A stretch of 59,943 nt of DNA from Cohaesibacter sp. (lineage in GTDB: Bacteria; Pseudomonadota; Alphaproteobacteria; Rhizobiales; Cohaesibacteraceae). The stretch lies in NCBI GenBank assembly GCA_025800105.1, contig JAOXSG010000905.1:1-59943 (forward strand), given 5' to 3'. Positions 1 to 59,943 of this stretch are shown piece by piece. Positions within the stretch are counted from its first letter, which is position 1, and each line of letters begins with the position of its first letter. The position numbers and the translations under genes were made by a program. Below the pieces are notes generated by a model. The model was given only the letters and a program-made list of their open reading frames with translations. It did not search any database and had not been told where the DNA came from.

Positions 1-93
1 GAGGGCAATTTCCGCGCTCTGTTTGAAAGCATTGAACAGGATCAGATTGATCGGGGCGTGATTGGCAAAGACAGCCAAACAGCCGCAGAATAA
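1..93 (+). CDS. C-terminal end of an unidentified protein (partial)
   Basis: The first 30 codons are open in frame 1 and end at TAA 91-93; the gene begins outside the window. The visible tail starts EGNFRALFESIEQDQ and ends DSQTAAE, too short to assign to a family. A strong hairpin with a T tract follows 22 bases later, which supports this being a genuine gene end. It runs in the same direction as the aminotransferase fusion that follows, but the terminator suggests separate transcription. Confidence 0.6.
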   Translation, partial: EGNFRALFESIEQDQIDRGVIGKDSQTAAE

Positions 94-115
94 GCGTCAA
101 ACCAGCAGCAAAAGT

Positions 116-155
116 AAAAGTCCCGCTTCGCAAAAAATCGAAGTGGGACTTTTTA
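116..155 (+). terminator. Intrinsic terminator
   Basis: Stem 117-130 pairs with 139-152 (one G-U pair) around an 8-base A-rich loop and is followed by a T tract. It ends transcription of the partial gene at the window start. Confidence 0.8.
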
Positions 156-316
156 TTGCAGATCCTCAAAACAGAGAGGCAGGTTATCAAGACCTAAAAA
201 CAGAAAGTTTTTGCAAAGCTAAAAATAATTGGATACAAAATACAATAAACAGAAAAGCAAGCTATAACACAGCGTTCCATCTCTTCAAATGCTCTCTCCT
301 CGCAAGGACTGTTTTC

Positions 317-3300
317 ATGTCAGCTTTTGAAACACCGCCTCCCGCTTTGTCCCTTGATCAGATCAAAAGTCTGACCCGCCAGCTCTATGGTCTTGAAGGC
401 ACTTGGAAAGAGCTGGTCAGCGAACGCGATCAGAATATGCGGCTGGACAGCGAAAAAGGCGCTTATGTTTTAAAGCTCTCCAACGCCGATGAAGAGCAAA
501 GCCTGATTGAGCTGCAATGCGCCTGTCTGTCTCATATGCAAACCTGTGCCCCCAATCTTGATTTGCCCCGTCTGGTAAAAACCACACAAGGCACAGACAT
601 TGGCCAAAGCGAGACAGACCCCACCCATATGGTGCGACTGGTCAGCTATTTGAGCGGCACTCTCTATGCCGATATGCCAAAAAGCAAAGCCCTGCGTCAG
701 GCTCTGGGTGATTTCATGGGCCGCTTTTCAAAAGCCATGTCAGGATTTGGCCATCCAGCCGCCCATCAACCAGATTTTCTCTGGAATCTGGACAATATTG
801 ACGGCTGCCGCGCCTTTCTAAAAGACATTGCCAATAAGGACAACCGGGCCATGGTCGAGCGATTTTTTGAGCGCTATGACACTATTGTGCGGCCCATCTT
901 CCCCCATTTGCGCGGCGCAGTCATCCATCATGATGCCAATGATTACAATCTCATTGTCAATGAAGATACACAAAGCACTCATAGTTATAAGATTGGCCTG
1001 ATTGATTTTGGCGATATGGCCTATTCCCGCCAGATCAATGAATTGGCTGTCACCATGGCCTATGCCTTGATGCAAAGCGAGGATCTGATCGTCGAGGGCG
1101 CAGAAATTGTCAAAGCCTATTGCAAGCATTTTGCTCTGACAGACGAAGAATGGACCGCCCTGCCAATCCAGCTTGCCATGCGCCTTGTCATGTCTGTCTG
1201 CATCAGCTCCAACCGCGCAAAAGACTTCCCAGACAATGACTATCTGACCATCAGTCAAAAGCCCGCTTTTGAGCTGCTAAAGCGCCTTGACCGGTTGAAC
1301 CCACATTTCCTTAGCACAGTCTGGCGCAAGGCGGCCAACCAGCCAGCCACCCCCAATGCCCCCACTGTGATCAATTGGCTCAAAGACAATCAGACAAACT
1401 TTGCTTCTCTCTTTGAAGATGATCTGAACCGCAAGCCGCGCATGATCCTATCTATGGCGGACGGTGCAAAAGGCAATGAGTTGCTCAAAGATGGTCACAA
1501 ACATTGGGCCTTCATCGAAAAAGAAATGCAAGAAAACGGCGCCGATTTTGCCATTGGCCTTTATGGAGAAGATCGGGTTTGTTATCGCACAGATGCCTTT
1601 AAAGCACTGGAAGGCAGCGGCCACCGCTCTATCCATCTGGGGCTGGATATCTTCCGCCCCGCAGGCACCCCCATCTATGCCCCAATTGATGGCGAAGTCA
1701 TCTCACTGGTCAATAATGATATCTATCTCGATTATGGCCCAACCCTGATTTTAAAACATCAGGCAGGAGAAACAGGCGAGAGCTTCTATACCCTCTATGG
1801 CCATCTGGCACTGGAAAGCCTTGATCTGTTCCAACCCGGTGACACAGTCAAACAAGGCGCTTTAATCGGCTATCTTGGCAACCCGGATGTCAATGTCGGC
1901 TGGGCACCGCATCTGCATTTCCAAATCATCACAAATTTGCTGGGTGAAAGTGGCAATTTCTATGGCGTGGGCGAACCTCACCTAATGGAAGTGTGGACTG
2001 ATATTTGTCCAGACCCCAACCTTATTCTCGGCTTTCATGAAAGCAGTTTTGATCTCATCCAAAGCCAACCAGCAGACCTTATTCCCCGCAGAAGAGAGAG
2101 GATCGGGCCGTCTTTGAGCCTGTCCTATAAGAACCCGGTCAAAATGGTGGGCGGCAAAGGCCCCTTCCTGATTGACCATACAGGGCGACATTATCTCGAT
2201 CTTGTCAACAATATCTGCCATGTCGGCCATTGCCACCCCCACGTGGTCAAGGCCATTTCAGAGCAAGCAAAGCGGCTCAATACCAATACCCGCTATCTGC
2301 ATGACAATATTCTCGATTATGCCGAACGATTGAGCGCAACGCTGCCCGATCCTCTTTCCGTGTGCTATTTCACCTGCTCTGGTTCAGAAGCCAACGAATT
2401 GGCCATGCGCATTGCCCGCACGGTTACAGGCAATACAGACATGATCTGTCTTGACTGGGCCTATCATGGCAATAGCGCCGCCAATATTGCCATCAGCCCC
2501 TATAAATTCAACCGCGCAGGCGGCACGGGATGCCCGGATAGCACCCAGATTGCCCATATGCCAGACCCCTATCGTGGTACTTTCAAAGGCTATAGCGCTG
2601 AAACTGGTCAGGCTTATGCAAAATCTGTCGCAGACAAAATCAAGGCCATTCAAGCCAAAGGCCATGCTGGCCCTGCCGCCTTCATTGCCGAAAGTATGCT
2701 GGGATGCGGTGGACAAATTGTCATGCCAAATGGCTATCTTAAAGCCGCCTACAGCTCTGTGCGCGCCGCAGGCGGCTTATGCATTGCCGACGAAGTGCAA
2801 GTCGGCTTTGGCCGCGATGGCGAGCATATGTGGGCCTTTGAACATCAGGGCGTGGTGCCAGATATCGCCGTTTTGGGCAAACCCATCGGCAATGGTCACC
2901 CTATGGCGGCTGTGGTTACCACGCCAGACATTGCCGCCGCCTTTGCCAATGGCATGGAATATTTCAACTCCTTTGGCGGCAATCCGGTCTCTTGCGCGGT
3001 TGGCATGGCGGTGCTGGATGTGATTGAGCAGGAAGGCCTGCAACAAAATGCACTGGAAATCGGCCAATATTTACGCGATGGTTTTTCCGACATGGCAACC
3101 CGCTATCCCTTAATTGGTGATGTCAGGGGCCGAGGCCTTTTCATCGGAGTGGAGCTGGTCCGCAACCATGAAACACTGGAACCAGCCACCCAAGAAGCAG
3201 GCCGCATCACCAATATTTTGCGTGAAAATTCGGTTCTCATGTCAACCGACGGCCCTTTTGACAATGTGTTGAAAATCAAACCCCCCATTGTCATCACCAA

Positions 3301-3358
3301 AGAGCAGGCCCAAGAAGTCCTCACCAAAACCGAAGAGGCCTTTCAGCAAATCTCCTGA
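317..3358 (+). CDS. Kinase / M23 peptidase / class III aminotransferase fusion (putative phospho-lyase)
   Basis: This 1013-residue fusion has three parts. Residues about 1-340 are an aminoglycoside-phosphotransferase-like kinase (HHDANDYN near 204, DFG near 229). Residues about 430-560 are a LytM/M23 domain with an HLGLD motif near 440 and HLHF near 532, so the metal ligands look intact. Residues about 600-1012 are a PLP-dependent class III aminotransferase fold (DEVQVGFG near 824, PLP lysine in GKPIGNG near 854). Known relatives of the two outer domains are hydroxylysine kinase and the AGXT2L phospho-lyases, so a likely job is phosphorylating an amino alcohol and then eliminating phosphate; the substrate is unknown. 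The open frame extends upstream to base 62, but ATG 317 is preferred because the earlier part overlaps the preceding gene end and its terminator. Confidence 0.85.
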
Positions 3359-3380
3359 TCTTGCAGTAAGAGAAAAAACA

Positions 3381-3410
3381 AAAGCCCGCTGACAAAATCA
3401 GCGGGCTTTT
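3381..3410. terminator. Bidirectional terminator between convergent genes
   Basis: A near-perfect hairpin (AAAGCCCGCTGA arm, ATCAGCGGGCTTTT arm) lies between the convergent fusion gene and uracil permease, with A/T runs on both sides. It probably serves both transcripts. Confidence 0.8.
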
Positions 3411-3443
3411 ATGTTTGTATGTCATTGCCAAAAGCAACAAGGC

Positions 3444-4721
3444 CTACTCGGCCTTATCCTCTTTTGGATAAGGCAAGAACGCATTGAGCAAAATTGCCAC
3501 AACGGCAGACAGGCCAATGCCCTTGATATGGAAATCACCATAGCCAACTTCCATACCGCCAATGCCAACCACCAGCACAACAGAAGCAATGATCAAATTG
3601 CGTGGCTCGGTCAGGGCATCACCAACTTTAAGCAAAGTCGAGACGCCAATCACCGCAATCGCACCAAACAAAATCACCAAAATACCGCCCATAACCGGCA
3701 CCGGAATAGAGCCAAGAATAGCGCCAAGTGTCCCGGAAAAAGCCAGAATAATAGCCCAGATGGCCGCAAAAGTCATAATGGCCGGATTAAAGGCTTTGGT
3801 CAGCGCAACCGCCCCTGTGACTTCCGAATAGGTGGTGTTGGGTGGCCCGCCAAAGAAAGCCGCCAAACTGGTCGCCAAACCATCGCCCAGCAAAGTATTT
3901 TTAAGACCCGGCTTGTCCAGATAATCTTTTTTGGTGACATTGGAAATGGCTGCCACATCGCCGATATGCTCAATCGCAGGCGCAATCGCAACCGGCAAAA
4001 TGAACAAGATCGCTTCCAGATTAAATTCTGGGAAGGTAAAGGCAGGCATAGCAAAAACAGGCGCGCTGGCCACGGAATCAAAATTGACCATACCAAAAGC
4101 AAAAGCCGTAGCATAACCGGCCAGAATGCCCACAAAAATCGGCAGCAGCTTTGTTAAGCCCTTGCCAAGCAGTGAGACAAGAATGGTCGCCACAATCGAG
4201 ACCAAGGCAACAATCACAGCCTGATCAAGCGGCACCAGCTGTGCAGCCCCATCGCCCGTTTTACCTTGTGCCATATTCACCGCAACAGGAGCCAAGGACA
4301 GGCCAATCACCATAATCACAGGCCCGACCACAACCGGTGGCAAAATACGGTCAATAATATCCTGTCCTTTGATACGCACCAAAAAGGACAAGGCCACATA
4401 AACAAGGCCCGCTGCAAACAGGCCGGACATGGTCGCCGCCACACCCCATGTCTTCACCCCGAAAATAATCGGCGCAATGAACGCAAAGGAAGAAGCAAGG
4501 AAAACAGGCACTTGACGCTTGGTCACAAATTGGAAAACCAGCGTACCAGCCCCGGCAGTGAACAAAGCCACCGAAGGATCTAGACCTGTGAGAATAGGAA
4601 CAAGAACCAAGGCTCCAAAGGCAACAAACAACATTTGCGCCCCGAGCAACATCTGGCGACCGACCCCCATGTCAGCCCCAAAGTCCGCCTCCCCGGAAGT
4701 AGCAGAACGATCTTCGGACAT
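3444..4721 (-). CDS. uraA: Uracil/xanthine permease (NCS2 family)
   Basis: A 425-residue polytopic membrane protein with about 12-14 hydrophobic segments. It carries NCS2 signatures such as the acidic stretch in APAIEHIGDVAAISNVT and the following PPNTTYSE region, which form the substrate site in UraA. The family is a proton-coupled importer of uracil; some members carry xanthine or urate, and the motifs here resemble UraA more closely. ATG 4721 is chosen over an upstream in-frame start because GGGAG lies at the right distance before it. The gene stands alone on the minus strand. Residues 1-25 are polar and cytoplasmic. Confidence 0.88.
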   Translation of the reverse strand: MSEDRSATSGEADFGADMGVGRQMLLGAQMLFVAFGALVLVPILTGLDPSVALFTAGAGTLVFQFVTKRQVPVFLASSFAFIAPIIFGVKTWGVAATMSGLFAAGLVYVALSFLVRIKGQDIIDRILPPVVVGPVIMVIGLSLAPVAVNMAQGKTGDGAAQLVPLDQAVIVALVSIVATILVSLLGKGLTKLLPIFVGILAGYATAFAFGMVNFDSVASAPVFAMPAFTFPEFNLEAILFILPVAIAPAIEHIGDVAAISNVTKKDYLDKPGLKNTLLGDGLATSLAAFFGGPPNTTYSEVTGAVALTKAFNPAIMTFAAIWAIILAFSGTLGAILGSIPVPVMGGILVILFGAIAVIGVSTLLKVGDALTEPRNLIIASVVLVVGIGGMEVGYGDFHIKGIGLSAVVAILLNAFLPYPKEDKAE

Positions 4722-4878
4722 TGTATATCTCCCAACTGGATCAGCCAGCCAATCCAATCAGGGCTAAAGGGCCGATCCGTCATCTATGATTTTTATATGG
4801 ATCGAGTTTGTTATCTGCCTGATTCTAGACCAAAGGGGGAAGTCTTTTTTCAAAATTATAAAGCAATCTTTGAAGACG

Positions 4879-4906
4879 CAAAAAAGGCGCATTCAACGAA
4901 CGCGCC
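4879..4906 (-). terminator. Intrinsic terminator of the formylglutathione hydrolase gene
   Basis: Read on the minus strand, GGCGCGTTC pairs with GAATGCGCC (one G-U pair) around a 3-base loop and is followed by six T residues, 37 bases after the stop codon. Confidence 0.8.
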
Positions 4907-4942
4907 CCGATAGAGTTTGATAATAACCTATTTGACTGTGGT

Positions 4943-5776
4943 CTAATCCAGCCGCGCGGCATGCCATGCAACATGATCGGCCAAAAAGCTGGAAATAAAA
5001 TAATAGGAATGATCATAACCGCCCTGCATGCGCAAGGTCAGATCGACGCCTGCCTTGCGACAAGCCGCTTCAAAAGCCCAAGGCTTGAGCTGCTCTTCCA
5101 AAAAGCCATCGGCCACACCCTGATCAATGAGAATATCTTTCTCCCATCCTTCCGCTTCGACCAGAGCACAGGCATCATAAGCCTTATAAGCGGCCACATC
5201 ATCGCCCAAATAAGCAGCAAACGCCTTCTGCCCCCAAGGACAATCTATCGGATTGACAATGGGCGCAAAGGCGGAAACGGATTGGAACAGATCCGGGTTT
5301 TTCATCGCCAATGTCAAAGCCCCATGTCCACCCATGGAATGGCCACTCACGCCAATGGCATCTTCATCAATTGGCAGGCTATCAACCAGCAAATCGGGCA
5401 ATTCCTCAGCAATATAGTCTTCCATGCGGAAATGCTCTGCCCATGGTTTTTGCGTGGCATTTAAGTAAAAGCCAGCCCCTTGCCCCATATCATAGGCCTC
5501 GTCATTGGCAACAGCCTCACCGCGCGGACTGGTATCTGGCGCAACAAAAATCATGCCATGCTGGGCTGCATGTTGCTGGGGACAGCCCTTGGTCATGACA
5601 TTTTCCCAGGTGCAGGTCAGACCAGACAAATAAATCAGCGAGGAACAGGCATAGCCATCCAGCGCTTCACGCGGCAGAAACACCGCAAAATCCATATCTG
5701 TCTTGGTCACTTTTGAGCGATGCCGATAAACCCGCTGCTCTCCACCAAATGATTTTACGCTGGAAATCAGTTCCAT
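4943..5776 (-). CDS. fghA: S-formylglutathione hydrolase
   Basis: A 277-residue cytosolic alpha/beta hydrolase that splits S-formylglutathione to formate and glutathione, the second step of glutathione-dependent formaldehyde oxidation. The nucleophile elbow GHSMGGHG (serine near residue 149), the acid in DQGVADGF and the histidine in GGYDHSYYF form the expected triad. ATG 5776 is preceded by GAGGAGG, so the 39 codons upstream in the same frame are not translated. The partner dehydrogenase lies about 1.2 kb upstream on the same strand, separated by one unknown secreted-protein gene. Confidence 0.92.
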   Translation of the reverse strand: MELISSVKSFGGEQRVYRHRSKVTKTDMDFAVFLPREALDGYACSSLIYLSGLTCTWENVMTKGCPQQHAAQHGMIFVAPDTSPRGEAVANDEAYDMGQGAGFYLNATQKPWAEHFRMEDYIAEELPDLLVDSLPIDEDAIGVSGHSMGGHGALTLAMKNPDLFQSVSAFAPIVNPIDCPWGQKAFAAYLGDDVAAYKAYDACALVEAEGWEKDILIDQGVADGFLEEQLKPWAFEAACRKAGVDLTLRMQGGYDHSYYFISSFLADHVAWHAARLD

Positions 5777-5940
5777 TGCCCCTCCTCGAATCCGGCCCAT
5801 CCTTGCAAAGGCAGATCCTGCAAATAATCCAACAAAATTAGGCCTCTTATTCCAATCACTGGCAAGCAGACCATACCAAAAAGGCGACGCCAATCCGGCA
5901 CCGCCCTTTTCTCTATCAGAAGAATGATTGCCATTCCATG

Positions 5941-6804
5941 TCAGTTTTTGGCTTTTGCCTGTTTTGCTTTTCTTTTAATAGGCTTACCCATAAATTTCAG
6001 ACGTTTTGCAATGGCCGCATCACAGCGTCCTTTGGGTTTGCGCAGCACCATTTCGCGCGCAAAAGACACAAGATGCCCAATAGGCCCCCCAGAAAAAGCC
6101 GCTGTGCCGGGTTGCACAATTTGCAACACCGCATAATCCCCTCCGGCATCCGTTAACATGGCAAAAGGCGCGCCATTGACCATAATCGCCATCTGCCCGG
6201 TGCGCAGCATCCGCGTTTCAATGGCCTGCTTTTGCTTATTCAGGGTCAATTCGCTCTCAGAAACAACCACCATATCTTTGTTTTTGTCTTTGTCTTTCTC
6301 AGAGCCAACCACTTGCCAACGCCCCAAAAGATCCTTCATCTGCGTATCCACTGCCAGACAGGATCCGTCCGCATTGGGGATGGAGAGACGCCGCGCGGTG
6401 CCTTTTTCCAAAATGGCCCCATCCGCAGACAATTGATAGGCCATATGGCTCTCATCAATCAGCGCAACATCAACACGGGCGCGAGAAAGACCGTTTACTC
6501 CCACATTGCGCGCATAAAACTGATAGCTGGAACCGGGAACAGAGCCTTGACGCATATAAAGCCAGATACGCGGCATCTTGCCATCAAAAATCAGCCAGTC
6601 GCTCATCACCAGAGGCCGCAACTTTTTGCCATCATCCAGCTCCCAAACGCCAGTAAAAAAGGGCGTATCTTCTGCCGCTTTTGCCTCATCCACAAAAGCG
6701 CCATGGGCAAAAATCATCACAAAAGCAAAAAACCCGAACAGGGCCTTAAGAACAGACAAAGATAGACAAAAGAAAAAATGACGCACCGCACCTAAAAAAA
6801 CCAT
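5941..6804 (-). CDS. Secreted/periplasmic protein of unknown function
   Basis: A 287-residue protein with an N-terminal hydrophobic segment (about residues 10-40) ending near an Ala-rich stretch (EAKAAED) that looks like a signal peptidase site. The mature part is beta-rich with no motif I recognise: a WELDDGK stretch, an acidic/lysine run (SEKDKDKNKD) and a very basic C-terminus (KPIKRKAKQAKAKN). ATG 6804 follows GAGGG at good spacing. It sits between the two formaldehyde-detoxification genes on the same strand, so co-expression is possible, but nothing in the sequence shows a role in that pathway. Confidence 0.7.
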   Translation of the reverse strand: MVFLGAVRHFFFCLSLSVLKALFGFFAFVMIFAHGAFVDEAKAAEDTPFFTGVWELDDGKKLRPLVMSDWLIFDGKMPRIWLYMRQGSVPGSSYQFYARNVGVNGLSRARVDVALIDESHMAYQLSADGAILEKGTARRLSIPNADGSCLAVDTQMKDLLGRWQVVGSEKDKDKNKDMVVVSESELTLNKQKQAIETRMLRTGQMAIMVNGAPFAMLTDAGGDYAVLQIVQPGTAAFSGGPIGHLVSFAREMVLRKPKGRCDAAIAKRLKFMGKPIKRKAKQAKAKN

Positions 6805-6895
6805 CACCAGCCCTCACTTTATTTTACAACACAAAATAAAACTCCCCCATAAACAAAGTGTCCGACTCTTGGCCGCAAAGATCAATCCCCAAATA

Positions 6896-6928
6896 CAAAA
6901 AAAGAGGGAAGCAAACTCCCCTCTCTTT
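6896..6928 (-). terminator. Intrinsic terminator of the formaldehyde dehydrogenase gene
   Basis: On the minus strand an AAGAGGGGA / TCCCTCTT stem closes a short loop and is followed by a run of T residues, about 35 bases past the stop codon. Confidence 0.7.
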
Positions 6929-6961
6929 CAAACATCATAACATGTTACAGCAATCGCCGGA

Positions 6962-8071
6962 TCAAAAGGTAATGACCGAGCGAATAGACTTGCCTTCATG
7001 CATCAAATCAAAGGCTGTGTTGATCTCATCCAATGGCATGACATGAGTGATCATCTGATCAATATCGATCTTGCCTTCCATATACCAATCAACAATTTTT
7101 GGCACATCTGTCCGACCACGCGCACCACCAAAGGCAGTACCGCGCCAGCTGCGGCCCGTTACCAACTGGAAGGGACGGGTGGAAATTTCCTGACCAGCGC
7201 CAGCCACACCAATGATGATGCTCTCGCCCCAGCCTTTATGACAACATTCCAGCGCATCACGCATCACATGCACATTGCCGGTCGCATCAAAGGAATAATC
7301 GGCCCCACCATCAGTCAGGCTCACCAAATAGGGCACCAAATCGCCCTCGACCTCTTTTGGATTGACAAAATGGGTCATGCCATAAGCTTCGGCCAAAGCG
7401 CGCTTACTTGGATTGATATCAACCCCAACAATCTTGTTGGCACCAGCCAAACGCGCACCCTGAATCACATTCAAACCAATGCCACCCAGACCAAAGACCA
7501 CAACATTGGAGCCAATCTCGACACCGGCGGTATGAATAACCGCACCAATGCCCGTGGTCACGCCACAGCCGATGTAGCAAACCTTGTCAAACGGTGCATC
7601 CTGACGGATTTTGGCCACCGCAATTTCTGGCAAAACCGTGAAATTGGAGAATGTTGACGTGCCCATATAATGATGAATTTTCTCACCATTGATGGAAAAA
7701 CGGCTGGTGCCATCAGGCATCAGGCCCTGACCTTGCGTCTCACGAATGGCCTGACACAAATTGGTTTTCGGATGCAGGCAATAATCGCATTCGCGACATT
7801 CTGGCGTATAAAGCGGGATCACATGATCGCCTTCTTTGACAGATGTCACACCTTTGCCAACAGCCCGCACAATGCCCGCACCTTCATGGCCCAAAATGGC
7901 GGGGAACAAACCTTCCGGGTCATCACCGGACAAGGTAAAGGCATCTGTATGGCACACACCAGTTGCCATAATCTCAACCAGAACCTCACCATCGCGTGGC
8001 CCATCCAGTTGCACGGTTTCAATCACCAATGGATCACCGGCCTTATAGGCAACAGCAGCCCTCACATCCAT
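6962..8071 (-). CDS. frmA: S-(hydroxymethyl)glutathione dehydrogenase (class III alcohol dehydrogenase)
   Basis: A 369-residue zinc-dependent medium-chain dehydrogenase that oxidises S-hydroxymethylglutathione (formaldehyde plus glutathione) with NAD. Visible signatures are the catalytic-zinc cysteine in TGVCHTD with GHEGAG, the structural zinc cluster [15 protein letters not shown], and the Rossmann motif GLGGIGLNV. The length is typical of class III enzymes. GAGGAGA lies at good distance before ATG 8071. With the downstream S-formylglutathione hydrolase it makes a complete formaldehyde-to-formate route, suggesting exposure to methylated compounds. Confidence 0.95.
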
Positions 8072-8172
8072 GGAACGTCTCCTCGATAAATATATACTTC
8101 CATTGCGGCCAACCTAGCGCAAGAAATCTTCAGCACCAAAGAAAAAGAATGCTGCATGTGCGAATGTACAAA

Positions 8173-8199
8173 GAAAAAAGGGCACCGATTTGGTACCCT
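8173..8199 (-). terminator. Intrinsic terminator of malate synthase gene
   Basis: On the minus strand AGGGTACC pairs with GGTGCCCT (one G-U pair) across a 5-base loop and a T6 tract follows, 28 bases beyond the stop. Confidence 0.85.
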
Positions 8200-8226
8200 T
8201 TTCACACTCATTAAACTCCATTTTCA

Positions 8227-10398
8227 TCAAGCGCTCGCTTTCATTTCCAAACGGCGGCGATGCAAAATCGGCTCTGTATAACCCGATGGCTGCACAACAC
8301 CATCAAAGACCAGATTGCACGCCGCTTGAAAAGCAATGGATGCATCAAAATTCCCCGCCATGGGCCGATAGAGCGGATCACCGGCATTTTGCTGATCCAC
8401 CACAGACGCCATGCGCTGCAACGTTTCCATAACCTGCTCTTTGCCAACAATGCCATGAGCCAGCCAATTGGCCATATGTTGCGAAGAAATACGCAAAGTC
8501 GCCCGATCTTCCATCAACCCGATATTGTTGATATCCGGCACTTTGGAACAACCAACGCCCTGATCCACCCAGCGCACCACATAACCCAGAATGCCTTGCG
8601 CATTGTTATCCAGCTCCCGCTGAACCAGATCATCCGGCCAATTGCTCTCCCGCGCCACCGGAATAGTCAGCAAATCCTGCAAACTGGCGGGCGGGCGATT
8701 GGCAATCTCCTTTTGAACCGCAAAGACATCCACCTGATGATAATGTGTAGCATGTAAGGTCGCCGCTGTCGGGCTTGGCACCCATGCCGTATTGGCCCCG
8801 GATTGGGGATGACCGATTTTCTGTTCCAGCATATCGGCCATCTTGTCCGGCATGGCCCACATGCCTTTGCCAATCTGCGCCTTGCCGGACAAACCACAAG
8901 CCAGACCAATCTCGACATTGCGCGCTTCATAAGCGGCAATCCAGCTTGTTGCCTTCATATCGCCTTTGGGGATCATGGCACCGGCCTGCATCGCACTATG
9001 CATTTCATCGCCTGTGCGATCCAAAAAGCCGGTATTGATAAACACCACCCGGTTTTTTGCCGCATGAATGCAATTTTTCAGATTAACTGACGTGCGGCGC
9101 TCTTCATCCATAATGCCCATTTTCAGCACATTGGGTGCAAGGCCCAACATGGTCTCAACCCGTGCAAAGACTTTCGAGGCAAAGGCCACCTCGCTTGAGC
9201 CATGCATTTTGGGTTTCACAATATAGACGGACCCCGCCCGGCTGTTGGCATTCACCCCTTCTTTGGCCAAATCATGCATGGCGGCAAGCGCGGTAAAGAC
9301 CGCATCCATAATGCCTTCCGGGATTTCAGAACCATCAGAAAGCAAAATGGTTGGATTGGTCATCAAATGCCCGACATTGCGCACCAGCATCAAAGACCGC
9401 CCCGGCAAAGTCACAGAACCACCATCTGCCCCGGCATAAAGCCGATCTTTGTTCAAAACCCGCTCAATGACTCCATCACCTTTGGAAACCTGCTCAGACA
9501 AATCCCCTTTCATTAAGCCAAGCCAGTTGGAATAGGCGAGAATCTTGTCCTGCGCGTCAACCGCAGCCACCGAATCCTCACAATCCATAATGGTGGAAAG
9601 AGCCGATTCCAGCACGATATCAGCAAGACGCGCCTGATCATCCTTGCCAACCGGATGGGCCTCATCCAGCACCAATTCAATATGCAAGCCATTATGACGC
9701 AGCAAAATCTTATCCGGCTTCATCTCATTGCCGCAAAACCCGACAAAAGCCGCTCTGTCTTGCAAAGAGGTGCGCGTCTCACCCAGATAAATCTCCAAAG
9801 ACCCATCTCGCACGCAATAATCCGTCACATCATGATGTGAGCCCTCGCTCAAAGGCACGGCCTGATCCAGAAAATCCCGACCCCAAGCAATCACTTTGGC
9901 ACCACGCAGCGGATTGTAAGCCCCAAGACGCTCCGCCCCATCTTCTTCGCTTAAAACATCCGTTCCATAGAGCGCATCATAAAGCGAGCCCCAACGGGCA
10001 TTGGCAGCATTCAAGGCATAGCGTGCATTCATCACTGGCACCACAAGCTGCGCTCCGGCAACAGAGGCAATTTCTGCATCAACCTTGTCTGTGGTGATGC
10101 CAAAACCCTCAACCTCAGGCTCCAGATAGCCAATATCCCGCAAAAAGTCCTGATAAGCCTCCATATCAGAAATCGGGCCAGGATTGGCGCGATGCCAGTC
10201 ATCCAACTGGCTTTGCAACGCATCACGCCGGGCCAAAAGCGCCCGATTTTCCTCGACCAGATCATGAGCCAAAGCATCCAGACCAAGCCAGAGCTGATCC
10301 GCCTGCAAAGACAAACCATCCAGCAAGCGCTGCTCAACAAATTGCTTGAAAGCCCCATCGACTTTCAAACGCCCAACCTGACTATATGCGCCCATCAT
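8227..10398 (-). CDS. glcB: Malate synthase G
   Basis: A 723-residue cytosolic enzyme condensing glyoxylate with acetyl-CoA to malate in the glyoxylate/glycolate pathway. Its length matches isoform G (about 720). Family stretches are present, including SIVY-type [31 protein letters not shown] and [18 protein letters not shown] 10398 is chosen over the open frame start at 10437 because it gives the family length and is preceded by a purine-rich GAAAGA. It is divergent from modA; no isocitrate lyase is in the window. Confidence 0.95.
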
Positions 10399-10488
10399 TC
10401 TTTCTTTCACTTGATCGAAACATTCAAACCTATCCAACCCTACTCAATTGCAGGACAAAGATCTTTATTCAGAATGTAAAGACTGTTT

Positions 10489-10532
10489 TCTCAAATCAAG
10501 CGAAATCACGATCATTCTTTTTTGATTTGAGA
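10489..10532. promoter_or_regulatory. Inverted repeat in the glcB-modA divergent promoter region
   Basis: TCTCAAATCAA (10489-10499) is exactly mirrored by TTGATTTGAGA (10522-10532), 22 bases apart. It lies about 90 bases upstream of both divergent start codons. It could be an operator pair or an RNA hairpin; it does not match a ModE site that I can recognise. Confidence 0.45.
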
Positions 10533-10619
10533 TAAGGAAAGCACCACAAACAAGTCCTATAGCCAGAGGACAAACAACCACCTATGCTGCCTTTAAAAGC
10601 CAATGAAAGCAGGGCCATC

Positions 10620-11408
10620 ATGCGACTGTCACAGATATTATGCACGCTCTGCGCCTTAATAATGATAAGCGGCACAGAGACAAAGACAGCCAAAGCCGCA
10701 GAGATCACACTATTTGCAGCGGCCAGTCTTGCACATGTTCTAAGTGAAGCCACACAAAAATTTGAGCAGAAAACCGGCATCACAGTGCGGGCCTCTTATG
10801 CCGCCTCCTCTGCCCTTGCCCGTCAGATAGAAGCGGGTGCCCCTGCCGATCTCTTCTTTTCTGCCAATATCAAATGGATGGAGCATTTGCAAAACAACGC
10901 TTTTGTCTCAAAGCAATTTCAGGATCGCTCTTTATCCAATCAACTGGTTCTTGTGGCCCCCAAACATCTAAAGCATGCCCCCCTTGCCTCCCTGTCTGAA
11001 CCAGCCCTCAAAGCGCTTTTGGGCAAGCATGGCAGGCTGGCCATGGGAGATCCCGATCATGTCCCCCTTGGGATCTATGGCAAAAAAGCCCTGCAAACTC
11101 TCAATCTTTGGCAATCAATCCAGCACCGCATTGCCCGCACAGACAATGCCCGCGCCGCCCTTGCCCTGATCGAACAAGGCGAAACCCCTCTCGGCCTGCT
11201 CTATCACACGGACGCCATGCTCTCAAACAAGATCGATCCTCTCTATGCCTTCTCGAAAGAGGAAAACCCGGTCCAATATGCTCTGGCCTTGACGCAAAAT
11301 GCAGACAAAGACAACAAAGCCGAAGCCAAAGCTTTCTTTGATTTTTTACGCTCTGACGAGATCAAGGCTCTTTTCACCCGCAACGGTTTCCTCTATCTCC
11401 AAAGATAG
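10620..11408 (+). CDS. modA: Molybdate ABC transporter periplasmic binding protein
   Basis: A 262-residue exported protein that captures molybdate (or tungstate). It has a signal peptide (MRLSQILCTLCALIMIS), then the ModA opening FAAASLAHVL. The stretches YAASSALARQIEAGAPADLFFSAN (read in two parts) and the downstream GDPDHVPLG match the oxyanion-binding loops of the family. ATG 10620 has AGGG upstream, while the in-frame ATG at 10584 lacks a ribosome binding site and would add a polar tail before the signal peptide. First gene of modABC. Confidence 0.9.
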   Translation: MRLSQILCTLCALIMISGTETKTAKAAEITLFAAASLAHVLSEATQKFEQKTGITVRASYAASSALARQIEAGAPADLFFSANIKWMEHLQNNAFVSKQFQDRSLSNQLVLVAPKHLKHAPLASLSEPALKALLGKHGRLAMGDPDHVPLGIYGKKALQTLNLWQSIQHRIARTDNARAALALIEQGETPLGLLYHTDAMLSNKIDPLYAFSKEENPVQYALALTQNADKDNKAEAKAFFDFLRSDEIKALFTRNGFLYLQR

Positions 11409-11457
11409 CAAAGTAAAAAAGCCAACAGGGTGATAGGCCCAAATAGGATGATAGGCG

Positions 11458-12153
11458 ATGACAGACTGGATCACCCCGGCGGAATGGGAAGCGCTTTTGC
11501 TAAGCTTCAAAATTTCCACCATCGCAGTGGGATCAGCTCTGCCTTTTGCTATCCTCACCGCCAGTTTGCTGTCTCGCCCCCCCTTCCCCGGCAAAGCCCT
11601 GCTGGATGGAATTGTGCATCTGCCGCTCATCCTGCCACCCGTTGTCATGGGCTATCTCTTGCTCATCACCTTTGGCACCCGCGCACCCTTGGGCGCATGG
11701 TTGCAAAGCACCTTTGATCTGCGTTTTGTCTTTAGCTGGACAGGCGCAGCTTTGGCGGCGGCCATCATCACCTTTCCTTTTCAGGTGCGCGCCATCAGAC
11801 TGGCCATGGAAAGCATGGATCCGGGCCTGATTGATGCAGCCAAAACACTGGGCGCTGGCCCTATGGATCGCTTCATAAGCATCACCTTGCCTTTGGCCCT
11901 TCCCGGCATTCTGGCAGGGGCCATCACAGCGTTCGCCGCCAGCCTTGGCGAATTTGGAGCCATCATCACCTTTGTTTCCAACATTCCCGGCGAAACCAGA
12001 ACCCTGCCCTTGGCTATTTATTCAGCACTGCAAACTCCGGGGGGCGAAGAGGCCGCTGCCCGCCTTGTCATATTGGCCATTGCGCTGGCTTTCCTTGGGC
12101 TGATCCTGTCAGAATTTGCCGCACGCCATGTCAAGAAAAGGATGGGCCAATGA
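11458..12153 (+). CDS. modB: Molybdate ABC transporter permease
   Basis: A 231-residue inner-membrane protein with about five membrane spans and the EAA-loop signature (DAAKTLGAGPMDRF, near residues 120-135) that contacts the ModC ATPase. It starts 49 bases after modA behind AGGATG, and its stop overlaps the modC start by four bases (ATGA), indicating translational coupling. It forms the membrane channel of the molybdate importer. Confidence 0.93.
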   Translation: MTDWITPAEWEALLLSFKISTIAVGSALPFAILTASLLSRPPFPGKALLDGIVHLPLILPPVVMGYLLLITFGTRAPLGAWLQSTFDLRFVFSWTGAALAAAIITFPFQVRAIRLAMESMDPGLIDAAKTLGAGPMDRFISITLPLALPGILAGAITAFAASLGEFGAIITFVSNIPGETRTLPLAIYSALQTPGGEEAAARLVILAIALAFLGLILSEFAARHVKKRMGQ

Positions 12154-13253
12154 CATTGTGCGTCAAACTTTCCCATCACATCCAAAATTTCCATCTGGAT
12201 CTCGCTTTTGAGCTGCCAGCAAAAGGCCTGACAGCCCTCTTTGGCCCCTCTGGCTCTGGCAAATCCTTAACCACCAATGCCATTGCAGGATTGATCACCC
12301 CGCAGGCAGGCGAGATCAGCCTCAATAGCCATAGACTTTTCTCCTCAAGTCAAAGGATCAATTGCCCAAGCCATAAGCGCAACATTGGCTATATGTTTCA
12401 GGATTCGCGGCTTTTCCCCCATCTGACCATCAAAAAAAATCTGCTCTTTGGGGCCAAACGCTGCAAACAATCCCCCAAGCATGACGAAATCCAGCACATC
12501 ATTGCCATGCTCGATATCGGGCATTTGTTAAAACGCCACCCCGCCCATCTCTCAGGCGGCGAAAAACAGCGCGTGGCTCTGGGAAGAGCGCTCTTGTCCA
12601 AACCCTCACTTTTGCTGCTGGACGAACCTATGGCCGCCTTGGACCAGGCCCGCAAACAGGAAATTTTGCCCCATCTGGAACGCCTGCGCGATGAAAGTGA
12701 CATTCCCATCCTCTATATCAGTCATTCCATTTCGGAAGTGGCCCGCCTCGCCGATCAAATGCTGCTGATCCATCAAGGCACATTAAGCGCACAAGGCCCG
12801 GTCCATGATATCATGAACCGTCTGGATCTTTTCCCGCTAACCGGACGTTTTGAGGCAGGCACCGCCTTCAAAGCCACCATTCTCAGCCATGATCAAGACC
12901 ATAGCATGAGCTGTGTGCAATTTGAGGGCGGCACCCTATGGACCAGCAAAATCCCCGGAGAGGTCGGCGATCTGGTGCGCCTGCGCATCCGCGCCCGCGA
13001 TGTTCTCTTGGCAACAGAAAAGCCCAAAGCCATCAGCGCCAACAATATCATTCCAGCCATCATCCATGATTATCGTCAGGATCCCAATCATATCATGGAA
13101 GTGCAATTGCAAGCACAAGGCATCAAGCTCTTGGCCCGCATCACCAAAAAATCATGGTATCGGCTAGGCCTACAAAAAGGCAGCACCTTATTTGCCATCA
13201 TCAAATCCATCAGTCTGGACAGACGATTAGGGCAAGACACAACCAACACATAA
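12150..13253 (+). CDS. modC: Molybdate ABC transporter ATP-binding protein
   Basis: A 367-residue cytosolic ATPase powering molybdate import. Walker A is GPSGSGKS (near residue 34), the signature is LSGGEKQR and Walker B is LLLLDEPMAALD. The C-terminal about 130 residues are a TOBE/molybdate-binding domain, which often lets ModC sense intracellular molybdate. It overlaps modB by four bases. The next gene is convergent and begins to read in only four bases later. Confidence 0.93.
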   Translation: MTLCVKLSHHIQNFHLDLAFELPAKGLTALFGPSGSGKSLTTNAIAGLITPQAGEISLNSHRLFSSSQRINCPSHKRNIGYMFQDSRLFPHLTIKKNLLFGAKRCKQSPKHDEIQHIIAMLDIGHLLKRHPAHLSGGEKQRVALGRALLSKPSLLLLDEPMAALDQARKQEILPHLERLRDESDIPILYISHSISEVARLADQMLLIHQGTLSAQGPVHDIMNRLDLFPLTGRFEAGTAFKATILSHDQDHSMSCVQFEGGTLWTSKIPGEVGDLVRLRIRARDVLLATEKPKAISANNIIPAIIHDYRQDPNHIMEVQLQAQGIKLLARITKKSWYRLGLQKGSTLFAIIKSISLDRRLGQDTTNT

Positions 13254-13257
13254 ACCT

Positions 13258-14382
13258 CTATCGCTCAGGCGTCGGCATCCAGTCCGGTTTGGCAATATCC
13301 TGATCGGCAAAATCGGGCAACCGGCGGGCCAAATCCTCAACCGAGGTGATATTCATCTTATTCAGAAGCTTTTGCGTAATCAGGCGCGGTTTCACCACAA
13401 TCTCGCGTCCGGGATCCTCTCCTGCCATCACCATGGCAACAGCCCGCACGGAAATCTCTCCTAGCAAATAGGGATTATTGGCAGCCGTCGCCACCCATGG
13501 CGACCCCGGCTCGCGCATCGCCTTGATATCCTGATCGGTAATATCGGTCGAATAAATCCTGATCTTGTCCGACAAACCCGCCTCATCCACGGCAAGCTTT
13601 ACCCCTTGAGCAAAGTCATCATATGACGCAAAAATCACTTCGATATCAGGATAAGCTGTGAGCACAGCACGGGCCTGATTGGCCGTATAGCGAACAACCG
13701 GAATATCAAGCGTACCAAATGTCGCCAACTCCTGCACGCCCGGATTGTTGTGTTTGAATGTCTGCCAAGCTGCATCGCGTCGCGTAAATGGCTCAATACC
13801 GGGAAAATGGACATAAGCAACTTTGAAAGTCGATCCCTGATCCTTGATCATTTGTTCAGTAAGCAAAGCCACCAGATCCGCATCCGATTGTTTAATCTGC
13901 GGCACCGCCTCATGATTGAGAGCCACATCAAAGCTGACCACAGCAATGCCAGCATCAATGGCTTTTTGAACGGCACCTTGCAAAATATGAGGAGGCCCAT
14001 GCTGCAGAATGATGCCTTCAACCCCCATGGCAATGGCCCGTTCAATCATTTCAACTTGAATTTTGGGATCGCGGCGGGCATCCATCTCGATAAATTGAGC
14101 GCCCAATGCTGCCACTTGCCGCCGTGCCCCTTCCTTATAGGCTTCAAACACCTCAGCTTTAGAGACAAAGCTTATCAGCGCAATGCGAGGCACCATCGGC
14201 ACAGTTGCGCTATTTTGCCCTTCACTTTGCACATTACTTTTTTGGGCAAAACCAACAGAAGGAAACAAAAGAGCGGCACTGGCAAGGATCAAAGCAAAAA
14301 ACAAACAACAAGCCCAAAGCCGTCGCATGATTATAGCGATATAAAAATCCAGCAAAGAATCCAACACTTTTCCTGATTTCAT
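13258..14382 (-). CDS. Periplasmic sugar-type substrate-binding protein (type I fold), orphan
   Basis: A 374-residue exported protein of the RbsB/LacI periplasmic-binding fold (peripla_BP_4). It has a long hydrophobic N-terminus ending VGFAQ, then two Rossmann-like lobes with motifs such as GVEGIILQHGPP and IEVIFASYDDFAQGVKLA. Such proteins bind sugars or autoinducer-like ligands for ABC importers or sensor kinases. No permease or ATPase gene is adjacent, so the partner is elsewhere or it feeds a receptor. The start could instead be the ATG at 14328, which gives a more typical signal peptide; neither has a convincing ribosome binding site. Confidence 0.75.
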   Translation of the reverse strand: MKSGKVLDSLLDFYIAIIMRRLWACCLFFALILASAALLFPSVGFAQKSNVQSEGQNSATVPMVPRIALISFVSKAEVFEAYKEGARRQVAALGAQFIEMDARRDPKIQVEMIERAIAMGVEGIILQHGPPHILQGAVQKAIDAGIAVVSFDVALNHEAVPQIKQSDADLVALLTEQMIKDQGSTFKVAYVHFPGIEPFTRRDAAWQTFKHNNPGVQELATFGTLDIPVVRYTANQARAVLTAYPDIEVIFASYDDFAQGVKLAVDEAGLSDKIRIYSTDITDQDIKAMREPGSPWVATAANNPYLLGEISVRAVAMVMAGEDPGREIVVKPRLITQKLLNKMNITSVEDLARRLPDFADQDIAKPDWMPTPER

Positions 14383-14485
14383 CCTGCGTCCCCAATAGAA
14401 ACAAAACCAGCCAACATCTCCTTCTATATTAGCAGCTATCTTTTATGAGATATTTAACAAAGTCAAAATGTAAGAAATATCAGAA

Positions 14486-14511
14486 CAAAAAGAGGAGCAG
14501 CGCCCCTCTTT
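14486..14511 (-). terminator. Intrinsic terminator of the fasciclin gene
   Basis: On the minus strand AAGAGG pairs with CCTCTT across a GC-rich loop and a T tract follows, 27 bases after the stop codon. Confidence 0.7.
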
Positions 14512-14537
14512 CATCATCACCCAATCAAAAGCAAAGG

Positions 14538-15029
14538 CTATTTCGACGGTAAGACAACTTCATCAATCACGTGGATCACACCATTGCTGGCCATGATGTC
14601 GGCCTTGATCACGCTAGCATTGTCGACAGAAACCGCACCATGGCTTTTCTTGATCGACAAAGTACGATCCTGATGAGATTTCAGGGTTTTGACAGCAATC
14701 TTACGTCCGGGCAGCATATTGGACGTCAATTTGCGCGGCACCACATGATAGCTAAGGATCGCCACCAATTGATCTTTATTTTCAGGCTTTAAAAGACTTT
14801 CAACAGTCCCGGCAGGCAATTTTGCAAAGGCCTCATCGGTAGGGGCAAAAACGGTCAAATTCTCACCGCTTGCCAAAGCATCAGCCAGGCCCGCCGCTTT
14901 GGCAGCGGTGAGCAATGTGTTAAAAGACCCGGCCTCAGAGGCAATTTCGACAATATTTTTGGCAGAAGCAGGCAAAGCAGTAACAGCCAAACCAAAAGCC
15001 AAGGCCGCGCTCATCATAAAAGTTTTCAT
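14538..15029 (-). CDS. Secreted fasciclin (FAS1) domain protein
   Basis: A 163-residue protein with a clear signal peptide (residues 1-23, cleavage near ASAKN) and one complete FAS1 domain. The H1 box is ENLTVFAPTDEAFAKLP and the H2 region ends GVIHVIDEVVLP. FAS1 domains mediate adhesion or are periplasmic proteins of uncertain role; in alphaproteobacteria such single-domain forms are common and often stress induced. It lies 250 bases downstream of chrR and transcribes in the same direction, but a terminator between them argues for its own promoter. Confidence 0.88.
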   Translation of the reverse strand: MKTFMMSAALAFGLAVTALPASAKNIVEIASEAGSFNTLLTAAKAAGLADALASGENLTVFAPTDEAFAKLPAGTVESLLKPENKDQLVAILSYHVVPRKLTSNMLPGRKIAVKTLKSHQDRTLSIKKSHGAVSVDNASVIKADIMASNGVIHVIDEVVLPSK

Positions 15030-15212
15030 GTCTCTCTCCAGCTTGTTCGACCAGTAAAAGGTCAGTGCGTCAGTGATTACAAAAGCTGTTACGAGCAGAG
15101 AAAAATACAGATCTAAATATATTAACTATTTGATATCACAATATTTTGCATGATCTAAAAGATTTTTAAAGACGTAAATAAAGAGAGAAATACAATCATC
15201 ATCCATACAAAA

Positions 15213-15246
15213 TAAAAAGCCTTCTTTCATGGAAAAAAGAAGGCTT
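15213..15246 (-). terminator. Intrinsic terminator of the rpoE-chrR operon
   Basis: AAGCCTTCTT and AAGAAGGCTT form a 10-bp perfect stem; on the minus strand it is followed by TTTTTATT, 32 bases beyond the chrR stop. Confidence 0.85.
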
Positions 15247-15277
15247 CTCGTGATAGATTTTATAGGAAGAGCGCCAC

Positions 15278-15973
15278 CTAAATCCCGACAATTGGCTGGA
15301 ACAAGCGCGGCATCATCTTTTTAAACTCAAGGGGTGCATCGGTCACTGTCAGGCAAATGCAATCTTCCTCGGTGTCGGCAATCGGCTGATGATCAATATC
15401 ATCATCTGCTTCCTGAATGTCGCCTTTTTTGTAACGCCCTGTTTCATCACAAAAAGAGCCTTTCAAAACCAGCGTAATCTCGGATCCATGATGGCTATGT
15501 TGAGGCGTCACAAAACCGGGAGACAATTTAAGCAGCCGCACTTTTTCGCCTTCCGAGCCTTGAACCGGCAAAATAAACTGGCGAATGCCCGGCCCAACCA
15601 ACTTCCATTTGATATCATCAAAGCCATGGCCCATCACATCATGCAGCAAAGCGGGCATATCCGGCTCATGAGAGGAGGAAGCAGAAAGCGCTTCCTCCTC
15701 CACCACACCAGTATGATCGCGATGAGAAGAAGCCTCATCTAAAGCGGGCATATCATCAATCTGCGCCAAAAGACGATCAAAACCACCCTCATTCAAGTCC
15801 ATTTCGGGCAATGCATCCAACAAGGCACCACCCACATTCTGGGCATCCATTAAACGCTGCAAACAATGCGGGCACATATCCAGATGGCAGCGCACAAGCA
15901 TTGCCTGCCCTGCGGGTAACGAGCCAGCAGCATAGGCCAAAATCATTTCATCACTGAGATGGTGATTGATCAT
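15278..15973 (-). CDS. chrR: Zinc-binding anti-sigma factor, ChrR family
   Basis: A 231-residue cytosolic anti-sigma factor holding the adjacent RpoE inactive until singlet oxygen or organic peroxides appear. The N-terminal half is a zinc anti-sigma domain with the HLDMCPHC motif (near residues 30-38). The C-terminal half is a cupin with a PQHSHHGSEITLVLKG metal-site motif. Both zinc sites of the Rhodobacter prototype appear present. Its ATG overlaps the rpoE stop by four bases, so the pair is translationally coupled. Confidence 0.9.
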   Translation of the reverse strand: MINHHLSDEMILAYAAGSLPAGQAMLVRCHLDMCPHCLQRLMDAQNVGGALLDALPEMDLNEGGFDRLLAQIDDMPALDEASSHRDHTGVVEEEALSASSSHEPDMPALLHDVMGHGFDDIKWKLVGPGIRQFILPVQGSEGEKVRLLKLSPGFVTPQHSHHGSEITLVLKGSFCDETGRYKKGDIQEADDDIDHQPIADTEEDCICLTVTDAPLEFKKMMPRLFQPIVGI

Positions 15974-16572
15974 TGATCCATCTCCTTCAAAATTGTCCGC
16001 AAATGCTTGAATGCCAATCTCAACCGCGATTTGACCGTTCCCAAAGGCAATGACAGCTTTTGTGCTATCTCGCGATGGCTGATATCATCAAAGAAAGACA
16101 AGCGCACAACCTCTGCCTGATTGGCTGACAACAATCCAATCGCATCTTTAATCTTCTCGTTCAATTCACCACGATAAACATCATCTATTTGCTGTTCTTC
16201 CATCACCAGCATATCAGCAAAATATTGATCATCCCGATAGACAAAGCTCTTCTCAGATCGAAAGCGATCAATACGCCGATTACGGGCAATGGTAAAAATC
16301 CATGTCGAAGCCGCAGCTTTTGACGGATCATAAAGATGGGATTTTCTCCAAATCTGGACAAAGGTTTCCTGAATCAATTCTTCAGCAACCTCTTCATTGG
16401 TTCCCACCTTCAAAAAGAAAGATTTTAATCGTGGTGCAAAATGCTCAAAAAGTGTTCGAAAGCAAGCCTTACAACGGTCTCGCCCCAAAGTTACAAGCAG
16501 CCTGTTGAGATCTTCGGTCGCCAAAACACGTCCCTTTTCCAATATCCCAACCGTAAGCTGCATGTTTCTCAT
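15970..16572 (-). CDS. rpoE: ECF sigma factor RpoE (ChrR-controlled)
   Basis: A 200-residue extracytoplasmic-function sigma factor. Region 2 carries ELIQETFVQIWRKS and the aromatic/basic WIFTIARNRRIDRFR; region 4 carries the helix-turn-helix in HREIAQKLSLPLGTVKSRL. Its partner is the overlapping chrR gene. By analogy with Rhodobacter it drives the singlet-oxygen response, and the divergent oxidase-cfa operon is its probable target. The start is uncertain: ATG 16572 has GCAGGG upstream, while GTG 16584 and ATG 16563 are in frame. A promoter of the class RpoE itself reads lies upstream, implying autoactivation. Confidence 0.9.
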   Translation of the reverse strand: MRNMQLTVGILEKGRVLATEDLNRLLVTLGRDRCKACFRTLFEHFAPRLKSFFLKVGTNEEVAEELIQETFVQIWRKSHLYDPSKAAASTWIFTIARNRRIDRFRSEKSFVYRDDQYFADMLVMEEQQIDDVYRGELNEKIKDAIGLLSANQAEVVRLSFFDDISHREIAQKLSLPLGTVKSRLRLAFKHLRTILKEMDQ

Positions 16573-16605
16573 CAGATTGTACACCCTGCAAGCATTTTAT
16601 ACCCA

Positions 16606-16635
16606 AACATACGAACGGCTTTTTTCGCTGGATCA
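16606..16635 (-). promoter_or_regulatory. Probable RpoE-dependent promoter of rpoE-chrR
   Basis: On the minus strand TGATCC (16635-16630) is followed after exactly 18 bases by TATG (from 16611). The Rhodobacter RpoE/ChrR-group promoter is TGATCC-N18-TA-type. The start codon is about 35 bases beyond. Confidence 0.65.
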
Positions 16636-16707
16636 CAAAGAAATCAAATCATAGGGTCATCAAGACAGCCCTTGGCCGGGTCCATTCACAATTGCAGACC
16701 ATAAAAG

Positions 16708-16737
16708 TGATCCAGTCGCCAACCACAAACATACAGA
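16708..16737 (+). promoter_or_regulatory. Probable RpoE-dependent promoter of the oxidase-cfa operon
   Basis: TGATCC (16708-16713) with an 18-base spacer and TACAGA at 16732-16737, mirrored by the rpoE promoter 73 bases away on the other strand. Start codon 28 bases downstream of the -10. Confidence 0.65.
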
Positions 16738-16765
16738 AGACAAAGACATAACAAGGATGGTTTCA

Positions 16766-18106
16766 ATGCATATTGCTGTCATTGGCTCAGGAATTTCGGG
16801 TTTGAGCGCTGCTTGGCTGCTCTCACAAAAGCATGTTGTCGATCTGTATGAGAAAGATGATCGTCTGGGCGGCCATGCCAATACCCAAACAATTGCCACA
16901 CAGGACGCAACCATTGCGGTGGATACAGGCTTCATTGTTTATAATGAAGCAACCTATCCCAATCTCACCGCCTTGTTTGACCATCTGGGCGTTGAAACCG
17001 ATGCCACCGACATGTCTTTTGCCGTTTCCATGAATGGGGGCGAGCAGGAATATGCCGGATCCAGCCTTGGAAGCCTCTTTGCCCGCAGCTCCAACTTGCT
17101 ACGCCCCTCTTTTTTAAAAATGCTGCTCGACATCCGCCGCTTCTATAAAGAAGCAAGGATTGATGCAAAAAAACCGGACTATCAAACCACCACACTGGGC
17201 CATTATCTGGACCACAAAAATTACAGCCAAACCTTCTGCGAAGATCATCTTTTGCCAATGGGTGCAGCCATTTGGTCAATGCCAGCAGACCAAATGCTGC
17301 AATTTCCCTTCACCTCTTTCATTCGCTTTTGCGACAATCACGGCCTTTTGCAAATAAAAGATCGACCCAAATGGCGCACAGTCACAAAAGGCTCTCAAAA
17401 CTATGTGGCACGACTGGCAAAACAGATTTCCGGCAACATAAAATTAAATGCCCAGATTGATCAGATTGAGCGACATCCCGGTGCGGTCACAGTGCATTTA
17501 AAAAATGGTGATGCGAATAAATATGATCAGATCATTCTGGCCTGCCATTCCGATCAGGCTTTGCGTTTGTTGCGCACCGATCCTGATACACTCACTCAAG
17601 ATGAAGCTGAGATTTTGGACAATTTGCGCTACCAATCCAATATTGCAGTGCTTCACCGCGATACAAGCCTGATGCCAAAACGCAAAAAGGTCTGGGCTGC
17701 ATGGAATTATCTGAAAGAAACACAAGAAGATGCCAGCAAATTATGCGTCAGCTATTGGATGAACCGCCTGCAAAAGCTTGACACAAAAGAAGATATAATC
17801 GTTACCCTCAATCCCATTCATCAACCAAATGCTGGCGATATTTTCAGAACCTATCGCTATTCCCACCCCATTTTCAATCGCGCAGCCCTCAAGGCCCAGC
17901 GCGATATTTGGCATATTCAGGGCCACAATCGCACCTGGTTTTGCGGCGCCTATCTCGGCCATGGCTTCCATGAAGATGGCTTGCAGGCAGGGCTGGAAAT
18001 TGCCGAGCGGCTGGGAGAGGTCAAACGCCCATGGACGGTCAAAAACCACTCGGACCGCCTGTATTTGCCAACACAGGAGCCAAAGCAACAAGAGGCCGCA
18101 GAATGA
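16766..18106 (+). CDS. FAD-dependent amine-oxidase-like protein
   Basis: A 446-residue flavoprotein. The N-terminal dinucleotide motif is GSGISGLSAAWLLS (near residue 8) followed by the second glycine motif RLGGHANT, and the C-terminus carries the FAD-contact region CGAYLGHGFHEDGLQAG. This family sits beside DUF1365 and cyclopropane synthase genes in many proteobacteria and belongs to the RpoE-ChrR regulon in Rhodobacter, where it is implicated in fatty-acid modification; the reaction here is not proven. ATG 16766 has AAGGA at proper spacing; the ATG at 16757 sits directly on that ribosome site. Its end overlaps the next start (ATGA). Confidence 0.85.
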   Translation: MHIAVIGSGISGLSAAWLLSQKHVVDLYEKDDRLGGHANTQTIATQDATIAVDTGFIVYNEATYPNLTALFDHLGVETDATDMSFAVSMNGGEQEYAGSSLGSLFARSSNLLRPSFLKMLLDIRRFYKEARIDAKKPDYQTTTLGHYLDHKNYSQTFCEDHLLPMGAAIWSMPADQMLQFPFTSFIRFCDNHGLLQIKDRPKWRTVTKGSQNYVARLAKQISGNIKLNAQIDQIERHPGAVTVHLKNGDANKYDQIILACHSDQALRLLRTDPDTLTQDEAEILDNLRYQSNIAVLHRDTSLMPKRKKVWAAWNYLKETQEDASKLCVSYWMNRLQKLDTKEDIIVTLNPIHQPNAGDIFRTYRYSHPIFNRAALKAQRDIWHIQGHNRTWFCGAYLGHGFHEDGLQAGLEIAERLGEVKRPWTVKNHSDRLYLPTQEPKQQEAAE

Positions 18107-18972
18107 CAGGCCCGTTGAGACAAAAGCATGAAAGAAATGACACAGCCCAGCCTTTGCGCTGCTACAAGGGACATGTCTTTCACCAGCGCTTTGGCACCCT
18201 CACCCACCGACTGGATTATCGCGTCTTCGCGCTGTGCATCACCTTGGACAAGGCAAAACAAGCGGCAAAGGATTTGCCTTTTTTCTCATTCAATCGCTTC
18301 AATCTCTTCAGCCTGCATGAAAGCGATCATATGGAAAAAGGCTATGAGACATTGCAAATCTTTGTCGAGGATATGCTGCGTCAGGGCGGCGCTTTGCATG
18401 TTGATGAGCCAGCCCCTGCCCGCATCGATATGCTGGCCTATCCGCGCTTTTTGGGCAAAGCCTTCAATCCGCTGACCATCTTCTTTTGCTATGATGCAAA
18501 AGAGCAGCCCATTGCCATTCTCTATCAGGTGCGCAACACATTTGGCCAACGCCACCATTATGCAATTCGCCTCTCACACACTGAGCAGCAGCAAAATCGC
18601 TGGCACCATAGCTGCGAGAAAACATTCCATGTCTCGCCTTTCATCGATATGGAATGCGATTATCATTTTGACATCACCTTGCCGCAAGACAAAATGCGCG
18701 TAACCATTCGCCAGACAAAAAAGGGCACACCCCTACTGACAGCCTCTTTCAGTGGCAAACAAAGCGCTCTGTCTGGCTTCACACTGCTATCCCTTGCCGC
18801 TCAATATTGTCAGGGCGGGTGGAAAATTCTCAGCGCCATTCATTGGGAAGCGCTGAAATTATGGGTCAAAGGCGCAAAATTTCACAAATCGCCCCCCTTG
18901 CCCGCCAGACCGGTCACCCCCGCATATGAAGCAAGCACTCCCCAAATTCTGCCAAATGGAGACGGCCAATGA
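18103..18972 (+). CDS. DUF1365 family protein
   Basis: A 289-residue cytosolic protein of DUF1365, always found near the FAD-dependent oxidase and cyclopropane synthase. Typical stretches are the opening GHVFHQRFGTLTHRLDYRV, FNRFNLFSLHESDH and YPRFLGKAFNPLTIFFCYD. Its biochemical role is unsettled; context points to modification of membrane acyl chains such as furan or cyclopropane fatty acids. The first ATG of the open frame (18031) lies inside the upstream gene; ATG 18103 gives the usual ATGA coupling and family start. Confidence 0.87.
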   Translation: MTGPLRQKHERNDTAQPLRCYKGHVFHQRFGTLTHRLDYRVFALCITLDKAKQAAKDLPFFSFNRFNLFSLHESDHMEKGYETLQIFVEDMLRQGGALHVDEPAPARIDMLAYPRFLGKAFNPLTIFFCYDAKEQPIAILYQVRNTFGQRHHYAIRLSHTEQQQNRWHHSCEKTFHVSPFIDMECDYHFDITLPQDKMRVTIRQTKKGTPLLTASFSGKQSALSGFTLLSLAAQYCQGGWKILSAIHWEALKLWVKGAKFHKSPPLPARPVTPAYEASTPQILPNGDGQ

Positions 18973-20261
18973 CAATGCATCAAACAACGCCCCCTCCGTC
19001 GCAACCTGCCAAATCACTTGGCTATCAAAGCACCAAATCAAAAACTGCCAGCCTCACCAAAAGCTGTCTGGATAAAGCCCTTGCCAAGCTGCTAAAGCTT
19101 TGCTTTGGCTCACTCAAATACGGACATTTGATCCTTCATTTGCCCGCAGGCACTTTGGTAGAATTGGGCCCAAAAACCACGCCATCCCATATTATACAAA
19201 TCGAGATCAGCTCCTATTCGGTCATCAAGGCCCTTTTGTCAGCCCATCCTCTGGCTTTGGCGGACAGCTATATCAAAGGCCATTGGCATTGCGCCGATTT
19301 AACCGCGCTTTTTATCCTGTTCCAAAAAAACCGCACCCTGCTCGATGGGTTGAGCGATAACGGCAAACTCACGGGCTTTTTTGCGCGCCTTTATCATGCC
19401 AGTCGCGCCAATACCAAAAAAGGCAGCCGCCGCAACATTCACGATCATTATGATCTGGGCAATGACTTTTACGCCCTGTGGCTGGATCCAACCATGAGCT
19501 ATTCCAGCGCCTATCAGCTCAAAGGCGATCAAATGGCCGATCTGGAGCAGGCACAAAAACGCAAATATGAGCATATTCTCAATCTTGCCCACCTCCCCCC
19601 AAATGCCAACCTGCTAGAAATTGGCTGCGGCTGGGGCGGCATGGCAGAGAGGGCCGCACAAAAGGGCCATAAGCTGCATGGGGTTACCCTGTCAAAAGAG
19701 CAATTAACCTTTGCCGAGCAGCGCCTTAAAAATCAACATCTGGACCATCTCGCCAGCCTCAGTTTGACCGATTATCGCGATATTGAAGGCAAAGGCCAAT
19801 ATGATGCCATCATCTCAATTGAAATGCTCGAAGCCGTCGGAAAAGAAAATTGGCCAACCTATTTCGCCAAAATAAGAGACTGCCTCAAACCCGGCGGCCG
19901 CGCGGTAGTGCAGGTCATTGTCATCGCCGATGAGCATTATGAACATTACAAAAACAATGTCGATTTCATCCAGCGTTACATCTTCCCCGGCGGTTTTCTG
20001 CCCTGCCCCAACAGCATGAAAGAACAAATCACCGCGCAAGGCCTGAAACTGGAAAGGGAAGAATATTTTGCCAGCGATTATCAGGCAACCTTGCATCATT
20101 GGCGCAAGGCATTTCTGAAAAACTGGACTGCCATCAAACCCTTGGGCTTTGACGAACGCTTCAAGCGCGTCTGGAATTATTATCTATGCTATTGCGAAGC
20201 TGGCTTTGCAGAAAAAAGCATCGATGTGGGATTTTTCGTCATTCAAAAACCCGACCAATAG
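18969..20261 (+). CDS. cfa: Cyclopropane-fatty-acyl-phospholipid synthase family methyltransferase
   Basis: A 430-residue SAM-dependent enzyme that adds a methylene carbon across the double bond of membrane unsaturated acyl chains. The SAM motif is LEIGCGWGGMAERA, with the family stretches SRRNIHDHYDLGNDFY and TMSYSSAY and the later FIQRYIFPGGFLP. It overlaps the DUF1365 gene by four bases, so oxidase, DUF1365 and synthase form one operon under the putative RpoE promoter. Membrane acyl-chain modification under oxidative stress is the simplest reading. The exact product (cyclopropane, furan or methyl-branched) cannot be told from sequence. Confidence 0.9.
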   Translation: MTMHQTTPPPSQPAKSLGYQSTKSKTASLTKSCLDKALAKLLKLCFGSLKYGHLILHLPAGTLVELGPKTTPSHIIQIEISSYSVIKALLSAHPLALADSYIKGHWHCADLTALFILFQKNRTLLDGLSDNGKLTGFFARLYHASRANTKKGSRRNIHDHYDLGNDFYALWLDPTMSYSSAYQLKGDQMADLEQAQKRKYEHILNLAHLPPNANLLEIGCGWGGMAERAAQKGHKLHGVTLSKEQLTFAEQRLKNQHLDHLASLSLTDYRDIEGKGQYDAIISIEMLEAVGKENWPTYFAKIRDCLKPGGRAVVQVIVIADEHYEHYKNNVDFIQRYIFPGGFLPCPNSMKEQITAQGLKLEREEYFASDYQATLHHWRKAFLKNWTAIKPLGFDERFKRVWNYYLCYCEAGFAEKSIDVGFFVIQKPDQ

Positions 20262-20290
20262 GCCGGGATATGGAAACGAAATTCACAAAT

Positions 20291-20734
20291 TTAAATACTG
20301 GCCCGGGACATAATGAAACGCACCAACGAGCCAATCACTGGCAATTTGCGATAAAATCCCCGGCCAGAATCCCAATAATCATAATGGGCACAGACTTTGG
20401 CATCTTCATCAAAATGCAACTCGCTCATACCACGCACAGACCAGTCCCCCAGCATGGCCTGATGACAGGTAAAATCCCAGCGCAAAAAGCACAATTTGTT
20501 CGACCACATCACGTCCAGAATGACAAAGCGGGGATCCTTCACATCATCAAACATTTTCTCCAGAACCCGCACAACATTCTCAGCTCCCACCACATCATTA
20601 AAAGGATCAATGAAATGAATGCGTGAACTGATCAGGGGCAAAATATCGCGCACCGTCTCAGGGCTTAAAGCCTCATAAAAATCAGCATAAGCTTTTGCAG
20701 TCTGCTGATAGCGATCATCATAGGGCACAATCAT
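20291..20734 (-). CDS. NTF2/SnoaL-like domain protein
   Basis: A 147-residue protein of the NTF2-like alpha-beta-barrel fold. The cues are a helical opening (YADFYEALSPETV), ISSRIHFIDPFNDVVG, then the strand-rich second half with ELHFDEDAKVCAHYDYWD. Members are small-molecule isomerases or hydrolases or merely binding domains, so function is open. ATG 20734 overlaps the SDR stop by four bases; the 27 codons upstream in frame lie inside the SDR gene. The pairing with an SDR and proximity to the RpoE-regulated operon resemble the gene neighbourhood seen in Rhodobacterales. The gene converges on the cyclopropane synthase gene. Confidence 0.78.
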   Translation of the reverse strand: MIVPYDDRYQQTAKAYADFYEALSPETVRDILPLISSRIHFIDPFNDVVGAENVVRVLEKMFDDVKDPRFVILDVMWSNKLCFLRWDFTCHQAMLGDWSVRGMSELHFDEDAKVCAHYDYWDSGRGFYRKLPVIGSLVRFIMSRASI

Positions 20735-21480
20735 GGGATAAGTTTCCTGCTCAACCAAAAATAAAGAGGATAAGGCAACAGACGCAAAATCTTCAGCCCC
20801 CAAACCATCGGCCACGGAAAGGCAATTTCAAACGCCCCTTTGCCAAGCTTTGCCATCACACAGCACGCCGCCTCATCCGCCGTCATTAAAAAAGGCATCT
20901 CAAACTTGTTTTTATCCGTCATGGGGGTCTTCACAAAGCCAGGATTGATCACACTCAAACCCAAACCGGAACGCTCAAAATCAGTCTGGAGCGTCTCACA
21001 CAAATTGATCAAAGCCGCTTTTGTTGGCCCATAAAGCGCCGCATTGGGCAACCCTCGATAGCCGCTTAAAGAGGCCATCACCGAAACATGACCATGCCCT
21101 CTTTCTTTCAAAATTGGCAACACAGCATCCAGCACCGCAATCAAGCCAAGATAATTGACGCTCATCTGACGGCTTGCCCGCTCATGAGACAACACATCCA
21201 ACCCGCCAGGCTCATAAATCGCCGCACAATAAACAATCAGATCAGGAAAAGACCCGCTCTGTTGGAGCATCTCAACAGCCGCAAAAACACTCTGCGGCTG
21301 TTCCACATCCAACGGCAAAACAGCCATCCTGTCATGCTGATCGGCCACATCTAGCAAAAGTTCAGGCCTGCGCGCAGAAATGCTCACCCGATGCCCGGCC
21401 AAACTATAACCGCGCGCCAATGCCGCCCCAATGCCGGTGCTGGCCCCGATAATCCAGATATGCTGATAAGAAAAATCCAT
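20731..21480 (-). CDS. Short-chain dehydrogenase/reductase
   Basis: A 249-residue classical SDR. The cofactor motif is GASTGIGAALARG (near residue 12), the catalytic serine sits in MASLSGYRG, and the YGPTKAA segment supplies Tyr and Lys of the YxxxK motif. The substrate is unknown. GAGAGG precedes ATG 21480, 45 bases after the sbcC end, so it may be co-transcribed with sbcDC; it is tightly coupled to the NTF2-like gene downstream. Confidence 0.85.
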   Translation of the reverse strand: MDFSYQHIWIIGASTGIGAALARGYSLAGHRVSISARRPELLLDVADQHDRMAVLPLDVEQPQSVFAAVEMLQQSGSFPDLIVYCAAIYEPGGLDVLSHERASRQMSVNYLGLIAVLDAVLPILKERGHGHVSVMASLSGYRGLPNAALYGPTKAALINLCETLQTDFERSGLGLSVINPGFVKTPMTDKNKFEMPFLMTADEAACCVMAKLGKGAFEIAFPWPMVWGLKILRLLPYPLYFWLSRKLIP

Positions 21481-21525
21481 AATTGCCTCTCGCTATGTTT
21501 GTTACGCAAAAGGCAGGCCAGCAGA

Positions 21526-24500
21526 TTACCCCATTTCACGGGCTTTGACATGCGATCCATTGGGCGTTTTTTCAATATCAAACCCGGCAGTGATCAAGGC
21601 CTTGACTTGCTCTGTATGGGAAATCAGCCCAACCGAGCGCTTCTCCCCGCAAAGCGAGCATAAACTGTCCAGCGCCACATCCAGCGTGTCTTCATCAAGA
21701 CTGCCAAAGCCTTCATCAATGAAAATCGCATCGAGCTTGATGCCGCCGCTTGTCTGCTCCACCACATCAGACAAACCAAGCGCCAGCGCTAAGGAAGCCT
21801 GAAATCCCTCGCCCCCGGACAGGCTTTTGGTCGGTCGCGACATCTGGGTATTGGCATCAAACACCACAATATCCAACCCGCGCTTGCCACGGCCACCGAC
21901 TTTCTCTTCTGGCCGATGCAAATGATAGCGCCCTGCGGTCATCGGGCCAAGGCGCAAATTGGCGGCAACCAAAACCTCATCCAGCATGGCAGCAACAGCA
22001 AAATCGGGCAGGCGAATGCGCAAATCATTATTGCCCATCATCAAATCAGCCATGGCCCCCAATGGTTTATAAGCCTCTTCAAGCGCGCCAATCTTGGCTT
22101 GCAATTGGTGCAATGCTGTCAAGATCTCACGTTTTTGCACAAGTTGAGTCTTTTGCTCCATCAAGGCATCACGCCCCTGCCGCAAAGCCTCTTGCGCGCT
22201 GGAAAGAGCCGCCTGTAACACCGCCAAATCCGGCATGACAGCCTCGCCAATGGCATCAGACAAACGCAGCTGCTCAGTTTTATTGCTGGCAACATCCTGC
22301 TCATGCTGAATAATGGCCTGCTCCAATTCCTCACTCTGCTCAAAATCCTTTTGCGCAGCCGCATAGCGCTCTTGGCTCAAAGACAGGCTGAGTAATTTCT
22401 GTTCAAACTGATCTCGCGCCTCCTCCACCAAGCTTTGCAAGCGTAAAAGAGCCTCTTGCAAGGTAGCATGCCCCTGCTCTGCGCCCGCCACTTGCAGCCC
22501 GGCCTGCTTTTCGCCCGACAAAGCCCGCTCCCATGCCCCATTGAGCTGATCCTGACGCGCTTTGGCCCGATTCAAAGCCTCTTTAAGACCCTGTCCATCC
22601 TGCCAGTCAGGCGGCACATCCTTCAACATGGTTTGCAACTCTGCTTGCAGCGCAGATAAGTCAACCTCATGCGCCGCCATACGGCTTTGCCCATGCTCAA
22701 CATATCTTTGGCATTGCGCAAAAGCGTCCTCAGCATTCTTTAAACGCAGATCCAAATCAACAAACCGTCGATCAGACTCATAAGTCTGCAAATCTTCTTT
22801 TGCTTTTGAAAGAGCAAGCTCTAACTCATCAACGCTCTGTTCCACAGGCTCCAGATCTTGCAAATGCGCCAAACGCTCATCGCGCAACAAACATGCCTTG
22901 CTCAAAGACAAGGAAGCAGACCGCTCCTGTTCTTGCGCCTTTTGCAAGGCTTGTTCGCTTTGAGCAAAGTCATCATGACGCCCCATGCGCACAACATCCC
23001 CAATGGCCGGGGCCGGATGATCCAAAGAGCCACAAACAGGACAAGCCGCACCATCCATCAATTTTTGACTGATATGCAAAATCTGCATCTCGCTCAAATC
23101 GCGCTCGGCCCTTTGGTGAAGGGCCTGCGCCTCTTTTAACGAAACAAGCACCTGCTCATGCATATCTTGCGCTTTTTTGGCCTCATACTCGGCTTGCTCA
23201 AAAGCCTTGCGGGCCTTGGCCCCTGTCTTTGCCAAACCTAGCTGATTTTCCAAAAAAGCTTTGGCTTTTTCTGCCTCAAACAAAGCCCGCTCATGCGCTG
23301 GACGCTCCGCTTGTAACGACCACAGCAAACGCAAATCTTGCTCAAGGCCCTGCTTTTGATCACCCAGTCTTTGCACATCCCGCTTGATAACGGATAGAGC
23401 CTGATTTGCCTCTTTAACAGAGGCATGAAGCGGGCCTGCCCGCTCCAAAATATCAAAAGCATGCTGACAATCGCGCACATGACGCGCAGCAAGCTCCCGC
23501 TCACCCTCCTGCTCTTTAATCCGCAGAACCTCTTTCAACGCCTTGTCATGCTGTGCCTGAGAGAGCGTCAAAGCATCTTGCGCCTCTTTTGCCCGCACGC
23601 GCCCATCTTGCAAATCAGCTTCGGCCCGCTGCCAAACCATCTCCAACGGCAAGGCTTTTTGCCCCAGCTTGGCCAAGGCAAGCCGATCCTTGTAAGCAAT
23701 TATAACATCAACCTGTTCCAGCAGCTGACGCTCCCGCTCCTGTGCCTGTTCCAAAGCTGCAAAAAAATCGGCCAGTTTTTGCGCATCAACAAGCCCTTGA
23801 TGCTGCACTTCAACGCTTTTTTCTAAAGCCTGCATCTCATCAGACAGGGTTGTGATGGCTTGTTCTTGTGTTTCAATCTCACTAATAAAATCAGCTTCAG
23901 CCGCATAACCACTTTCAGCCAATTTCGCCTCACGCAGCAAACGCTGATCTTGAATGGCGCGCTTTTGGGCACTGGCTTTGTCTTTGGCCCGGAGCATGAT
24001 CCGATCATAAAAAGACACATCAAAAAGCCGTTTTAAAATCAGCGCCCTGTCATCAGATTTGGCCGTTAAAATACGCCGAAACTCTCCTTGCGGCAGCAAA
24101 ACAATCTGGCGAAACTGCGCCGCATCATAGCCCAGCAACGCCCGAATCTGTTGATCCACAATCGAAACCTTTTTCTCAGCCAAAACGTCACCGGAAAAAT
24201 CGTCCGTCAAATCCTCAATCGCCAAACCACTGGCATCAAACAAATAAGCTTCATGGGCCTGCGTGGTGAAACCACCGCCACGGCTGGCAGGCCTCTGCTG
24301 GGTCGGAACACGCCTTGCCACATAACGTTTGGGGCCAAGATCAAACACCAATTCCACAAAGGTCAGCACGCTCGGATCAGCATAATGGGAAATCATATCC
24401 TCAGCCAAACGCTCATCCCCGGATGCAACACCAAAGAGCGCAAAAGAAATGGCATCAAAAATCGAGGTTTTCCCAGCCCCTGTCGGGCCATAAATCCCAA

Positions 24501-24591
24501 ACACACCGGCATCGAGAACAGGTTGAAAATCAATCACTTCCCGCCCGGCATAAGGGCCAAAAGCTTGCAAGGTCAAACGAACGGGACGCAT
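21526..24591 (-). CDS. sbcC: Exonuclease SbcC (Rad50-like ATPase subunit)
   Basis: A 1021-residue SMC-like protein that, with SbcD, cleaves DNA hairpins and protein-blocked ends. Walker A is GPTGAGKTS (near residue 35). Long charged coiled coils follow on both sides of a zinc-hook CPVCGSLDHP near the middle. The C-terminal lobe has the signature SLSGGEGF and Walker B FIDEGFGSLDEDTLD. Its ATG shares one base with the sbcD stop (TGATG), so the two are co-translated. Confidence 0.95.
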   Translation of the reverse strand: MRPVRLTLQAFGPYAGREVIDFQPVLDAGVFGIYGPTGAGKTSIFDAISFALFGVASGDERLAEDMISHYADPSVLTFVELVFDLGPKRYVARRVPTQQRPASRGGGFTTQAHEAYLFDASGLAIEDLTDDFSGDVLAEKKVSIVDQQIRALLGYDAAQFRQIVLLPQGEFRRILTAKSDDRALILKRLFDVSFYDRIMLRAKDKASAQKRAIQDQRLLREAKLAESGYAAEADFISEIETQEQAITTLSDEMQALEKSVEVQHQGLVDAQKLADFFAALEQAQERERQLLEQVDVIIAYKDRLALAKLGQKALPLEMVWQRAEADLQDGRVRAKEAQDALTLSQAQHDKALKEVLRIKEQEGERELAARHVRDCQHAFDILERAGPLHASVKEANQALSVIKRDVQRLGDQKQGLEQDLRLLWSLQAERPAHERALFEAEKAKAFLENQLGLAKTGAKARKAFEQAEYEAKKAQDMHEQVLVSLKEAQALHQRAERDLSEMQILHISQKLMDGAACPVCGSLDHPAPAIGDVVRMGRHDDFAQSEQALQKAQEQERSASLSLSKACLLRDERLAHLQDLEPVEQSVDELELALSKAKEDLQTYESDRRFVDLDLRLKNAEDAFAQCQRYVEHGQSRMAAHEVDLSALQAELQTMLKDVPPDWQDGQGLKEALNRAKARQDQLNGAWERALSGEKQAGLQVAGAEQGHATLQEALLRLQSLVEEARDQFEQKLLSLSLSQERYAAAQKDFEQSEELEQAIIQHEQDVASNKTEQLRLSDAIGEAVMPDLAVLQAALSSAQEALRQGRDALMEQKTQLVQKREILTALHQLQAKIGALEEAYKPLGAMADLMMGNNDLRIRLPDFAVAAMLDEVLVAANLRLGPMTAGRYHLHRPEEKVGGRGKRGLDIVVFDANTQMSRPTKSLSGGEGFQASLALALGLSDVVEQTSGGIKLDAIFIDEGFGSLDEDTLDVALDSLCSLCGEKRSVGLISHTEQVKALITAGFDIEKTPNGSHVKAREMG

Positions 24592-25748
24592 CAGCCAAGC
24601 TCCCCTTTTGCAGCAAAGATATGCCCAGCCTCATCCAGCAAATTATGCACAATCGCCTCTTCTTCGCTATCCATGCCCTCACTGCGCACAAAGTCAACAA
24701 ATTCGCCAATGACATTTAAGGGATCACTTAATTTGGACCGCGCCCGCCCGGCTTTGCCCGGCACCATATCCTCGCGTCTTTCACGCACAATCTGCAAAAT
24801 ATTGGGATAGAAGGGTCGCAATTGACCAATCGGATCCACCAAACCGCCTTTATCCAGCAAAATGGCCTGCAAAAAATCATCACTTGGATTGGATTGCGCC
24901 TCAACCAGCAAATCAGCCAAAAGCCCGCGCACCTGCCGCACCTGCCGCAAAGGCGTCAAGGGCACCTGCTCACAGTGGCAAACGCCCTCACCATCCAATT
25001 CAACCAGCGTAAAACTTTTCTGGCTTCCCGCTTCATCAAAATCAAAAACCAGCGGGGAGCCACTATAGCGGATTGTCTGCTTTGTCACCATTTGCATGCG
25101 ATGCAAATGACCCAGCGCCACATAACAGGCCCCCTCAAACAAATGGCTGGAGACCGTCTCAACACGCCCAACCGCCAAAGGCCGCTCGCTATCACTGGTC
25201 AAACCGCCTGTGACAAAAGCATGGGCAGAGACGACCCAACGCGCCCCATCGGGGACAGAGCGGCGGGCGGCCTGCAATTCTGCCCGCAAAACATCTTCCG
25301 GCGTCTGCAACGTCTCATCGCCAAAAACCTTACGGGCGGCATAGATCTCGCCATAAGGCACCGCAGAAAATGCCACTGGGCCATAAGCATCTTCCAACAG
25401 CAAAACAGGCTCATTGGCCAATAATGGCCCACGCACCAAAAGACGCCGCCGATCCAGCAACCGCTCAAACACCCCCAACCGATGACCAGAATCATGATTG
25501 CCAGCCATGGCAACCACGGCGGCATTGGTCTCAGCATAAACCCGTTCCAGAAAGAGACGAAAAAGCGACACCGCCGCCTCTGGCGGAGAGGGCTTGTCAT
25601 AAATATCGCCAGCAATGATCACCACATCAATCGCATGGGCTTTGATGGCCTCAAACATCTGATCAAGAATATAACGCTGATCGTCCAGCAAAGACAAACC
25701 GCGCAGGCTCTTGCCCAAATGCCAATCCGCTGTATGCAGAAGTCTCAT
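24591..25748 (-). CDS. sbcD: Exonuclease SbcD (Mre11-like nuclease subunit)
   Basis: A 385-residue metallophosphoesterase nuclease, partner of SbcC in repair of hairpins and double-strand breaks. The metal motifs are visible in order: HTADWHLGKSL at residue 5, AGDIYDKPSPP near 46, AGNHDSGHRL near 83, SAHAFVTGG and ALGHLHRMQ. Length is normal. It is the first gene of the sbcDC pair. Confidence 0.95.
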   Translation of the reverse strand: MRLLHTADWHLGKSLRGLSLLDDQRYILDQMFEAIKAHAIDVVIIAGDIYDKPSPPEAAVSLFRLFLERVYAETNAAVVAMAGNHDSGHRLGVFERLLDRRRLLVRGPLLANEPVLLLEDAYGPVAFSAVPYGEIYAARKVFGDETLQTPEDVLRAELQAARRSVPDGARWVVSAHAFVTGGLTSDSERPLAVGRVETVSSHLFEGACYVALGHLHRMQMVTKQTIRYSGSPLVFDFDEAGSQKSFTLVELDGEGVCHCEQVPLTPLRQVRQVRGLLADLLVEAQSNPSDDFLQAILLDKGGLVDPIGQLRPFYPNILQIVRERREDMVPGKAGRARSKLSDPLNVIGEFVDFVRSEGMDSEEEAIVHNLLDEAGHIFAAKGELG

Positions 25749-25842
25749 AGCCCCTCACCAGTCAAGAAGTGTCCGCAAACACCATCACGCCTGCCTGTAT
25801 AGGATAAGCACCGACAGGAAGCGAGCCAAATGAGAAGGAAAG

Positions 25843-26289
25843 CTACATCGCCAAAAGCGAAACAAAAGCTGGACTGGAAAAAAGACGATCTCTTTTCTTT
25901 TCAGGCGGCTCAAAACCAAACATACCAAGCCCCAGCAATTCAGGCCGGCCATAACACCAGGCAATCAGGCAATTATAGGCCCGCAAATCAAAATAATCTG
26001 GAATGGCAAAACGGTGACGCCCCGATAAGGTGGCATAGGGTTTTTGAGAAGGCGAGACAATAGGCCCAATCCGGTTATGAACCGCAGCGTCAAAAATATT
26101 GGCCCTGCTCTGCTCGGCCTGATAATTCATCAAAACCCATCCCGGTGATGGCGACCCCTCAAAATGAAAATCATCCAGCGTTTCCAACCAGATGGTATCT
26201 TCATCTTCAACAAATCGAAAATGACCGGATAGCTGCGACTTGCCTTGGCTAAAAAACACACCCTCGGCAAGCACTTCATTGCTCTTCAT
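25843..26289 (-). CDS. Small DM13-like domain protein
   Basis: A 148-residue soluble protein. The run SGHFRFVEDEDTIWLE, an LDDFHFEGSPSPGWVLM segment and the later YNCLIAWC resemble the DM13 domain, a beta-sandwich with a conserved Cys that is proposed to take part in redox chemistry. The match is by eye only. No signal peptide is seen with ATG 26289, which has AGAGG at 8-base spacing and is preferred over the in-frame start at 26334. It stands alone between sbcD and the divergent subtilase gene. Confidence 0.6.
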   Translation of the reverse strand: MKSNEVLAEGVFFSQGKSQLSGHFRFVEDEDTIWLETLDDFHFEGSPSPGWVLMNYQAEQSRANIFDAAVHNRIGPIVSPSQKPYATLSGRHRFAIPDYFDLRAYNCLIAWCYGRPELLGLGMFGFEPPEKKRDRLFSSPAFVSLLAM

Positions 26290-26531
26290 AAAGCTGCCTC
26301 TTTCCGAGATTTTGTCGTTCAAAATATGACGCATTGATCAACACAAAATCCTAATAAAATAGGTAAACAAAAAATTAAAAAACCAAATCGCACTCCCTGC
26401 AACCATCCTGCACGAAATAACCAATAGCCTTCGTGAATCTTCCGCGAATTCGATAACTTAGAGCCATTGCGCATTTGACGTGGGCCTCGCTGCACTGCAA
26501 AGTCAAAGGGTCTTTTGTAAGGAGAGAGTTC

Positions 26532-28667
26532 ATGTCAGTCCCACAAAATGGCACCCAGCCAGCACCTTTTATTAACCCTTATATCGATTGGGCTTCGGAA
26601 CTGGCGAGCAGCAAAAACACCAATCAAGAAAAGCCGCTGTTCCATCCGGTTTTCATACGTGAAAAAGGCTCGTTCTTTGATCGGGAAAGCATTTTGCAAA
26701 GCATCAGCGACAAAAGTGACGCACAAGATTTGCTTGGCCTTTTTCTGACATCAAACCTGACCCAATTGCTCGACAAGGACGGCGAGGCAAATGGCCCGAT
26801 CGTCATGATCGAAGCACATGAGATTTTCACCGTCTGGACGGAATGGCAAACCCAACAAGGCATGTCTGACGATCAGACATTGCACACAGAATTGTTTGTC
26901 TATATTTCAAGTGATTTCATTGAACGCCTGCTCAATGGCGATCTGAAACGCTTTGAAAGAAAATTCGAAATTCTGGATATCGGCCCCGGCCTGTCCTTGA
27001 AAGCTGACTCAATTTCCATGGCGATGGCCCCTGACAGCGCCAAGAGCGATGGCCCCATCATGGCCGTGATTGACGACGGAATCGGCTTTCTGAACAAAAC
27101 ATTTTGCACAAGCGAAACCTCATCACGTTTCACCGCTTTCTGGATGCAGGCCATCGAAAAAACGTCCATCCAAACCTCCAACGTGCATCTTGGCCGCACA
27201 CTGGAAAAGAAGGAGTTGGACAAACTTTTGAAAAAGGTCGCCAAAGGCGAACGCGAAGATGACATTTATCGCGATCTGATGCGCGATATCGCACAGCCAG
27301 ACAGCCATCAAAGCCTGTCTTTTGCCTCCAGCCACGGCACTATGGTCGCCGATCTGGCCTTTGGCAAAAAAGGCGACTGTGTCGATGATCTGGATTTGCT
27401 TGGCGTTCAATTGCCGCCTGAAAGTGTCGAAGACACATCCGGCATGCGCTTTGCGCCTTATCTGGTGATGGCCGCCAGATGGATTCTGGCGCGCGCTCAT
27501 CTGATGGATGACGGCAAGGAACCACTTATTATTACGATTTCAATGGGTTTTCTCGCTGGCCCAAAAAACGGCACTCACTTTGTCGAATATGCGCTGGCAG
27601 AAAGCATTGAAAGGTGGCGGAAGATGACAGGTCGCAGGACTCACATTGTCTTCCCATATGGCAATAATTTTGAGACCAATCAGGTCGCAAAATTATGTCA
27701 TGGGGAGCCTTTGGGGGTTCTGCCCGACCTGTTAGAATGGATTGTGCTACCTGACGATCACACACCCAGCTATATCGAAATTCGCTCGCGGCCTGAACAA
27801 TTGGGCGATGCCTGCAAGAATTTTGATATCGATCTCCTCCCCTCAACCATGGTGGCTTTAAGAGCACCCAATGGGGAAACATTGATTGAAGGCCCCGCAC
27901 CAGAAGCAGGCAAGGCCATTGATCTGATGCTTGAGGGCGCCCTGATCGGTCGTCTTTATCATGTTGCTGCAAGGGAATTTGAAAAAGGCGTAACCCAGCC
28001 AGCCATGCTGGTTTTCTCCCTCGCTCCAACAGCCGATCTGGCTGATGGCGGCTTGCTGGCCCCAGCCGGTGCTTATGAGCTGGACGTTATCGACGCCTCT
28101 GGCTCACGTGAATTTGTTTTGCAAATTCAACGTGATGATACTCCTCCCGGTTATGTAAGCCGGGGGCGTCAATCCTATTTCGACAATATGAAAGCCCATT
28201 TGTGGAATCATAAATATCGTGATTATACCGGGCTGGGAGACGATGGCCCCATCACACATGAAGGCAGCAACAGCGCCTTGACAACGGCCCATCTGCTCCC
28301 CGGAACATTGGGCGACAGCATAGACAGCGTCGCCGCCGCAGAACAGGAAAGCGCAACAGAGCTGGTACCTGCCGGATATAGCGCACAAGGTGGCGACTGG
28401 TCAGGCAATCAGCCAAAACGCGCCCATATTGTGGAAGAAAGCCCATCTCTAATTGGTAAAATTGCCAGTGGCACTCTGTCCGGTTCCATCTCCCGCTTGA
28501 GCGGAACAAGCGCCGCAGCACCATTGGAAGCGCGTCATTTGGCCCTGATGGAAATAACCGGCAATGAGCCTGTCATCATTCCAGTTGCAGACAAAGACAA
28601 GGCCAGATTGGGCGATGGTATCATTGATACGCCAAACCCGCTGGAAACAGGTCAGGATAGATTCTGA
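26532..28667 (+). CDS. Atypical subtilisin-like (S8) serine peptidase
   Basis: A 711-residue protein with a full S8 triad: Asp181 in AVIDDGIGFL, His268 in SSHGTMVADLA and Ser660 in LSGTSAAAP. The N-terminal 170 residues are not a recognisable propeptide and there is no signal peptide, so it is either cytosolic or exported by a leaderless route. The His-Ser gap of about 390 residues is much longer than in secreted subtilisins and includes a beta-rich insert (about 400-560). ATG 26532 is preceded by GGAGAG. It is convergent with the His-rich PAP2 gene, and a SARP-like regulator lies beyond that. Substrate unknown. Confidence 0.85.
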   Translation: MSVPQNGTQPAPFINPYIDWASELASSKNTNQEKPLFHPVFIREKGSFFDRESILQSISDKSDAQDLLGLFLTSNLTQLLDKDGEANGPIVMIEAHEIFTVWTEWQTQQGMSDDQTLHTELFVYISSDFIERLLNGDLKRFERKFEILDIGPGLSLKADSISMAMAPDSAKSDGPIMAVIDDGIGFLNKTFCTSETSSRFTAFWMQAIEKTSIQTSNVHLGRTLEKKELDKLLKKVAKGEREDDIYRDLMRDIAQPDSHQSLSFASSHGTMVADLAFGKKGDCVDDLDLLGVQLPPESVEDTSGMRFAPYLVMAARWILARAHLMDDGKEPLIITISMGFLAGPKNGTHFVEYALAESIERWRKMTGRRTHIVFPYGNNFETNQVAKLCHGEPLGVLPDLLEWIVLPDDHTPSYIEIRSRPEQLGDACKNFDIDLLPSTMVALRAPNGETLIEGPAPEAGKAIDLMLEGALIGRLYHVAAREFEKGVTQPAMLVFSLAPTADLADGGLLAPAGAYELDVIDASGSREFVLQIQRDDTPPGYVSRGRQSYFDNMKAHLWNHKYRDYTGLGDDGPITHEGSNSALTTAHLLPGTLGDSIDSVAAAEQESATELVPAGYSAQGGDWSGNQPKRAHIVEESPSLIGKIASGTLSGSISRLSGTSAAAPLEARHLALMEITGNEPVIIPVADKDKARLGDGIIDTPNPLETGQDRF

Positions 28668-28714
28668 GACAAACGATCACATAGCTATAAATCAAATAGA
28701 TATGATAACAAACG

Positions 28715-28750
28715 GCCCTTCCCGGTTTTAAAAGACCGGGAAGGGTTCTT
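28715..28750 (+). terminator. Terminator after the subtilase gene
   Basis: An 11-bp stem (CCCTTCCCGGT with ACCGGGAAGGG) around an 8-base loop, followed by TTCTT, 50 bases past the stop. From here to 28888 I see no gene. Confidence 0.7.
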
Positions 28751-28888
28751 GACTATTCTGAGAGCGTGCCCAACAACGTAGCAGCCGTTTTGTTGGTCAG
28801 AATATAAGGGAAGGCTAGAAAGCGGTTTCATTGGCCAATCCCTTCGCCCGCAATTGAAGTCCCCACACAAAGTCAGTTGCATAGCACG

Positions 28889-28935
28889 CAAAAAAGAAGC
28901 CTGGATCATGATATGATCCAGGCTTCACTTTTTTA
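28889..28935. terminator. Bidirectional terminator between subtilase and PAP2 genes
   Basis: A perfect 13-bp stem (GAAGCCTGGATCA with TGATCCAGGCTTC) has T-rich runs on both strands just outside it, so it can stop transcription from either convergent gene. The remaining bases to 29069 show nothing else. Confidence 0.75.
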
Positions 28936-29069
28936 AAAATGGCTTGGTTATAAAACAGTCTTAGAAAAGGCTTAGGTTATTAAATTTCCGATACGCTTAC
29001 ATATCGATCAAACAGCAAGAGAGAGGAACCAAATCAGGAAATCTCAAAAGGCTCCGCGCCCTTACTATA

Positions 29070-30239
29070 TCAGTCTGCCAGCTCAACCTCATGCTGGGCC
29101 AAATGCCAGATTTCATGCAGGATAGGATCTGGATCCCCAACCTTGCCTGACCATTTTTTGCAAGACTCTTCCAACAATTTTTCCAATTCAGACGGGATAA
29201 AATCATCCTTGCTGGAATCGTCAATTTCATAGCTGCGTTTCTTCAAATCACCGTCATCACCGGTGCACATGGCCACAACATACTGACCAATGGTAACCCC
29301 AAGGAAAGCACCAGCATAACTATCAGAAGGGAAATGAACCCCGGCAACAGTGCGATTATCCGCAATACGACCCGCCAAGCGGAACATCGCTTCCTGTGCG
29401 CGCATCCAATTATCATTGCCACTCAAAGCCGCAAGCACTGTCGCAACCGCAAAAGCTTCGGTTGAATGACCACTTGGCCATGTGCCATGGGTCGGCGTTT
29501 GAATGCTTGGCTGAACCCGATTGTCAAAAGCAATCGGGCGTGGACAATCAAATTGCATTTTCAACGGATAAGTTACAGAAGAACAGAGCCGCAAAACCGC
29601 GTCAATCAGCTCCAATGTCCATTCGGTGCTATGCGCCTGCAAAGACAGCAAATTCCCAAAGAAAGACGTAATATCACTGATTTGAACCGCAATCTCTTCC
29701 AAGCGATCCAGACGCAAATGCGAGGCATTCATGACCTGATCAAGCTGGGCACGCAATTCCTCAACACTGGGACGATGCAGCGTCAAAGCAGTCTTGCCAA
29801 ACAGTTTGACCTTGCGCGCAGCATTGGAATCCTCATCCCCTTTGTTATGAAGGGAAATTTCCGATCCCATAATGCGATCAACCACATAATTGCGTTCGCG
29901 GCGATCCATGGCAACAAATGCACTCCAGACATCGCGCCCTTGACGAAGGGGCGTGGAGACTTGCGCCTCACCATCCCATGGCAAATGCAAACCATCGCGG
30001 GTGGTAACAAGAGCAACACTTAAGAAAGGAGAACTGGAACTGCCAACATGACTGGACCCATGACCATGGCCACCATGTCCTCCGTGACCACCATGTCCAC
30101 CGTGGCCGCCATGGCCACCATGACCACCGTGGCCACCATGTCCTCCGTGGCCACCATGACCGCCGTGGCCACCATGACCGCCATGGCCGCCATGACCACC
30201 GTGGCCGCCATGTCCTCCCTTACCACCAGAAATAGGCAT
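29070..30239 (-). CDS. PAP2/vanadium-haloperoxidase-like protein with 17 GGH repeats
   Basis: A 389-residue protein. Residues about 8-58 are 17 perfect Gly-Gly-His triplets, followed by HGHGSSHVGSSSS. The rest is a helical PAP2-superfamily domain with all three motifs: K-x6-RP in KMQFDCPRP (near 226), PSGHS (near 255) and R-x5-H-x3-D in RTVAGVHFPSD (near 296-306). These build either an acid-phosphatase site or the vanadate site of haloperoxidases; the surrounding HGTWPSGHSTEAFA looks haloperoxidase-like. There is no signal peptide. AGGAG at 7-base spacing selects ATG 30239; the open frame starts upstream at a TTG. The gene is divergent from the SARP-like regulator (187-base gap). Confidence 0.85.
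   Translation of the reverse strand: MPISGGKGGHGGHGGHGGHGGHGGHGGHGGHGGHGGHGGHGGHGGHGGHGGHGGHGGHGHGSSHVGSSSSPFLSVALVTTRDGLHLPWDGEAQVSTPLRQGRDVWSAFVAMDRRERNYVVDRIMGSEISLHNKGDEDSNAARKVKLFGKTALTLHRPSVEELRAQLDQVMNASHLRLDRLEEIAVQISDITSFFGNLLSLQAHSTEWTLELIDAVLRLCSSVTYPLKMQFDCPRPIAFDNRVQPSIQTPTHGTWPSGHSTEAFAVATVLAALSGNDNWMRAQEAMFRLAGRIADNRTVAGVHFPSDSYAGAFLGVTIGQYVVAMCTGDDGDLKKRSYEIDDSSKDDFIPSELEKLLEESCKKWSGKVGDPDPILHEIWHLAQHEVELAD
30066..30218 (-). repeat. 17 tandem 9-bp units coding (Gly-Gly-His)n
   Basis: Seventeen consecutive 9-base codon triplets each encode Gly-Gly-His; the codons vary (GGT/GGC/GGA, CAT/CAC), so the repeat is selected at protein level and not a recent slippage product alone. 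Length changes would stay in frame. Confidence 0.95.
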
Positions 30240-30426
30240 GCTCTGCTCCTGTCCCAATTGGAAGTTAATGTCCAATTAAACTTTTCTGTTATCGCCCAGA
30301 AGTCAATTTGCGAATGGGCCAAACCGCAAGAAATCACGGAAAATTCACGCTAAACGCATAACGAGCTTTCTTTTTGGACACGTTTTGTGGTTTTATGCTT
30401 TAATGGGATGGGGGCAATAAAAGGCA

Positions 30427-32076
30427 ATGCCAGAGACACTTGCGAAAATTCAACTGTTTGGACCCTTCAAGGTTCTGTTGCACGATGGCAGTGATGTCAC
30501 ACCGCGCAGCGTAAGAGCCTGCGCTCTGCTGGCAATCCTCGCAACCTCCCAAGAGTATGAGCGCTCTCGCCGCTGGCTGGAATGTAATTTATGGAGCGAT
30601 CGCGCCCCAGAACAGGCAAGCGGCAGCCTGCGGCAAGCCCTAATGGCCATCCGAAAAATCTTCAAGGATGGAACAAAACCATTAATCAGCAACCGACAGA
30701 TTGTTGCACTCGCCCCCAACATCTTTGAGATTGCGCGGCCCTTTGATGATCCAGACCAGACTAATCTTGAATTTTTGGAAGGCATGCATATTCAGGATCA
30801 GGCCTTTCAGACTTGGCATAAAGAAATGCAAGCCCATTTCAATGCCGAACGGCAGCTGCATATGGAAGAACAGGGCGACATCCCCCAACGTCTGACAATT
30901 CGCTGCACAGGAACAACAGAGCAAAGCTCAGACCAAAACCAAAACAAAAGCACTGAGGCGCAAGACCAACTTTTGGCCCAACATGCCTCTTATCGGCTTG
31001 GCCAATCCATCATCGATTCCATGGATGCCGACTGCATCATCGCACAATCCGCCTCAACTTGCGTCCCAGCGACACCGCGCAAGGCAGACATTGATCTGAC
31101 CTGCAACCTGATTGACAATGGCGGCGCAAAATTGCTGATGATGAATATTGCCTCTTGCCATAACCAGCAATTGCTCTATTCAGACACCATCAAACTGGAT
31201 GCCACAATCCCGTTCATGGAGGGCATCAATTTTCACCGCCTCGGATTTGACGCCGCAGAATCCGTCATGGAAAAAGCCGCCCGCTCCATGCCAGAAGGCG
31301 ATCCCCGTCGCACTGCCAGACAGCATCAACAGCGCGCCATCCGCGAAATTTTCCATTTTGACCAAACTTCCCTTGCCAGCGCAGACCATAATCTTGATCT
31401 GGCCTATAGTCTGGAGCCAAATCCCGTTTTTTTGGCATGGAAAGCCTTGATCCGCACCATTCAGCTGGTTGAGCGCTTTGATCAGGATACAGAAGCGCTG
31501 AAAATGCAGGCGCAAATTCTGGTCGAACAATGCCTCTATGAAGGAACAAACAATCCTCTTGTGCTGTCCTTGCTGGCTCTGGTGCAAGTGATGATGTTTG
31601 GCGATGAGGATTTTGCCGTAGATCTGGCCACACCAGCCCTTGAAAAGAACCCCTCAAGCGCCTTTGCCCTTCAAGCCATGGCCGCAACCCGTTTGATTGG
31701 CGGCGACAGCAAAAGGGCCTATGACTATTCCCAACAAAGCCATAAAATCGCCCAAGGCTCTGCCTTCCGACATTGGTGGGATCTCTATCATTGCTTGTCT
31801 TGCATCGCCAACAACCAATATGAAGAAGCTTTAAAAATGGCCGAGGCCGCAGCAAGACGCTCCCCGCGTTTCCGGCCTCCTTTGCGGCAATTGATCAGCC
31901 TCTATACCTATTTTGGCCAAACACAAAAGGCCCATGACGCCGCCCATAAATTGCTCTATCTGGAGCCAAGCTTCGATATTGAAGTCTTTATCACCAACAA
32001 AGACTATCCCAACCGGACTTTACGCAATTCAGGCCTTTTGGCACTGGATTATGAACATTTGCGCAATCTGTCATAA
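30427..32076 (+). CDS. SARP-like transcriptional regulator with TPR-type C-terminus
   Basis: A 549-residue protein. Residues about 6-100 form an OmpR/SARP winged-helix region (IQLFGPFKVLLHDG, then LLAILATSQ and ASGSLRQALMAIRK), the arrangement of AfsR/SARP regulators. A central part of uncertain fold (about 170-280) follows, then about 250 residues of helical repeats (for example FALQAMAATRLIGGD and YEEALKMAEAAARR) that look like TPRs. It stands divergently from the His-rich PAP2 gene, 187 bases away, and so is a plausible local regulator. The signal sensed is unknown. Confidence 0.75.
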   Translation: MPETLAKIQLFGPFKVLLHDGSDVTPRSVRACALLAILATSQEYERSRRWLECNLWSDRAPEQASGSLRQALMAIRKIFKDGTKPLISNRQIVALAPNIFEIARPFDDPDQTNLEFLEGMHIQDQAFQTWHKEMQAHFNAERQLHMEEQGDIPQRLTIRCTGTTEQSSDQNQNKSTEAQDQLLAQHASYRLGQSIIDSMDADCIIAQSASTCVPATPRKADIDLTCNLIDNGGAKLLMMNIASCHNQQLLYSDTIKLDATIPFMEGINFHRLGFDAAESVMEKAARSMPEGDPRRTARQHQQRAIREIFHFDQTSLASADHNLDLAYSLEPNPVFLAWKALIRTIQLVERFDQDTEALKMQAQILVEQCLYEGTNNPLVLSLLALVQVMMFGDEDFAVDLATPALEKNPSSAFALQAMAATRLIGGDSKRAYDYSQQSHKIAQGSAFRHWWDLYHCLSCIANNQYEEALKMAEAAARRSPRFRPPLRQLISLYTYFGQTQKAHDAAHKLLYLEPSFDIEVFITNKDYPNRTLRNSGLLALDYEHLRNLS

Positions 32077-32104
32077 AAGCGGCAAAGCAAAATCCGAACA
32101 AAAA

Positions 32105-32923
32105 TCACTGTCCGCGCAAGGCTCTATCCATATCATCAAGGATTTTGCGCTTATGGGAAAAGCCCTCAAGCCGCACCCGCTCTTGCCAAAGACGATAGGA
32201 TTCTTCCACAAAGTCCAAATGCACAAGCGCCGCCCGCTCCGCCGCCTCTGCATCCCCGTCAAGGATAGCGCTGGCCAAGGCAATATGCTGCTCCAGCAAC
32301 GTTTTGCCAGAGCCATCAATGGTTCGCAAAAAATCCCGGTTATAAAAAACGCCCTGCCGGGTCAGATCATAAATGGACGCCATCATATGAATGAGGGTGG
32401 TATTCTGACTGGCATCAACAATGGCAGAATGCAAATTCATATCCGCCTCGCGTGAGGCCTCTATATCATCCTCTTCCCAACTGGTACGCATATCATCCAA
32501 AATACGTCTCAGACGACTTTTGTCATGCTCGGTTGCCCGTTTGGCTGCCAATCTTGCGGCAAAAGCTTCCTGCGCCTTGCGATATTCCAGATAATCATAA
32601 AATGCCGCACCATGGCGAGAATACAGCGCCAGCAAGGCAGGCGACATGGCCCGGCCTGTCAAACGCGACACAAACGCCCCTTCCCCATGGCGCACTGTGA
32701 TCAGACCATTATTTTCCAACCGCTGCAACGCTTCGCGGATTTTGGGACGGGAGACTTTGATCTGGTCAGCCAAATCCCGTTCCGATGGCAACCGCCGCCC
32801 TTCCTTGAGCACACCATTGACAATCAGAATTTCAATCTGATCGACCACAGCATCAGCCACACTTTCATGGGCAACAGGTTCGAAAGGGCTTGGCGACAGG
32901 GACAGATCAGAAGGCATTTTCAA
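32105..32923 (-). CDS. GntR family regulator, FadR subfamily
   Basis: A 272-residue repressor with an N-terminal winged helix (LPSERDLADQIKVSRPKIREAL, read around residues 42-65) and an all-helical FCD ligand domain with metal-binding residues expected in the DMNLHSAIV and later LEQHIALASAI stretches. FadR-type members next to lactate genes (LldR, PdhR relatives) answer to lactate or pyruvate. It is divergent from the TRAP transporter and D-lactate dehydrogenase genes and probably controls them through the palindrome upstream of dctP. It is convergent with the SARP-like gene, 28 bases apart. Confidence 0.88.
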   Translation of the reverse strand: MKMPSDLSLSPSPFEPVAHESVADAVVDQIEILIVNGVLKEGRRLPSERDLADQIKVSRPKIREALQRLENNGLITVRHGEGAFVSRLTGRAMSPALLALYSRHGAAFYDYLEYRKAQEAFAARLAAKRATEHDKSRLRRILDDMRTSWEEDDIEASREADMNLHSAIVDASQNTTLIHMMASIYDLTRQGVFYNRDFLRTIDGSGKTLLEQHIALASAILDGDAEAAERAALVHLDFVEESYRLWQERVRLEGFSHKRKILDDMDRALRGQ

Positions 32924-33186
32924 AGGTCTTTCAGTGACTATTACGCACCAACTCTAGCCGGATTATCCAAGATTGCAAATTCGAAATCACCATTTTCCTA
33001 GCCTTTGGTAGAGAAAAAGAACCATAAGCGCCAAAAAATAACGGTACATAAGACGCAAGACGCGAAAACCAAAGAAGATAGATAAAATCATGAATAACAA
33101 TAATTTATTCAATCCAAATTTTATAACAAAGACCTCAAGATAAAAATTAGCAAAGGCAAATTTGGCCAAAGTGGTAAAATTAATTA

Positions 33187-33219
33187 TTGACTTATATATG
33201 ATGGTAAAGTTTATTTACC
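33187..33219 (+). promoter_or_regulatory. Promoter and operator-like palindrome before the TRAP operon
   Basis: TTGACT (33187-33192) is a good -35. About 17 bases on, the -10 region coincides with a perfect palindrome GGTAAA-GTTTA-TTTACC (33203-33219), shaped like FadR/GntR operators (GGT...ACC). An extra GGTAAA half-site is at 33173. The rest of 32924-33301 shows only AT-rich sequence. Confidence 0.55.
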
Positions 33220-33301
33220 TCGCAAGGATTGATGCTTCAATACCTTACGCCATAGCCACATCATGGCTTTGAAATCGACCAGATCTTTGGGAGGAAGACT
33301 G

Positions 33302-34363
33302 ATGAAAAAATCATTCGCAGCGCTGGCGCTTGCCGCAACCATGCTCACCGCTCCACTCGCAACCAGCGCAGTGGCAGCAGACAAATTGCTCTTGAAAACA
33401 CCCATTGCCTTTTCAACATCTCTGCCCGGCCTCGGCTCTCCAATTCCAAGAGTTGCAAAACAACTCAGCCTGATGTCTGGCGGCAGCCTAAAAATGAAGG
33501 TCTATGAGCCCGGCAAACTGGTGCCAGCATTTGAAATTCTCGATGCAGTCTCATCTGGCAAAATCAATTCCGGCTACACAACGGCTGGCTATTGGGCAGG
33601 CAAAATTCCAGCCGCTCCCCTCTTCTCCGCCGTGCCATTTGGCCCCGAAGCTGGTGAATATCTCGCATGGCTCTATTATGGCAATGGCTTATCCCTCTAT
33701 CAGGAAATGTATGATCAGGCAGGTTTTAACGTCAAAGTCTTGCCTTGCGCCATCATCGCACCAGAAACCTCTGGCTGGTTCGCCAAGGAAATCAATAAGG
33801 TTGAAGATCTGGAAGGCCTGAAAATGCGCTTCTTCGGTCTGGGCGGCAAGGTCATGCAAAAGCTAGGCGTTGCAACCTCCCTATTGCCCGGCGGCGAAAT
33901 TTTCCCGGCTCTGGAAAAAGGCGCCATTGACGCCACCGAATTTTCCATGCCCGCCATTGATGCCCGCCTTGGCTTCCACAAATTGGTAAAATTCAACTAT
34001 TTCCCCGGCTGGCACCAACAGGCAACCGTCTTTGAATTGCTGATCAACAAAGATGTCTGGAACAAGGCCTCAGACCAGCACAAAGCCATCATCGACAATG
34101 CCTGTAAAGCCTCCATGACCGACAGCTTTGCCGAAGGCGAAGCCATTCAGCATGATGCGCTGCTGGACAATATCAACAACAATGGCGTCACCATCAAAAA
34201 GTGGAATGACGACATGTTGGCCACCTTCCGCAAAACATGGGACGAAGTCGCCAAAGAAGAAGCAGGCAAGGACAAATTCTTTGCCAAGGTTCTGGGCGAC
34301 ATGCAATCCTTCCGCGACGGCTATGCCATCTGGAAAGAAAATGCCTTCCTGCCCCGCAAATAA
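33302..34363 (+). CDS. dctP: TRAP transporter substrate-binding protein
   Basis: A 353-residue periplasmic protein with a signal peptide (residues 1-24, ending AVAA). It belongs to the DctP family variant that binds alpha-keto or hydroxy acids (TakP-like): signatures include PGKLVPAFEILDAVSSGKIN and LKMRFFGLGG with a carboxylate-binding Arg, and the GAIDATEFSMP loop. ATG 33302 has GGGAGGAA upstream; the in-frame ATG at 33263 does not. A lactate-type ligand is inferred from the D-lactate dehydrogenase gene downstream. Confidence 0.9.
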   Translation: MKKSFAALALAATMLTAPLATSAVAADKLLLKTPIAFSTSLPGLGSPIPRVAKQLSLMSGGSLKMKVYEPGKLVPAFEILDAVSSGKINSGYTTAGYWAGKIPAAPLFSAVPFGPEAGEYLAWLYYGNGLSLYQEMYDQAGFNVKVLPCAIIAPETSGWFAKEINKVEDLEGLKMRFFGLGGKVMQKLGVATSLLPGGEIFPALEKGAIDATEFSMPAIDARLGFHKLVKFNYFPGWHQQATVFELLINKDVWNKASDQHKAIIDNACKASMTDSFAEGEAIQHDALLDNINNNGVTIKKWNDDMLATFRKTWDEVAKEEAGKDKFFAKVLGDMQSFRDGYAIWKENAFLPRK

Positions 34364-34382
34364 AGGATAAGGCATCTGATAA

Positions 34383-34413
34383 GGGGCGGTGGCCAAGCAC
34401 CGCCCCTTTTTTT
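34383..34413 (+). terminator. Intercistronic hairpin after dctP
   Basis: An 8-bp GC-rich stem (GGGGCGGT / ACCGCCCC) with a T7 tract lies between dctP and the membrane-subunit gene. It likely acts as a leaky terminator giving an excess of the binding protein over the membrane protein. Confidence 0.8.
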
Positions 34414-34486
34414 CATTGATAAATAAGATCTGCAAAAACGCCCCATATCTGCCAAAATGGCCCAAAGGTCTGGTGAGGAGATCAAG

Positions 34487-36553
34487 ATGGCTGACAAATT
34501 CCCTCAAACGGATGATCCGATCGAACTTTACGAGACCATCCTCGAACATGAAGATCAGGACAAACAAGCCATAGCCGTTGGCATTGACAAGGCCATCAAA
34601 GGCATTGGCCATATCGTCATGTGGGCCAATCTCCTGCTGATCGCAGCCATTGTGTCACAAGTCACAATGCGCTATCTGCTCAACCAGAATTATCCCAAAC
34701 TGGACGAAATCCAGTGGCATTTCTATGGTCTGGTGACCATGATCGGCATATCCTATGCCCTTGTCACAGACAGCCATGTGCGGGTGGATCTGCTCCATAT
34801 TCAACTGAGCGAACGGGCAAGACGCATCATCGAGGTCATTGGCATCCTCACCCTTTTGGCCCCTTTCATCTATCTTATGGTCGATCAGGGCTATGACTAT
34901 TTCTCGGAAAGCCTGCGCGTTAACGAGCGCTCCAACAGCCCCATTGGCCTGCCCGCCCGCTGGGCTTTCAAAGCCATCATCCCAATCAGCTTTGTCTTGC
35001 TGGGCCTTGCCGCCCTTGCCCGCCTGATCCACGATGCCCATGCCTTGTTTGTCGATGCCCCTGAAGAGCGCGAAGGCGCAGACCTGCGCCTCATCCTCTG
35101 GGCCTTGATCGGCTTTGCCGTGGTCGCAGTGGCCCTGACCTTCCTCGTCCATACCACCGAGGAAAAGCTGGTCATTGCCATGTTCCTGACCTTCGTTGCC
35201 CTGCTCTTTACCGGCTTTCCGGTGGCTTGGACATTGGCAGGCGTTGGCGTCGCCTTTTGCGGCGTGGCCTATCTCTTTGACAATGGCTTTATGAATTGGA
35301 CCGGACTGGAAGAAACCCTCACCGGCCTTGATTATCTCAGCCTTGGTGCCGTGGTAAACCGCGTCTATGCCACCATGTCCAATGCCGTGCTCGTCGCTTT
35401 GCCCATGTTCATCTTCATGGGGCTGATGCTGGACGAATCGGGCGTCGCTGAAAAATTGATGACCTCCATGCAACGCCTCTTTGGCACCGTGCGCGGCGGT
35501 CTTGCCATCACCGTTACCATGATTGGCATCATTCTGGCCGCCTCCACCGGTATCATTGGTGCCTCTGTGGTGCTGTTGGGCGTCTTGTCCCTGCCTTCCA
35601 TGATGCAACAAAAATATGCCCCCACCCTTGCCGCAGGCGTGGTTAGCGCCTCTGGCACTTTGGGCATTCTCATTCCGCCTTCCATCATGCTGGTCATCAT
35701 GGCAGACCAAATGGCCCTCTCCGTGGGTGATCTGTTCATGGCCGCAGTCTTTCCCGGCATTCTGATCGGCGTGCTATATCTGAGCTATATTTTCATCCTC
35801 TCACTGGTCAAACGCGATGTCGCCCCTGTGCCAGAAGGCGCAAAGCGCCCGGACTGGTCCGCCATCAAGGATGTCGCGATTGCGGTGCTGCCAACCCTTG
35901 CGCTGATTTTGGCCGTCCTTGGCTCCATCTTTGCAGGCCTCACCACCCCGACCGAGGCCTCTGGCATCGGCGCGATTGGCGCAACCCTGCTGGCTTTGGG
36001 CTATCGCCGCCTGACAGTGCGCAAATTGGTCAATGTGCTGAAATCCACCTTCAACACCACCGCCTATATTTTTGCCATCTTCCTTGGCGCCACCATCTTC
36101 TCCTATGTGCTGCGAGAGCTGGGGGGCGACGCGCTGATCGAAGATATGATTGCCGGTGCGGGCCTTGATGCCACAGGCACCGTGCTGATCATCCTTTTCA
36201 TCGTCTTCTTGCTGGGTTTTGTGCTCGACTGGATCGAAATCACCCTGATCGTGCTGCCTTTGATGCGCCCCATCGTCAATGGTCTGGGGCTGGACATTCC
36301 CGGCTTTGGCGTGGTGGATGAGCCTGCCCTCATCTGGTTTGTCATTCTGGTGGCTGTCACCTTGCAAACCTCTTTCCTGACGCCACCGGTCGGCTTTGCG
36401 CTCTTTTACCTAAAAGGCGTCTGTCCGCCGCAAATCAAGCTCACAGACATTTACAAAGGCATCATCCCCTTCGTGCTCTTGCAGCTTTTGGGCCTTGCCT
36501 TTGTCTTTCTCTGGCCAGAACTTGCAACCTGGCTCCCCTCGGTCGCCTATTAG
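34487..36553 (+). CDS. dctM: TRAP transporter fused small and large permease (DctQM)
   Basis: A 688-residue inner-membrane protein. Residues about 30-215 form the four-span DctQ part; residues about 220-688 form the DctM part with around 12 spans, including the typical GASVVLLGVLSLPSMM and SGTLGILIPPSI stretches. It uses the sodium gradient and works with the upstream periplasmic protein. ATG 34487 is preceded by GAGGAG, while the in-frame ATG at 34457 is not. Fused QM proteins are common in the TRAP-T subfamily of alpha-keto/hydroxy-acid transporters. Confidence 0.92.
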   Translation: MADKFPQTDDPIELYETILEHEDQDKQAIAVGIDKAIKGIGHIVMWANLLLIAAIVSQVTMRYLLNQNYPKLDEIQWHFYGLVTMIGISYALVTDSHVRVDLLHIQLSERARRIIEVIGILTLLAPFIYLMVDQGYDYFSESLRVNERSNSPIGLPARWAFKAIIPISFVLLGLAALARLIHDAHALFVDAPEEREGADLRLILWALIGFAVVAVALTFLVHTTEEKLVIAMFLTFVALLFTGFPVAWTLAGVGVAFCGVAYLFDNGFMNWTGLEETLTGLDYLSLGAVVNRVYATMSNAVLVALPMFIFMGLMLDESGVAEKLMTSMQRLFGTVRGGLAITVTMIGIILAASTGIIGASVVLLGVLSLPSMMQQKYAPTLAAGVVSASGTLGILIPPSIMLVIMADQMALSVGDLFMAAVFPGILIGVLYLSYIFILSLVKRDVAPVPEGAKRPDWSAIKDVAIAVLPTLALILAVLGSIFAGLTTPTEASGIGAIGATLLALGYRRLTVRKLVNVLKSTFNTTAYIFAIFLGATIFSYVLRELGGDALIEDMIAGAGLDATGTVLIILFIVFLLGFVLDWIEITLIVLPLMRPIVNGLGLDIPGFGVVDEPALIWFVILVAVTLQTSFLTPPVGFALFYLKGVCPPQIKLTDIYKGIIPFVLLQLLGLAFVFLWPELATWLPSVAY

Positions 36554-36577
36554 ACCCTTCAAAAACGGAAAAAAGAC

Positions 36578-38260
36578 ATGGCCCATACAGACCTGATCCA
36601 GACTTTCAAGGACATTGTCGGTACGCGCCATGTCTTGACCAGCGAGCGGCAAACCGAACCCTTTCGCAAAGGCTTTCGCTCTGGCGAAGGCGACGTGCTG
36701 GCCGTGGTCCAACCCGCCACTTTGCTGCAACAATGGCAGATCCTCAAAGCCTGCGTCACCGCTGATGTGATTGTCATCATGCAGGCCGCCAATACCGGCC
36801 TCACCGAAGGCTCCACCCCAAAGGGAAGTTATGACCGCGAGGTAGTGTTGATCAATACCCGCCGCATGGATGCCATTCAAACACTGGATGAGGGCAAACA
36901 GGTCATCTCCTTTCCCGGTGCCACCCTGTTCGCGCTGGAAAAACGCCTCGCCCCTTTGGGACGCGAACCTCATTCGGTCATCGGCTCCTCCTGCATTGGT
37001 GCCTCAATCATTGGCGGTGTTTGCAACAATTCCGGCGGCTCACTGGTTGAGCGCGGCCCCTCTTACACCGAGCTGTCACTCTTTGCCCGCATCACCAAAG
37101 ACGGGCAACTGGAGCTGGTCAACCATCTGGGCATTGAGCTTGGCGACAACGCAGAAGAAATCCTCACCCGACTGGAAAATGGTGACTATAGCCAAAGCGA
37201 TATCGAAGCCACCAACCGCAAAGCCTCTGACAGCGATTATGAGGGCCGGGTGCGCGATGTCGATGCCGACAGCCCCGCCCGCTTCAATGCCGACAAACGC
37301 CGCTTATATGAATCCGCCGGATGCGCGGGCAAGCTAGCCGTCTTTGCTGTGCGCCTCGATACCTATCCCAAAAACAAGCAAGAGCAGGTCTTTTACATCG
37401 GCACCAACGATCCCGCCGATCTCACCCAATTGCGCCGCCATATCCTGTCCAGCTTTCAAACCTTGCCCGTCTCAGCCGAATATATGCATCAGGACTGCTA
37501 TGACCTGACCCAAAAATATGGCAAAGACACCATCGTCATGATTGACAAACTGGGCACCGACCGCCTGCCAATCTTCTTTGCCCTCAAAGGCAAAATCGAT
37601 GCTTATTTGAACAAAATACCCGCCCTGTCCAACCTGACAGACCACGTAATGCAACTGGTATCCAGCCTGTGGCCGCAAATCCTGCCCAAAAAAATGCAGG
37701 ATTTTCGCAAGCGCTACAGCCATCATTTGATTCTCAAAGCCCGTGATGAAGGCATAGAGGAAGCCCGCAGCTATTTCGAAAACTTCTTTGCCGACAAAGA
37801 CGGCGACTTTTTTGCCTGTACAGCCCGCGAGGGCAAAATAGCAGGGCTGCATCGCTTTGCCGCCGCCGGGGCTGCGGTGCGCTATATGGCACTGAACGAA
37901 CAAAAGGTCGAAGGCATTCTCGCCCTTGACATTGCCCTGCGCCGCAATGATCGCGACTGGCTGGAACAACTCCCCCAAGAGCTGAACAACCAGCTTATCA
38001 GCCGCCTATATTACGGCCATTTCCTTTGCCATGTGCTTCATCAGGATTATATCGTCAAAAAAGGTGTCGATCTGGCAGAACTGAAAGCCAAAATGCTCAA
38101 AATTCTCGATGAGCGCGGCGCAGAATATCCAGCCGAACATAATGTCGGCCATCTCTATAAGGCAAAGCCCGATCTTGCCAATTTCTACAAGGATATCGAC
38201 CCCACCAATTCCCTCAATCCCGGCCTTGGCAAATTATCGCGCAAGAAATTTTATCGCTAA
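36578..38260 (+). CDS. dld: Quinone-dependent D-lactate dehydrogenase
   Basis: A 560-residue membrane-associated flavoenzyme oxidising D-lactate to pyruvate and feeding electrons to quinone. The N-terminal FAD-binding (PCMH) domain shows NTGLTEGSTP and VIGSSCIGASIIGGVCNNSGG; the C-terminal half is the Dld-type lactate domain with LPELTEYSHHLIL-like KRYSHHLILKA and the metal region HNVGHLYKA. Length matches E. coli Dld. It lies 24 bases after the TRAP permease, so uptake and oxidation of lactate are likely co-expressed under the FadR-type regulator. Confidence 0.93.
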   Translation: MAHTDLIQTFKDIVGTRHVLTSERQTEPFRKGFRSGEGDVLAVVQPATLLQQWQILKACVTADVIVIMQAANTGLTEGSTPKGSYDREVVLINTRRMDAIQTLDEGKQVISFPGATLFALEKRLAPLGREPHSVIGSSCIGASIIGGVCNNSGGSLVERGPSYTELSLFARITKDGQLELVNHLGIELGDNAEEILTRLENGDYSQSDIEATNRKASDSDYEGRVRDVDADSPARFNADKRRLYESAGCAGKLAVFAVRLDTYPKNKQEQVFYIGTNDPADLTQLRRHILSSFQTLPVSAEYMHQDCYDLTQKYGKDTIVMIDKLGTDRLPIFFALKGKIDAYLNKIPALSNLTDHVMQLVSSLWPQILPKKMQDFRKRYSHHLILKARDEGIEEARSYFENFFADKDGDFFACTAREGKIAGLHRFAAAGAAVRYMALNEQKVEGILALDIALRRNDRDWLEQLPQELNNQLISRLYYGHFLCHVLHQDYIVKKGVDLAELKAKMLKILDERGAEYPAEHNVGHLYKAKPDLANFYKDIDPTNSLNPGLGKLSRKKFYR

Positions 38261-38261
38261 A

Positions 38262-38305
38262 GCATATTCCCAAAACCTGAGCATGGTTTTCGGATAAAAC
38301 TCAGA
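38262..38305. repeat. Dispersed palindromic element, copy A (partial)
   Basis: AGCATATTCCCAAAACCTGAGC and following bases resemble 58173-58218 (AGCATATTCT-CC-AAAAACCTGTGC). A short inverted repeat (AAAACC/GGTTTT) lies inside. It looks like one of the small intergenic palindromes common in rhizobial genomes; no database match was made. Confidence 0.5.
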
Positions 38306-38427
38306 AATTTCGCACATTTGCAACTTTTGTACAGGCATGCACCTTCATCCACTGATTGGATAAAATCCCGCCTGCGTTGCTTGCCACCGCTCCCACAATC
38401 TGGCACACTTTAGTTGCACACGTGTAA

Positions 38428-38597
38428 GTCCACGGTGTGAGGCTTAAGAACCTCTCAATAGCTCGGTCCTATGGCCGGGTGACAGTCGCTATGTCCAAGG
38501 CCTGCGGCCCAAAAGTGCTGTGCCTTTTGCTATTGAAGGTTCTTAACATTCCGGCCACCAGGGTGGAACGCCTCAAATGATATATTGAAGAGGCGTT
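38428..38597 (+). ncRNA. Large structured RNA leader, candidate translational switch
   Basis: An 18-bp helix (38444-38462 with 38529-38546, one bulge) encloses four possible hairpins: CGGTC/GGCCG at 38464-38477, GACA/TGTC at 38481-38495, GGCC/GGCC at 38499-38509 and AAAAG/CTTTT at 38511-38528. Outside it TGAGGC (38438-38443) pairs with GCCTCA (38570-38575). The same GCCTC can instead join AACGCCTC (38567-38574) to GAGGCGTT (38590-38597), which buries the ribosome site of the next ORF. The two foldings exclude each other, the layout of a riboswitch. I could not match it to a known class. Confidence 0.6.
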
Positions 38598-38599
38598 TC

Positions 38600-38797
38600 A
38601 TGAAGGATTTTGATAAAACACATACTATTTTATCTATGCAATATGCTCTTTTAATCAACGAAGCCTTGTTTGCAGGCGATACAGACCAGATTTTCTCACT
38701 CCTTGCCGAGTTGCTGGAGGTAAGAGGCGAGAAAATGAGCCAAGAGCAATTTGCCAACTATTGTCAGCGCGGTCTTTTCCCGACAGCTAACAATTAA
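38600..38797 (+). CDS. Small protein of unknown function behind the structured leader
   Basis: A 65-residue acidic-to-neutral protein, mostly helical by appearance (SMQYALLINEALFAGD, IFSLLAELLEVRGEK), with one Cys near the C-terminus (NYCQRGLFP). No signal peptide or membrane segment. ATG 38600 has GAAGAGG at good spacing, and that site can be sequestered by the preceding leader. The ORF sits between the D-lactate gene and the orphan CRISPR array. I do not recognise the family. Confidence 0.6.
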   Translation: MKDFDKTHTILSMQYALLINEALFAGDTDQIFSLLAELLEVRGEKMSQEQFANYCQRGLFPTANN

Positions 38798-38904
38798 AAC
38801 ATCATCCCCGCGCATCAGATTTGACTGACCAGCAAATCCGACACAACGCGCATAAAGCTTCAAGCCTCTATGGCATAGAATGTCATAAAGACGGCTTGTG
38901 ACCA

Positions 38905-38995
38905 GAATGAGCGGTGTTACCTTGCTCACCACACCAGTAACCCGCTCGGGGCCGGTGTCTGCTCTCGGGGACAGAGCAAGGCACCGGCCTTTATT
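38905..38995 (+). ncRNA. Two-hairpin RNA ending in a terminator-like stem
   Basis: Hairpin 1 pairs 38909-38920 with 38937-38947 (GAGCGG...CCGCTC, one bulge). Hairpin 2 pairs GGCCGGTG (38950-38957) with CACCGGCC (38982-38989), extended by GCTCT/AGAGC, and is followed by TTTATT. The loop of hairpin 1 (CTTGCTC, 38921-38927) is complementary to GAGCAAG (38974-38980) inside hairpin 2, so an alternative fold or pseudoknot is possible. It may be the end of the 65-residue gene's transcript or a separate small RNA. Confidence 0.45.
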
Positions 38996-39096
38996 GCCAG
39001 AGCCAGTTTAGAAAAACCACGAGAGTGAGAAAAGTTGCGACATCCTATGGAAAAAAACCACACCAAACCAGCACAAATCCAGGCTGATTCGAGCGG

Positions 39097-39153
39097 TTTT
39101 TTTCGCAAAAAACCAGCAATATCCTATATATTTCAATCAGATATCGCCGATCT
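39097..39153. other. CRISPR leader-like sequence of array 1
   Basis: A 57-bp AT-rich block ending GATATCGCCGATCT directly beside the first repeat. It matches the block beside array 2 (50553-50609) at 47 of 57 positions without gaps, so both arrays carry the same leader. Confidence 0.75.
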
Positions 39154-39255
39154 ATTGTAACAGTTCAGAAATCGTAGTCCAGCCGCAACTCATTGACGAA
39201 TAGATCAATTTGGCCTTGTATTGTAACAGTTCAGAAATCATAGTCCAGCCGCAAC
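39154..39255 (-). CRISPR. Orphan one-spacer array (array 1), type II-C repeat
   Basis: Two 36-bp repeats (39154-39189 and 39220-39255) flank one 30-bp spacer (39190-39219). The crRNA strand is the minus strand, where the repeat begins GTTGCGGCTGGACTACG and ends TGTTACAAT. The leader-distal repeat has one G-to-A change. The nearest cas gene is 6.8 kb away. From 39256 to 39451 I see nothing else. Confidence 0.9.
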
Positions 39256-39451
39256 GAGTAGGAAACTACCTCTCTCGTCACAACGCTCTGGCTCTGTTTG
39301 ACCGCAAAACACACCAGAAAACTTGACTGCTTCATTCAAATATTGATTTTCAAAATCACCACATGATTCTATAAAGGCTTTCACGTAACGTCTCTCATAT
39401 AGACACCCAACACCGGCTTTTCTCAGATCAGCCCAGTATCATGTCCCGGAA

Positions 39452-40354
39452 ATGTCACAGAACGCCGCCAATTCTTTTTTGAAAATGACCGAGCATTTGC
39501 AAGGGCAATTGTCGATTTACACGGCAAGGGGTGACATTGCCCAGCCGGTGCGCATTCGCGAGCCGATCGAAGATGGCCTGAAATTGGTCATTTCCAACAT
39601 TGAGATGGACTTGCAGGCGGGCAATCTGCAAACTTTTGAATTTCGCAAGCCTGTTATTTTCGCAGTTCTGGCCGATGGCGAACATGAGCGGGACCAGACC
39701 TTTCATAGCGGGCGCGAGCGCTGGGACATTGCCCTGACCATGGATCGCCAACTGGTGCAGGATGAATTTGGCAAAGACCCGCAAGACTTGTTGCAGGCCT
39801 CGGACAATGCACGCCTGTCGCTCAAAGCCGCCCCTGCCGATCAGGCCATGCGCGCCATTGCCCATCAATTGCTGACATTGCCAGAGGGGCCGGGCAGCAA
39901 TATGGCCCGTATGGGCAATGGCCTCAATCTGGCCGCTATGGTGCTCAAAACACTCTCCAGCGAAAAAGAGCAAAGCAATTTGCCACTCAAGCTCTCAGAC
40001 ATGGAACGCATCGCCCATGTGCGCGAATTGATGCTGGCCGATTTGGCCAATGTACAAGATGTCCGCACTCTGGCCAGACAGGTCGGCACCAACACCGCCA
40101 AACTCAACCGCGATTTTGTCACGGTCACTGGCATGACACCCCATGCATGGCTGCAAGAGCAGCGCCTGCTCAAAGGCTGGCATTTGCTATCCGTGCGCTC
40201 TGTCTCGGTCAGCGAAGCCGCCCATGCCGCAGGCTATACCCCAGCCCATTTCTCCACTCTGTTTCGCAAACGCTTCAAAGTGCCCCCCAGCAGCATCGCC
40301 AATGGCAACGAATGCCCCGCAGCAAGGCTGGATGAAAAAAACGAAAACAATTGA
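39452..40354 (+). CDS. AraC family regulator, siderophore-uptake type
   Basis: A 300-residue protein resembling PchR-type regulators that activate siderophore uptake when the ferric siderophore is present. The N-terminal 190 residues are the ligand-binding part; the C-terminal about 100 residues contain two helix-turn-helices (RTLARQVGTNTAKLNRDF and SVSEAAHAAGYTPAHFSTLFRKRF in two parts). It is immediately upstream of a TonB-dependent receptor and transporter in the same orientation, the usual layout. The start codon has only a weak ribosome site. Confidence 0.87.
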   Translation: MSQNAANSFLKMTEHLQGQLSIYTARGDIAQPVRIREPIEDGLKLVISNIEMDLQAGNLQTFEFRKPVIFAVLADGEHERDQTFHSGRERWDIALTMDRQLVQDEFGKDPQDLLQASDNARLSLKAAPADQAMRAIAHQLLTLPEGPGSNMARMGNGLNLAAMVLKTLSSEKEQSNLPLKLSDMERIAHVRELMLADLANVQDVRTLARQVGTNTAKLNRDFVTVTGMTPHAWLQEQRLLKGWHLLSVRSVSVSEAAHAAGYTPAHFSTLFRKRFKVPPSSIANGNECPAARLDEKNENN

Positions 40355-40478
40355 TAAAAACGCGAAAGTCTCGGTTGTTGCAGCAAGGCTGACCTATGCC
40401 CATTATGGCCACCAGTCTTTGGCACCCATACAGTCCCCGTCTTCAAAGGGTGCATATGAATCAGCAAGGAATCCGGCC

Positions 40479-42656
40479 ATGTCCCTTCACTCCCATGTCA
40501 TGCTGCTGCCCACAATCAGACATTTGCGCAAAGCCCTTCTCGGCTCAGTTCTGATCAGCATGGCCGCAAGCCCCACCCTGTTTGCCACTCTCTCCCCCGC
40601 TCTGGCACAAGAGGCAGAAAAAACCCTGCAAACCATCGTCATCGGCGGTGAGGATAACAGCCTTGAAACACAGGAAAATGCCAGCCGTGGCCTTGTGCCG
40701 CTGACATCCAGCGCAGCAGGCAAAAGCAACAAGGCGCTCATTCGCACCCCGCAAGCGGTCAATGTCATCACCGCCACTCAGCTGGAAAAACAGGATGCAG
40801 AATCCATCACCGCTGCCATTGGCTACACACCGGGCATTCTGGGCACCATCAGCGACCCGCGCGCAGACTGGATCCGCATTCGCGGCTTTTCCGGTGTGGA
40901 ATATCTCGATGGTCTGAAATTTGCCCGCGGCGCCTATGCATGGCCCAAAATGGACCCCTATATGCTGGACCGTCTGGAAATCCTCAAAGGCCCCGCCGCC
41001 GCTCTTTATGGGCAAATTCCCCCCGGTGGTTTGATGAATTTGGTCAGCAAGCGCCCAACGGGCAAAAATGGCGGCGAGTTGCGCCTGCAATATGGCAGCA
41101 ACAACCGCAAACAAATCATGGCTGACATTCAGGGCACTGTGCCGCAAAATGATAGCATCGCCTATCGCATTGCAGGCGCTTTTCGCAAAGCTGACACCGA
41201 GATTGATTTCACCAATGACGACCATATGGTCGGCTCTGCCGCCATCAGCTACACACCCAGCGATCAAACCAAGCTGACCCTTTTGGCCACTGCCGCCGCC
41301 GATGATGCAGGCAGCGCCCAATTTTTGCCAAGTCAGGGCACAGCCCTGCCAAACCCCAATGGCAAAATCCCCCGCAGCACCTTTCTTGGGGAGCCGGGCT
41401 TTGACGATTTCCGCTCCCAGCAATATAGCCTTGGCTATCTGTTCGATCACAGCTTTGACAATGGCGTAAAAATATCCAGCAAACTGCGCTGGTCCTCGGT
41501 CGATTATGACCTGCAAACCGTGCGCGGCTTTGGCATGATGCCAAATTCCAACACTCTTGTGACGCGCCGCGCCGTTAAAATTGACGATCTGACAGAAGCC
41601 TTTGGCACCGACAACAGCCTGCGCTATGATCTGGATACAGGAGCCATCAATCATAAGCTGCTGGCCGGGATCGATTATCTGCATCAAAAAAGCAATCTCA
41701 GCCTTGCTGTCTCCCCCATGGCCCCGATTGACGCCTATAATCCGGTCTATGGCAATCCGGTTTCACCTTTCTTCTTCACCTTGCTCTCCAACAAGCAAAC
41801 TTTGAAGCAAGCAGGTCTTTACGCGCAAGACCAGATATCCTGGAACAATTGGGAGCTAATGCTCACCGCGCGCAATGACTGGTATGAAACCAAAACCTTC
41901 GACAAGCTGAAAAAGACCCATCAAAAAACATCGGGCAATCATCAAACCTATAGAGCAGGCCTGCTCTATGCCTTTGACAATGGCCTCTCGCCCTATATCA
42001 GCTACGCCACTTCCTTTGAGCCCGTGGTTGGTGTCAACACCCGCACCCGGGAAGCTTTCAAGCCAACCGAAGGCAAGCAAATAGAAGTCGGCGTCAAATA
42101 TGCGCCAAGCTTCATCAATGGCCTTTTCACCCTGACCGCCTTCAATCTGCAACAGGAAAATACAATTGTCTCTGATGGCATTCACCGGGTGCAAATTGGC
42201 GAGAGCGAGGTAAAAGGCATCGAGCTGGAAGGGCAAGTTGATCTGGAAAATGGCCTGACCCTGAAAGCCTCTTACGCCTATCTCGATTCCCAAATCAAAC
42301 AAGGCACCAACAAAGGCAAAAAACTGCCCTATGTCGCCAATCATCAAGCCTCAATCTGGGCAAATTACGCCTTTTCCGGCGCCCTTGACGGACTGGATGT
42401 CAATGCAGGCATCCGCTATACGGGCGAGGTGTTCGGCACCACCTCCAACACCATTGCAACCGGTAAAGATGCCATTGTTGACGCCGGTATGAGCTATGAT
42501 TTTGGAGCCAAAAGCAAGGCACTGGAAGGCGCATCCCTTCAGCTCAATGTCACCAATCTCTTTGACAAGGACTATGTCTCTCTTTGCACTGGCACAACAG
42601 AATGCTATTGGGGGGAAGGTCGCAATATCAGAGGCTCTCTTGTCTATAAGTGGTAA
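40479..42656 (+). CDS. TonB-dependent siderophore receptor
   Basis: A 725-residue outer-membrane receptor. It has a signal peptide (about residues 1-45, ending SPALAQE), a TonB-box region (KTLQTIVI), a plug domain (IRGFSGVEYLDGLKFARG, LEILKGPAAALYGQIPPGGLMN) and a 22-strand barrel ending in an aromatic residue (LVYKW). The RTPQAVNVIT and GQIPPGG motifs place it with the ferrichrome/hydroxamate receptor group (FhuA/FhuE/FpvA-like). ATG 40479 has AAGGAA at 8 bases; the upstream in-frame region overlaps the AraC gene in another frame. Confidence 0.92.
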   Translation: MSLHSHVMLLPTIRHLRKALLGSVLISMAASPTLFATLSPALAQEAEKTLQTIVIGGEDNSLETQENASRGLVPLTSSAAGKSNKALIRTPQAVNVITATQLEKQDAESITAAIGYTPGILGTISDPRADWIRIRGFSGVEYLDGLKFARGAYAWPKMDPYMLDRLEILKGPAAALYGQIPPGGLMNLVSKRPTGKNGGELRLQYGSNNRKQIMADIQGTVPQNDSIAYRIAGAFRKADTEIDFTNDDHMVGSAAISYTPSDQTKLTLLATAAADDAGSAQFLPSQGTALPNPNGKIPRSTFLGEPGFDDFRSQQYSLGYLFDHSFDNGVKISSKLRWSSVDYDLQTVRGFGMMPNSNTLVTRRAVKIDDLTEAFGTDNSLRYDLDTGAINHKLLAGIDYLHQKSNLSLAVSPMAPIDAYNPVYGNPVSPFFFTLLSNKQTLKQAGLYAQDQISWNNWELMLTARNDWYETKTFDKLKKTHQKTSGNHQTYRAGLLYAFDNGLSPYISYATSFEPVVGVNTRTREAFKPTEGKQIEVGVKYAPSFINGLFTLTAFNLQQENTIVSDGIHRVQIGESEVKGIELEGQVDLENGLTLKASYAYLDSQIKQGTNKGKKLPYVANHQASIWANYAFSGALDGLDVNAGIRYTGEVFGTTSNTIATGKDAIVDAGMSYDFGAKSKALEGASLQLNVTNLFDKDYVSLCTGTTECYWGEGRNIRGSLVYKW

Positions 42657-43824
42657 TCTTTCGCGCCGCGCCGCGCTTGGCCTGACAGTGGGGGCAGCCT
42701 TATCCGTTGCTGCCCCTTTCGAAGCCTTGGTCGCCTCAGCCAATCCGCACCCCCCGATGCTCCCACAAGCCCTCACGCGGGACTGCATCAAAAATCAGAG
42801 CCTGCCAAAATTCAAAGGCCATCACCCCAAAGTCATTTTGGGCGATGGTCATTTGCTTTTGGCCCTTGCGCTGATATTGGATGATCCTGTTGCTCATTTG
42901 CATGGCTGGCAGGCCGATCTCATCCGCCACAGCCCCCAGCTTTATGACCTCTGGCGACAAAAAGCGCCCGCCTTGGCCGAAGTACCGCGCATTGGCGATG
43001 CCAGCGCCGCATCTTTTTCGCTGGAAACCACGCTGGCACTGGAGCCAGATCTGGTCATCCTTGGCGGCGGCTATGGTCCCGGCCTTCATGATACCCATAT
43101 CATCACCAAACTGAAACAAGCTGGCATTCCCATTCTGTTTGTCGATTTTTATCACAATCCGTTAGAGCATAGCGCTGACAGCTTGCGCGCTTTGGGCCGC
43201 ATCTTTGGCGCAACAGCCTTTGAGCGTGCCAACCACTTGGCCTCTCTGATCGAACAGCGCATTCAAACCATCAAAACCAGACTGGCAAAAGCCAATCCCC
43301 CACGCCCCAAAGTCTTACTAGAAGGCAATGCAGGCCTGCCCGGCATGGGCTGTTGCTGGCTACCGGGCGGCAAGGGGCTGGGCAGTTTTATCGAACTGGC
43401 CGGGGGCATCAACCCCGGCACGGAGTTGTCCTCTTCAAGAGCTTGGGTCAAAATGGCAAGAGAATTGGTGCTGCAACAACAGCCCGATGTCTATATCTGC
43501 ACGGGTGGCCCTTATTTGCGCGGCAAAAACGGCCTTGCCATTGGTCCGGGCATTGAAGAGGACGAAGCCCGCCGCTCCCTTGGCCTTGCCGCCGCTGCCA
43601 GCCAGACCGTCATCGCATCGCAAATGCAACCAAACAGCATCCATGGCCTTTGGCATCTCTTCCCCACAAGCCCGCTCAATATCATAGCGCTGGAAGCCCT
43701 CTGCACTTGGCTCCATCCTTCGCTTTTTGCCAAAGATCCCGAGCAAATCAGCATGGAAAAACTCAACAAAGACTTTCTCTCACTGCCCATGCCCGGCTGC
43801 TACAGCGTGAGCCTTCAATCATGA
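42640..43824 (+). CDS. Ferric-siderophore ABC transporter periplasmic binding protein (FecB/FhuD-like)
   Basis: A 394-residue class III binding protein. The N-terminus has a twin-arginine-like signal (LSRRAALGLTVGAAL, residues 7-21), suggesting Tat export. The two lobes are joined by a helix as usual; ALEPDLVILGG and WVKMARELVLQQQPDVYIC are typical. No ATG fits: the best start is TTG 42640, with AGAGG 5 bases upstream, which overlaps the receptor gene by 17 bases. An earlier in-frame ATG would place over 60 residues before the signal. It hands ferric siderophore to the permease. Confidence 0.82.
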   Translation: MSISGNLSRRAALGLTVGAALSVAAPFEALVASANPHPPMLPQALTRDCIKNQSLPKFKGHHPKVILGDGHLLLALALILDDPVAHLHGWQADLIRHSPQLYDLWRQKAPALAEVPRIGDASAASFSLETTLALEPDLVILGGGYGPGLHDTHIITKLKQAGIPILFVDFYHNPLEHSADSLRALGRIFGATAFERANHLASLIEQRIQTIKTRLAKANPPRPKVLLEGNAGLPGMGCCWLPGGKGLGSFIELAGGINPGTELSSSRAWVKMARELVLQQQPDVYICTGGPYLRGKNGLAIGPGIEEDEARRSLGLAAAASQTVIASQMQPNSIHGLWHLFPTSPLNIIALEALCTWLHPSLFAKDPEQISMEKLNKDFLSLPMPGCYSVSLQS

Positions 43825-44897
43825 ATGAACCAGTCCCGCAAAAAGGCGGCAGTCAAACAAACCATAGTAAAATTTTACAAGCCCATCACCAGCAACAAAG
43901 ACGCAAGCATATCCTGCTGGCAATATTGAGCTGCCTTGCCATTTGTCTCTTCATCATCGATATTTTCAGCGGCCCGTCCAATCTCTCTATATCCGTGCTT
44001 CTCAATGGCCTGATCAACCCCGACAGCCTGACAGCCATTCAAAAACTGATCATTTTTGACATGCGTCTGCCAGCCGCCTGTCTGGCTGCATTGGTCGGGG
44101 CCTGTCTCTCTGTCGCCGGGGTGGAAATTCAAACCATTTTGGAAAATCCCCTCGCCTCTCCCTTCACCTTGGGTATCTCATCCGCCGCTGCATTTGGTGC
44201 ATCGTTAGCCATCATTGCCGGGCTTGGTGTGCCACTTCTCTCAAGCCAATGGATGATCAGCGCCAATGCCTTTGGCTTTGCCATTCTCTCCATGGCGCTG
44301 TTGCAAGGTTTGGCAAAATTACGCGATGGCAGCAACCAAACCCTCATCCTGTTTGGCATTGCCATGGTCTTTGGTTTCAGCGCTTTATTGTCTATTTTGC
44401 AGCTTTTTGCCTCGGCCCAAGCCATCCAAATGATTGTCTTTTGGACCATGGGCAGTGTCGAGCGGGCAAACTGGTCTCAAGTGGCACTGCTGGGTGGGGT
44501 ATTTTTCCTACTCTTTCCTTTGTCCATCCGCGCAGCCTCTGCCCTCACCGCCCTTCGTTTTGGCACTGAGCGCGCCCATGCTTTGGGCATTGATGTGAGC
44601 CGACTGCGCCTCATAGCCCAAATCCGCATTAGCCTGCTCACTGCCCTTGCTGTAGCACTGAGCGGCACCATCGCCTTTGTCGGACTGGTCGGCCCCCATC
44701 TGGCCCGCTTACTGGTGGGCGAAAATCATAAAATTCTGCTCCCCGCCAGCGCCCTTTCCGGGGCAATCCTTATGAACAGCGCCTCCATTGTCAGCAAACT
44801 CATCTTGCCCGGCGTCACCATTCCGATCGGCATCATCACCGCTCTTGTGGGCGTACCGGTTTTTCTCTCGGTCATTTTGGCAAAAACAAAAAAGTAA
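43821..44897 (+). CDS. Iron-siderophore ABC transporter permease (FecCD family)
   Basis: A 358-residue membrane protein with about ten spans. FecCD signatures are visible: RLPAACLAALVGACLSVAG near residue 75, NPLASPFTLGISSAAAFGAS, and the C-terminal GTIAFVGLVGPHLARLLVG that contacts the ATPase. It starts at ATG 43821 overlapping the binding-protein stop (ATGA). Only one permease gene is present, so it presumably acts as a homodimer. A polar 45-residue N-terminal extension (GGSQTNHSK and QQQRR) precedes the first span. Confidence 0.92.
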   Translation: MNEPVPQKGGSQTNHSKILQAHHQQQRRKHILLAILSCLAICLFIIDIFSGPSNLSISVLLNGLINPDSLTAIQKLIIFDMRLPAACLAALVGACLSVAGVEIQTILENPLASPFTLGISSAAAFGASLAIIAGLGVPLLSSQWMISANAFGFAILSMALLQGLAKLRDGSNQTLILFGIAMVFGFSALLSILQLFASAQAIQMIVFWTMGSVERANWSQVALLGGVFFLLFPLSIRAASALTALRFGTERAHALGIDVSRLRLIAQIRISLLTALAVALSGTIAFVGLVGPHLARLLVGENHKILLPASALSGAILMNSASIVSKLILPGVTIPIGIITALVGVPVFLSVILAKTKK

Positions 44898-44907
44898 GAG
44901 CAACAAT

Positions 44908-45768
44908 ATGAGCCAATCCAGCAACACAAAAGCCGATGAAACCGATATCCCCCTGCTCGATATCAAACATCTCAATGCCGGTTATCAAAGCAAAAGCATC
45001 TTAAAAGATATCACCATATCTGCACTGAAAGCCGGGACAATCACCACACTCATAGGCCCCAATGGCGCTGGCAAATCCACCTTGCTCAAAGCCCTTGCTG
45101 GCTTAATACCAGCAAATGGCAACATCCAGCTGGGTGGCCGCACGCTCACCTCCCTTGGCATCAAAGACCGCGCAAAAATCCTATCCTATTTGCCCCAATC
45201 CCCATTAGCAGAGCTGGATCTAAGCTTGCTTGAAAGCCTGCTCTATTCCGCCCGCATCAAAAATGAGGCAACAGACAATCCCCTCATCATGCCAGAGCTG
45301 GAACAGGCCGCGCTTCAAGTGCTGGAAAAACTGGATTTACAAGATCTGGCCCTTTCCAACCTCTCTGCCCTATCAGGCGGACAAAGACAAATGGCAAGCT
45401 TTGCGCAAGCAGCCCTTGGCACAGAGTTAAGTGGCACCAAAGGCCACCTCTTCATGCTGGACGAACCCACAAGCGCCCTAGATTTGCGGCGACAAGAGCA
45501 ATTGATGCAATCCCTGCAAACTCTGGCAAAAGAGGGCTGCATCATCATGCTGGTGCTGCATGATTTATCCCTCGCCAGCCGCTATTCAGACCGCCTCATA
45601 GTCTTGGACAAAGGCACGCTTGTTGCCGACGGCTCACCAGAGCATGTGCTAACCCCAAAACTCTTGCGCAGCCTCTATGGCGTAGAAACCAAAATCACCC
45701 GCAGCGAAACAGGCAAAGTCAACATGACCATCACAGGCCTTGCAAACGATCAGACCAAGGAAAGCTAG
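44908..45768 (+). CDS. Iron-siderophore ABC transporter ATP-binding protein
   Basis: A 286-residue FecE/FhuC-type ATPase. Walker A is GPNGAGKST, the signature is LSGGQRQMASFAQA and Walker B is LFMLDEPTSALD; the D-loop and switch histidine (VLHDLSLASRY) follow. It starts 10 bases after the permease gene and completes a receptor, binding protein, permease and ATPase set for a ferric siderophore. The last 30 residues are poorly conserved. The tracrRNA region begins about 85 bases beyond its stop. Confidence 0.92.
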   Translation: MSQSSNTKADETDIPLLDIKHLNAGYQSKSILKDITISALKAGTITTLIGPNGAGKSTLLKALAGLIPANGNIQLGGRTLTSLGIKDRAKILSYLPQSPLAELDLSLLESLLYSARIKNEATDNPLIMPELEQAALQVLEKLDLQDLALSNLSALSGGQRQMASFAQAALGTELSGTKGHLFMLDEPTSALDLRRQEQLMQSLQTLAKEGCIIMLVLHDLSLASRYSDRLIVLDKGTLVADGSPEHVLTPKLLRSLYGVETKITRSETGKVNMTITGLANDQTKES

Positions 45769-45851
45769 CATCCCCATGACAGGAATGGCGTGGACCTGAA
45801 ACTGGTTACAAAAGCCCATGTCATGAATCATTCGTGGCCAAAATCAAGACA

Positions 45852-45930
45852 CAAAAAACGGGCCGTAGCCCGTTTTAAAATGTGGTGCAATCGAATGCTT
45901 GTTAACGACTCGACTACGATTTCTGAATAT
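45852..45930 (-). ncRNA. tracrRNA of the type II-C CRISPR system
   Basis: On the minus strand a 16-base stretch (45927-45912, TTCAGAAATCGTAGTC) is identical to the anti-repeat of the CRISPR repeat, so it can base-pair with crRNA; lower-stem pairing continues with mismatches. About 35 bases on comes an intrinsic terminator, AAAACGGGC-TACG-GCCCGTTTT plus a T tract (45876-45853). Upstream on this strand TTGCAT (45963-45958) and TTAAAT (45941-45936), 16 apart, could be the promoter. It is divergent from cas9, whose 5' region it shares. Confidence 0.85.
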
Positions 45931-46016
45931 CCAATATTTAATATATATCACCACCAAATGCAACATTGAATTGTATGAATACAAGTCCTAGTCTCCTATA
46001 AAACAGGAGATCAGTG

Positions 46017-49000
46017 ATGCGCCTTGGACTTGATATTGGAACAAACTCGATTGGCTGGTGGCTTTATAGGCTTGATGACAAGGGGCGCATAACCAGCACC
46101 ATTGATGGGGGTGTGCGGATTTTTCCTGATGGCCGCGACCCCAAATCAAAAGAATCTCTGGCCAAAGACCGCCGCGCAGCCCGTGCCGCCCGCCGCCTGC
46201 GCGACCGCTATTTGCGTCGCCGCAAGAGCCTAATGAAAAAAATGGCCGCCAGCGGCCTGATGCCCAAAGACCCAACCGAACAAAAAAAGCTCGAAACTCT
46301 CGACCCCTTTGCCCTGCGCGCCAAAGGACTGGACGAAAAGCTGGACTTGACGGAACTGGGCCGCGCCTTTTTTCACCTCAATCAGCGCCGTGGCTTCAAA
46401 TCCAACCGCAAAACCGACAGCCGCGATAATGAGGCAGGTGCCATCAAAAGCGCCAGTACCCGCCTTGATACAAAAATAAAACAAGCCAATGCCCGTACAT
46501 TTGGCGAATATTTGCATATGCTGCGCACAGCAGCACCCGACCCGCGTCATCAACCAAGCATACGTTCACGCCTGACCTTACGCCACAATATCGATACCCA
46601 AAAAGACGAACTGGGCTATGACATCTACCCCACCCGTCAGCATTTGCAGGAAGAATTTGATGCATTATGGATGGCACAAGCACGCTTCCACCCACAATTG
46701 ACAGATGCGCTTTACAAAGACATTCATGACACAATCTTTTATCAGCGCCCCTTAAAAGCACCCGAAGTAGGCCGCTGCCTGTTTGAGCCACAAAAAGACC
46801 GCCGCCTTGCCAAGGCCCATCCGCTTTTCCAGCAGCGCATTCTCTATGAAACCGTCAATCAGTTGCAAATCCAAAGCCACGGCCAGCCAAAGCGCGGCCT
46901 GACACTGGACGAGCGCGATGCACTGATCCTGAAATTAAACAGCAAAACGGTCAAAACTCTCTCCAGCGCGACAATCACCTTCAAGCAATTGGCCAAAGCC
47001 ATTGGCCTTGGCACACACGAACACTTCACACTGGAAAGCAACAGCCGCAAAGGCCTTGATTGCGATAAAGTGCGCGCCATTTTCGCCCATAAGGAATGTT
47101 TCGGCCCCCGCTGGACCAGCCTGTCCTGGCAACAACAATGGGAGATTATCGAGAAAAAACAAGCGCTGGAAAGCGAAGAGGATTTCCACCAATTTGCTGG
47201 CTGGCTGTTCGAGACTTATCAAGTGTGTGATGATCAATGCGAGGCCATTGCCAATGCGCCCCTGCCCGAAGGCTATGGCCGCCTTGGCATCACCGCCACG
47301 CAGCATCTCTTGCCAGCCTTGCAAGAAGATGTGATCACCTATAGTCAGGCCTGCATAGATGTTTATGGTCATCATAGCGATTTTCGCACCGGAGAATGCT
47401 TTGACAAACTGCCCTATTATGGCAAAATTCTCGAGCGCCACGTTATTCCCGGCAGCTCTAACCCGGATGATGATGACATCAAACGCTATGGCCGCATCAC
47501 CAATCCCACAGTCCATATCGGGCTGAACCAGCTGCGGCGCTTGCTCAACCGCATCATTGCCCGCTATGGCCTGCCAGAGCAAATTGTGCTGGAGCTGGCC
47601 CGCGATTTAAAGCTATCCAAAGACCAAAAGAAAAAGGTCAGCCAAACCATTGCCAAAAACACAAAACAGGCAATCGAGCGCGGCAAAAAGCTGGAAGAAA
47701 TGGGCCAGCGCAACACTGGCGCCAATCGATTGTTGCTGCGCCTTTGGGAAGATTTGAGCCATGACGTACTGCATCGCCGCTGCCCTTATAGCGGGGTACA
47801 AATCAGCGAAACCATGCTGTTTGACGGCTCTTGCGATATTGACCATATCTTGCCCTATTCGCGCACATTGGATGATTCACGCGCCAACAAAACCCTGTGC
47901 CTGCGCAGCTTTAACCAAGAGAAAAACAACAATTCCCCGTGGGAGCGCTGGGGCAACAGCTCACAATGGGACAAAATTTCTCCGCTCATTCCCCATATGC
48001 CACAAAATAAGCGCTGGCGCTTTGCCCCTGATGCCATGGAGCGCTTTGAAGAGGAAAAAGACTTTTTGGACCGGCAATTGGTGGATACCCAATATCTCTC
48101 GCGCATTGCGACCGAATATCTCAAATGCCTCTATCCCGAAAAAGGCGAAGGCAGCAATCATGTCTGGGTTATTCCGGGCCGCATGACAGAGATGCTCCGC
48201 CGCCATTGGGGGCTGAATTTTAACCTCTCCATCGGCGAATCTGGCACTGCCAATATCAAAAACAGAAGCGACCACCGCCACCATGCCATTGATGCAGCTG
48301 TCATCGCCGCCACCGACCGCCGCTTGGTCAAAGCCATTCAGCAAGCCTCCGCCAATCGCGAACGGCAAAAACTGGATCAGGTAATCGGCGATATTGACGA
48401 GCCCTATGCAGGCTTTCGCGCTTGCATTCACAAGCGGCTGGACAGTATGCTTGTCAGCCACCGCCCCGACCATGGCAAAACAGGCAGCACCAACCTGCCA
48501 AAAGGGCAAAGCAGCACCTCTGGCCAGTTGCATAATGACACAGCCTATGGCCTGACAGATGAGACCAGCCCCAATGGGGTGCCCATTGTCGTGACCCGTA
48601 AACCCTTCATGCAGCTGACCCACAAGGATTTGGACAAAATCCGCGATCCCCATTTATATGATCTATTGTGGGACGCCCTGCGCGATGTCTCTGACAAGGA
48701 AGTACCCCAAGAGCTGGAGCGCTTTCGCCAAAAGGAAGGCCCCTATCAGGGCATTCGCCATGTCAGGATAGCACAGGCTCTCAAGGTCATCCCCATCACC
48801 AATGATCAGGGCACAGCCTATAAAGGCTATAAGGGCGACAGCAACCATTGCTATGAGATCTGGCAATTGCCCGATGGCAAATGGCAGCGCGTGGTCTATA
48901 CCACCTTTGAAGCCAACAAAGGCGGCATCGACAAAAAGCCACACCCCGCCGCCAAACGCCTGATGCGCCTGCACAAAAAAGACACGCTTATGCTGGATCA

Positions 49001-49223
49001 TCCCAAAACAGGCAACAAAGTGATGGTGATTGCAAAATTAAGCGAGCAAACTTTAGCTCTTGTTGCTCATAACGAGGCCAATGTCGATGCCAGAAACCGC
49101 TCCAAAGACGACCCTCTATCTTATGTCTATGTTTCAGCATCCAGCCTTCAATCAGCTAACGCACGTCAGGTCTGGATCAATGAAATAGGGGAGTTAAGAT
49201 TGAAACAAAAAAATGCACTTTAA
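46017..49223 (+). CDS. cas9: CRISPR-associated endonuclease Cas9 (type II-C)
   Basis: A 1068-residue RNA-guided DNA nuclease of the compact II-C size. All catalytic centres are intact: RuvC-I Asp6 (GLDIGTNSIGW), an arginine-rich bridge helix (about 46-75), RuvC-II Glu526 (LELARDL), HNH His610 in CDIDHILPYS with the later FNQEKNN, and RuvC-III His756/Asp759 in HHAIDAAVIAAT. ATG 46017 has AGGAGA at 7 bases; the GTG one codon earlier is less likely. cas1 and cas2 follow, and there is no csn2 or cas4, which fits II-C. The C-terminal PAM-interacting domain cannot be read for its PAM by eye. Confidence 0.97.
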   Translation: MRLGLDIGTNSIGWWLYRLDDKGRITSTIDGGVRIFPDGRDPKSKESLAKDRRAARAARRLRDRYLRRRKSLMKKMAASGLMPKDPTEQKKLETLDPFALRAKGLDEKLDLTELGRAFFHLNQRRGFKSNRKTDSRDNEAGAIKSASTRLDTKIKQANARTFGEYLHMLRTAAPDPRHQPSIRSRLTLRHNIDTQKDELGYDIYPTRQHLQEEFDALWMAQARFHPQLTDALYKDIHDTIFYQRPLKAPEVGRCLFEPQKDRRLAKAHPLFQQRILYETVNQLQIQSHGQPKRGLTLDERDALILKLNSKTVKTLSSATITFKQLAKAIGLGTHEHFTLESNSRKGLDCDKVRAIFAHKECFGPRWTSLSWQQQWEIIEKKQALESEEDFHQFAGWLFETYQVCDDQCEAIANAPLPEGYGRLGITATQHLLPALQEDVITYSQACIDVYGHHSDFRTGECFDKLPYYGKILERHVIPGSSNPDDDDIKRYGRITNPTVHIGLNQLRRLLNRIIARYGLPEQIVLELARDLKLSKDQKKKVSQTIAKNTKQAIERGKKLEEMGQRNTGANRLLLRLWEDLSHDVLHRRCPYSGVQISETMLFDGSCDIDHILPYSRTLDDSRANKTLCLRSFNQEKNNNSPWERWGNSSQWDKISPLIPHMPQNKRWRFAPDAMERFEEEKDFLDRQLVDTQYLSRIATEYLKCLYPEKGEGSNHVWVIPGRMTEMLRRHWGLNFNLSIGESGTANIKNRSDHRHHAIDAAVIAATDRRLVKAIQQASANRERQKLDQVIGDIDEPYAGFRACIHKRLDSMLVSHRPDHGKTGSTNLPKGQSSTSGQLHNDTAYGLTDETSPNGVPIVVTRKPFMQLTHKDLDKIRDPHLYDLLWDALRDVSDKEVPQELERFRQKEGPYQGIRHVRIAQALKVIPITNDQGTAYKGYKGDSNHCYEIWQLPDGKWQRVVYTTFEANKGGIDKKPHPAAKRLMRLHKKDTLMLDHPKTGNKVMVIAKLSEQTLALVAHNEANVDARNRSKDDPLSYVYVSASSLQSANARQVWINEIGELRLKQKNAL

Positions 49224-49278
49224 ACGTGTATTTTCTGCTAGTCTGTTGGCCAATCACTTTTAAAAAGCAGATTGGCCA

Positions 49279-50193
49279 ATGGATCAAATCATCGAAATTG
49301 CAAGTGACAATCGCCACCTGAAAAAAGATCACGGCTTTCTCGTGGTTCAGGAAAATAAATGCGAATTGGGCCGTGTGCCGCTAGATTCCATTTTAGCCGT
49401 CATCGTCCATGCCCATGGCATCACCTATTCCAACAATTTGCTTGTGGCTTTGGCAAAGTAAGGCTCACTTTTGGTGCTGTGCGGCTCTAACCATTCGCCC
49501 TATGCTGTTCTCTGCCCGTTGGAAAATCACGGCCTGCAAGGGGCCAGAAGCCGCGCCCAGTGGGAGGCCACAAAACCCCTGATCAAGCGCCTATGGAAAC
49601 GGATTGTAATCGAGAAGATCCGCACACAGGCCGATTGCCTCAAAGCCTTTGCCTTACCCGACAGTCCAGTGCGTGAGCTAACCAAACAGGTAAAAGTGGG
49701 TGATGAGGGCAATATAGAAGCAAGAGCCGCGCGGCGCTATTGGCCCCTGTTAATGGGCAAAGACTTTCGCAGAACAGTCAGCGCTGATGGCCACAATGCC
49801 CAGCTCAATTATGGCTATACCATCCTGCGTTCCATGATGATGCGCTCCATTGTGGCAACAGGTCTCACTCCTACCATCGGGCTTTTTCATAGCAACCGGG
49901 CCAATGCCTTTGCCCTGGCAGATGATTTGATGGAGCCCTTCCGCCCCCTTGTTGATAGCATTGTCATGCAATGCCAACAAAATGCGCAAGAAGAGCTGAC
50001 ACCAGAGCTGAAAAGCAAATTTTCGCGGCTAACGAGGTTGGATGTTCAAATTGGCGATATTGTCTGCCCGCTTTCCCATGCATCCAACAAAGTAGCCCTT
50101 AGCCTTGTCAAAAGCTTTGAAGAGAAGAAAGACCAAATTCTTTATCCCCGTTTCCCAAGCCCCATAGAGCTGGCTTCCTTAAATGAGGGATAA
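49279..50193 (+). pseudogene. cas1: cas1 interrupted by an in-frame stop codon
   Basis: The frame reads as one full-length Cas1 (304 codons including the break) except for TAA at 49459-49461, codon 61. The reading frame is the same on both sides, so this is a single nonsense change, not a frameshift. Upstream: MDQIIEIASDN to LLVALAK. Downstream: LCGSNHSPYAVL to the normal C-terminus, with the metal-site Glu (GNIEARAARRYW) and His/Asp (GLFHSNRANAFALADDLMEPF) preserved. The break lies in the N-terminal beta domain. A TTG at 49471 could restart a 240-residue fragment. Spacer acquisition is therefore probably lost, unless this is a sequence error. Confidence 0.88.
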
Positions 50194-50198
50194 AGCAA

Positions 50199-50537
50199 AT
50201 GAGCGCAACCTTTTTAAGTGGATATCGTGTTTTGTGGATACTTGTAATGTTTGATTTGCCAACCGACACAAAAAAACAACGCAAAGCAGCAACCCGTTTC
50301 AGAGAGTTTTTATTGAATGAAGGATTTGAACGCAGCCAATTTTCAGTTTATGCTCGTTTTGTCAGTGGAAAAGAAGGCTTTGATGCCCGTGTTCGCAAAA
50401 TAGAGCGCAATTTACCCACTGAAGGCGATGTGCAAATCCTGCAATTCACCGATAAACAATATGAAAATATGATTCGTTTTTATGACCAAGGCCGCCAAAA
50501 AAACCGAAAAAAACACGATCAACTGGTCCTTTTTTGA
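50199..50537 (+). CDS. cas2: CRISPR-associated endoribonuclease-like Cas2
   Basis: A 112-residue Cas2 of the type II kind, which normally bridges two Cas1 dimers in spacer integration. It has the ferredoxin-like opening with the conserved Asp (LVMFDLPTDTKKQRKAATRFREFL, in two parts), then GFERSQFSVYARFVSG and the C-terminal strand EGDVQILQFTDKQYE. It starts 5 bases after the cas1 end and looks intact. Since cas1 carries a stop, this gene may be a relic or be maintained by chance. Confidence 0.92.
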   Translation: MSATFLSGYRVLWILVMFDLPTDTKKQRKAATRFREFLLNEGFERSQFSVYARFVSGKEGFDARVRKIERNLPTEGDVQILQFTDKQYENMIRFYDQGRQKNRKKHDQLVLF

Positions 50538-50552
50538 CCCGTTTTTATCGTC

Positions 50553-50609
50553 TTTTTTTCACAAAAAACCAAGAAAATCGCATATATTTCAAAACGATAT
50601 CGCAGATCT
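50553..50609. other. CRISPR leader of array 2
   Basis: A 57-bp AT-rich block ending GATATCGCAGATCT just before the first repeat, 47/57 identical to 39097-39153 beside array 1. It lies between cas2 and the array and marks the end where spacers were added. Confidence 0.78.
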
Positions 50610-50777
50610 ATTGTAACATTTCAGAAATCGTAGTCCAGCCGCAACGAAAGGCCGCTATTCACCCTTGACCAGCCAATTGTAACAGTTCAGAAATCGTAGT
50701 CCAACCGCAACCATCTGATCAATGTTTTTCAGGAATGACTTATTGTAACAGTTCAGAAATCACAGTCCACTCACATA
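50610..50777 (-). CRISPR. Two-spacer CRISPR array (array 2), type II-C repeat
   Basis: Three 36-bp repeats (50610-50645, 50676-50711, 50742-50777) with two 30-bp spacers. The repeats carry one, one and many substitutions; the third, farthest from the leader, is degenerate in its last third. crRNA is read on the minus strand (repeat begins GTTGCGGCTGG, ends TGTTACAAT). The TACAAT end with TG two bases before resembles an extended -10, as in Neisseria II-C repeats. The remaining bases to 50857 hold the promoter region of the ligase gene. Confidence 0.95.
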
Positions 50778-50857
50778 GCATCAAAGGCGCTCTATCTGTT
50801 TTGAGAATATGCTTTATGATCGCTCAAAGTTGATCAACAACAAAAAGAGCGAACAGG

Positions 50858-52084
50858 ATGACGGACTGGCTCAGATTTCGGCTGGATAAGGCAAGCCGCC
50901 TGTTGACAGGGGAAAATGCCTTATTTGAGAGGCTCTGCGACGCCTTGCAAGCAGGTTATTCGATCCAGACCCATCAGACCAGCTCCACGCCTCTGACAAT
51001 CAAAAAAGAAAAACAGCAATGGCTTTATTGCGAAACGTCCGGCTCCACTGGCAAAGCCAAAATCATTCAACGCAAACCAAAAAGCTGGATTGAAAGCTTT
51101 GAACAAAATGCCAGCCTTTTTGCCCTGTCAAAAACAGACCGCTATGCCCTGCTGGGCCATATTGGTCATTCGCTGACACTCTATGCGCTGCTCGAAGCCT
51201 TGCATCACGGAGCAGACATTGCCTTGTTGCAAGGCCTTGGCCCCAAAACACAAGGACTGGAGCTGGCAGAAAAGCAAATTTCCATTCTCTATGCCACACC
51301 AACCCAGCTAAGACTGCTTGCTCAGACAGCGGCGCCTAGGAGCCAAACAGAAAAAGACACAAAAGAGCCAAACCAATCGCTCTGTCCATCCTTGCGGCTT
51401 TTGATGATTGGCGGCGGCAAGCTGAATGCAAAGCTGGCACAAGACTTAAAACAGCTCTTCCCCAATGCCCGCATCCACGAATTTTACGGAGCAAGCGAGA
51501 CCAGCTTTCTGACCCTCGCTGACGAAAGCTGCCCCATTGCCTCAGTTGGCAAAGCCTATCCAAATGTAACCCTACAGATCCGCGCCATAGAGCCCCCCTT
51601 CCAACCTTTGCCACCCTTTGAAACAGGAGAGATATGGATCTCAAGCCCATATTTGTTTGACGGCTATGCCGAGGGCGACAGCAAGCAGACGATTTGGCAA
51701 GAAGACTTTTTGAGCATAGGCGAGCTGGGCTATTTGGACGACAAGGGCTATCTCTATCTAAAGGGCCGCAAAAATCGCATGGTCACTGTGGCCGATCACA
51801 ATGTCTTTTTGCAAGATATCGAACAAATCCTGCTCCGTGATAGACGCGTTGAAGATTGCGCTGTGCTGGCCATACCAGATGCCTTGCGGGGCGCGCGCAT
51901 CATCGCCATCATTGGCGCAGCAGATCACCCCACAATGCTGGATGATCTGCGCCAGATATGCCAAAAGACCCTCGCGCCACCAGCCATACCAAAAGAGTTT
52001 ATCAGACTGGATCATTTGCCCAAATTGCCATCTGGCAAAGTGGATTTACAAGCCCTGCAAACATGGATCGAGGCCAAAGAATGA
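50858..52084 (+). CDS. Short AMP-forming acyl-CoA ligase-like protein
   Basis: A 408-residue member of the ANL adenylating superfamily, which activates a carboxylic acid as acyl-AMP and passes it to CoA or a carrier. The core motifs are there: SGSTGKAK (near residue 60), EFYGASETSF, GELGYLDD and the C-terminal lysine motif LPKLPSGKVD. The P-loop lies far nearer the N-terminus than in full-length ligases (usually 150 or more residues in), so part of the N-terminal lobe is missing. It overlaps the thiolase gene by four bases, suggesting they work on the same acyl-CoA. Substrate unknown. Confidence 0.82.
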   Translation: MTDWLRFRLDKASRLLTGENALFERLCDALQAGYSIQTHQTSSTPLTIKKEKQQWLYCETSGSTGKAKIIQRKPKSWIESFEQNASLFALSKTDRYALLGHIGHSLTLYALLEALHHGADIALLQGLGPKTQGLELAEKQISILYATPTQLRLLAQTAAPRSQTEKDTKEPNQSLCPSLRLLMIGGGKLNAKLAQDLKQLFPNARIHEFYGASETSFLTLADESCPIASVGKAYPNVTLQIRAIEPPFQPLPPFETGEIWISSPYLFDGYAEGDSKQTIWQEDFLSIGELGYLDDKGYLYLKGRKNRMVTVADHNVFLQDIEQILLRDRRVEDCAVLAIPDALRGARIIAIIGAADHPTMLDDLRQICQKTLAPPAIPKEFIRLDHLPKLPSGKVDLQALQTWIEAKE

Positions 52085-53193
52085 GCCGCACCTACATTCT
52101 CGCAGCCCGCCGCACGCCGGTCGCCCCGCGCAATGGAGCCTTCAAGGAGCTGGCCTTGCAGGATATGGCCCAGCCAGTGATTGCCCAATTGCTCAAAGAT
52201 GCCAACCTCGCCCCGGATCAGGTAGATGAGCTGATTGTGGCCAATGCCATTGGCCCCGGCGGCAATCCAGCACGGCTCTGCGCCTTGGCCTCTGGCTTGC
52301 CACAAAAGGTTGCTGGCCTGACCATAGATCGCCAATGCGCAGGCGGGCTGGATGCCGTTTTGCTGGCCAACAGCCTGATCAAAAGCGGCCAATGCGATAT
52401 TGTCATTGCTGGCGGAGTGGAGAGCTATTCCCGCCGTCCCTTGCGCTATCACACATTTGCAGATGGAACAGAGCCAGAAGCCTATGATCAGGCCCCCTTC
52501 ACCCCATGGCCAGACAAAGATCCACTAATGCCACAAGCAGCCGATCAGCTGGCAAAAATACTTGGCATCACACAAAAAGAACAAGATGACTGGGCCATAG
52601 AAAGCCATAAACGCGCCAGCGCGGCACCTGCCTCTTTGCGAACAGAAGAGCTGGTGCCCCTTGCAGACTTACAAAAAGACAGCTTCACTCGCGCCCTTAG
52701 CCTGCGCCATTGCCAAAAAGCCAAACGCATATGCGGCACCATCACCAGCGCCAATATGGCCGTGGCAGCAGATGCCGCCGCTTTTGTGCTGGTCGTGAAT
52801 GAAGAAATTGCCAAACGCTATAAAGGCACCACAATAGAAATAATGACAGGAGCCAGCCTTGGCGCAGACCCACAAATGCCCGGCCTTGCCCCACTCACCG
52901 CCATGAGCAAAACCCTGCACACAAGCGGCCTGACTAAAGCCCACATCAACCATGCCGAAATTATGGAAGCCTTTGCCGTGCAAGCCATTGCCTGCCAACA
53001 AAAAGCGGGGCTAAGCACAGACATCGTCAACCAATATGGTGGAGCCTTGGCCCGCGGCCATCCCATCGGAGCCTCCGGGGCCATCCTTGCCACACGGCTC
53101 TTTCATATCTTGCGGCACAAAGGCGGCATCGGCCTTGCCGCAATTGCCGCCGCTGGCGGCCTTGGTACAGCCTTGATCGTCAAAGCAGGTTAA
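52081..53193 (+). CDS. Thiolase-family protein with altered active site
   Basis: A 370-residue thiolase-fold protein, slightly shorter than usual (about 390). The nucleophile is present (Cys86 in DRQCAGGL) and so is the catalytic His327 (RGHPIGASGA). The second catalytic Cys, in the C-terminal CIGGG motif, is replaced by Ala (AAAGGLG, residue 356), and the NEAFA asparagine by Met (MEAFA, residue 296). It may therefore catalyse only part of the usual reaction or act on an unusual substrate. Coupled to the ligase gene by an ATGA overlap; it is convergent with and overlaps the nitroreductase gene by four bases. Confidence 0.85.
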   Translation: MSRTYILAARRTPVAPRNGAFKELALQDMAQPVIAQLLKDANLAPDQVDELIVANAIGPGGNPARLCALASGLPQKVAGLTIDRQCAGGLDAVLLANSLIKSGQCDIVIAGGVESYSRRPLRYHTFADGTEPEAYDQAPFTPWPDKDPLMPQAADQLAKILGITQKEQDDWAIESHKRASAAPASLRTEELVPLADLQKDSFTRALSLRHCQKAKRICGTITSANMAVAADAAAFVLVVNEEIAKRYKGTTIEIMTGASLGADPQMPGLAPLTAMSKTLHTSGLTKAHINHAEIMEAFAVQAIACQQKAGLSTDIVNQYGGALARGHPIGASGAILATRLFHILRHKGGIGLAAIAAAGGLGTALIVKAG

Positions 53194-53879
53194 AGTGAGA
53201 GATCATCAAATCCGTAAAATTGCGCAAAATCCTCAAGATCAGCCCGCTGCGTGCGAAACTGATTGACCGGATGGTCGTGATCCGCCTTGCCAACCGCAAG
53301 GCCGCACACCACCATTTCCTCTTCATCCAGCCCCAAATGCTCATGAATGACACTGGCATAATTGGCCATAGCGCCAATGCCAGTGGCGCTATATCCCATT
53401 GCTTCGACTTTCAAAAGAAATGTCATCAAAAACATGCCCAAATCCATGAAGCAGCCTTTGCCCATGGTCCGCTCAATGGTGACAATGATACCAACAGGCG
53501 CCCCAAAAAAGCTGTAATTGCGCGCAAATTGCGCCCGTCGCCCGTCCAAATCGCGCCGGGAAATCGATAAGGCCTCATAAAGCGCATAACCAGCAGCCCG
53601 CTGGCGTTCTTTCAAATAAGCGGGCATCGGATCGGGAAAATAACTATAGTCATGATCAAAAGGGCGCTGCTGCGCAACCGCTTGCTGCAACCCCTCAATC
53701 AGCTTTGCCAGCGGGTTCGCAGTTAAAATATGCAGCTGTCCGGGCTGCAAATTCGCGCCGCTCGGTGCAGAGCGCGCCGCCACACACATGGCCTTCACAT
53801 CATCCAGATCAACAGGCTCATCCAAAAAGGCCCGCACAGATCGACGCGAGAAAAGCACATCATCCAACGAGCCAGACAT
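53190..53879 (-). CDS. Nitroreductase-family FMN oxidoreductase
   Basis: A 229-residue FMN enzyme of the nitroreductase fold. FMN contacts are expected at SRRSVRAF near residue 12, the SAPSGANLQPGQ loop and the C-terminal GLAVGKAD. Such enzymes reduce nitroaromatics, quinones or enals with NAD(P)H; the physiological substrate is unknown. ATG 53879 follows a GGGGGAT ribosome site and is preferred over a TTG at 53897. It converges on the thiolase gene (4-base overlap). Confidence 0.88.
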   Translation of the reverse strand: MSGSLDDVLFSRRSVRAFLDEPVDLDDVKAMCVAARSAPSGANLQPGQLHILTANPLAKLIEGLQQAVAQQRPFDHDYSYFPDPMPAYLKERQRAAGYALYEALSISRRDLDGRRAQFARNYSFFGAPVGIIVTIERTMGKGCFMDLGMFLMTFLLKVEAMGYSATGIGAMANYASVIHEHLGLDEEEMVVCGLAVGKADHDHPVNQFRTQRADLEDFAQFYGFDDLSL

Positions 53880-53990
53880 TGCATCCCCCATTATCAAGCA
53901 TCAGACAAAATCACATATGCCCAATGACAGCGCACAAGGCAACCGATCCATAGAAAATCTTTTCAAAAGGAAAGTCAAATTGCAAATGAA

Positions 53991-54066
53991 TGGTGCCCGG
54001 AGGCGGATTCGAACCACCGACACGCGGATTTTCAATCCGCTGCTCTACCAACTGAGCTATCCGGGC
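53991..54066 (-). tRNA. tRNA-Phe (GAA)
   Basis: A complete 76-base cloverleaf: acceptor GCCCGGA / TCCGGGC, D arm TAGCTCAGTTGGTAGAG, anticodon loop TTGAAAA with GAA, T arm GGTTCGAATCC, and encoded CCA. The region 54067-54206 has no gene. Confidence 0.98.
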
Positions 54067-54206
54067 ACTTTTTGCGAGGCGCTTTCATCAGCGCTGCAAT
54101 TTGTTTGGGCGTTATAGAGGGTTCATATTGCCCTGTCTATAGCGGTTTTTGTTTTTTCTACAATTGAAGAACATTTCCCCAATCTGTGTGAAAAGTCTGT
54201 TTGCAA

Positions 54207-54419
54207 TCAGACAAAATCATCCTCATCTGGATCATCCTCTTCCACCGCAGGAATGGCATAAGAGCCTTTAAGCCAACGACTTAAGTCAACATCCTTGCAA
54301 CGTTGTGAGCAAAAGGGAAAGCTGTCCGCCTGTGAGGGCTGTTCGCAAATTGGACACGGTTTGGCCCGTTTAACAGACTGTCCATTGGCTAAAGTCATGT
54401 GACTGATTATTCCATTCAT
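54207..54419 (-). CDS. yacG: DNA gyrase inhibitor / zinc-binding protein YacG
   Basis: A 70-residue zinc-ribbon protein with CPICEQP and [15 protein letters not shown], the four cysteines that bind zinc and the WL motif of the family. YacG binds GyrB and limits gyrase in enterobacteria. The C-terminus is acidic. It ends the conserved minus-strand block headed by hisD. The start is uncertain; ATG 54398 is an in-frame alternative. Confidence 0.88.
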
Positions 54420-54502
54420 AAAGGATGCAAAGAGCCCATCACAATGCGCCTAGTCAGGCTCTCATGACACCATGATATCGGGCGAATAGTCTCAAAAAAG
54501 CT

Positions 54503-55126
54503 TTAGCGCACACCACCAAGCCATTTCATCCTCAAGGGATAGCCTTCACCAACCAAAAGGTTGGCTGTTTCATGCAAAGGCAAACCAACAACCGAGCTGT
54601 AAGAGCCAACCAAATTCACAACAAAAGAGCCGGCAATGCCCTGAATGGCATAACCACCAGCCTTGCCCTGCCATTCGCCAGAAGCAATATAAGGCTCGAT
54701 ATCATGTTTAATCTGTTTGAAACGCACACGGGTTTGCACCAATTTGGAGCGCATTTTGCCTTGTGGCGTAATCACGGCAACACCGGTAAAGACTTTGTGA
54801 GTGCGACCAGAAAGCAGCGAAAGGCACGAATGTGCCTCTTCCGCCAAAGCAGGTTTGGGCAAGATACGACGCCCGACAGCCACCACAGTGTCAGCAGACA
54901 AAATGTAAGACCCTGCCAAACGGGGATCCTGTTTCAAGGCAGCTTCAACAGCCCGACCCTTTTCTTCCGCCAAACGCAAGGCAAGAGCACGCGGCTGCTC
55001 GCTTTTCTGCGGTGTTTCATCAAGATCGGCAGGTTTCAAAGCATCCGGCTCTATCCCGATCTGTTGCAAAAGCTGCAATCTGCGTGGAGAGGCCGATGCC
55101 AGAACAAGGCGTGTTGAACCAGACAT
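54503..55126 (-). CDS. maf: Maf-like nucleotide pyrophosphatase
   Basis: A 207-residue septum-associated Maf family enzyme that hydrolyses dTTP/UTP or modified nucleotides to avoid misincorporation. The [14 protein letters not shown] motif (residues 11-24), [16 protein letters not shown] and [13 protein letters not shown] are all typical. It is one gene before yacG in the conserved block. Confidence 0.93.
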
Positions 55127-55237
55127 AGCAACAAATTCTACAAAAAAATCAACCAGCCTACTTGAGAAGGCTCACTACTTTAACCAAGCAAAGCCTTTTC
55201 AAGCATTCTGGTAGACAGGGATAAAGCTTAACGCCAA

Positions 55238-55456
55238 TCACTTAAAGCGATAGGTGATACGGCCTTTGGTCAGATCATAAGGGGTCATTTCGACCTGTAC
55301 CTTGTCGCCAGCCAGCACACGAATGCGGTTTTTGCGCATACGCCCTGCTGTGTGCGCAACAATCTCGTGATCATTTTCCAGTTTCACCCGGAAAGTAGCA
55401 TTTGGCAGCAATTCGGTGACAACACCGGGAAATTCCAAGACTTCTTCTTTCGCCAT
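55238..55456 (-). CDS. infA: Translation initiation factor IF-1
   Basis: A 72-residue S1/OB-fold protein that occupies the ribosomal A site during initiation. [30 protein letters not shown] and the ending TYRFK match IF-1 along its entire length. It heads the infA-maf-yacG part of the block. 55457-55754 contains no gene I can support. Confidence 0.97.
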
Positions 55457-55754
55457 GCGCGTTCTAAACGTCCTCTTCGTTTGGCTATAATCTGTTGGCC
55501 CGATTCATAATGCATCCATCATAAAAGAGCATAAAAATGCAAGGGGCTGGCCGGTCTTGACCATGTCTCATAATAACGATTATAGCACAGAATCCTTACA
55601 TTCTCATGTAAGAAGATGATCCAGATTGGAAATTTGGCCGCACACTAGCCCAGCAAGCAGCACTTGTGAACCTTTATTTACGCAAAAGTGGCAAAAGCGA
55701 CGTCAGGAAGTAAGCCAAAAGAGATTCCGGCCACACACCATGCCTTACTTTCTT

Positions 55755-56207
55755 CTAGCCTCCGGGCACAGACCGCCAGTCAAAACGCTCTTTTAAACGT
55801 TTCAAAATGCCATCCCTCACCGCTCTATAGGAATCAAGGATCTGCTCACGCGAGCCATTGGCTAGCGCTGGATCCAATGTCGGCCAATATTCAGCCTCAA
55901 TGGCCTCGGTCCGTGTCATTTCCAACGCCTTGTGATGGGCTTCTGGTGCCAGTGAAATAACCAAATCAAAATAACTGTCTTCAAGATCTTCAAAGGTATG
56001 AGGCTGATGCAAAGAAATATCAAGGCCAATCTCTTCCATAACCGCAACAGCAAACGGGTCAGGTTTGCCTTTGCGCACCCCGGCAGATTCCACATAAAAG
56101 GCACCGGGAAACAGATGACGGGCCAAACTCGCCGCCATGGGCGAGCGAATGGCATTCATTCCACAAGCAAACAGAACGGCATCAGGCCGGGCTGACCCAC
56201 CGCTCAT
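55755..56207 (-). CDS. Low-molecular-weight phosphotyrosine phosphatase
   Basis: A 150-residue enzyme of the LMW-PTP/arsenate reductase fold. The P-loop is AVLFACGMNAIRSPMA (Cys near residue 13, with CxxNxxRS in place of the usual CxxNxxRS/T spacing), and the general acid Asp lies in the later WPTLDPALANGSR. ATG 56207 has GGAGAGG at 6 bases. It starts two bases after the UPF0262 stop, so the two are co-translated. In this alphaproteobacterial block it always sits between UPF0262 and infA. Confidence 0.85.
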   Translation of the reverse strand: MSGGSARPDAVLFACGMNAIRSPMAASLARHLFPGAFYVESAGVRKGKPDPFAVAVMEEIGLDISLHQPHTFEDLEDSYFDLVISLAPEAHHKALEMTRTEAIEAEYWPTLDPALANGSREQILDSYRAVRDGILKRLKERFDWRSVPGG

Positions 56208-56209
56208 GC

Positions 56210-56749
56210 TCAACCTCTCCAATGCAGGGCACAAATCAGCGTAAAGAGCCGCCGCGCAGTTTGAAAATCGGTATCAATTTTGCCTTCAAGACGTGAGAGC
56301 AGGATTTGTGATCCCTCATTATGCAGCCCGCGTCGCCCCATATCAATGGCTTCAATCCGCGAAGGCGTCGCGGTTTTAATCGCCTCATGATAACTGTCAC
56401 AAATCATGAAATAATCTTTGACGATTTTGCGAAATGGGGTCAAAGACAGAATATGGGTGATAAGTGGACTTTCATCTTCCAGCCGAATGTTAAAAACCAG
56501 CTTGCGCTCAACCAAAGACAGATCCAGTTTATACGGCCCCCCAGCCTCATGCCCATTTGGTTGAAAGCTGTTTTCTTCAACCAAATCATAAATAGCAACC
56601 GCACGCTCATGCTCTATATCAGCGCTCGCTGGCTGAATAGAATGAGGATCCAATGTAACCTCTACAAGACGAAAAGAGCTGATCTCAGTATTTTCTTGCG
56701 CGGGCTTGGTCTCTATCTCATCACCCGTGGGGGATAGTGTTGCGGCCAT
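56210..56749 (-). CDS. UPF0262 family protein
   Basis: A 179-residue cytosolic protein of UPF0262, confined to alphaproteobacteria and found directly downstream of hisD. Recognisable stretches are [26 protein letters not shown] and the C-terminal [15 protein letters not shown]. No function is known. The first about 20 residues are variable. Confidence 0.9.
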
Positions 56750-56859
56750 GGGTCGGTCATCCTGTCTTTATCGTCTATTCCTTGTTTGCCTGTTAATTCT
56801 TGCCATGTCAAATGCCTCTTAAAGGCTGATTGAAAAGTCCCAAGCCAGCCCTCTCCCCA

Positions 56860-58152
56860 TTACATATTGAGCCGCTTGGCAACAGAACGGGCATGGGCTT
56901 CTAATCCTTCCTGACGGGCAAGCGTCACAGCCGCCGGACCGATCTGACGCAAATTCTCAGGATTGCAGCGCAAAATGGAGCTGCGTTTGACAAAATCAAG
57001 CGTACCAAGACCAGAGGAAAAGCGGGCAGAACGTGCTGTTGGCAACACATGATTGGAGCCACCAACATAATCACCCACAGCTTCCGGCGTGAAGCGACCA
57101 ACAAAAATAGCTCCGGCATTGCGCACTTTATCGAGCAAATCATCTGGATTTTCCAAAGCCAATTCCAGATGTTCCGGTGCCAAACGATTGGACAATGCCA
57201 TGCCACGCTCCCAATCGGGCACGGTGATCACAGCCCCAAAATCCCGCCAGCTGGCCCCGGCAATCTCAGCTTTTGGCAATGTTTGCAATTGCCGCTCAAC
57301 GGCCGTTTCAACCGCATCGGCAAAATCTGCATCATCGGTGATGAGGATAGATTGCGCCGCTGTGTCATGTTCAGCTTGGGCCAACAAATCAAAGGCAATC
57401 CAGTCAGGATCATTATGCTTGTCTGCCAACACAAGCACTTCAGAGGGCCCTGCAATCATATCAATGCCAACCAGCCCAAAGACCTGCCGCTTGGCAGCCG
57501 CAACAAACGCATTGCCCGGACCAACAATTTTATAAACCGGCTCAATGCTGCTCGTTCCATAAGCAAGAGCGGCCACAGCCTGCGCCCCACCAATACGATA
57601 AATTTCATCAACCCCGGCAAGGTGAGCAGCAGCCAGCACCAATGGGTTCAACACACCATCGGGCGTTGGCACCACCATGACAAGCCGTTCTACCCCTGCC
57701 ACTTTGGCAGGCACCGCATTCATCAGAACAGAAGATGGATAGGCCGCCAAACCACCGGGAACATAAAGCCCCACCGCTTCAATCGCCGTCCAGCGTGAGC
57801 CAAGTTGAACCCCAAGAGCATCTTCATAAAGATCATCCTTGGGCAGTTGGCGCTCATGGTGAGACTTGATGCGATCCCGTGCCAATTTAAGGGCATCCAT
57901 CACATCTGGCTCAATGCTGGCGACAGCCTGATCAATTTCATCTTTTGTAATCCGCAATCCGCTCTTATCGACATCAAAACGATCAAATTGCTCCGTCAGC
58001 TCACATAATGCCTCATCTCCATGATGTTTGACCTTCTCAAGAATACCGCGAACAATCGCATCAACATCTTCCGAAACTTCTCTCTTCATAGAGAGCAAGT
58101 CCTGAAAACGAGCTTCAAAGTCAGCTTGAGCAGCATCAAGGCGAAGAGCCAT
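56860..58152 (-). CDS. hisD: Histidinol dehydrogenase
   Basis: A 430-residue zinc enzyme catalysing the last two steps of histidine biosynthesis, L-histidinol to L-histidine with two NAD. Typical stretches are GLYVPGGLAAYPSS, IAGPSEVLVLAD and the zinc/catalytic LAQAEHDTAAQSIL; the C-terminus ARSVAKRLNM is normal. AAGGA precedes ATG 58152, which gives the family length; the open frame extends upstream to 58386 but that part has no family match. It begins the hisD-UPF0262-phosphatase-infA-maf-yacG group. Confidence 0.95.
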   Translation of the reverse strand: MALRLDAAQADFEARFQDLLSMKREVSEDVDAIVRGILEKVKHHGDEALCELTEQFDRFDVDKSGLRITKDEIDQAVASIEPDVMDALKLARDRIKSHHERQLPKDDLYEDALGVQLGSRWTAIEAVGLYVPGGLAAYPSSVLMNAVPAKVAGVERLVMVVPTPDGVLNPLVLAAAHLAGVDEIYRIGGAQAVAALAYGTSSIEPVYKIVGPGNAFVAAAKRQVFGLVGIDMIAGPSEVLVLADKHNDPDWIAFDLLAQAEHDTAAQSILITDDADFADAVETAVERQLQTLPKAEIAGASWRDFGAVITVPDWERGMALSNRLAPEHLELALENPDDLLDKVRNAGAIFVGRFTPEAVGDYVGGSNHVLPTARSARFSSGLGTLDFVKRSSILRCNPENLRQIGPAAVTLARQEGLEAHARSVAKRLNM

Positions 58153-58172
58153 GCTTTTAATTCCTTCAAGAG

Positions 58173-58218
58173 AGCATATTCTCCAAAAACCTGTGCGGAT
58201 TTCGACTAAGAATATGCT
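58173..58218. repeat. Dispersed palindromic element, copy B
   Basis: AGCATATTCT (58173-58182) is exactly mirrored by AGAATATGCT (58209-58218), with an interior resembling 38262-38305. A related AGAATATGCT occurs at 50803-50813. It lies in the hisD 5' region. The rest of 58153-58517 shows no other gene I trust. Confidence 0.55.
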
Positions 58219-58517
58219 TAAAACAAAGACCAGAGCCTTTTCAATAATCATGCATTCATTCAAAAGGCGCTCGAACGCAATTCCGTAATCTTTATGAGGA
58301 TTTCTGAGACACTCTTCAAGAGAGAAGAAAGCCCGAGCGCGGAATTCTTCACTCAACAGTCCATCACTGGATATGATCGAGAACACATTTCCTCTTTGTC
58401 ACACAAAGATCAACCTATTTCGTTATTTCCCTGTCGGTTTTGCTTGACGATGCACCATGAGACATTGCATTGGAAGAGAATGAAAATACTGAACGGAAAT
58501 AGTCTGGTCGTAAAATA

Positions 58518-59636
58518 ATGTCAAAACATGGTATCATGATATGCGGCCACGGAAGCCGCGCGAAATCAGCCGAGGAAGAATTCTCACTATTGGCAAAAGC
58601 GGTACGTAAACGCTATCCAGATGTGCCAGTGGAATATGGGTTTCTGGAATATTCTGCTCCCAACATTCATATGGGCCTTGACGCTTTGCGAAAAGCGGGT
58701 GTGACAGAAATTACAGCTGTTCCAGGCATGTTATTCGCAGCCACCCATGCAAAGAACGACATTCCCTCCGTTCTCACAACCTATGGGGAAAAGCATCCCG
58801 GACTGACTGTTCGCTATGGCCGTGAACTCGGTCTGCATCCACAAATGATCGCAGCCTTTGAAGCACGCATATTGGAAGCACTGGGCAAAGACCATGTCCA
58901 TACCGGGGACCTTTACGATACCATGCTGGTCGTTGTTGGACGCGGCACGTCCGATACCATGGCCAATGCAGAAGCGGCCAAACTGACCCGTATCGTCAGC
59001 GAGAATATGGGCTTTGGTTGGTCAGAAACGGTTTATTCCGGCGTAACATTCCCATCTGTCGGGCGCGGACTGGATATGGCTCTGAAGCTGGGCTTCAAAA
59101 AGATTGTTGTCGCTCCCTATTTTCTATTCACCGGTCGCCTGATTGATCGCATCTATAATTATGTAGATCGCGTTGCAGCCTCTCATCCTGATGTGACATT
59201 CCTCAAAGCTGGTTATCTGAAAGATCAGGATCATGTGATTGATTGTTTTATTGAGAGAATAGAAGAAGCCAAACATGGCGCTCTGAGCGAAAATATGGAT
59301 CTCATGGCCTCCTTTAAGGATCGCTTGGCTCGCGGTGAAGTGGATATACATCATCATCACGCTGAATTTGTCGATCCATTGGATGATGAAGCCAAAGGCG
59401 GCCATTCTCATGACCACGACCACGACCATGATCATGGCCACGATCATTCCCACAGCCATGGCCACTCACATGATCACTCTCATTCCCACGCGCATAGTCA
59501 TGGCATTTACGAGCATATTGGGCACCCCCATGGCCCTCGTACAATGATTGATGAAGGGGTTTGTTGTTGCTTTATGAGCCAATTCCCATCCGAGATTGTC
59601 GAAGAAGAGCGTGAAAAACGAAAACAGGACCTTTAG
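58518..59636 (+). CDS. cbiX: CbiX-type sirohydrochlorin cobaltochelatase with His-rich tail
   Basis: A 372-residue cytosolic chelatase that inserts cobalt into sirohydrochlorin in the anaerobic cobalamin route. Two CbiX-type repeats are seen: the first with active-site His11 in CGHGSRAKS and His in ATHAKND, the second from about residue 135 (VVVGRGTSDTMAN). Residues about 278-339 are a run of His-Asp/His-Ser repeats, followed by a CCC triplet near residue 348, as in long CbiX forms where the tail is thought to store metal or hold an iron-sulfur cluster. It is divergent from hisD; no other cob genes are in the window. Confidence 0.9.
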   Translation: MSKHGIMICGHGSRAKSAEEEFSLLAKAVRKRYPDVPVEYGFLEYSAPNIHMGLDALRKAGVTEITAVPGMLFAATHAKNDIPSVLTTYGEKHPGLTVRYGRELGLHPQMIAAFEARILEALGKDHVHTGDLYDTMLVVVGRGTSDTMANAEAAKLTRIVSENMGFGWSETVYSGVTFPSVGRGLDMALKLGFKKIVVAPYFLFTGRLIDRIYNYVDRVAASHPDVTFLKAGYLKDQDHVIDCFIERIEEAKHGALSENMDLMASFKDRLARGEVDIHHHHAEFVDPLDDEAKGGHSHDHDHDHDHGHDHSHSHGHSHDHSHSHAHSHGIYEHIGHPHGPRTMIDEGVCCCFMSQFPSEIVEEEREKRKQDL

Positions 59637-59737
59637 GACTTCACATCTCTCACCAACCAAATAAGTTTTACGAAAATTTGGCGTTTGCGCTTTGTCAGCG
59701 TAGGAACATGGTAGAGAGAGATTTTTCAACTTTCAAA

Positions 59738-59770
59738 GCCCCTTTGGATTTTTCCTCAGGGGCTTTTTGT
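59738..59770. terminator. Terminator after cbiX
   Basis: AAAGCCCCTTTGG pairs with CCTCAGGGGCTTT (two internal mismatches) and TTTTTG follows on the plus strand. The complementary strand, where the rRNA operon arrives, shows a weaker T run. Confidence 0.75.
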
Positions 59771-59790
59771 TTTGATTTTTGTCTTTAACA

Positions 59791-59912
59791 GGCTTGGCAG
59801 CGCCTCTCGGTTCCCCCGCCTTCAGGGTTTCGTTTCATCGGCTCCCCGGGCATTAACGTCCTCGTTTGGTATGGGATCGGGTTTGGTCTCCTCGCAATAA
59901 CCACCAGGCCGG
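59791..59912 (-). rRNA. rrf: 5S ribosomal RNA, end of an rRNA operon
   Basis: On the minus strand it begins GGCCTGGTGGTTATTGCGAG, has ACCCGATCCCATACC in the expected place and closes GCGCTGCCAAGCC, giving about 122 bases with the terminal helix closing. The loop and 3' half differ strongly from the usual alphaproteobacterial 5S. The 23S gene would lie beyond the window end. Confidence 0.85.
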
Positions 59913-59943
59913 TTAAAGAGAAAGATAAAATGAGAAGCTGGGC

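What the first reader, a model, noticed from the sequence alone, without database searches (positions are those of the whole stretch)
38428..38797. Unassigned structured RNA that can hide the ribosome site of a 65-residue ORF
An 18-bp helix closes four hairpins, and an outer helix TGAGGC/GCCTCA brackets the whole. The same GCCTC can alternatively extend to an 8-bp hairpin with GAGGCGTT, which contains the ribosome binding site of the ORF at 38600. Two mutually exclusive folds of this kind are how translational riboswitches work; outer-helix formation would free the site (an ON switch). It matches no class I know, and the ORF product is also unknown.
Basis: partly seen in the sequence, partly recalled or inferred. 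Interest (0 to 1): 0.75.

Follow-up and report, generated by a model that had tools for sequence, protein, structure and literature searches.

The report
C4-type antisense RNA leader
A bacterial RNA that looked like a metabolite switch turns out to be built like the "C4" antisense RNA of phage P1, which silences a gene that would end the phage's dormancy, and it belongs to a family of relatives that the public RNA library does not recognise at its curated scores.

Summary
The RNA at 38438-38600 is real: its 18-bp helix keeps pairing through five adjacent double changes in the one close relative found (a Cohaesibacter MAG). Covariance-model searches show a divergent C4-type antisense RNA, like C4 of phages P1/P7 and sRNA-Xcc1, rather than a riboswitch. 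The core (38473-38556) folds into P1, P2 and P3. I aligned 71 members (51 non-redundant) with strong covariation; none of the loci scanned reached a gathering score for C4 or sRNA-Xcc1. Antirepressor-type domains follow the RNA in 13 of 28 members outside the window's set, but in 0 of 16 within it. The SD-hiding hairpin is real and recurs. The outer helix is about 7 kcal/mol weaker than the SD-hidden fold, so an equilibrium ON switch is not supported. Downstream C4-type targets (a2/b2) are detectable in the other members but not in the window's set, so how the RNA acts on the ORF is inferred. The 65-residue ORF is under purifying selection; its function is unknown. New variant of a known kind.

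The parts
38416..38439 (+). 5' hairpin of the leader, in the position of the first hairpin of the c4-a1b1 motif
   Evidence: MFE folds; c4-a1b1 (RF03163) sub-threshold hit at the equivalent place in relative L066
38438..38462 (+). upstream arm = a1/b1-type sites: possible GAGG-CUUAAGAA-CCUC hairpin, then CAAUAG; complementary to linker and P3 loop of the core
   Evidence: own-versus-swapped arm test in 51 members p = 5e-5, and in the 33 members not found with the arm-containing model
38464..38477 (+). capture hairpin CGGUC-CUAU-GGCCG that can hold the 5' strand of P1 in the precursor fold
   Evidence: own-versus-swapped in 27 hand-picked members p = 1.5e-4
38473..38556 (+). C4-type core: P1 38473-38479/38550-38556, P2 within 38482-38521, P3 within 38522-38540, linker, P1 3' strand
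   Evidence: MFE of 62 of 71 cores is P1 plus two branches, against 40 of 1020 shuffled cores; covariation
38527..38535 (+). P3 loop UUGCUAUUG (b'-type); 5 nt of it exchanged in concert with the arm in the relative
38539..38546 (+). linker GUUCUUAA (a'-type), complementary to the arm
   Evidence: order in phage P1
38567..38574 (+). anti-SD flank AACGCCUC; GCCUCA (38570-38575) can instead pair with 38438-38443
38590..38602 (+). Shine-Dalgarno GAGG (38590-38593) and AUG (38600) in the SD hairpin
   Evidence: sequence; SD unpaired probability at most 0.02
38600..38797 (+). 65-residue ORF without family match; predicted small three-helix protein
   Evidence: dS 0.170, dN 0.026, 6 synonymous and 4 non-synonymous changes, Fisher p 0.006; no Pfam, PADLOC, PHROGs or NCBIfam match; AF2 mean pLDDT 79 from a 2-row alignment, no PDB match at E <= 0.001
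38798..38995 (+). conserved structured 3' end of the unit, ending in a strong G+C hairpin with a short T tail (possible terminator; inference)
   Evidence: fold z = -4.66; conservation; the consensus scan did not flag it

Best explanation
A C4-type antisense-RNA leader. One transcript (inferred) carries an a1/b1-like arm, the C4-like RNA, an anti-SD segment and the 65-residue ORF. Shown by comparison: the core folds as C4 (P1, P2, P3); its P3 loop and linker match the upstream arm; the 5' strand of P1 can instead be captured by a hairpin; the flank matches the SD. Inferred: the nascent leader folds with the arm paired to the core. Processing (in P1, RNase P at the 5' end of the P1 stem), or binding of C4-like RNA from other transcripts to the arm, lets the core fold on its own and leaves the flank free to hide the SD. 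The ORF is thus off while the element's own RNA is plentiful, and can be translated only briefly or when that RNA is scarce. The P3 loop and linker set the specificity and change in concert with the arm.
For: Sub-threshold Rfam hits of relatives at the same place and strand: sRNA-Xcc1 in 5 of 15 loci (best 40.7 bits, gathering 53) and 6 of 20 further loci; C4 in L065 (27.4 bits, gathering 45) and c4-a1b1 in L066. MFE of the core is P1 plus two branches in 62 of 71 members, the window included, against 40 of 1020 shuffled cores. Covariation in 71 members: 95.4% of cells paired, 439 double-change cells, covariation score reached by 0 of 500 shuffles; the bare number of pairs with double changes (18 of 20) is reached by 5 of 500. 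Arm complementarity own versus swapped p = 5e-5. Flank-SD p = 5e-5. Capture hairpin p = 1.5e-4. The P1 record has the order a1-b1-C4-a2-b2-small ORF (icd), with a' in the linker and b' in the P3-like loop. Antirepressor-type domains in 13 of 44 downstream proteins scanned, 11 of them above Pfam's cut-off. Two paralogs in the window's own genome differ in arm, linker and loop together (read by eye).
Against: The window's RNA matches no Rfam family even at E 10, and model R2 does not find the C4 that lies in the first 50 kb of phage P1, so common descent with P1 C4 is not proved. In the window's set (18 non-redundant members found with R1) downstream complementarity to the P3 loop and linker is no better than with swapped partners (6.89 against 6.91, p = 0.54), whereas it is in the other 33 (p = 5e-5); for the window itself 22 of the 50 other downstream regions score better than its own. 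None of the 16 downstream proteins of the window's set carries an antirepressor-type domain. The canonical P1 way of silencing the ORF is therefore not evident here. No trans target that follows the specificity change was found in the two genomes (G000 is 65% complete). SD hairpin and arm helix can coexist (-76.2), so the link between arm and SD rests on the weaker outer helix. The relative's core (L052) does not fold as P1 plus two branches in its MFE. No consensus promoter was found. No expression data.
Confidence: 0.6

Rival explanations
1. The C4-like RNA is a trans-acting sRNA (like sRNA-Xcc1) whose target lies elsewhere, for instance in an incoming relative of the element; the SD hairpin and the ORF are a separate, ordinary translational control.
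For: No a2/b2 sites detectable downstream in the window's set (p = 0.54). Some members of that set have a hairpin with a T run after the core (seen by eye for L057, L064, L066, L067; a simple script flagged 6 of 51 members), so those RNAs may end before the gene. The specificity change without a matching change at the ORF's SD fits a target outside the locus.
Against: Flank-SD complementarity is specific within the window's set (15 members p = 0.0025; 14 without the window p = 0.022). The window has no T run directly after the core, so RNA and ORF are probably co-transcribed. No trans target was found in the two genomes.
Confidence: 0.25
2. Metabolite-binding translational riboswitch.
For: Leader with alternative folds and a hidden SD.
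Against: C4-type architecture; a loop inside the supposed aptamer changes freely as long as the arm follows; downstream genes include antirepressors, HTH proteins and unrelated genes rather than one pathway.
Confidence: 0.03
3. RNA-controlled toxin-antitoxin-like module: the C4-like RNA is the antitoxin and the 65-residue protein the toxin, as sRNA-Xcc1 lies upstream of symE.
For: sRNA-Xcc1 is reported upstream of symE in Xanthomonas integron cassettes (PMC12444791, passages). The ORF stands in the place of P1 icd, annotated as inhibitor of cell division.
Against: The ORF matches no family; no antisense site on it is evident.
Confidence: 0.1
4. Part of the CRISPR-Cas9 system next to it (tracrRNA or accessory RNA).
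For: The unit ends about 160 bases from a CRISPR array at 39154-39255.
Against: A repeat-like stretch beside cas9 (45906-45927), followed on the minus strand by a hairpin and T run, is the likely tracrRNA; the scan found no repeat-like stretch in the RNA; relatives of the RNA occur in many genomes and viral contigs.
Confidence: 0.02

Closest known systems
C4 antisense RNA of phages P1/P7 (Rfam RF01695, with c4-a1b1 RF03163)
   Same: P1/P2/P3 core; a'-type linker and b'-type P3 loop; upstream a1/b1 arm; order arm, C4, small ORF
   Different: Core sequence too far for Rfam or for model R2 to bridge; longer P2 with a conserved AUGUCCA loop; no detectable a2/b2 at the window's ORF; an anti-SD flank hides the SD; only 11 bases between arm and core. 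P1 and P7 are reported to differ in a' (PMC5320573, passages); the window and its relative differ in the b'-type loop
sRNA-Xcc1 (Rfam RF02221), reported upstream of symE in Xanthomonas integron cassettes
   Same: Best Rfam match of the relatives (up to 40.7 bits); same order of P1, P2, P3
   Different: Below the gathering score (53) in each relative listed; reported with symE, not with this ORF
C4-like Group 1 sRNAs of Acinetobacter baumannii (PMC5320573, passages)
   Same: C4-like RNAs of a bacterial genome, several copies, reported as apparently processed from longer transcripts and varying in the a' region
   Different: Different bacteria; sequences were not compared here

Membership tests
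C4 antisense RNA (RF01695) | reaches the curated Rfam score | tested here: not met
   window: no hit up to E 10; best relative L065 27.4 bits against 45
C4 antisense RNA (RF01695) | P1/P2/P3 fold of the core | tested here: met
C4 antisense RNA (RF01695) | upstream a1/b1 sites complementary to linker and P3 loop | tested here: met
C4 antisense RNA (RF01695) | a2/b2 sites at the ribosome site of the downstream gene | tested here: not met
   22 of 50 foreign downstream regions beat the window's own; window's set p = 0.54, other 33 members p = 5e-5
C4 antisense RNA (RF01695) | downstream gene is an antirepressor operon | tested here: inconclusive
   window ORF unknown; antirepressor-type domains in 13 of 28 other members but 0 of 16 of the window's set
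C4 antisense RNA (RF01695) | processing at the 5' end of P1, at a GG | not testable with these tools
   the core starts GGC; processing needs RNA data
sRNA-Xcc1 (RF02221) | reaches the curated Rfam score | tested here: not met
   best relative 40.7 bits against 53; window none
sRNA-Xcc1 (RF02221) | located upstream of symE | tested here: not met
   window ORF matches no Pfam or NCBIfam model
Translational riboswitch | SD alternately hidden and exposed by exclusive helices | tested here: inconclusive
   both pairings exist; exposed fold about 7 kcal/mol above the free fold
Translational riboswitch | conserved ligand-binding core and a consistent class of regulated genes | tested here: not met
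   the P3 loop changes together with the arm; downstream genes diverse; ligand binding itself not testable here

The most novel reading that the evidence does not exclude
A large branch of C4-type RNAs, not reached by Rfam's curated scores and spread through Alphaproteobacteria and other Pseudomonadota, in which one set has dropped the separate mRNA targets: the RNA recognises only its own leader, and control passes through competing pairings (arm-core, P1 capture, flank-SD). Specificity is exchanged as a cassette (arm plus loop), both between sister strains and between paralogs in one genome, and the module stands in front of genes that look like ordinary ones (HTH regulators, a GGDEF protein, a beta-barrel protein) as a self-recognising switch.
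Probability: 0.35. Interest if true: 0.75.

Novelty: new variant of a known kind. Interest (0 to 1): 0.6.

Why it matters
C4 is the model phage immunity RNA, and the curated library captures only part of its kind. If this family holds, RNA-based silencing of antirepressors and other genes is common well beyond P1-like phages: model R2 matches 39 of 200 genomes sampled across the phylum, the window's own included. It gives natural pairs of specificity variants for testing how such RNAs tell self from non-self, and a set in which the switch seems to work without the classical downstream targets.

Tried and rejected
Riboswitch or other Rfam class: no Rfam hit to the window's RNA. tracrRNA or CRISPR RNA: rejected. 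A copy of the unit in phage or plasmid records by DNA: no match. ORF in IMG/VR: none; in genome contigs: only the known relative. ORF in 397 genomes of the order: besides G000 and G008 two weak hits (G022, G303; E 0.002 and 0.0045) in open frames of 101 and 216 codons were looked at and dropped as unconvincing. The third hit of the first DNA search (G047) is a 29-base match without the structure, dropped. Integron attC site: considered because of the sRNA-Xcc1 name; by my reading the helix ends do not fit the attC core motifs (recalled; no tool test). RNAduplex own-versus-swapped (upstream p 5e-5, own best in 13 of 51; downstream p 0.031, own best in 1 of 51) was judged too dependent on composition and was replaced by an ungapped Watson-Crick score (own best in 10 and 6 of 51). 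Constrained folds of the SD hairpin with wrong or unenforced pairs were repeated correctly. Trans target by pattern: besides the locus itself only G000:C130 with G008:C30 (the same site in both strains, so it does not follow the specificity change) and G000:C466. ORF model against PDB: no match at E <= 0.001. Literature: listings (12 of 27 shown) and 101 named no such alphaproteobacterial family; the held library lacks most subscription journals, and the 2011 sRNA-Xcc1 paper is not held.

Limits: no tree was made, so 'the window's set' means the members found with model R1 (20, of which 18 non-redundant; 3 are viral contigs), not a proven clade. R1 contains the arm helix, so its finds are biased towards having an arm; the 33 others are not. 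Six R1 matches with E 0.009-0.07 were kept because they fold alike and entered R2. Members are related, so permutation p values are not strict probabilities. Of 51 non-redundant members, 7 had no clear ORF start and 3 too short a flank, leaving 41 for the flank-SD test; 37 were usable for the flank-arm test, in which the script misplaced the arm in at least L059, L063, L120 and L217. The 27 members were picked by hand. ORF starts were chosen by a simple script. The first ten proteins scanned were picked because they looked like antirepressors; all other chosen ORFs were scanned afterwards, except L052, which is 94% identical to the window's.

Full report
Observation. Of the 19 other genomes held for the family, one has the same unit, at 95% identity: G008, whose contig the named collection lists as Cohaesibacter sp. 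MAG R2S4C2D_S42.004 (genus in Alphaproteobacteria). Between the two, five adjacent pairs of the 18-bp helix change on both sides and the other 13 are unchanged. The ORF shows 6 synonymous and 4 non-synonymous changes (dS 0.170, dN 0.026; Fisher p 0.006), so it is probably translated. The conserved stretch runs from about 38400 to 38995.

Finding the family. A covariance model of 38436-38577 (R1) matched 4 of 397 genomes of the order at E <= 0.1, two of them G000 and G008, and 9 of 385 of the class, G000 included. The matches, six of them weak (E 0.009-0.07), share one architecture. Three of 80 viral-contig loci, pre-selected by a motif, also matched R1. A model of the core alone, built from 19 of these members (R2), matched 39 of 200 genomes of the phylum at E <= 0.01, G000 included, and 22 places in 20 of the 80 viral loci at E < 1e-6. 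In all, 71 members were aligned; 51 are non-redundant with at least 150 bases upstream: 18 found with R1 ('the window's set') and 33 others.

Identity. Relatives give sub-threshold Rfam matches at the same place and strand: sRNA-Xcc1 in 5 of 15 loci and 6 of 20 others, C4 in L065, and c4-a1b1 in L066 just upstream of its sRNA-Xcc1 match. In 16 viral loci nothing reached a gathering score for C4 or sRNA-Xcc1. The MFE fold of the core is P1 enclosing two branches in 62 of 71 members (19 of the first 20, the exception being L052), against 40 of 1020 shuffled cores. Across 71 members 18 of the 20 modelled pairs have double changes (reached by 5 of 500 shuffles), 95.4% of cells pair and the covariation score is reached by none of 500. 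In phage P1 the record lists a1, b1, C4, a2, b2 and then the small ORF icd. Folding P1 C4 places the b' sequence in the P3-like loop, and a' lies in the linker, the same order as here. R2 itself does not detect P1 C4, so the kinship is architectural and through sRNA-Xcc1-like sequences, not proved by sequence.

What pairs with what. (i) Arm with P3 loop and linker: own arm 9.41 against 7.44 for swapped arms (p 5e-5); the same for the 33 members found without the arm in the model (9.20 against 7.40). (ii) P3 loop and linker with the 130 bases downstream: own better than swapped over all 51 (7.54 against 6.94, p 2.5e-4), but this comes from the 33 others (7.89 against 6.95, p 5e-5); in the window's set of 18 there is no signal (6.89 against 6.91, p 0.54). 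L200, L210 and L216 are clear examples of the first kind: copies of both arm halves recur before and at the SD. (iii) Flank directly 3' of the core with the SD: 41 members, 5.67 against 4.83, p 5e-5, the window scoring highest (10.0); window's set 15 members p 0.0025, without the window 14 members p 0.022, others 26 members p 6.5e-4. (iv) The flank with the 5' end of the arm: 37 members, 4.64 against 4.20, p 0.0098. (v) The 5' strand of P1 with the bases just upstream of it: 27 hand-picked members, p 1.5e-4.

Energetics. For 38405-38615 the free fold is -76.9 kcal/mol and hides the SD; arm plus SD hairpin is -76.2; arm plus outer helix with the SD free is -69.8; the C4 fold plus SD hairpin is -66.2. 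The SD is unpaired with probability at most 0.02. At equilibrium the ORF is therefore off. The outer helix could matter only in the short time before the SD is made, or with help in trans; this is inference.

Genes behind the RNA. Forty-four downstream proteins were scanned, the window's ORF included. Thirteen match antirepressor-type domains: Rha in L138, L199 and (below cut-off) L101; Bro-N in L200, L217 and (below cut-off, at a contig end) L216; AntA in L204, L207; P22_AR_N in L116, L094; ORF6N in L073, L083, L072. Four carry HTH domains (L054, L057, L066, L067); one each matches RovC_DNA-bd, GGDEF and OMP_b-brl; L058 and L215 have only below-cut-off matches; 22 have none at the thresholds used. 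All thirteen antirepressor-type proteins are among the 28 members outside the window's set; none is among the 16 within it. That P1 C4 silences an antirepressor is from PMC12197685 (passages).

Specificity. A 4-nt deviation in the a' region is reported to be enough to stop cross-reaction between P1 and P7 C4 (PMC5320573, passages). The window and G008 differ by 5 nt in the P3 loop, the b'-type position, with the arm changed to match. In the window's own genome two further copies (C1026 and C434) lie in similar surroundings but differ from each other in arm, linker and loop, each matching within itself (read by eye). In neither strain does the leader of the window's ORF show a second site near the SD that follows the change, and pattern searches of the two genomes found no other site that follows it.

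Conclusion. The element works like a C4 antisense leader by its anatomy and is best described as a new variant of that kind; it is not a member of RF01695 or RF02221 by their curated scores. The mechanism proposed (the RNA acts on its own leader and leaves the SD hidden) is an inference at moderate confidence. The main results against it are the missing a2/b2 sites and missing antirepressors in the window's set, which equally allow a trans-acting sRNA beside an independently hidden ORF.

Noticed in passing
window 39154-39255, 45840-45930, 46014-50537, 50610-50777: CRISPR-Cas9 system with cas9, cas1 and cas2 (type II-C by gene content, my reading), two arrays with a 36-base repeat, and a likely tracrRNA on the minus strand (anti-repeat 45906-45927). 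Array 1 holds 2 repeats in the window and 12 in G008.
   Followed up: partly
window 39452-45768: AraC-type regulator (Pfam) followed by receptor- and ABC-transporter-like genes (iron uptake by appearance, not searched) between array 1 and cas9; in G008 only short remnants of this stretch align.
   Followed up: no
L205:359-425, L194:2889-2953, L144:6418-6494: Type II hammerhead ribozymes (above Rfam gathering) within about 0.3-1.3 kb of C4-like RNAs, same strand, in three loci.
   Followed up: no
L218 and L219 (G000:C1026 and C434): Two more C4-like RNAs in the window's genome with different specificity halves, each followed by a hairpin with a T run and then a protein with a differing N-terminal and a nearly identical C-terminal part.
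   Followed up: partly
L200, L216 upstream of the core; L220:48276-48315 (phage P1): A hairpin-like stretch followed by a T run lies between the a1/b1 arm and the C4-like core, as if the supply of C4 were itself attenuated (by eye); the window has only 11 bases there.
   Followed up: no
L087:144-821 (-): Three C4-like RNAs in tandem, 297 bases apart, in one viral contig.
   Followed up: no
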